A stretch of DNA of 24,121 nt from a virus. Positions 1 through 24,121 of this stretch are shown one piece after another. The stretch spans positions 1-24,121 of the IMG/VR virus record IMGVR_UViG_3300042429_000830; one strand, 5' to 3'. The notes below the pieces were generated by a model. The model did not search any database, had not been told where the DNA came from, and was given only the letters and a program-made list of their open reading frames with translations. Position 1 is the first letter of the stretch. Each line of letters opens with the position of its first letter. The position numbers and the translations under genes are program-made.

Positions 1-127
1 CTAATTCTTCTACAGTTATTTTATCTGTAGAATCTGCACCTACTCTTACAATAGGTAAAATATCCACTGCTGGATTTATTTGATTTCCTAATACATTAGG
101 AAGTTGAGTTATTTTTACACTTGCCAT
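1..127 (-). CDS. Partial fibre-like protein, N-terminal 42 residues only
   Basis: Begins at an ATG whose complement is at 125-127 and reads out of the left edge of the window with no stop. The visible N-terminus, MASVKITQLPNV...DILPIVRVG...KITVEEL, is clearly paralogous to the start of the next gene (155-793): both open with MASVKIT and contain a (V/I)LPIV block followed by K(I/T)TV-E. This N-terminal module is of the kind seen on phage appendage proteins (tail or head fibres), where it would anchor the protein to the virion. That role is inference; the rest of the protein is not visible. Confidence 0.6.
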   Translation of the reverse strand, partial: MASVKITQLPNVLGNQINPAVDILPIVRVGADSTDKITVEEL

Positions 128-154
128 GTTTTTTTTATTTAATTTTTTAATCTA

Positions 155-793
155 TCAATTGTATACTCTTATTTCTATTGGGGTGTTGTTAGCTATTCCA
201 TCTTGTCCAGCACCTTGTGTTTGAATAATTAATGTATCTATAGTTGAATCCGGACTAACATATCCCACACTTTGACTACTAGTGTCACCAATATTTTGAA
301 CAGTCTGTGATATATTTACAAAAGTTTTATTATCTATAAATAATCCATTAGATTTTATATTATAAACACCAACATCAACATACGTAAACCAAATATTGCC
401 AATAGTATTTTCTAATACTTCTACTATTGGTGTGCCTTCATTATATTCTAAAGCCCCATCATTGCCCCAACTATTTGGTGTAGTTCCTGTAGCTACAAAA
501 AAAGTTTCAATATCATTGTTAGGAGCACCTACATTTGTAAAATCCCAACTATCACCCCCATCATTTACAATAAAATATGTAACTCCAATAGTTAAATTTC
601 CGCTTGTTTTTGTAATCGGGTTGCTTCCGCCAGTCTGAGTTAATAAAGCTGTATAAACTTTGTAAGGTCTAGTAAATGAACCTATTTCTTGTACTGTTGT
701 TTTTACTGTTTGATTACCTTGCACAATAGGTAATACTTCTGAACCTGTTAAAGGTCCTGAACTTGATAGTTCTGTTATTTTTACACTTGCCAT
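155..793 (-). CDS. Putative fibre/appendage protein (212 aa)
   Basis: 212 aa. The N-terminus (about residues 1-40, MASVKITELSSSGPLTGSEV then LPIVQGNQTVKTTVQEI) is shared with the neighbouring partial gene at 1-127 and looks like a particle-attachment module. The remainder is rich in Asn, Thr, Gly, Ile and Val in short alternating stretches, as expected of beta-rich fibre or receptor-binding proteins; no catalytic motif is seen. The gap to the preceding gene (805-1254) is only 11 bases, so the two are probably cotranscribed from the promoter near 1290. I cannot tell tail fibre from head fibre or capsid decoration. The beta-rich composition and tandem paralogy support a virion surface role. Confidence 0.5.
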   Translation of the reverse strand: MASVKITELSSSGPLTGSEVLPIVQGNQTVKTTVQEIGSFTRPYKVYTALLTQTGGSNPITKTSGNLTIGVTYFIVNDGGDSWDFTNVGAPNNDIETFFVATGTTPNSWGNDGALEYNEGTPIVEVLENTIGNIWFTYVDVGVYNIKSNGLFIDNKTFVNISQTVQNIGDTSSQSVGYVSPDSTIDTLIIQTQGAGQDGIANNTPIEIRVYN

Positions 794-804
794 TTTTATT
801 TAAA

Positions 805-1254
805 TTATTGAGTTACAATATATTGACCATTTTGAGATAATAAACAATTTGAATTTTGAGTAATAAGATGAGTTAATAAATCACAACATTCAAAAACTTT
901 TTTAATTACTCCAGTAAAACTAATTGTTTCAATAGTTTTTCTAGGTCTTATAACATCAGTGGTAATCCACCACTGTTCACTTCTTAATCCAGGACAGAAG
1001 GTTTCTGTAAATTCACAATTATAAATATCCATTACTATTTTATTAAGGGAAGTCCAGTTAGCTCCTGGCTTCTTTCTTCCCTTTAATAAGTAGGCTTTTC
1101 TAATAAAAAAATCTGCTTGGTTTTCACAACAAGGAATGTTAAAACAACTAAAAATGTCATTAACAACATCTGTCATATTAATGAAAGCCCCTTGATTGAC
1201 TTGCTTTATTTTACTTTCAATAATTGCCTCTGAAAGAATTAATGTATTTTTCAT
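805..1254 (-). CDS. Hypothetical protein, 149 aa
   Basis: 149 aa, family not recognised. It has paired cysteines (FSCFNIPCCENQ near residues 35-45, FECCDLL near 121-127) and no signal peptide or membrane segment. It is the first gene after the intrinsic terminator at 1352-1387 and has its own TAnnTTTG promoter box at 1288-1295, so it probably starts a new transcription unit that continues into the fibre-like genes at 155-793 and 1-127. By position a virion component or fibre partner is plausible, but nothing in the sequence demonstrates this. Confidence 0.6.
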   Translation of the reverse strand: MKNTLILSEAIIESKIKQVNQGAFINMTDVVNDIFSCFNIPCCENQADFFIRKAYLLKGRKKPGANWTSLNKIVMDIYNCEFTETFCPGLRSEQWWITTDVIRPRKTIETISFTGVIKKVFECCDLLTHLITQNSNCLLSQNGQYIVTQ

Positions 1255-1287
1255 GTATTAATTTTTTTTATTTTGATTATTTAAAAT

Positions 1288-1295
1288 CAAATGTA
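1288..1295 (-). promoter_or_regulatory. TAnnTTTG-type promoter box (TACATTTG)
   Basis: The minus strand reads TACATTTG, an exact match to the Bacteroidota -7 consensus TAnnTTTG, 34 bases upstream of the ATG of the 805-1254 gene and downstream of a terminator. The box overlaps an inverted repeat TTTGATT/AATCAAA. No clear -33 TTTG is visible. In such AT-rich sequence chance matches occur, so position is the main support. Confidence 0.45.
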
Positions 1296-1351
1296 AATTT
1301 AAAAAATAATTTTAAATTTATTGTTTTTAATTTTTATTTTTTTTTGTTTAT

Positions 1352-1387
1352 AAAAAAAATAGGTGGCAAAGAAAACTCTACCACCTA
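1352..1387 (-). terminator. Intrinsic terminator after the 1443-2603 gene
   Basis: On the minus strand TAGGTGG (1387-1381) pairs perfectly with CCACCTA (1366-1360) across a 14-base loop and is followed by eight T (1359-1352). It lies 56 bases past the stop codon of the 386-aa virion-like gene and ends that unit. Confidence 0.85.
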
Positions 1388-1442
1388 CCCACACAAAACA
1401 ACAGATATATTAATTTAAATTAATATATTTTATTATTATAAT

Positions 1443-2603
1443 TTATGCAATACAATCAAGACTAATTGTTTTTCCACAAGGGCCTGTAGTAACAAATGCA
1501 TTTAGTACTCCTTCTACAGCTGCTTGAGTTACAGTATCTGTATTAGGAATTAGAATTGTAGTTATAAACTTAGGTGTCCATTTTTGACTATTAGCATCTT
1601 CATTAGTAGATGTTGAATGGTGTCCTAGTGAATACTGGCAATATGATTTTTCACACTCTACTAGCAAATTTTTAGTTCTTGAAACTTCTAGTTGAGCATA
1701 GTATGGAGCTCCTGTAGTTTCAACTTCATTGTTCAAACCATCAAAACCTGTACCACCTGGCATTTCCATATACTCTTCCCACTGAAGATCTGCACCTATA
1801 CCTTTTGGCATAGCTAAAGCTGATAAATTTTGAGTTGCAAGTGTACTATTTGGTGCCCAACCTGAATTTAAAATAGTTTGGATAGAACCAATAGTGTATC
1901 TTTGCATAATGCTTTCAGCTGTAGGGAAACAACCACACTCTTGAGTATTAACTTTGAAAGTTATTGTAAATCCTGCAGCATAAGTAACTCCATTAACTGT
2001 AAGAGCACCCCCTGTAATATTAGCAACTGAAGCTACATATTTTTTTAGTAATTCATTTCCTTGAATTTCTGCAATGAATTTATTTCTCAAATCATTTACA
2101 TTTGGAGTATAATCACAATCACCATCACATGAAGGACAAACTTCTGATTGTACAGAAATTAGTTCTGTATGAAATCTATTTTCTGGGTAGAAAAAGTTTA
2201 ATGTTGGATCACGCAATTGAATACCAATTGAGTAATTAGTAGAGCAATCAATACAAGAGAAATAAAATGAAGCAGTATTTGAACTACCTGCTTGTGGAGC
2301 ATCTACATTAGCATAATCAATAAGACATGAAGAAAGGGTTTCTCCATTACTTACTCTTACTTTTTTAGACTTTGTAGCTTGACCAGTAACAACACCTACA
2401 CCTATTGCAATAAAAATTTCTTTTACTCCTACAACAGTAGAAGCATTTACTGCAGTATTAGTTTCAGCGTTAAAAAATCCAATTTGACCTGGAGCCAAAT
2501 TGTACCATTTGTTTACTGCATCGTACAAAGCTGTACCAGTTGTAACAATAGCAGCATTTCCTTTGGTTGGAAGGAAAATAGTTTTTTGAATTCTAGTTGA
2601 CAT
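1443..2603 (-). CDS. Probable virion structural protein (386 aa)
   Basis: 386 aa, abundant in Thr, Asn, Ala, Val and Gly, with cysteine clusters CPSCDGDC (about residues 153-160) and ECGCFP (about 222-227). No enzyme motif or membrane segment is visible. It is the last gene before the terminator at 1352-1387, downstream of the capsid and connector genes, and its codon use is less AT-biased than the small genes, like the major capsid gene, suggesting an abundant product. By analogy with crAss-like phages, where abundant auxiliary capsid or tail proteins are encoded beyond the capsid gene, an auxiliary capsid/decoration or tail protein is possible. I cannot assign which. The Cys clusters could bind metal. 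Confidence 0.5.
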   Translation of the reverse strand: MSTRIQKTIFLPTKGNAAIVTTGTALYDAVNKWYNLAPGQIGFFNAETNTAVNASTVVGVKEIFIAIGVGVVTGQATKSKKVRVSNGETLSSCLIDYANVDAPQAGSSNTASFYFSCIDCSTNYSIGIQLRDPTLNFFYPENRFHTELISVQSEVCPSCDGDCDYTPNVNDLRNKFIAEIQGNELLKKYVASVANITGGALTVNGVTYAAGFTITFKVNTQECGCFPTAESIMQRYTIGSIQTILNSGWAPNSTLATQNLSALAMPKGIGADLQWEEYMEMPGGTGFDGLNNEVETTGAPYYAQLEVSRTKNLLVECEKSYCQYSLGHHSTSTNEDANSQKWTPKFITTILIPNTDTVTQAAVEGVLNAFVTTGPCGKTISLDCIA

Positions 2604-2630
2604 AATTTATTTATTTAAAGTTTTTTAAGA

Positions 2631-3338
2631 TTATATTTTTGATATGTTTAAAATTTTATTTAATTGAGATTCAAAATCTATAGTGTTTCCGATATCTCTC
2701 ATTGCAATTAATACTGCAATATCTATTATTTTGTTTGCTTGGAATGTAGAGTCAATTTCTATGTCTCTTTGAACTGCTGGAGTTCCATTGGGTAAGTTAT
2801 AAGTTCCTCCTCCATTTAAAAAATCTACAGGATTACCTGGTCTTAAAGGCTTTCTGATATAAGTTAAAAATACTTTTTCTATATCAAAATCTTCATAATA
2901 AAGATATAATTTGTTTCCTGAAAGATCTAAATTTACTCTTTCAAAAGTAAATGAAGAATTAAACATAGGATCATTTACATATATATCATCTTTTTGAACA
3001 ATGTAATTTTTTATTTTCTTTTTATTTTCACATTGGTTATGTTTACACAAAGAATATGATTCTAAATATCTATAATAATCCAGAGGCAAATTTGCAGTAT
3101 AATACTCATCAGTTACTTTAGTGACAGGTATTTCTAAATCTTTAATTTCTAATTGCCTAATGTCATCTCTTCGCTTTTGATTTAACTCTAATTGCTCACA
3201 AATACTTTCAACATAAATTATATAGGCCTCAAATATGTACTCATCAATCTGAGGTATAAGAAAATTTGCATTTCTTAATCCATCTACTTTATTAGCGTGT
3301 TGTTTAAATTTATAGTGGGCTTCTTTTATAGAATACAT
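2631..3338 (-). CDS. Putative head-tail connector / ring protein (235 aa)
   Basis: 235 aa. Opens with a helical segment (IKEAHYKFKQHANKVDGLRN then LIPQIDEYIFEAYIIYVES) resembling a conserved N-terminus of small structural proteins in crAss-like and other Bacteroidota phages that stack below the portal. The middle is beta-rich and the C-terminus helical. Its start codon overlaps the stop of the upstream gene (TAATG, 3336-3340), indicating translational coupling. The position two genes after the capsid gene fits a connector or tail-adaptor role. The assignment is from recalled family resemblance and gene order, so it is tentative; another tail component is the main alternative. Confidence 0.4.
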   Translation of the reverse strand: MYSIKEAHYKFKQHANKVDGLRNANFLIPQIDEYIFEAYIIYVESICEQLELNQKRRDDIRQLEIKDLEIPVTKVTDEYYTANLPLDYYRYLESYSLCKHNQCENKKKIKNYIVQKDDIYVNDPMFNSSFTFERVNLDLSGNKLYLYYEDFDIEKVFLTYIRKPLRPGNPVDFLNGGGTYNLPNGTPAVQRDIEIDSTFQANKIIDIAVLIAMRDIGNTIDFESQLNKILNISKI

Positions 3339-4255
3339 TACTTCATCTTAGCTTTTAAAGCCTCCTCTAAAGTCAACAATAATGCAGAATTTTCTGGTTT
3401 AGATAAGAAGTCTACAATATGTATTGTGTCAGTAGCAAGAGTCTCTCCATTAAATAATACTTTTGTACTTTCTTTTCTTAATATTGCATATTGAAACAAC
3501 TGCTCTGTTAAAACTGTTAATTCTAATTTTGCTTTATTTTTAGGGTCTGATAATTCTAAGAATAAATCTTGAATAGCTGTTAGTGTTTCTCTAGAAGAAT
3601 TTTCTGTAATTTTAGAATAAAGTAAATCTTCTACAATAACTTCTTTTTCTTCACCTGTTAATTTTATTCCTAACGCTGTAGACATATTTTTCTTTTGAGT
3701 CTTAGTAAGTCCTTCAAATCTAGCATGTAGTTTACTAACTCTTTCTCTTTTAGTCTCTCTAACTATAGCATCTGCCTCTTCGTCTGCAATAATCCATTCT
3801 GCTGTTGGGTGTTTTGACAAATTATTTTCTCCCACAATTGTCATAGGGTCTGCAGTCATAATAGCATAAACTAATTCATCTAAAGGATTTCTTAAGTCTA
3901 ATATACTTATATCTCTTCCTAGTTTTGCCTTGCAATTTTTATTAGTAAAAAATGGATCTAATCTATTTGATGAATCTGCTTCTGAAATTTTTGCTCCAGT
4001 AATTTCATCATTAAATCCTAGTTTTTTTACTAAAATATTTATTTCTTCTTTAGTATATCTAGCATTAACAGGTCCTAAATTATATTGATAAGTTGCTTTA
4101 TCAAATCTAGGTCTAATAGTATTACTATTAGCTAAGAAGGCGTAAGTTTCTCCAATTTGTTTATAGGAGGGATCAATATTTACCTGCCAATGTTTATTTT
4201 TTAAAATATTAGGGTAAATCTTTACTTTTTGTGGTCGTGAGTGTGTGTTTGACAT
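3338..4255 (-). CDS. Hypothetical virion-cluster protein (305 aa)
   Basis: 305 aa, not recognised. The N-terminal half is mixed; the C-terminal half (about residues 150-305) is strongly helical and charged (repeated E/K/R/L with segments such as EEADAIVRETKRERVSKLHA). It contains no catalytic motif or membrane helix. It follows the major capsid gene across a terminator and a tRNA-like RNA, and is coupled to the connector-like gene through a one-base stop/start overlap, so the two are made together. A virion or assembly protein is likely from context only. Confidence 0.6.
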   Translation of the reverse strand: MSNTHSRPQKVKIYPNILKNKHWQVNIDPSYKQIGETYAFLANSNTIRPRFDKATYQYNLGPVNARYTKEEINILVKKLGFNDEITGAKISEADSSNRLDPFFTNKNCKAKLGRDISILDLRNPLDELVYAIMTADPMTIVGENNLSKHPTAEWIIADEEADAIVRETKRERVSKLHARFEGLTKTQKKNMSTALGIKLTGEEKEVIVEDLLYSKITENSSRETLTAIQDLFLELSDPKNKAKLELTVLTEQLFQYAILRKESTKVLFNGETLATDTIHIVDFLSKPENSALLLTLEEALKAKMK

Positions 4256-4294
4256 ATTTTTTAGTTTTTTTGTGTGTGTATACTTATGTTTAGT

Positions 4295-4346
4295 GTGAAG
4301 AATGGAGTTGAACCATTTCGAGTTAGATTCCTGTAATCTACTTCAC
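4295..4346 (-). ncRNA. tRNA-like element lacking a D-arm
   Basis: Read on the minus strand, 52 bases fold as a minimal tRNA. The acceptor-like stem is GTGAAG/CTTCAC (6 bp). An anticodon-like arm follows directly: TAGAT, loop TACAGGA, ATCTA. After six linker bases comes a T-arm AATGG, loop TTCAACT, CCATT. The T-arm segment GGTTCAACTCC fits the tRNA consensus GGTTCRANYCC exactly. There is no room for a D-arm, and the 7-base anticodon-like loop lacks U33, so it is unlikely to be a normal decoding tRNA. It sits immediately downstream of the capsid-gene terminator and upstream of 3338-4255. A processing signal, a decoy substrate for tRNA enzymes, or a decayed tRNA are possible; chance is the alternative. 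Confidence 0.45.
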
Positions 4347-4349
4347 TAT

Positions 4350-4380
4350 AAAAAAAGGGGTGATTAATGGGTTCACCCCT
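4350..4380 (-). terminator. Strong intrinsic terminator after the major capsid gene
   Basis: The minus strand has AGGGGTGA (4380-4373) pairing perfectly with TCACCCCT (4363-4356) around a 9-base loop, followed by T at 4355-4350. It lies 18 bases beyond the capsid gene stop. This would end the capsid transcript or reduce read-through into the connector genes. Confidence 0.9.
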
Positions 4381-4397
4381 TGAAACCCTCAAGGAAT

Positions 4398-5975
4398 TTA
4401 TCTTCCTCTCAATACTGCAGGGATTAGTTCCCCACACTTAGTAACATCTTTTACAAGGATACCAGCATCTTCCATTCTATGTACAGTCCAGAAGTCACCA
4501 GCATGAGACATTAGTGCACCTTGGCTATTTCCATAAGGGTTAGATAAACCACCTGTGTAACCATAAGCAACATCTCTTGAAGATTTCAAATAAGCAATGT
4601 TTTTACCAAAGCCATCACCCAAACCATAGTTTATAAATGTAAATCTTGAAGATTCTGCTGGATAACCATTCTCATCTAGAATAGTGTTGAAAGTTACATC
4701 ATCATAAGCTTTCATATGCATAACTGTCAATGAACCACCAAATTTCAATTTGTACTGTGTCCAAGGAGTTTCAGTATAAGACAATCCTGTTGGACCACCT
4801 GGTACCAATGAAGTTCCATCAGTTTTAATAAAATAATCTTTCATATCTTTGAAGAAACCTTGAGTTATTTGATTGATAGCCTCATCAAACAATCTTAGTC
4901 CTATTTCACCTGTCCACATTACAACATTACGTTGGTCATAAGCTACTCTACCAAAGAATATATCTTGCAAAAAGTCTTTAACTAGACCTATTGTAAAAGT
5001 GTTATAAAATTCTCTATAACCATCTTCTAGTATTTCTTGAAGACCTGGACCTTGGTGAACATAATAACCTGTAGACTCATCAACTACTGTAGAACTACTT
5101 CTTTGATACATCAAGTGAAGTTCTTTTTCCATTTCAAATTCTTTGTTGAATTTGATTTCAGCAACTGAAGTAATATACATATTACCTTTGTTTTTAGAAT
5201 TCATAGCAGTTGCAATTCTTTTTTGGAATGCATCTGTAGACTCACCTGCTTTTCTTCCTGCAAGAATCAACAAATCAGCTTCAGTCAAGTTACCATTCAA
5301 TTTTCTTTGAGCAGCATCTCCTGTCATTTGATATTGTTTTCTGAATCTAGAAAGACCAGAACGGAATTTAATTTTTCCAATTGAATCTACACTCATTGAA
5401 CCACCTTTTACAGAGCCTTCAGAATAAGTAGAAGCAAGTTTCATAATTCTTGATCCAATAACAAATAGATCAGTTGGTACAAATAGTGTAGGATCATCTG
5501 TCATCAATTTAACTGTGTAAATTGTTGCAGAACCATCTTTTTGACCAGCAGCCATAACACGCATGTTATATTTTTTGCTGTCAGTAAATACTAAAGTATC
5601 TCCTTCAACATAAGTACCTAGGTCAAGTTTAATTTTAAATGGTCTTTGAGCAATACCTTTAGTAGTATTACTAGGTTCAACATCCTCTACAATAAGAGAT
5701 GGTCTGTAACCTGATACCATAAATTCCCACTCTACTTTGTTTCCATCTACAGTAATAGTATCTGCACCTTGAGCTAGTTCAAGCAAAGGAGCTGTACCAT
5801 CAAATAAAGATTTCATTGAAGCTAGTTGGCCCATACCACCTAATGCTTCTGTGTCAGTTTTAATCAAACCTGCTTGGTAAAGATTATTTAGGTTGGTATA
5901 GTTCATACCCCAGTTACGATCTCCCGTAAGCATTGGAGCTTTGATAATACCAAATTTACTTTGTGATAATTTCAT
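4398..5975 (-). CDS. Major capsid protein (probable HK97-fold, crAss-like)
   Basis: 525 aa, close to the length of crAss-like major capsid proteins. The N-terminal part (KFGIIKAPMLTGDRNWGMNY; then DGTAPLLELAQGADTITVDG) and the C-terminal part (LSNPYGNSQGALMSHAGDFW, VHRMEDAGILVKDVTKCGEL) resemble that family as I remember it. The gene is visibly less AT-rich and uses more C/G-ending codons than its neighbours, consistent with very high expression. Order supports it: TerL, portal, an acidic scaffold-like protein 25 bases upstream, then this gene, then a strong terminator. No separate leader or protease domain is visible in this protein. A ClpP-like protease at 13787-14299 could act in head maturation. 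The identity is likely but rests on recall and context. Confidence 0.78.
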   Translation of the reverse strand: MKLSQSKFGIIKAPMLTGDRNWGMNYTNLNNLYQAGLIKTDTEALGGMGQLASMKSLFDGTAPLLELAQGADTITVDGNKVEWEFMVSGYRPSLIVEDVEPSNTTKGIAQRPFKIKLDLGTYVEGDTLVFTDSKKYNMRVMAAGQKDGSATIYTVKLMTDDPTLFVPTDLFVIGSRIMKLASTYSEGSVKGGSMSVDSIGKIKFRSGLSRFRKQYQMTGDAAQRKLNGNLTEADLLILAGRKAGESTDAFQKRIATAMNSKNKGNMYITSVAEIKFNKEFEMEKELHLMYQRSSSTVVDESTGYYVHQGPGLQEILEDGYREFYNTFTIGLVKDFLQDIFFGRVAYDQRNVVMWTGEIGLRLFDEAINQITQGFFKDMKDYFIKTDGTSLVPGGPTGLSYTETPWTQYKLKFGGSLTVMHMKAYDDVTFNTILDENGYPAESSRFTFINYGLGDGFGKNIAYLKSSRDVAYGYTGGLSNPYGNSQGALMSHAGDFWTVHRMEDAGILVKDVTKCGELIPAVLRGR

Positions 5976-6000
5976 ATTAGTTTATTTTATTTTTGAATAG

Positions 6001-7125
6001 TTAATTTATAAATTCTAATTTAATTTTTTCTGTTTTAACTTTTCCTGCATTTCTTTTTAAAATCTCGGCTAGTTTACTTTTTTCTTTACTAGCTATTTCA
6101 ACTTTATCAGACTTATCAGATAATCCTTCATAAAGTTTATATGCAAGAGCAACCATTTTTTCTGGATCTGAAAGATATTCATTTAATACTTTTTTAAATC
6201 CAGTAGAGTTGCCTATTATTTCTCCTTTTTCATTTTTAACTTCTAAAGAAGAAAAAATAAAATCTTCTAAGTTACTCTTTTCATTTTTAGCAATAATAAC
6301 ATTATTACTTTTTCCTCTTTGAATAACTTCTCTTATTTTGCCAACTGTTTTAACATATTGTTCTCTTTGTATTTTCATATACTCTTCTTGAGACTCAATA
6401 AGTTTTTGTTGTTGGTCTTCTCTAAAAGACTGTAAATCTGCTTGAATTTTAGATGCTTGAGTAAAAAGCTTTCCTTTTTCAGTGTAACCTTTTACAAGTT
6501 CATCAGATTCTTCTTCATCTAATCCTTTAACACTTATAAGATAGTTTTTAACTAAAGCTGTAGCATTATCTTCATCTTCAATATTTACGTCAACCCAGTT
6601 AGTTTGTTCGTAAGTAGAAATATATTCATCTATATTTCCACCATGTTTTAAAAATTTAAGAACTCCATCTACTTTAGGGTCATCAACCTTATAAGCTTGC
6701 TTTACCATTTGTAAAGCTTTTTCTTCTATAGTGCTTTCATAAGCATCAAATAGAGACTCTTCATCTCCATTCCAATCTTCAGGTAAATTAAGTAATCTTC
6801 TTTCAGCTAGTTCAGAAGCAAATACTTTTAAAGGATTCTCATTATCCTCTGTATCATCTTCTTCTGAAGACTCTTCTTCATTTAGTTCTTCAGAATTATC
6901 TTTACTTTTTTTATTTAAAATAGTTTTTTTCTCTTCCTCAGATAAATCTAACTCATCTAAGTTTTCATCATCTATTAAATCAGAATTGATAAGATCATTT
7001 TCACTTTCTTCATCTTCATTAATTTCTGATTCATTTAAGGAATCTATCTTGTCTGTTAAATTATCATCCTTGATGATATTTTCATTAAACTCTAAGATTT
7101 CAAAATCTAAATTGTTATCTGTCAT
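6001..7125 (-). CDS. Acidic scaffold-like capsid assembly protein (374 aa)
   Basis: 374 aa. Residues 1-95 are extremely acidic (long runs of E, D, N and S with few hydrophobics) and probably disordered. The middle is predicted helical, with a Q/E/K-rich coiled coil around residues 225-265, and the C-terminus is basic (KSKLAEILKRNAGKVKTEKI). An acidic, helical protein with a basic C-terminal tail, placed between portal and major capsid genes, is the usual profile of a phage scaffolding protein whose C-terminus binds capsid subunits. No protease motif is seen. It has a leader with a promoter-like box at 7172-7179. Function is inferred from composition and position. Confidence 0.55.
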   Translation of the reverse strand: MTDNNLDFEILEFNENIIKDDNLTDKIDSLNESEINEDEESENDLINSDLIDDENLDELDLSEEEKKTILNKKSKDNSEELNEEESSEEDDTEDNENPLKVFASELAERRLLNLPEDWNGDEESLFDAYESTIEEKALQMVKQAYKVDDPKVDGVLKFLKHGGNIDEYISTYEQTNWVDVNIEDEDNATALVKNYLISVKGLDEEESDELVKGYTEKGKLFTQASKIQADLQSFREDQQQKLIESQEEYMKIQREQYVKTVGKIREVIQRGKSNNVIIAKNEKSNLEDFIFSSLEVKNEKGEIIGNSTGFKKVLNEYLSDPEKMVALAYKLYEGLSDKSDKVEIASKEKSKLAEILKRNAGKVKTEKIKLEFIN

Positions 7126-7171
7126 ATTGTTAATTGTTTTATGTGGTTAATATTTTTTTTGTTTTGTAGTA

Positions 7172-7179
7172 CAAAATTG
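7172..7179 (-). promoter_or_regulatory. Promoter-like box before the scaffold/capsid genes
   Basis: The 161-base gap 7126-7286 is almost pure A/T and holds no gene. The minus strand reads CAATTTTG followed by TACTACAAAAC. The box differs by one base from TAnnTTTG, but the 12 bases TTTTGTACTACA recur exactly at the better match upstream of the 16372-16782 gene. The shared flank makes a real promoter more likely. It would drive the scaffold-like and capsid genes. Confidence 0.45.
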
Positions 7180-7286
7180 AAAAAAAATTATTTTATTTTT
7201 GAATTTATTATTTTAATAAATAAATAATTTTAAAATAAATACTTAATTATCAATAGTTTATTTTTTTTTATTTGTTAAAAATAATA

Positions 7287-9779
7287 TTATAAACTTTTAA
7301 TTTCTTTTTCTAATTTTTTATTTTCTAATTCAATTTTTTTTAATTTTTCAGCATCTATTTCAGATTGTAAACTATTATTTTGTTTTAATTTTTCAAGTTC
7401 AAGTAAATCATTTTCTTTGTTTTCATTAATATCATTAAGCATTGCAAACCTAGAAGAACTTATTTCTGCTGCTCTTAAAGTAGTAGCATTTTTATCATCT
7501 GCCATTTGTTTTTGAAACTGCATTCTTTGTTGCTCTACTTGCATTTGCATTTGTTGCATTTGCATTTGTTGTTCTTGTTGTTGTTGAACTGCTTGCTCAT
7601 CTCTCTTAATCTTATCTTCTTGAAGTCTATTTATAACATTTTTAATTTCTGTTGCATTTTCAGAAGTTAAAATTTCAGGAACTATTCTTAAGTCTCCACC
7701 TGAATTTTGTATAAGTGGTTGGATTAATCCTTTTAACTCATTGATTACCTGTGTATCTTTAAGTGTATTTGTAATATATACTTTATAGTTATAATTAGCA
7801 AAATCAACTAATTCTGTATTTAATGTAGCTACACTTAGATCTGATAAAATATAAGAAGCTTTTAATGGGTTATCTTTATATATTACTTTACAAATTTCTA
7901 TAAAGTTTTCAGTAGTTCTTTCTTTTACATAATTATGCATATAGAACCACTTTTCTGTTTGATTAGAAGATTGTATAATATTTTGTTGATTATTACCTAT
8001 AGATTCATAAGGAGATTGCATTCCTAGTCTGTTAGGATTATAACTCATAGCTTGAGTCATTTTTCTTTCAATATAATCTAACAAGTTTATTTTTTGTGCA
8101 ATGTCTTGAGTATGAGATAGATTTATACTTTTCCAATACTGAGGGTCAATACCCATGCTTCTTAAATCCCCATCTTTTGAAGCACTAATTAAAGCTACTT
8201 TAAATTTCTTAATATATGTCATCCATTGTGTAGGAGTAAGGTCTTTAGGTATTTGCTCTTGTAAACCTAATAGTATATTACCTATATCAGTTTTCATAAT
8301 CTCTATAATTTGATTTACAATCACATTATAAAGAAACTGCCAAGGTTTTCCTAAATCTGCAATAGATATTGGTGCAGAGTTTCTTGCAGAGTAAACTGTT
8401 CCTGTATAAGGGCCTCTTATTTGAAAAGGATTATCAATATCTCTATATTGATTAGGAATAGGTTCAATTTTCAAATAAATCTTAGGATTGGTAAAAATCT
8501 TATAACCATGCCAATATTCTGGTATCCATAAAATTTCTTGTTTAATATCTGTAGCTTTATTAAATACATAAGTCTCATCAGCAATACTTTTTTCTAAAGT
8601 ATTGTTTTCATTTAATCTATAAATATATTTAATTTTTTTCAAAGTCTTCCATACAATATGGGTTACTCTAAGTCTTCTAGTTTTATAATTATCATTATAA
8701 TCATCTTGCCAAGGATCTGCCCAAATAGGTGTATTTTCTGAATTTACACCATCCATAAGAGCATTAGGAATTACTTCCCATACTTTAGAATCTGAAGGAG
8801 AGTTTAAAGTAGATTCATATTTATCTAAAACTTCTCTTTCTTCCTCAGTAATAATATTACCAAAATGTTGGTATATTTCATAAATACTTAAATACTCATC
8901 ATAAGTACACCAATCTGCTTCGTCAAGATAATCAATATCTTTAGATTTAGAATAGTTAAAATATAATGGATTACAAGCTTTAATAATAGGTTTACCATTC
9001 CATTCTCCAGTCCAATAAATTTCTTCTCCTGTAATAATTACATCTTTCCAACCTTTATCAAATATACCTTTTAATCTATCTGTTCTTATATGATATTGTA
9101 AAATTTCATCTGTTAGTTTTTCTTCAGGCAATTTAAAATGATTTGCCATGTAAGTCTCTACCTCTACAGGAGTTATTCTTTGTAAGGTTTGCTCTATTTG
9201 AGCATCTAGACTTTGTTGTAATTCTTCTAGTTTTTTTAAATATTCAGGATCTAATGTAGGGTCCATATTAGCCCTAGCCTCTTGAATTTTTTTAGCATTA
9301 TCTGCTTTTATCTTTGTTAGTAATTGTTCTTTTACTATTTTTGAAGTATTTTCTATTAATAACTCTTTGCGAGTTCTTTGTCTAACAGCCTCACTATTAG
9401 AACTAGTTGTAACTACTCTTAAATTAAAAGGTCTTTTAATTTCTTCTCCTTCTAAATCATTTAACACATTTTGTAGTATAGGGAAATGAATATAGTCACT
9501 TTGGTTAAATTCCATTTCTGGAATTTCAACTCCTAGTTCTGTAGAAATAACTTTACCAGTATCTAAGTAACTATCAAAGTCCATTCTACCATTAAATAAC
9601 TCATAGTTTACTTTGAACTTTTCTTTTCTTTCATTATAGAAATTATATTGGTTAGCAAAAAAATCCATTTTTGCTCTAGCCCATTCATAATTATTTGCTA
9701 TCTTTTTTTTATAAGAATATCTATCAGTGCCTACTTGAGACAAAAGTACATCACTGACATAATTTTCATTTACTACCAT
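7287..9779 (-). CDS. Portal protein (830 aa, crAss-like size)
   Basis: 830 aa, encoded directly after TerL and before the scaffold and capsid genes. Portals of crAss-like phages are unusually large (around 800 aa), which fits. It would form the dodecameric DNA entry ring at one capsid vertex. Visible parts: a helical N-terminus, a central mixed region with aromatic motifs (WIPEYWHGYKIFTNPKIYLK), a long helical region, and a low-complexity Gln/Met-rich coiled coil at about residues 725-760 (repeats of QQ, QM, QMQ) before a charged helical tail. These could be the portal barrel and its internal extension. A TAATTTTG promoter box lies just upstream in the short gap after TerL. The main uncertainty is that I identify it by position, length and resemblance rather than by a diagnostic motif. 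Confidence 0.75.
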   Translation of the reverse strand: MVVNENYVSDVLLSQVGTDRYSYKKKIANNYEWARAKMDFFANQYNFYNERKEKFKVNYELFNGRMDFDSYLDTGKVISTELGVEIPEMEFNQSDYIHFPILQNVLNDLEGEEIKRPFNLRVVTTSSNSEAVRQRTRKELLIENTSKIVKEQLLTKIKADNAKKIQEARANMDPTLDPEYLKKLEELQQSLDAQIEQTLQRITPVEVETYMANHFKLPEEKLTDEILQYHIRTDRLKGIFDKGWKDVIITGEEIYWTGEWNGKPIIKACNPLYFNYSKSKDIDYLDEADWCTYDEYLSIYEIYQHFGNIITEEEREVLDKYESTLNSPSDSKVWEVIPNALMDGVNSENTPIWADPWQDDYNDNYKTRRLRVTHIVWKTLKKIKYIYRLNENNTLEKSIADETYVFNKATDIKQEILWIPEYWHGYKIFTNPKIYLKIEPIPNQYRDIDNPFQIRGPYTGTVYSARNSAPISIADLGKPWQFLYNVIVNQIIEIMKTDIGNILLGLQEQIPKDLTPTQWMTYIKKFKVALISASKDGDLRSMGIDPQYWKSINLSHTQDIAQKINLLDYIERKMTQAMSYNPNRLGMQSPYESIGNNQQNIIQSSNQTEKWFYMHNYVKERTTENFIEICKVIYKDNPLKASYILSDLSVATLNTELVDFANYNYKVYITNTLKDTQVINELKGLIQPLIQNSGGDLRIVPEILTSENATEIKNVINRLQEDKIKRDEQAVQQQQEQQMQMQQMQMQVEQQRMQFQKQMADDKNATTLRAAEISSSRFAMLNDINENKENDLLELEKLKQNNSLQSEIDAEKLKKIELENKKLEKEIKSL

Positions 9780-9798
9780 GTAATAATAATTTAATCTA

Positions 9799-9806
9799 CA
9801 AAATTA
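9799..9806 (-). promoter_or_regulatory. TAnnTTTG promoter box (TAATTTTG) for the portal gene
   Basis: An exact TAnnTTTG match on the minus strand, in the 35-base gap between the TerL stop and the portal ATG, 20 bases before the start codon. The predicted leader would be only about a dozen bases. It may allow portal and head genes to be expressed independently of the packaging genes. Confidence 0.45.
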
Positions 9807-9814
9807 AAAAAAAA

Positions 9815-12121
9815 TTAATAATTTATTAAAAGTTTATTTTTGAGCCTGTTATTATGCAATTCTTGATAAAAATCTAAACTAGTTTTTTTAACAATATTTT
9901 CTGTTTCCTTAATAACCAATTCTTTATCTTGTTCAATCCAAAGCATTAGTAATAAAAAAGCAGACACCCTGTCAAAGTTTCCTTTATCATTATATTGTAT
10001 AAGTTCTTCTAATAACAAGTCATCTTTAATTGTATCTAAGTTTCTGACAATTATTTCTCTATTAGTTCCATCTAATAACTCTTCAACATATTTCTTTTTT
10101 TCTTCTAACAACCATTGTTGTGCTAATCTTAAAGCATATTGTTTTAAAGGATTAGTCATAGGTACTCCTACATCATACTTCATTGTAGGGTCTTTTACAG
10201 CCTTTTCAATAATTTGTTTAGGTGTAGGGGCAAGTATATGATAGTTGCCTGTACGCATACAATAATTCTTAAAGTCAATAATGTTATTTTCAAACATTAC
10301 CTGTGCATTAAAATACTTAGCTGCTAAAACACATTGTAAATGAATATCTTCTGGCATATCATACCTTCCTACCCACCAAGCTACTAGTTCATTACCATTA
10401 CCATCTATTGTGTTATTAGATTTATAAACATATATAGCAGCCAATGATGTACCACCGCCCTCATCTTTAATAGGGTCATAAATTATTTTATATAAATTAG
10501 TAGGAATTAATCCTGCAGGTGGGTGTTCATAAAATTCCCAAGCACTTTGTAAGTTAGATTTTTGGTCATGAGGGAATCTATCAATAGGTTTTAAATCTGG
10601 ATTAGCTTTAAACTTTACTCCAAAAATATAATCTTTATCAGGAATTATATTTCCAATTGTTCTTAAATGTTTTTTGTATTGGTACTTATCATTATTTGCT
10701 TGGACTTCTCTGAGCATAGCAATAGGAAACTTATTACCTGTCCTAGATAAAAACATTTCTGAAGGCTTAATAGGCCTAGACATTATTAATTCATCATAAG
10801 CTACAGTATTATTAGCTCTTTTAGCTTTTTCTCTTTCATAATACTCATACTCTAATGCTTTTTCTATATTAGTATTTCCATTCTTATCTTTAAACATTTC
10901 ATTCGTATAATAAGCTGGTAAGAAAAATCCTATTTTATTTCTACCCTCATAAATATCATTAAAACTTAAAAAATCATAAGCTTCAGGATCTCTAAATATA
11001 ATCTCTGTTTCAATAACTTTGTCAACATCCCCTGATGTACCAATGTATAAAGAAGATCCAAATTTACCTGTACCCAAGTCTTGTGTGGATCTATTAGCTC
11101 CATGTATTGTAAGTAAACTGTCTTCCAAACCTACCTCTTCTATTACTATTACAGTATAACGCCCTCCAACAGCAGCTTGTTTATTTTCTTTAAAAGTCTC
11201 ATGTTTTAATAATGTTCCTGTACCTACAACTTTTGTAGTGTTTCCAATTTTTTTCTCATAATGAAATCTATATGGATTTTTAGAATTACCTACTTTTAAT
11301 GTTCCAGAACTTTGTCTAGAAAAAGGTGGAGGAAACATTTCTCTACCATCTGAGTATTCTCCTGGTAAATTATCTAGAGAATCTTTAAATTTATCTAGTA
11401 AATCTGAAGATTTAGATGCAACAGGTGCTCCACAAAATATTTCTACTTTATTTCTTTTAGCTAAAAAGTCTTCTATACTTTTTGCTCCATCTGTCAAATA
11501 CTCATGTTCTAATATAGCTGATGCCATAAAAGATTTACCACCCCCTCTAGATCCAAACAAGAATAAATTAGTAGAGTAGTTATCATATAAAGGTATACCT
11601 AAAGGCTCTTTATGTGTAGAGTTTAAACATTCTAAAGGATCTATATATTCTTTTAATGTACCATTTTCTTTATAACAATCTTCTGTTAAAGTCTCTAGTA
11701 AATGTAAAGGAATGTCAGCATTATTAGGATGCTTTAATTTTTGCTCTTTTAAATAAACTGTATAGTTAGAAGTATAATTAGGATCATTTTTAAATCCACT
11801 AAATCCTCTAGCTATAAACCATAAGTTCATTATAGTATAATTAATATCCCAAAGAAAAGGCCTAGATTTAATCCTTTGTTTTTTTATTGTAACCATCATT
11901 GTATGATAGTTAATAAAGTAATATAGTTGAGGAGGAATAAATCTATATCTTAATCCTTGGCTAGTTTCTTCTTTTCCCCAATAACCATAAATTAACCTAT
12001 TTAACTCCTCTGTCCAATATATTTCATAAGCAGAACTATTAGGATGTAAGTTAGGATGGGTTTTAATAAAATCTGAATTATTCTCTATTATAGGGAATAA
12101 TAAATCTGTATTTATTGTCAT
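9815..12121 (-). CDS. terL: Terminase large subunit (ATPase and nuclease)
   Basis: 768 aa packaging motor. The ATPase domain has a Walker A GSRGGGKS at residues 190-197, a Walker B VIVIEEVG at 324-331 with catalytic Glu 328/329, and a coupling motif YIGTSGD at about 359-365. The C-terminal RNase H-fold nuclease has the expected acidic triad: Asp549 in IIYDPIKDEGGG, Glu611 in VMFENN and Asp717 in NFDRVSAFLL. The protein hydrolyses ATP to drive DNA into the prohead through the portal and cuts concatemers. Its start overlaps the stop of the 85-aa gene upstream by four bases. No classical small terminase is recognisable; the 178-aa protein at 12879-13415 is one candidate. The N-terminal 180 residues are an extension of unknown role. 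Confidence 0.95.
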   Translation of the reverse strand: MTINTDLLFPIIENNSDFIKTHPNLHPNSSAYEIYWTEELNRLIYGYWGKEETSQGLRYRFIPPQLYYFINYHTMMVTIKKQRIKSRPFLWDINYTIMNLWFIARGFSGFKNDPNYTSNYTVYLKEQKLKHPNNADIPLHLLETLTEDCYKENGTLKEYIDPLECLNSTHKEPLGIPLYDNYSTNLFLFGSRGGGKSFMASAILEHEYLTDGAKSIEDFLAKRNKVEIFCGAPVASKSSDLLDKFKDSLDNLPGEYSDGREMFPPPFSRQSSGTLKVGNSKNPYRFHYEKKIGNTTKVVGTGTLLKHETFKENKQAAVGGRYTVIVIEEVGLEDSLLTIHGANRSTQDLGTGKFGSSLYIGTSGDVDKVIETEIIFRDPEAYDFLSFNDIYEGRNKIGFFLPAYYTNEMFKDKNGNTNIEKALEYEYYEREKAKRANNTVAYDELIMSRPIKPSEMFLSRTGNKFPIAMLREVQANNDKYQYKKHLRTIGNIIPDKDYIFGVKFKANPDLKPIDRFPHDQKSNLQSAWEFYEHPPAGLIPTNLYKIIYDPIKDEGGGTSLAAIYVYKSNNTIDGNGNELVAWWVGRYDMPEDIHLQCVLAAKYFNAQVMFENNIIDFKNYCMRTGNYHILAPTPKQIIEKAVKDPTMKYDVGVPMTNPLKQYALRLAQQWLLEEKKKYVEELLDGTNREIIVRNLDTIKDDLLLEELIQYNDKGNFDRVSAFLLLMLWIEQDKELVIKETENIVKKTSLDFYQELHNNRLKNKLLINY

Positions 12122-12375
12122 TCTTTAGGAGGTCCAGGTTTTATATCTTTTCTTTTACTTGTATCTGAAGGGTGGTCATTAATTCCTTTTAGAAGATTAT
12201 CTATAGTAGAATTTAAATCTATTGGAATAAATGTAATTTTTATGGGATCAAAAGCAACATAATTATAATCTTCAAATTCTTTTAAAGCAAGTCTTAAATT
12301 TTTTTTTGTGTCTTTAGCAGAAATATCTCCCTCTACCTCAATAACTTTATCTTCGGTATCAATCAATATTATCAT
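12118..12375 (-). CDS. Small hypothetical protein (85 aa) coupled to TerL
   Basis: 85 aa. It begins with a short beta-strand pattern (MIILIDTEDKVIEVEGDI), then an amphipathic helix (KNLRLALKEFEDY), and ends in a hydrophilic Lys/Pro-rich tail (KRKDIKPGPPKE). It is not recognised. It overlaps the TerL start by four bases and the preceding gene by 17, so it is translated in tight coupling with the packaging genes. A packaging accessory role is possible but not shown. Confidence 0.6.
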   Translation of the reverse strand: MIILIDTEDKVIEVEGDISAKDTKKNLRLALKEFEDYNYVAFDPIKITFIPIDLNSTIDNLLKGINDHPSDTSKRKDIKPGPPKE

Positions 12376-12553
12376 CTTTTATATTTAACTCTTCAGCATT
12401 TTTTTTGTCTAGTTCTTCTTGCCAAGCAGCTTGTTGAGCTTTATTATAAGTTTTCATAATACTTGAATACCAAAAATATCTTCCTTCTTTTAAAGAAAAT
12501 CTTTCTCCTGGCTTTGGTTTATTATATTGATTTGGAATGTTCATTGGGTACAT
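12359..12553 (-). CDS. Small hypothetical protein (64 aa)
   Basis: 64 aa, Tyr/Lys/Asn-rich, with a polar N-terminus (PNQYNKPKPGERFSLKEGRY) and an amphipathic helix ending in acidic residues (WQEELDKKNAEELNIKDDN). A second Met at residue 4 could be the true start. It overlaps the next gene by 17 bases and sits six bases after the SET-domain gene. Not recognised; kept because it fits the continuous overlapping operon. Confidence 0.5.
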   Translation of the reverse strand: MYPMNIPNQYNKPKPGERFSLKEGRYFWYSSIMKTYNKAQQAAWQEELDKKNAEELNIKDDNID

Positions 12554-12559
12554 AATATG

Positions 12560-12874
12560 TTATTTAATGTTACAAATATATTTATTATAATCTAATACTA
12601 GTTCTTCATCTACTTCGATATTTTTTAAAGTATATAAATAAACTAAATCACCTTTTTCAACAAAGGTACAATTCTCTTCTTTAGAATGGTTAATAAATCC
12701 CCCTAAAGGTAATCTAATTAATTCATTATCAACTAACTTATGAGAGACTCCTAAATTAGTATCTTTTGCTATTTCTTCACCAGCAAATAAACCATTTCCT
12801 TCTATATCACTAAAGCCTATAAATAATTCTTTTGGTAAAGGTCTGTATGTATAATTTTTTGGAAGTTTGCTCAT
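12560..12874 (-). CDS. Small SET-domain protein (putative lysine methyltransferase)
   Basis: 104 aa, essentially a minimal SET domain. Visible hallmarks in order: GNGLFA (residues 26-31, cf. G-x-G-L-F/Y-A), FINHS with NHS at 62-64 and NC at 68-69 (the NHSxxxNC pseudoknot motif that binds S-adenosylmethionine), and IEVDEELVLDY (86-96, cf. I..GEEL..DY). SET proteins transfer a methyl group from SAM to lysine side chains. The pre-SET and post-SET cysteine clusters of eukaryotic enzymes are absent, as in other minimal viral or bacterial forms. It lies in the packaging operon, six bases ahead of the 64-aa gene. The substrate is unknown; a virion or host DNA-binding protein, such as the HU-like protein nearby, would be logical but is speculation. 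Confidence 0.75.
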   Translation of the reverse strand: MSKLPKNYTYRPLPKELFIGFSDIEGNGLFAGEEIAKDTNLGVSHKLVDNELIRLPLGGFINHSKEENCTFVEKGDLVYLYTLKNIEVDEELVLDYNKYICNIK

Positions 12875-12878
12875 ATTA

Positions 12879-13415
12879 TTAGTTTAATAGTTTTTCAGTA
12901 AATGATTCTTCTCTACCACCTCTAGCTCTAGTTTCAATATTTTCTGTTTGATACTCTTTATAAATTTTACCAAATGCTTCCCATATTGCTTTAGATTCTT
13001 TTAACATTTTATCTAACATTTCAAATGTCCTTTCATTATAAGTTTGTTTTTCAATAAACTTATTTCTTTCCTCTATCTTATCTTGCCAAGTCTTTAATTC
13101 TCTTTGTATCTTAGTTAAAACTACTTTAGGATACTGCTGAATTAAATCTTCATATTTACTAAAATCAAACTTCTCATCTTCTAAGTAGTAAAGCTTAATG
13201 TCTTCTTCTCTTTCATCTTTTCTTAATCTAATCTTTGGACTATTAATATCACATAAAAGAAATATAGCCCACATAATTTTAGAAGTTCTAGTTTTTTCTC
13301 TACTACTTTTATAAAATGTTCTATAAGGTTCTGCATGCATAAACTCTGGGTTTACTTCCCAAAATTTACTAGCATTTTTTATATAATCAAAATTCTGCAT
13401 CAAATAATAATCCAT
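12879..13415 (-). CDS. Helical packaging-cluster protein (178 aa)
   Basis: 178 aa, strongly helical and charged. It has a conserved-looking core (REKTRTSKIMWAIFLLCDIN then SPKIRLRKDEREEDIKLYYL) followed by long amphipathic helices to the C-terminus. I recall similar proteins near terminase genes of Bacteroidota phages without an assigned function. It overlaps the upstream SET-like gene by 29 bases. Because no small terminase is recognisable and this helical protein lies close before TerL, a DNA-recognition or packaging-adaptor role is a reasonable guess, nothing more. Confidence 0.6.
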   Translation of the reverse strand: MDYYLMQNFDYIKNASKFWEVNPEFMHAEPYRTFYKSSREKTRTSKIMWAIFLLCDINSPKIRLRKDEREEDIKLYYLEDEKFDFSKYEDLIQQYPKVVLTKIQRELKTWQDKIEERNKFIEKQTYNERTFEMLDKMLKESKAIWEAFGKIYKEYQTENIETRARGGREESFTEKLLN

Positions 13416-13794
13416 CGTCTGTGTTTTTATTATTATATAAATATAAATTTTTTGTATTTACTCTTTCTCCTGTTTCTATATCTGTAAACTCTTTTACTAT
13501 AACTTCCTCAGTATCATAATAGTTTCTCTTTATTTCATCCCCTGCTTTAATTTTTCTAGTTGCTACTAAGTAATGACCATTTACTTTAACATTAGGATCA
13601 AAAGAATGCTTAATATATTTTACAATAGGGTCTATTACATGATAATTATCTTCTAGTTGTATTGTGTATTGGGTAGGTACTTTGGATTCTTCACAACAAA
13701 TAAATAAAATACTTTCTCCTACAAAAAAATCTTTATCAGAGATAACTACTTTTAATCTATTTTTTTGTATTATTTTAAAATTATTATTATTCAT
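13387..13794 (-). CDS. Second, divergent SET-like protein (135 aa)
   Basis: 135 aa. Residues 60-71 (YIKHSFDPNVKV) match the SET core NHSxxPN with Lys in place of the usual Asn, and residues 77-96 (VATRKIKAGDEIKRNYYDTE) match the following A.R.I..GEEI..(D/N)Y segment. The N-terminal part has the short strands expected before this core, but no clear GxG motif is seen, so SAM binding and activity are uncertain. It lies two genes upstream of the better SET protein at 12560-12874, separated by the 178-aa gene. It could be an active methyltransferase, or a pseudoenzyme partner or substrate-binding half. It overlaps the ClpP-like gene by eight bases. Confidence 0.55.
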   Translation of the reverse strand: MNNNNFKIIQKNRLKVVISDKDFFVGESILFICCEESKVPTQYTIQLEDNYHVIDPIVKYIKHSFDPNVKVNGHYLVATRKIKAGDEIKRNYYDTEEVIVKEFTDIETGERVNTKNLYLYNNKNTDDGLLFDAEF

Positions 13795-14299
13795 GTATTA
13801 ATCTATCTTTAAAAATTTCTGACAAACTATCATGGTATAAAATTAAATCTTCTCCTTTTAATAATTTTTTTAATTGCTTTTGATCTAATGGTAATTCTAA
13901 CAAAAGGTCTTTAAATTTATTATTTGCTGATCTAAGTTTTAGTTCTTTTTTATCATAAATAGGAGTTTCATTAAGATCTACAAAACAGTCTATTCTTGGG
14001 AAATGAACAATAGCTCTTATTGCTTTATCTAAAAAACAAATAGGAACTGTAGTATTCATTAATAAGAAAAATCCTGAACTTGAACACTCTTCAATAGGAT
14101 AAAGAATTATATCTTCATAATCCTCAATAGCTTTAGTTAAAGGATGTACAAAACTTGTATAACCTCCAGGAGTATTAATAAAAAAGTTAATTGGTAAATC
14201 ATTATTATTTAAAAATGTTATGGCATCATTAATTGCTGATAACTCAAAATCATTGTTAAAAATATAAGTTAATCTTTTATTATCTACAATTAGTTCCAT
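13787..14299 (-). CDS. ClpP-like serine protease, candidate head maturation protease
   Basis: 170 aa with the crotonase/ClpP fold signature. INTPGG (residues 41-46) is the ClpP 'N-S-P-G-G' loop. ECSSSGFFLL (71-80) aligns with the nucleophile segment QAASMGAFLL, making Ser74 the likely nucleophile. AIVHFP (96-101) aligns with MIHQP, making His99 the catalytic histidine. Asp151 in KGEDLILYHDSLSE is in the right region for the third member. Tailed phages often use ClpP-type proteases to process scaffold and capsid proteins inside the prohead. Its place in the packaging/head operon fits that, and no other protease is seen in the head genes here. The Gly-x-Ser context is altered, so activity should not be taken for granted. 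Confidence 0.65.
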   Translation of the reverse strand: MELIVDNKRLTYIFNNDFELSAINDAITFLNNNDLPINFFINTPGGYTSFVHPLTKAIEDYEDIILYPIEECSSSGFFLLMNTTVPICFLDKAIRAIVHFPRIDCFVDLNETPIYDKKELKLRSANNKFKDLLLELPLDQKQLKKLLKGEDLILYHDSLSEIFKDRLIHE

Positions 14300-14308
14300 A
14301 ATAAAGGT

Positions 14309-14638
14309 TTAAGCAATAATTTCTTTTGAAATTCTAAGAGATATAGTAGTACAATTACCATGAACATAAATGAATTTATCTGAAGGAGTTGATAATTCAA
14401 TATTAAAAAATAATTCTTTAGATTCTCCTGGTTCAATTATTGTGCCAGTGTCAATTCCTGAAGGAGTTGTACACCCACAACTTTTAGCTACACTCCTACA
14501 AGTAAATCTAGTAGTGCCAATATTTTTTACCATAGAAGATCCTGAAACAGATTCATTCTTTTTACCAGTAACAGTTACAGTTGATGGTTCAAATACTATT
14601 GTAGTAATATCATTATTTAAGTCTAAGTTATTTTCCAT
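14309..14638 (-). CDS. DUF1573-like immunoglobulin-fold protein (109 aa)
   Basis: 109 aa, all-beta. It contains SCGCTTP at residues 53-59 and IIEPGES at 67-73, the two most recognisable features of the DUF1573 Ig-like family that is common in Bacteroidota. The family's function is not established. Cellular members usually carry a signal peptide; none is visible here, so this copy is probably intracellular or in the virion. It overlaps by 11 bases with the six-Cys gene upstream, so the two are coupled. A beta-sandwich decoration or appendage protein is possible. Confidence 0.65.
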   Translation of the reverse strand: MENNLDLNNDITTIVFEPSTVTVTGKKNESVSGSSMVKNIGTTRFTCRSVAKSCGCTTPSGIDTGTIIEPGESKELFFNIELSTPSDKFIYVHGNCTTISLRISKEIIA

Positions 14639-14948
14639 TTTGTTCTATTATTATGTTATTTTGTGATTTAAAGTTTGACCAACTTTCTTGGTCCATCATA
14701 TCAGGGAAACAAGGGTTATCTACTTTTTTACACCCTGCGGTACCATAATATAAGTCAGGAGTTTCACATCCACATTCTAAACAACTACCATTTACAGTAC
14801 ATTCTTTAGCTGCTTCTGCTCTCCATAACACTTGTTCTTTTTCCCAATCAGGTAAAAAACCTGCCTCCCTGACTTGTGCAGAGAGGAAGTTTTTTACATT
14901 CTTAAAATTAATCTTTGCAGGGTTAGCTGCATTTGGATCTGCAAACAT
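14628..14948 (-). CDS. Six-cysteine small protein (106 aa)
   Basis: 106 aa. Helical N-terminus (residues 12-48), then a cysteine-rich core with Cys at 50, 56, 59, 61, 73 and 80 (EC...CLECGCETPD...GC...PC) and a hydrophilic tail. The spacing suggests a zinc site or a compact disulfide/metal fold. I recall similar small Cys proteins next to DUF1573 genes in Bacteroidota phages, but no function. It overlaps the DUF1573-like gene, so the two probably work together. Confidence 0.6.
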   Translation of the reverse strand: MFADPNAANPAKINFKNVKNFLSAQVREAGFLPDWEKEQVLWRAEAAKECTVNGSCLECGCETPDLYYGTAGCKKVDNPCFPDMMDQESWSNFKSQNNIIIEQNGK

Positions 14949-14957
14949 ATATTTTAT

Positions 14958-15305
14958 TTATGTTAGTTCTAAAATATCCCAATTTTCATCAAAGTCTGAT
15001 TTGGATTTCTTAGAAGACTCTTTTTTATATTCTTCTTTTTCTCCACTTTCATCTTCAGACTCCTCACTCATAAGAGGGTTTTCTTCAAAATACTTTTTCA
15101 TACACTTATATGAACTTTTTTCAATATCATATATGTCAACAGTTAATAGCCAACCATTTGATATTTTTTCAATAGTTTTTGTAATGTCTTCTTTATCATT
15201 ACTTTTAGTCAAAGTGAATGTTTCTTTGTCAGTACTTTTAGACATAGAATATGACTTTTTTTCTACTGCATTTTTTTCTTTTACTACGAACATGTTTCCT
15301 TTCAT
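14958..15305 (-). CDS. Charged Lys/Glu/Ser-rich protein (115 aa)
   Basis: 115 aa, low complexity and very hydrophilic: the first 45 residues alternate K, S, T, D and E, and residues 80-105 are almost entirely E, S, K and D. A short ordered core (GWLLTVDIYDIEKSSYKCMK) lies in the middle. The start at 15305 could instead be Met5. No family recognised. Probably largely disordered. Confidence 0.55.
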   Translation of the reverse strand: MKGNMFVVKEKNAVEKKSYSMSKSTDKETFTLTKSNDKEDITKTIEKISNGWLLTVDIYDIEKSSYKCMKKYFEENPLMSEESEDESGEKEEYKKESSKKSKSDFDENWDILELT

Positions 15306-15309
15306 TTTA

Positions 15310-15735
15310 TTATATATTATGTTTAACGGTTATTATATCTTCTGGGATTAAAAAAGTAAGTTCTAGAGGATCTTCAGTTTCTTCTATTTTATAACAATAA
15401 AAAGAGAATGGCATCATACCTTGTAAATAACTACCAAATACTGGTCTAGCATCTTTGTTTGGATCATTTCCTTCAGGATGCTTGTAACTTACAATAGGTC
15501 TGTCTACAAAATGGTCTGAAACAGATACTATATCTCCTAGAGAATAAGCAGAGTTTAAACCTGTCTTTAATACTTTAAAAGCATTTTTAATTTCTGTAGC
15601 TTGCTTTTCAATTCCAATTAGTTTTGAAGCTAATTCACTTTTGTAAGCATAGCACTGGATTAAGACATGCTTTTCTTTTTCAATGTTAAAATTGAAATCT
15701 GGAATACTTTTTTCTTTAAATTCTTTTACAGTCAT
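15310..15735 (-). CDS. Hypothetical protein (141 aa)
   Basis: 141 aa, not recognised. An N-terminal helix-rich half (residues 20-60) is followed by a strand-rich half ending EDPLELTFLIPEDIITVKHN. No membrane segment, cysteine cluster or catalytic signature. Its start overlaps the stop of the HU-like gene by four bases, so it is part of the same operon. Confidence 0.6.
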   Translation of the reverse strand: MTVKEFKEKSIPDFNFNIEKEKHVLIQCYAYKSELASKLIGIEKQATEIKNAFKVLKTGLNSAYSLGDIVSVSDHFVDRPIVSYKHPEGNDPNKDARPVFGSYLQGMMPFSFYCYKIEETEDPLELTFLIPEDIITVKHNI

Positions 15736-16010
15736 GATTTTTGTTGTTTTGGTTTATAATTTAATTGTTTTAATGTGTTTATAAGGTTTTTTACTTTCTT
15801 TTGGTTTCTTGCTTTAAATGCTGCTCTTAATTTTCTCTTTAGTTTAAATATACTTGGGATTAGTTTTCCAAATTGTTCAAAATATATTTCCCTTTCTGAA
15901 TGGGATAGCATTTCTTTTTTGACATGAGTTATATAATCTTTATATATTTCTTCTACTTCTTTCTTATTTATATTTAATCTCTCTGCAACTTGAGTATAAA
16001 TGTTATCCAT
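15732..16010 (-). CDS. HU/IHF-like DNA-binding protein (92 aa)
   Basis: 92 aa. Residues 5-55 follow the HU/IHF N-terminal pattern: a helix 'QVAERLNINKKEVEEIYKDY', a second helix and then 'EIYFEQFGKLIPS', equivalent to the '(V)(E/K)(L/F)xGFGxF' turn of HU. The C-terminal half is basic and helical (KLKRKLRAAFKARNQKKVKN) rather than showing the usual beta-arms, so it is a divergent or truncated form. crAss-like phages carry IHF-like subunits near their structural genes, which agrees. It probably binds or bends phage DNA, but the atypical C-terminus leaves room for another nucleic-acid role. Confidence 0.55.
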   Translation of the reverse strand: MDNIYTQVAERLNINKKEVEEIYKDYITHVKKEMLSHSEREIYFEQFGKLIPSIFKLKRKLRAAFKARNQKKVKNLINTLKQLNYKPKQQKS

Positions 16011-16020
16011 TGATTATTAT

Positions 16021-16191
16021 TTAACCCATTATAATTCTTAAGCCAATGTAAAGTAAAATAAAAATTATTATTTTATAAGGTTTTTTTATAAAATCTTCTA
16101 AATTACTTGTTTTTTTAAGCCACACATGTAGCCAAATCATAATGTACAAAAATATAAAAATATTTATTAATGTAAACAAAAAATTTATCAT
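16021..16191 (-). CDS. Small two-helix membrane protein (56 aa), holin-like
   Basis: 56 aa. It starts MINFLFTLINIFIFLYIMIW and ends KIIIFILLYIGLRIIMG, with two hydrophobic helices (about residues 2-24 and 39-55) separated by a short polar loop containing KKTSNLEDFIKK. The ATG overlaps the stop of the upstream gene by four bases (ATGA, 16191-16188), good evidence for a translated, coupled gene. Two-helix proteins of this size are common among holins and other lysis or membrane proteins of phages, but no endolysin lies beside it in this window. Otherwise unassigned membrane protein. Confidence 0.6.
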   Translation of the reverse strand: MINFLFTLINIFIFLYIMIWLHVWLKKTSNLEDFIKKPYKIIIFILLYIGLRIIMG

Positions 16192-16379
16192 ACTAAAATA
16201 ATATTAATGGATTCATCTAAACTTAAACAGATGGTTAAGTTCTTATAAGTGGTTAATTCTTCATAATCTTCTATACCTAACTCCCTCTTTAAAGTCTGAT
16301 AAGTACTATTATTCATTATTAAAAACTTTCTATACTTTGAATTATAAATTTTTATAATATCTATTAGACTCTTATTCAT
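16188..16379 (-). CDS. Small hypothetical protein (63 aa)
   Basis: 63 aa, no recognised family. A helical N-terminus (SLIDIIKIYNSKYRKFLIMN), a central helix (TYQTLKRELGIEDYEEL) and a hydrophobic strand-like end. It overlaps the genes on both sides (eight bases upstream, four downstream), so it belongs to the coupled operon. Confidence 0.55.
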   Translation of the reverse strand: MNKSLIDIIKIYNSKYRKFLIMNNSTYQTLKRELGIEDYEELTTYKNLTICLSLDESINIILV

Positions 16380-16782
16380 ATTGAAAGGTTATTTCTAGTT
16401 TAAACTCTTTACTTTTGTATAAAGTAATTAGCCAAGAAGGTAATTCATACTTCTCAATTTTAGCTTTTGAAAATTTATCACTAGATAAACTCATTTTTTT
16501 AGTAATAATATTATTTTTAACTAGCCTATCATTAATGTAAGCCCCTACATATGAAGAATATACACCTATTTCTTTAGCTATAGCCACATGCATTTGATTC
16601 ATATTTTTAAATTGCTTACCATTTAGCTTTTGATCCTGATCTAAAATATAATATAGTACCCAATATAATACTTCATAAGTTTTATCTGATAATAATATTC
16701 CTTTACTAGCTAATAATACCCTGGCTCTTTCTATAAACCCTTCTTTTTTGTTATTTTTAAACTCTTGTTTTAAAATTTTCAT
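16372..16782 (-). CDS. Putative DNA-binding protein with HTH-like core (136 aa)
   Basis: 136 aa, basic. Residues about 65-95 (NQMHVAIAKEIGVYSSYVGA then YINDRLVKNN) have the helix-turn-helix rhythm A-x-x-x-G-V-x-x-x-x-V followed by a recognition-like helix and a short strand (IITKKM), reminiscent of winged-helix regulators. No other domain is evident. It is the first gene after a good TAnnTTTG promoter box (16805-16812) and so heads its transcription unit. A regulator of the late genes is a plausible inference from position; the HTH call is by eye. Confidence 0.5.
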   Translation of the reverse strand: MKILKQEFKNNKKEGFIERARVLLASKGILLSDKTYEVLYWVLYYILDQDQKLNGKQFKNMNQMHVAIAKEIGVYSSYVGAYINDRLVKNNIITKKMSLSSDKFSKAKIEKYELPSWLITLYKSKEFKLEITFQYE

Positions 16783-16804
16783 TTTAATTTTGTTTTATGT
16801 AGTA

Positions 16805-16812
16805 CAAAAATA
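16805..16812 (-). promoter_or_regulatory. TAnnTTTG promoter box (TATTTTTG)
   Basis: Exact consensus on the minus strand in the 64-base AT-rich gap 16783-16846, followed by TACTACATAAAACAAAA. The segment TTTTGTACTACA is repeated exactly at the box before the scaffold/capsid genes (7168-7179). The ATG of the 16372-16782 gene is 23 bases downstream of the box, giving a very short leader. Confidence 0.55.
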
Positions 16813-16846
16813 TAACATTTTTTTTAAATATTATGTTTTTTTTATT

Positions 16847-17161
16847 TTAATCTAAAAATACTAGTTCTTTTTCTAACATTTCCTCTAAAGTATCCTCTGT
16901 AAACTCGCTACAATCCTTTGCTAATTGTATAAAATCCTCAAAATCATCTTTATGTATACCAAACCTGTCTAATTTATAAGTCTCATAAGGAGCACAGGTC
17001 TCATCTAATGCAATCTCTGCTAGTTTTACCCCCTGAATATTACCCTGATTAGGATGAATAGTTATCCAAATACAAGTATACTCCTGCCCTTTAGTAATCC
17101 ACTTCTTTGAAGGTATCTCATTAGGCTTGTTTAAGTCATTGATACATATTAATCTACACAT
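16847..17161 (-). CDS. Conserved-looking phage hypothetical protein (104 aa)
   Basis: 104 aa. Opens with MCRLICINDLNKPNEIPSKK then a beta-rich stretch (KGQEYTCIWITI) and LAEIALDETCAPYETYKLDR, ending in an acidic helix. I recall proteins with this pattern (short CxxC start, P-E-x-P, W-x-x-K-G-E-x-Y-T, PY, DRFG) in many Bacteroidota phages, always without known function. The stop is just ahead of the promoter at 16812 and the start lies one base from the preceding gene's stop. Confidence 0.65.
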   Translation of the reverse strand: MCRLICINDLNKPNEIPSKKWITKGQEYTCIWITIHPNQGNIQGVKLAEIALDETCAPYETYKLDRFGIHKDDFEDFIQLAKDCSEFTEDTLEEMLEKELVFLD

Positions 17162-17162
17162 A

Positions 17163-17354
17163 TTACTTAATTTTTAAAAGCTCATGCCTAACATTGTACC
17201 ATAATTTTGCCCTAGTAGTACTAATTAATTCATTAGCAGTTATTATACTACATTCTGCTGCAATAGTTTGTAACTTTTCTCCCTCAATTATATTATCTTT
17301 AAGCAATTCTGTGTAAGAATTCACTAATTCTTTAGCTATTTCTTGATGTATCAT
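17163..17354 (-). CDS. Small hypothetical protein (63 aa)
   Basis: 63 aa, predicted all-helical (EIAKELVNSYTELLKDNIIE, then a second helix ending LWYNVRHELLKIK). No family recognised. Its start overlaps the end of the 72-aa membrane protein gene by 23 bases, and it is separated by one base from the next gene, so it is in the same unit, probably read from the promoter at 17565-17572. Confidence 0.55.
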   Translation of the reverse strand: MIHQEIAKELVNSYTELLKDNIIEGEKLQTIAAECSIITANELISTTRAKLWYNVRHELLKIK

Positions 17355-17550
17355 TTAATTTATTTTGATGTTCTTCATAATAACTTATAATAAATCCTAA
17401 AAGTACCACTATGTTCATACCACAAGATACCAGTACCTCATGTATATCCTCATAGATAGTAGTCATAAGGTGTATATGCCCCACTGTCCAAAAAGGAATA
17501 GCTAAATTTTGTGAAATCCACACAATTAAATACTTAAAAAAATTTATCAT
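17332..17550 (-). CDS. Small membrane protein (72 aa)
   Basis: 72 aa with two hydrophobic segments, about residues 4-24 (FFKYLIVWISQNLAIPFWTV) and 39-58 (VLVSCGMNIVVLLGFIISYY), and a polar C-terminal tail. It is the most upstream gene of the leftward block and lies directly behind a TAnnTTTG box, with a start 15 bases from it. Function unknown; membrane location is supported by composition only. Confidence 0.6.
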   Translation of the reverse strand: MINFFKYLIVWISQNLAIPFWTVGHIHLMTTIYEDIHEVLVSCGMNIVVLLGFIISYYEEHQNKLNDTSRNS

Positions 17551-17564
17551 ATTTAAATTTTATG

Positions 17565-17572
17565 CAAAATTA
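17565..17572 (-). promoter_or_regulatory. TAnnTTTG promoter box (TAATTTTG) at the head of the leftward genes
   Basis: An exact match on the minus strand, followed by CATAAAATTTAAATATG, where the final ATG starts the 72-aa gene. It lies just downstream of the strong terminator at 17597-17640, so transcription of the leftward structural block probably begins here. Confidence 0.5.
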
Positions 17573-17596
17573 AATATTTTTTTTTCAACTAACAAT

Positions 17597-17640
17597 AAAA
17601 AAAAATACCAGCCTTTTCTAATTAAAGAAAAAACTGGTAT
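17597..17640 (-). terminator. Strong intrinsic terminator of the leftward non-coding transcript
   Basis: On the minus strand ATACCAG (17640-17634) pairs with CTGGTAT (17611-17605). Nested inside, TTTTCT (17631-17626) pairs... read as the complement AGAAAA/TTTTCT (17614-17619 with 17626-17631) around AATTAA. The hairpin is followed by nine T on the minus strand (17605-17597). No protein gene lies upstream of it on this strand, so it must end an RNA started within 17641-18225. Confidence 0.85.
17627..17638. repeat. 12-base direct repeat, copy 1 (GAAAAAACTGGT)
   Basis: Identical to 18002-18013. This copy lies in the terminator hairpin of the non-coding RNA and the other at its predicted 5' end, 375 bases apart. 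Either copy (ACCAG in the RNA) can pair with the same CTGGT arm of the terminator, so the RNA 5' end could compete for it. Confidence 0.6.
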
Positions 17641-18001
17641 ATATAAGTAAAATATTATGTATATAACTCTAACCCTTTAACTAATAAGTTAAATAAGTTC
17701 TTTTAAAGCATAGAAAGGTTAACCCAGACTTAACAGGCATCCCTTTATTTTAGTAAACTTAGTTTCTTTGTTCCTATTAAGTAGTTGGTTTATAAGTAAT
17801 CATATATTTCTACTTAGATTACCTACTATCCTGTATACATTAAAAGTAGAATTACTCTATTTAAACTTTTAATCTTCCTCTCCTTACCCTTCAGGTGAGC
17901 TTGTTATCCTGGGAGGTCCTACCTTATTCAAAACTATCTAGTGAAATCCTTACCAACCAACTTTTCAGTTCAAATCTCAGGGCACTAGAATTTGTCTCAG
18001 T

Positions 18002-18013
18002 GAAAAAACTGGT
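18002..18013. repeat. 12-base direct repeat, copy 2 (GAAAAAACTGGT)
   Basis: Exact second copy of the repeat at 17627-17638, located between the promoter box and the predicted RNA body. Confidence 0.6.
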
Positions 18014-18014
18014 G

Positions 18015-18022
18015 CAAAGTTA
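18015..18022 (-). promoter_or_regulatory. TAnnTTTG box (TAACTTTG) for the leftward non-coding RNA
   Basis: Exact consensus on the minus strand. A start about seven bases downstream would place the RNA 5' end near 18007, giving a transcript of about 400 bases ending at the terminator 17597-17640. No convincing -33 element is visible. Confidence 0.4.
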
Positions 18023-18225
18023 AGTAAAAAAAAGTTATTGATACCATATTTTTTAAAAATTTTTTTGGAGACCCCTTAAAATCTAAATTTTTTAAAATTT
18101 TTTTTAACCCCCTAGGTAAAATTGTTTTTGAAACTGGGTGCTGGAGTATCCCTCCCACCAAGCCCCAGCTGACTTCGGGATTTTGGAATAGTCCCACTTA
18201 TTATTAACAATTAAATTTTTCAATT
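18023..18225. other. Divergent intergenic region: A-tracts and a stable hairpin
   Basis: Between the leftward RNA and the first rightward gene. 18045-18112 holds runs of A and T (several tracts of 5-8) interrupted by short GC patches (GGAGACCCC, CCCCCTAGG), a pattern typical of curved DNA. At 18134-18168 CTGGG-GC-TGG pairs with CCA-GC-CCCAG, with one bulged base on each side and a 13-base loop, a stable stem in an otherwise AT-rich region. A shorter GGGA/TCCC stem lies at 18177-18195. These may form the leader of the 18226 gene, a promoter/operator region, or part of a replication origin. No direct evidence decides between them. Confidence 0.4.
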
Positions 18226-18618
18226 ATGCAATCAAATTCCAACACAACTGTAGTAGGCTCAGCCACTTACACACAAGTTGACACTCTTGTAGTGTCACCA
18301 ATTACTTGTCAGATAACTTCTAGCAAGGTAGTCCACTCTGAGAAAGATAACTCTGACACTCAGGTATTTGAGCTTGAATTCTTAGGGGAGTATAAAGGCG
18401 CAGGTATGCAGAAGGCTTATAGAAGATTAGGCCAAGGTATCACCAAGACTGGCGAAGCCTTTACTGTAGCACCTTTGAAGACTTTGGACAATTGTGAGAT
18501 TATAGTTACCAAGAGAGATTCTGATGGTACTGTATTCTTCTCTGTTAGAGGCAGAGCAAAGGATTTCACTGCTGAAGCTGCTGATGCTGCTGCAAGAGCC
18601 AAGAGTATCTTTGGCTAG
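18226..18618 (+). CDS. Abundant-looking 130-aa protein of unknown function
   Basis: 130 aa, no recognised family. Two or more beta-rich stretches (TQVDTLVVSPITCQITSSKV; DTQVFELEFLGEYKG; NCEIIVTKRDSDGTVFFSVR) and an Ala-rich helical C-terminus (FTAEAADAAARAKSIFG). An OB- or beta-barrel-like fold would be consistent, but this is inference. The gene stands out: base composition is clearly richer in G/C than all its neighbours, it is preceded by a structured leader and followed at once by a strong terminator, so it is a monocistronic unit. These traits match a very highly expressed early protein, for instance a nucleic-acid-binding protein. Stop codon is TAG, directly before the terminator. A 7-bp hairpin (TGACACT/AGTGTCA, 18279-18297) lies inside the coding start. 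Confidence 0.8.
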   Translation: MQSNSNTTVVGSATYTQVDTLVVSPITCQITSSKVVHSEKDNSDTQVFELEFLGEYKGAGMQKAYRRLGQGITKTGEAFTVAPLKTLDNCEIIVTKRDSDGTVFFSVRGRAKDFTAEAADAAARAKSIFG

Positions 18619-18622
18619 AAAT

Positions 18623-18650
18623 AAGGGGAGAAATCCCCTTGTTTTTTTTT
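18623..18650 (+). terminator. Intrinsic terminator after the 130-aa gene
   Basis: AAGGGGA (18623-18629), GAAA tetraloop, TCCCCTT (18634-18640), then G and nine T. It begins four bases after the TAG stop. A textbook GNRA-capped terminator. Confidence 0.93.
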
Positions 18651-18804
18651 AGTATTTTTAACACATTTAATAGGAAAAGAAATAAAATAATTTATCTAAT
18701 TTTTAATTTATTAATTAAAATGCAAAATAAATTATTTATTTTCTAAACCAATTTATTTTTATTTGATTACCTATTTAACAAAAGAATTAATCTTAAACTC
18801 TACA

Positions 18805-18827
18805 TTGTTAGTTGCCATGTCTAACAA
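18805..18827 (+). other. Perfect 7-bp hairpin in a gene-free stretch
   Basis: TTGTTAG (18805-18811) and CTAACAA (18821-18827) around TTGCCATGT. It is followed 19 bases later by a terminator-like hairpin, so the two may form a small RNA or a short leader. The preceding bases 18651-18800 are AT-rich and show nothing I can name. Confidence 0.4.
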
Positions 18828-18845
18828 CACAAAGTTTTCAAGTTT

Positions 18846-18870
18846 GGTATCTATAATACCTAATTTTTTT
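18846..18870 (+). terminator. Weak intrinsic terminator
   Basis: GGTAT (18846-18850), loop CTATA, ATACC (18856-18860), then TAA and seven T (18864-18870). Only 5 bp, so efficiency may be low. Confidence 0.5.
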
Positions 18871-18889
18871 GTTAATAGTTTGGAAATGA

Positions 18890-18929
18890 GGGAGTTTGAG
18901 GGTTAGTATTGACCCCAACTCCCTTTTTT
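18890..18929 (+). terminator. Strong intrinsic terminator with no gene before it
   Basis: GGGAGTT (18890-18896) pairs with AACTCCC (18917-18923), and inside it GGGT (18900-18903) pairs with ACCC (18912-18915). Six T follow, then C and six more T. No coding region lies between the previous terminator (18650) and this one, which implies a short non-coding transcript of at most about 270 bases. Confidence 0.85.
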
Positions 18930-19001
18930 CCTTTTTTCTCAAAACACATTATAAGCCTTTTGGTACATTATATAGCAAAATGTTTAAAAAGAGATAAGGA
19001 A

Positions 19002-19128
19002 TATGACAATATGTTTGTTTTAACTTGAGAACTACTAGTGAAAACTATGATGTGGTTTTGACAAAAACTGTAGTTAAAAATACTAATAAAAACTTTAATG
19101 ACTAGGAAAGTTTTGAGGTATTGTCATA
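19002..19128 (+). ncRNA. Candidate three-way-junction RNA upstream of the 115-aa gene
   Basis: A 10-bp closing stem TATGACAATA (19002-19011)/TATTGTCATA (19119-19128) encloses two 8-bp arms: TTTTAACT (19018-19025)/AGTTAAAA (19072-19079), and AAAACTTT (19089-19096)/AAAGTTTT (19107-19114) with a 10-base loop. Within the first arm further pairing (AACTAC/GTAGTT) is possible as an alternative. No gene lies here. It is followed 22 bases later by the conserved RNA motif at 19151-19202. Confidence 0.5.
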
Positions 19129-19150
19129 CTTATTTTCTTTAAAAAATAAA

Positions 19151-19202
19151 CCTGAGCTACAAGGGTTTTTCAGATTACACAGAAGCTAAGTGAAAGTAAT
19201 CT
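19151..19202 (+). ncRNA. Repeated structured RNA motif, copy 1
   Basis: CCTGAGCTACAAGG (19151-19164), seven variable bases, then a hairpin AGATTAC (19172-19178)/GTAATCT (19196-19202) with the 17-base loop ACAGAAGCTAAGTGAAA. Compared with copy 2 (19872-19922), the 14-base lead is identical and the loop differs at two positions, while the stem sequence is different yet fully paired. CCT/AGG in the lead can form a mini-stem exposing GAGCTACA, whose AGCT can pair with AGCT in the loop (a possible pseudoknot). The next gene starts 40 bases downstream. I do not recognise it as a known riboswitch or ribozyme. Confidence 0.65.
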
Positions 19203-19242
19203 ATATATTTAAAAACAGTTTTAAATTTTAATTTTATAACAA

Positions 19243-19590
19243 GTGGAACAATTAATTGAAGAAATCAGATTGACACAAAAAAAACTTTCTGATCTGCGTT
19301 CCCAGTTACATAAGCAAAATGATGGATTTTTATATCTAACATGCTTATGTTATTACCGCTCTTTTACCTATAAAACTTATACTAATAAGTTTTTAGTTCA
19401 AGAACTCTGTAATAAGTACTATGGTGATAATGGTATTGTAAATGTCTACACTACTAATCCTGACCATGGTATTGACACATGCGGAGACGTAAATGTTATG
19501 ACTCTTGAGGAGATACAAAATATTTCTAAAGAGGATATTAGCATGTCAGAAGCCGTATGTAACTGGATAAATGGCAGAAAATTTGAATAA
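19243..19590 (+). CDS. Hypothetical protein (115 aa), GTG start
   Basis: 115 aa. N-terminal amphipathic/coiled-coil segment (MEQLIEEIRLTQKKLSDLRS), then a Tyr/Cys-rich middle (YLTCLCYYRSFTYKTYTNKF) and an acidic end. The family is unknown. GTG at 19243 is chosen because an in-frame TAA lies six bases upstream and no ATG exists in the first third of the frame. The gene sits between two copies of the structured RNA motif, immediately downstream of copy 1. Its translation could be controlled by that element. Confidence 0.65.
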   Translation: MEQLIEEIRLTQKKLSDLRSQLHKQNDGFLYLTCLCYYRSFTYKTYTNKFLVQELCNKYYGDNGIVNVYTTNPDHGIDTCGDVNVMTLEEIQNISKEDISMSEAVCNWINGRKFE

Positions 19591-19638
19591 GCTTCAGAGC
19601 AGCTATGCTTGGTAACAGAAAATAGCAAAATAATTTAA

Positions 19639-19787
19639 TGCACCATAACTCACTTCCCAAGGGTGAGCAGTTGTAATAGACCAGAAAGTGAACCACCATA
19701 CTGGAATAAATAGTAAACTATTACAACTGAGTGCAGAGGGAAATAAAAACTTAACAATCCTAAGTTGTTGAAGGCACTTAGTTCCCT
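19639..19787 (+). ncRNA. Candidate multi-helix RNA downstream of the 115-aa gene
   Basis: The gap 19591-19950 has no gene. It contains a junction closed by TGCAC (19639-19643)/GTGCA (19731-19735). Inside are CTCAC (19649-19653)/GTGAG (19663-19667) and, directly abutting, a perfect 12-bp helix CAGTTGTAATAG (19668-19679)/CTATTACAACTG (19718-19729). A following arm is AGGGAA (19737-19742)/TTCCCT (19782-19787), enclosing AACTTA/TAAGTT (19748-19753 with 19761-19766). The conserved motif copy 2 follows at 19872. The order (junction RNA then motif) repeats that at 19002-19202. Confidence 0.55.
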
Positions 19788-19871
19788 AATAATTTACGAA
19801 TATTGAATTAACAACAGTTCTTTATAGTATTTTATTAGGGTTTCAGTGTAAAACACAATCCATTATTAAAT

Positions 19872-19922
19872 CCTGAGCTACAAGGATCAAGAACTACTAC
19901 AGAAGCTTAGTGAACAGTAGTT
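19872..19922 (+). ncRNA. Repeated structured RNA motif, copy 2
   Basis: CCTGAGCTACAAGG (19872-19885), six variable bases, then a hairpin AACTACT (19892-19898)/AGTAGTT (19916-19922) with the 17-base loop ACAGAAGCTTAGTGAAC. Stem bases differ from copy 1 at several positions but pairing is kept, the sign of a selected structure. The hairpin is followed by TTT. A small membrane-protein gene starts 28 bases downstream. Confidence 0.65.
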
Positions 19923-19950
19923 TTTATAATTAATATTAAACAATATAACT

Positions 19951-20058
19951 ATGTTAGGAATTATAGTAATTTTCATAATGGTCTATGGATCATATTGTGC
20001 TAAAAAAGCACACCAAGAAATAATTAACAACAAAAAACTTTTTAAATGCCAGATATAA
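19951..20058 (+). CDS. Tiny membrane protein (35 aa)
   Basis: 35 aa: MLGIIVIFIMVYGSYCAKKA followed by a polar tail ending KKLFKCQI. One N-terminal membrane helix (residues 2-16). Start ATG is 28 bases after RNA motif copy 2, and its end overlaps the start of the next gene by 13 bases, supporting translation. Function unknown. Confidence 0.5.
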   Translation: MLGIIVIFIMVYGSYCAKKAHQEIINNKKLFKCQI

Positions 20059-20225
20059 CAAAATGTGAAGGTACAGATTGTCCACTCAAAGAAAATTGCT
20101 ATAGATTTACAGCAACAGATAGTGAATTTAGACAATCTTATTTTCAAACACCACCTATTAAAGATGGTAAATGTGATGAGTTTTGGGAAGATACTCATAA
20201 TAAAAATCTTTTAAATAAAAAATAA
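20046..20225 (+). CDS. Small four-cysteine phage protein (59 aa)
   Basis: 59 aa. Cysteines at 7, 12, 18 and 43 in the pattern KCEGTDCPLKENCYRF...GKCDEFW. Small proteins with this spacing (C-x4-C-x5-C-x-R...C-x-x-(F/Y)) are frequent in Bacteroidota phages as I recall, with no known role; a zinc or structural disulfide site is likely. It overlaps the 35-aa membrane protein gene, so the two are coupled. Confidence 0.65.
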   Translation: MPDITKCEGTDCPLKENCYRFTATDSEFRQSYFQTPPIKDGKCDEFWEDTHNKNLLNKK

Positions 20226-20259
20226 TTAACTTTATTAACACTAAAAATTAACAAAAAAA

Positions 20260-20859
20260 ATGGAAAATTTATTTAACAATTTACAAGAACCAACAGGAGA
20301 CATTAAAGTAAGTATAGAAAAAGAATGGTTATCTCTTAATTTAGGAGGAACTATTAAACTGCAAAAAGGAAATTTTTCTCAATCATTTACATATTGGGGA
20401 AATGTTAGTAAAATGAATTTTAAGAACACTAACTATATAACAATGGAAGATTGTGATTGGGATACACCTACTACTATGCTAGGCAATCTTAAAATAGATA
20501 GTATATCTAAGTTTAGAACTACTCTAGAAAATAGTGGGTTAAAAACACTATCAGATAGTCTTGATTTTAACACTGAAGAAATAAAAAAAGCTATATTTTC
20601 TATTGTTCCTAACTCAACCATAGTAAAAAATGTATTTGGAGAAAACTTTATATTATGGGAATTATTAACAGATAATGAAACAAAAGTAATAAGAGTAAAA
20701 GATGCAATAGAAAATTACAATGATTACTTTGTCAACTACCCTTATAAATTAAAATATTTAATCTTAAAAGAAGATGGTAAATTAGATAGTGAAACAATAC
20801 CAACAATAGACCAACTAAATGAAAGATTAAATGACTTATTATTTAACACTAAAAATTAA
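20260..20859 (+). CDS. Hypothetical protein (199 aa)
   Basis: 199 aa, not recognised. Beta-rich N-terminal half with repeated short strands (WLSLNLGGTIKLQKGNFSQS, YWGNVSKMNFKNTNYITMED), followed by helical and mixed C-terminal segments. No membrane helix, cysteine cluster or enzyme motif. The leader TAACACTAAAAATTAACAAA is A-rich, with no Shine-Dalgarno. Its last codons and stop (AAC ACT AAA AAT TAA) form the same leader sequence for the next gene. Confidence 0.65.
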   Translation: MENLFNNLQEPTGDIKVSIEKEWLSLNLGGTIKLQKGNFSQSFTYWGNVSKMNFKNTNYITMEDCDWDTPTTMLGNLKIDSISKFRTTLENSGLKTLSDSLDFNTEEIKKAIFSIVPNSTIVKNVFGENFILWELLTDNETKVIRVKDAIENYNDYFVNYPYKLKYLILKEDGKLDSETIPTIDQLNERLNDLLFNTKN

Positions 20860-20863
20860 AAAC

Positions 20864-21091
20864 ATGAATTCAAATTTTTTATCAAAAGTATGTATAGCTT
20901 TATTTTTAACAAGCTTATTTTTATTAATTTCCTCATTATTATATATTTATCATCAAACCAATTTAAACGCAACTTTGTTTAAGGTAGAGTTAGTTGATAG
21001 AGATATATTAGTTTATGACAATGATAATTTTGTAGGATCAGTAGAATTGCAAGGGCAATTAGATAGTCTAATGACTGATTACTTAGAATAG
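20864..21091 (+). CDS. Membrane-anchored small protein (75 aa)
   Basis: 75 aa with one strong N-terminal membrane helix (about residues 8-28, VCIALFLTSLFLLISSLLYI) and a soluble, acidic tail of about 45 residues with strands. The ATG at 20864 is preferred over an earlier in-frame ATG at 20831, because it directly follows the previous stop and gives a standard N-in or signal-anchor layout. It ends before the terminator at 21135-21174. Unknown function at the cell envelope. Confidence 0.6.
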   Translation: MNSNFLSKVCIALFLTSLFLLISSLLYIYHQTNLNATLFKVELVDRDILVYDNDNFVGSVELQGQLDSLMTDYLE

Positions 21092-21134
21092 ATTAATAAA
21101 GACATTAAACTTAACTATCAAACCTTTTAATGGG

Positions 21135-21174
21135 ACTGTACCTTTTAGCATTTAACTATTAGGTGCAGTTTTTT
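21135..21174 (+). terminator. Intrinsic terminator
   Basis: ACTGTACC (21135-21142) pairs with GGTGCAGT (21162-21169; one G-T pair) across a 19-base loop, then a T run to 21174. Ends the 19951-21091 group of genes. Confidence 0.8.
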
Positions 21175-21199
21175 ATTTATTAACATTAACTTATTTAAA

Positions 21200-21406
21200 A
21201 TGAAAGATCCAAATTTAACAAATCCAATTGACATTAAGTTAGCTGCTTTGGTAGCCCGTAAAAAATCTGAAAATAAAATGACTAGTCAAATTTCAGAAAA
21301 TAAACTTTGGCCATCAACATTACAAGAAAATTCAGTATCACATTTTAGTGCTCAAAACACTAACTATAGTGCTATTATAAAAACTATTAAAAATTATAAT
21401 GGATAA
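21200..21406 (+). CDS. Small hypothetical protein (68 aa)
   Basis: 68 aa, polar and Asn/Ser/Lys-rich, with one likely helix (IDIKLAALVARKKSENKM) and an otherwise low-complexity, possibly disordered C-terminus. No family recognised. It starts 26 bases after a terminator and is followed by a structured non-coding region, so it is a short independent unit. Confidence 0.5.
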   Translation: MKDPNLTNPIDIKLAALVARKKSENKMTSQISENKLWPSTLQENSVSHFSAQNTNYSAIIKTIKNYNG

Positions 21407-21409
21407 CAA

Positions 21410-21526
21410 ATACATTTAAAGCATTGTATAATAGTTGCCACACAAAACACAATATAGTTTTAAATGTATAGGTAGCTCAAACCTTAATCAGAGCTCTGTT
21501 TGTCAACTACATAATAAGTTGATACC
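21410..21526 (+). ncRNA. Candidate structured RNA followed by a terminator
   Basis: An 11-bp perfect stem ATACATTTAAA (21410-21420)/TTTAAATGTAT (21459-21469) encloses ATTGT/ACAAT (21423-21427 with 21449-21453). Next is a junction closed by GGT (21471-21473)/ACC (21524-21526) with arms AGCTC/GAGCT (21474-21478 with 21491-21495) and TCAACT/AGTTGA (21503-21508 with 21517-21522). A terminator hairpin follows directly. It begins four bases after the stop of the 68-aa gene, so it may be that gene's 3' structured end or a separate small RNA. Confidence 0.5.
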
Positions 21527-21529
21527 TTG

Positions 21530-21555
21530 GTGGTTATATGGTTAAACCACTTTTT
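21530..21555 (+). terminator. Intrinsic terminator after the structured RNA
   Basis: GTGGTT (21530-21535), loop ATATGGTTA, AACCAC (21545-21550), then five T. Confidence 0.75.
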
Positions 21556-21572
21556 ATTTCTTAAATAAAATT

Positions 21573-21644
21573 ATGGCTAAAAAGAAAAAAATTAGTATAG
21601 TATTTGGCTTTGAATCTGTTGTAGAAATAGATTGTTTAGATTAA
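21573..21644 (+). CDS. Possible micro-protein (23 aa)
   Basis: ATG-initiated frame encoding MAKKKKISIVFGFESVVEID plus three residues, with a basic start and an acidic end. It sits in the A-rich leader position typical of plus-strand genes here (TTAAATAAAATT before ATG). The reading frame is too short for statistics, so it may be leader of the next gene rather than a protein. Confidence 0.3.
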   Translation: MAKKKKISIVFGFESVVEIDCLD

Positions 21645-21669
21645 AAATTAACCTATTAACAAAAAAAAT

Positions 21670-22899
21670 ATGAAATTACCAATATTCTCAGACTCATTTA
21701 TAGAGTTTTTAAACAACATTAAAAAAGAATCTAGAATTGCTAGATTAATAATATCTGTCATTCAAATGCACAATGATGGTTTTAAGAATATGTTACCTAG
21801 AGTATTAACTAATGACAATGTTAATTATATTACATATAGATCTGATGGTAACATATCATTTTTACCTACTGGAAAAGAACACATTGTAAATGATGACAAC
21901 ACTTGGTCTAGAACTAATAGACAATCTGGCAAACCAGCTCGTATTATGCGTAAGTTATTTACAGACAAAATGTTATCATTACTTAATGAACAAGACTTTG
22001 AAATATTTAATAACTATTATAAATGTAAATTTAACACTACAGGATATAGACTTGAATTATTAGATAATACTCAAATTACTGAAATTTATGATATGACTTT
22101 AGAAAGCGGAAGTTCAAGTTTAAATAATTCTTGTATGAATGGTAAAAGTGATTATTTAGATATTTACACTCATTGTAAAGACTTAAAAATTTTAGCTTTA
22201 TTTAACCAAAACAATCACTTAGCAGGTAGAGCATTAGTATGGACTATTATAGATGAAGAAATAGATGGATCAGAAATTATCTTAATGGATAGAGTTTATG
22301 TAACTCAGGACTATTTATATGATTTATTTATAGAACATGCTACATCTAATAAATGGTGGTATAAACAAGATTATAAGTCTATGCATAGTAAAACTAGTTT
22401 TATTAATTCTGAAGGAAATGTTTTATATAGAAAGTTTAAAATATATACTGATACAGAATTTGACACTTATCCATATATAGATACTTTTCAATATGGTGAT
22501 GATGGTTTTTTAACAAACAAAGGTAATTATCAATATGAATATTGTGAAACAGGTGGTACAAGATCTGGAGGTGATGTTTATGATGAAATTAACGATGAGC
22601 ATATAAGTGAAGATGATGCAGTAACAATAGATCGTGGTGAATATGCAGGTCAAAGAACACATATAGATAATACTGTATTAGTTAATGACAATTATTATTG
22701 GAAAGACAGTGAAGATATATGTTATATTGATGGGGATTATTATCTTAGAGAAGATTGTGTATGGTCTGATTATGATCAGGAATACTATTTAGAAGATGAT
22801 TGTGTTTTTTCTGAACATCATGAGACATATATATTAACATCAGAAGCTTATGAAGTTGATGGTAACTATTATCATCAAGATATTGTAAACAAATTATAA
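21670..22899 (+). CDS. Conserved phage protein with SCM/GRALVW/MDRVY motifs (409 aa)
   Basis: 409 aa. The central region has the motif set SCMNGKSDYLDIY (residues 154-166), GRALVW (186-191) and MDRVY (206-210), which I recall as a widespread family of tailed-phage proteins with unknown function. The C-terminal third (about 290-409) is acidic and Tyr-rich with repeated units (DGDYYLREDCVWSD, QEYYLEDDCVFSE, EVDGNYYHQDIV). These resemble zinc-ribbon repeats from related proteins that have lost most of their cysteines. No catalytic residues can be assigned. It precedes a zinc peptidase gene by 19 bases and is probably cotranscribed with it. Confidence 0.6.
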   Translation: MKLPIFSDSFIEFLNNIKKESRIARLIISVIQMHNDGFKNMLPRVLTNDNVNYITYRSDGNISFLPTGKEHIVNDDNTWSRTNRQSGKPARIMRKLFTDKMLSLLNEQDFEIFNNYYKCKFNTTGYRLELLDNTQITEIYDMTLESGSSSLNNSCMNGKSDYLDIYTHCKDLKILALFNQNNHLAGRALVWTIIDEEIDGSEIILMDRVYVTQDYLYDLFIEHATSNKWWYKQDYKSMHSKTSFINSEGNVLYRKFKIYTDTEFDTYPYIDTFQYGDDGFLTNKGNYQYEYCETGGTRSGGDVYDEINDEHISEDDAVTIDRGEYAGQRTHIDNTVLVNDNYYWKDSEDICYIDGDYYLREDCVWSDYDQEYYLEDDCVFSEHHETYILTSEAYEVDGNYYHQDIVNKL

Positions 22900-22918
22900 A
22901 TTATTAAACAAAAAAATT

Positions 22919-23926
22919 ATGAACAGATTACAAGAATTAAAAAATGTATTAAAAGTACAAACCTCTTCTTATGACCAATGGAGAATGTTTGCATTTATAA
23001 TAAGATATATTACTAAATTTAACAATATTTCTTATTACACAGATAATGGTAATGTATACATTACTAAAGGAAATGCTAACTCTTACCCTTGTGTAGTAGC
23101 TCATATGGATACTGTTCACCCTATTGTAGAAGATTTATCATTATTAACTATAAATGAGAACATTACAGGATTTAATAATGTTACTATGACTCAAACAGGT
23201 GTAGGTGGTGATGACAAAGTAGGTATATTTATAGCCTTACAATGTTTAAATCATTTTGACAATATTAAGTTAGTCTTTTTCAGAGATGAAGAAGTTGGTT
23301 GTCAAGGATCTTATCTAGCAGAAATAGACTTTTTTAACAATGTTAATTTTGTTTTACAATGTGATAGAAGAGGTAATAGTGATTTTATTGTTAATGCAGG
23401 AAGTGTAGAATTATCTAGTAAAGACTTTCAAAATGACATTATAACTGTAATTAAAAAATATGGATATTCTTTTAATAATGGTATGATGACAGATGTTATG
23501 GCTTTAAAAGAAATTGGTTTACCTGTCTCTGCAGCTAATATTAGTTGTGGGTATTACAATCCTCACATGGAAAATGAGTATGTTAATATTCCAGATGTAA
23601 TGAACTGTTTAGATATGGTTATAAATATCATTGCTAGTTTTGGACATAAATCATACTATCATGTATACAATACAACAGTGTCTAAAAATAAAGACAAAAC
23701 CTATAATTATAATTTTTTAAAAACTAATTATGATATTTTAGAAAATGATTATATTTTTGACACAACAGATTCTTATACATTTAACAAATCAGAAGAAATG
23801 GATTATAAAAAAGAATATTATTATTGTAAAAATTGCTTAACTTATGAATATAAAAGTAGTTTGCACAATGATTTATGTGATTTTTGTATGAAATATGAAA
23901 CTGAAAAAAACAATTGTTTTCTTTAA
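22919..23926 (+). CDS. M20/M42-type zinc metallopeptidase with C-terminal zinc ribbon
   Basis: 335 aa. The metal ligands of the M20/M28/M42 peptidase clan are all visible: His62 and Asp64 in VVAHMDTVH, bridging Asp98 in GVGGDDKVG, catalytic Glu124 with Glu125 in FFRDEEVGCQGS, Asp149 in QCDRRG and His216 in NPHMENEYVN. Such enzymes remove amino acids from peptide ends or hydrolyse acylated substrates. The family's lid/dimerisation domain is short or missing (the core is only about 245 residues). The tail carries Cys303, Cys306, Cys320 and Cys323 (YCKNC ... LCDFC), a zinc-ribbon-like four-Cys knuckle not usual for the family. The target is unknown: host peptide, cell-wall peptide or phage protein processing are all possible. 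No signal peptide, so it acts in the cytoplasm. Confidence 0.85.
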   Translation: MNRLQELKNVLKVQTSSYDQWRMFAFIIRYITKFNNISYYTDNGNVYITKGNANSYPCVVAHMDTVHPIVEDLSLLTINENITGFNNVTMTQTGVGGDDKVGIFIALQCLNHFDNIKLVFFRDEEVGCQGSYLAEIDFFNNVNFVLQCDRRGNSDFIVNAGSVELSSKDFQNDIITVIKKYGYSFNNGMMTDVMALKEIGLPVSAANISCGYYNPHMENEYVNIPDVMNCLDMVINIIASFGHKSYYHVYNTTVSKNKDKTYNYNFLKTNYDILENDYIFDTTDSYTFNKSEEMDYKKEYYYCKNCLTYEYKSSLHNDLCDFCMKYETEKNNCFL

Positions 23927-23936
23927 ATAACTAAAT

Positions 23937-24121
23937 ATGACTAACAACGCAGAAATATTTAATCAAGGATTAGATATACTAAATAAATTTAAACTAAATT
24001 GGAACGTAACAAAATTACCTTTATTTTCTAATTTAGAAACTGACATTTTACCCACCAATTCTTTTGGTATTTTTAGAACAGATACAAATGAGTGGTTAGG
24101 AACTCATGGTAAAAATTATGT
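23937..24121 (+). CDS. DUF932-family protein, N-terminal part
   Basis: Open at the right edge: 61 complete codons visible. Motifs LNWNVTKLPLFSN and GIFRTDTNEWLGTHGKNYV match the N-terminal region of the DUF932 phage/plasmid-related family (L-x-W-x-V-x-K-x-P-L-[FY] ... R-T-D-T-x-E-x-L-G-x-x-x-x-x-Y). Members are common in phages and plasmids, of unknown function. It starts 11 bases after the peptidase stop. Confidence 0.75.
   Translation, partial: MTNNAEIFNQGLDILNKFKLNWNVTKLPLFSNLETDILPTNSFGIFRTDTNEWLGTHGKNY

Follow-up and report, generated by a model that had tools for sequence, protein, structure and literature searches.

The window analysed here, a 24-kb stretch of viral DNA (24,121 nucleotides), derives from a crAss-like phage contig: its capsid protein resembles those of Flavobacterium FpV and the cr-type crAss phages, and its terminase falls into the crAss-type family phrog_6681. 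Both genes lie in a minus-strand cluster that is separated by a divergent strand switch from a plus-strand cluster (Table 1), and the latter is headed by the two copies of the motif described in this study. As originally predicted, an identical 14-base sequence, CCTGAGCTACAAGG, is present at 19151-19164 and 19872-19885; the match is exact, and no third site was found in the window with up to three mismatches allowed. The gapped pattern GAGCTACA-N10..35-GAAGCT likewise occurs twice in the window, against 0.01 occurrences expected from shuffled sequences. Behind a 130-aa gene, an intrinsic terminator-like hairpin with a T-run is located at 18617-18646; the transcript that carries the motif therefore probably begins 3′ of this hairpin.

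A multi-helix region had been noted upstream of the motif, and structured non-coding stretches were indeed found 5′ of both copies. The second of these (about 280 nt and strongly structured) matches no Rfam family; one string within it, AATAATTTAATGCA (19629-19642), is also present in the leader of the motif copy from a Prevotellaceae MAG (L103:601-614). Both copies had been placed shortly upstream of small genes. This is true of copy 2, which precedes a 35-aa frame with its ATG at 19951, but not of copy 1, which is followed only by a GTG-started ORF (19243). Elsewhere in the window, a gene for a metallopeptidase-like protein (Peptidase_M42; phrog_4191) occupies 22919-23926 of the plus strand, and a search of the window for tRNA and tmRNA genes returned none.

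Table 1. Features of the window that relate to the two motif copies
Feature	Position	Strand	Details
Terminase	9815-12121	-	minus-strand cluster of the window
Capsid	4398-5975	-	minus-strand cluster of the window
Divergent gene-strand switch	17551-18225		minus-strand genes up to 17550, plus-strand genes from 18226
Structured non-coding stretch 5′ of copy 1	18996-19135	+	11-bp closing helix, z -2.8; neighbour outside the conserved motif
Copy 1, P1 hairpin	19151-19164	+	stem CCT/AGG, 19151-19153/19162-19164 (3 bp); loop GAGCTACA, 19154-19161
Copy 1, P2 hairpin	19172-19202	+	stem AGATTAC/GTAATCT, 19172-19178/19196-19202; 17-nt loop ACAGAAGCTAAGTGAAA, 19179-19195
Copy 1, putative kissing helix	19155-19187	+	AGCTAC 19155-19160 with GAAGCT 19182-19187; loop1-7/loop2-4 covariation
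Structured non-coding stretch 5′ of copy 2	19588-19870	+	z -4.1 for 19588-19935 (copy 2 included); neighbour outside the conserved motif
Copy 2, P1 hairpin	19870-19887	+	stem ATCCT/AGGAT (5 bp); loop GAGCTACA, 19875-19882
Copy 2, P2 hairpin	19889-19925	+	10-bp stem AAGAACTACT/AGTAGTTTTT, 19889-19898/19916-19925; 17-nt loop ACAGAAGCTTAGTGAAC, 19899-19915
First ATG frame 3′ of copy 2	19951-20058	+	35 aa, membrane-like

The bases CCT and AGG that flank GAGCTACA form a further stem (P1) that was overlooked in the original prediction. The architecture that emerges is P1 (3 to 6 bp; loop GAGCUACA), followed after a short linker by P2 (6 to 10 bp; 17-nt loop of consensus ACAGAAGCUWAGWGAAM). The 17-base loops had been read correctly in both window copies, whereas the 7-bp stem assigned to P2 stands for copy 1 and not for copy 2, in which it is 10 bp long. 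By folding energy, copy 1 does not stand out (z 0.04) and copy 2 does so moderately (z -1.9), and the case therefore rests on comparative evidence.

Further copies in related phages had been proposed as a test of the motif, and they exist: 13 other viral contigs carry at least 14, and Bacteroidales genome contigs another 2 (at least 16 beyond the window), for a total of at least 18 copies in 16 records and 16 distinct sequences. Pattern scans of viral contigs and one scan of genome contigs, followed by a stem check in exactly the same register, yielded the 13 viral contigs and one Prevotellaceae MAG contig; a covariance model added two more, one a second copy in the phage contig G026 and the other in a further Bacteroidales genome (G935). 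Every copy retains the two-hairpin register despite altered stem sequences. Covariance model R1 gives copy 2 a score of 66.5 bits and copy 1, which was used in building the model, 70.6 bits. The best false match in prokaryote genomes (L387; 33.6 bits) lies antisense within a long protein-coding frame and was rejected as chance, as were Prevotella matches below 30 bits (L291-L307), and a BLAST search with the motif against the INPHARED phages returned chance matches only.

It might be argued that the motif is nothing but a chance repeat, or a DNA-level repeat without RNA function, since there are just two copies in the window and the folding energy of copy 1 is weak. Against this, the same architecture is found in at least 18 copies from distant phages; under model R2, scores are 49.5 to 65 bits for the viral copies and 51 bits for the two from genome contigs, compared with a maximum of 23 bits in about 1 Mb of unrelated control contigs; and some 36 chance matches to the loop pattern have a P2 of at most 4 bp rather than the 6 to 10 bp of real copies. 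The covariation described below already refutes this explanation, and we give it practically no weight.

Pairing extends to 98.6% of stem cells in seven sequences, compared with 62% in shuffles and 34 to 39% in slid registers, bearing in mind that stem pairing formed part of the selection filter for most copies; when the kissing helix is included, the figure for 15 sequences is 93.4%. RNAalifold independently recovered the same two hairpins from 15 sequences, and each of the nine pairs that it predicted shows a double change. When all column pairs of the 15 distinct sequences were scored (cut-off, at least 95% canonical with change on both sides), exactly nine passed, eight of them in the P1 and P2 stems and one between position 7 of loop 1 and position 4 of loop 2 (loop1-7/loop2-4), and all nine are among the proposed pairs. 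The stem changes between the window copies had been taken as compensatory, with covariation in an alignment as the proposed check, and the strong stem covariation seen across copies agrees with this, bearing in mind that the subtypes may reflect few evolutionary events behind the covariation.

The loop-loop pair was outside the selection: the last scan left loop1 positions 6 and 7 and loop2 positions 4 and 5 free, and the covariance model contained no pseudoknot. Loop1-7/loop2-4 pairs in all copies, as C-G in seven and U-A in eight of the 15 sequences, and the 16th copy (G935), which was obtained with the pseudoknot-free model, has a U.G intermediate. Loop1-6/loop2-5 likewise covaries (G.U with U-A, or A.A), and complementarity extends from AGCU/AGCU to AGCUxY:RxAGCU, or about six pairs (in copy 1, A-U, G-C, C-G, U-A, A.A, and C-G). 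Because loop1-7/loop2-4 covaries, the AGCU/AGCU pseudoknot of the original prediction appears, from sequence comparison, to be a kissing interaction of the two loops; the pairing is thus supported, with a covarying extension. An alternative kissing register (loop1 GCUA with loop2 UAGU) does not hold in G028 or in the MAG copy. We also rejected a larger conserved RNA that takes in the neighbouring structures (the flanks beyond P1 and P2 are unconserved, and several copies lie 8 to 30 nt from flanking genes) and a role for P2 as a terminator (a T-run follows it in some copies only).

A crAss-type large terminase was found in 12 of the 14 viral records, and the same search in 14 control genomes gave no match. 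In all 12 of these crAss-type records, motif and terminase are on opposite strands and about 5 to 15 kb apart, with the motif roughly 0.2 to 2.5 kb past the divergent gene-strand switch and before the first to third gene of the cluster. In the crAss-like phages that have been studied, the terminase and structural genes are late, whereas genes for regulation and replication belong to the early or middle class, and it is the virion polymerase that transcribes them (PMC10136315; PMC8375218). Because the terminase and structural genes of these relatives are late, we infer that the motif-bearing cluster would comprise early genes, which fits the original suggestion of a motif common to early genes.

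Some of these records have features of their own. In the 168-kb contig G028, seven in-frame TGA codons in the terminase frame (128070-129902) suggest TGA recoding, as is reported for large crAss-like phages. In G430 (2140-5241) and G428 (8168-11591), the terminase match falls into two separated pieces, suggestive of an intron or intein. The crAss-like phage contig G026 carries a gene for a GroEL-type chaperonin (L308:4211-5782).

Promoters of the N4 virion RNA polymerase are short single-stranded DNA hairpins with 3-nt loops, and the motif might be a DNA hairpin promoter of this kind, with hairpins in the template and transcription by a crAss-like virion RNA polymerase starting just downstream. 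Both are hairpins 5′ of phage early genes, the early programme of crAss-like phages is N4-like (PMC10136315), the motif heads the cluster opposite the terminase, and the virion polymerase has been reported to transcribe the early genes of crAss-like phages (PMC10136315; PMC8375218). Moreover, a terminator-like hairpin ends just 5′ of P1 in G001 and G431, leaving little space for a promoter in between, a point that also counts against the leader reading favoured below. The details of the motif fit poorly, however. The two hairpins have loops of 8 and 17 nt, and DNA with a P1 of 3 bp and a loop of 17 nt would fold weakly; the stems contain nine G-U against two A-C pairs, a bias that points to sense-strand RNA; and no conserved sequence is seen downstream of the aligned copies at a possible start site. 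Nor was the motif found in the close relatives of the window (capsid 87 to 92% identical), whose tested regions beyond the strand switch are mostly non-homologous or hold other genes, or in 16 named crAss-like phages (phi14:2 and crAss001-like phages among them), all of which are expected to share the polymerase type. Given its absence from close relatives, the element is dispensable or replaceable, which counts against the leader reading as well. Finally, one motif-bearing Bacteroidales contig contains no recognised phage gene. We therefore regard a promoter of this type as improbable, and consider it highly probable that the element acts as RNA, in the sense orientation.

The genes that first follow the motif are mostly unrelated (dCMP deaminase-like, DUF6948, and lipoprotein-like among them), which suggests that the element serves the transcript and not any single gene. 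In G434 and G435 (L335:8053-8566 and L345:3286-3682), the flank, the motif and a 63-aa second gene are shared; as the first gene differs (147 aa versus 108 aa) and the next is identical, genes appear to have been swapped behind the element in an apparent cassette exchange.

A leader that controls translation of the next start codon, either alone or with a protein or ligand in the manner of a riboswitch, must also be considered. P2 ends 16 to 26 nt before the ATG in nine viral copies, a spacing that fits translational control and counts against the reading we prefer, and invariant loops would suit a binding pocket. In the other copies, the distance is about 40 to 400 nt, some of them preceding another structured stretch, and a spacing that ranges from 16 to about 400 nt makes strict control of a single start codon less likely. 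The functionally related downstream genes that are typical of riboswitches were not found here. The guanidine-II riboswitch (mini-ykkC) offers the closest likeness in form, in that it consists of two small hairpins whose conserved loops are in mutual contact, but it differs in its loops and genes. A scan with the Rfam 15 covariance models at the gathering cut-off, known riboswitches and ribozymes included, gave no match over any copy, in keeping with the earlier impression that the motif resembles neither. Translational control thus seems to us unlikely, if worth keeping in mind.

Another explanation is that the kissing hairpins serve in RNA processing or stability, by protecting or marking a 5′ end in a polycistronic early mRNA or by being (self-)cleaved. 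Both G026 copies are intercistronic and directly follow stop codons, and structured non-coding RNAs adjoin the motif in several phages, as this explanation would have it. Conservation, on the other hand, sits in the loops and not at the stem junction, which is unusual for a cleavage site, and no known Rfam ribozyme was matched; we consider this explanation rather unlikely. Among the adjoining structures, the stretch directly behind the G001 motif (L003:11280-11450, minus strand) is closed by a helix of some 14 bp without mismatch (GTTTACGATGAC/GTCATCGTAAAC), lies in a 246-nt region of z -6.0 and is possibly a separate phage non-coding RNA. In G432, a known DUF2693-FD RNA (RF02926; 69.8 bits; L366:1269-1317) shares the leader with the motif and precedes it by about 185 nt. 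That small Rfam family resembles the motif in having two short inner hairpins, but it has another consensus and an outer stem that encloses them, and its Rfam model misses the motif. The early genes of crAss001 include a TROVE protein (PMC8375218), and a link of the TROVE-protein/Y-RNA kind was rejected: none of the 14 viral records with the motif has a TROVE domain, compared with two of nine that lack the motif.

We favour a cis-acting leader RNA of early transcripts that is bound by a trans-acting factor, a reading to which we assign a probability of roughly 0.45. A constant position, variable genes, few copies and invariant loops suggest that the element serves the early transcript and is not a gene-specific riboswitch. 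P1 and P2 would fold first, after which the loops would kiss (loop1 AGCUxY with loop2 RxAGCU) and so expose a conserved unpaired surface comprising G1 and A8 of loop 1 and, in loop 2, ACA and about UAGUGAAA. It is reasonably likely that a trans-acting factor recognises the loops, and this factor would bind the exposed surface. That the effect is exerted at the level of transcription is a more tentative proposal, made by analogy: the nascent RNA may bind an RNA polymerase (that of the host or of the virion) or an elongation factor, in the manner of put and nut RNAs, and the bound machinery would then transcribe the early operon processively. Whatever the mechanism, the motif probably helps to switch the early genes on.

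The put sites of HK022 are two adjacent hairpins and the lambda nut site is a hairpin; both lie near the start of a phage early operon, with one or two per genome. The motif, with two hairpins at the head of a probable early cluster, resembles the put and nut RNAs of these lambdoid phages and differs in that its loops are conserved and kiss, its hosts are Bacteroidota, and no sequence similarity was recognised. The count of downstream terminators gives no support to put/nut-like antitermination: in most genomes, terminator-like sites are about as frequent in sense as in antisense, and none occurs within 5 kb downstream in the window, although clear downstream terminators are present in G001, G028 and G026.

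In the human gut, crAss-like phages rank with the most abundant viruses; they are widespread elsewhere too, and, to our knowledge, the control of their early genes is little understood. With no Rfam match, and only chance occurrences of the core string in a limited search of the literature, the motif is a candidate for a new class of structured RNA among phage leaders. At its boldest, and still speculatively, this would be a kissing-loop leader RNA class that passes between crAss-like phages and other elements of Bacteroidota and acts on the RNA polymerase (host or giant virion) of the early operon, for processivity or timing. If this is true, it would be an independent analogue of put and nut outside the lambdoid phages. 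The element is compact and well defined, has a clear structural model and heads the putative early cluster of crAss-like phages, and it comes with two mutually testable pairing claims, one on the stems and one on the loop-loop contact. As such, it is a candidate new Rfam family and a candidate portable expression part for Bacteroidota, and it opens a direct test of what recognises the early transcripts or promoters of crAss-like phages.
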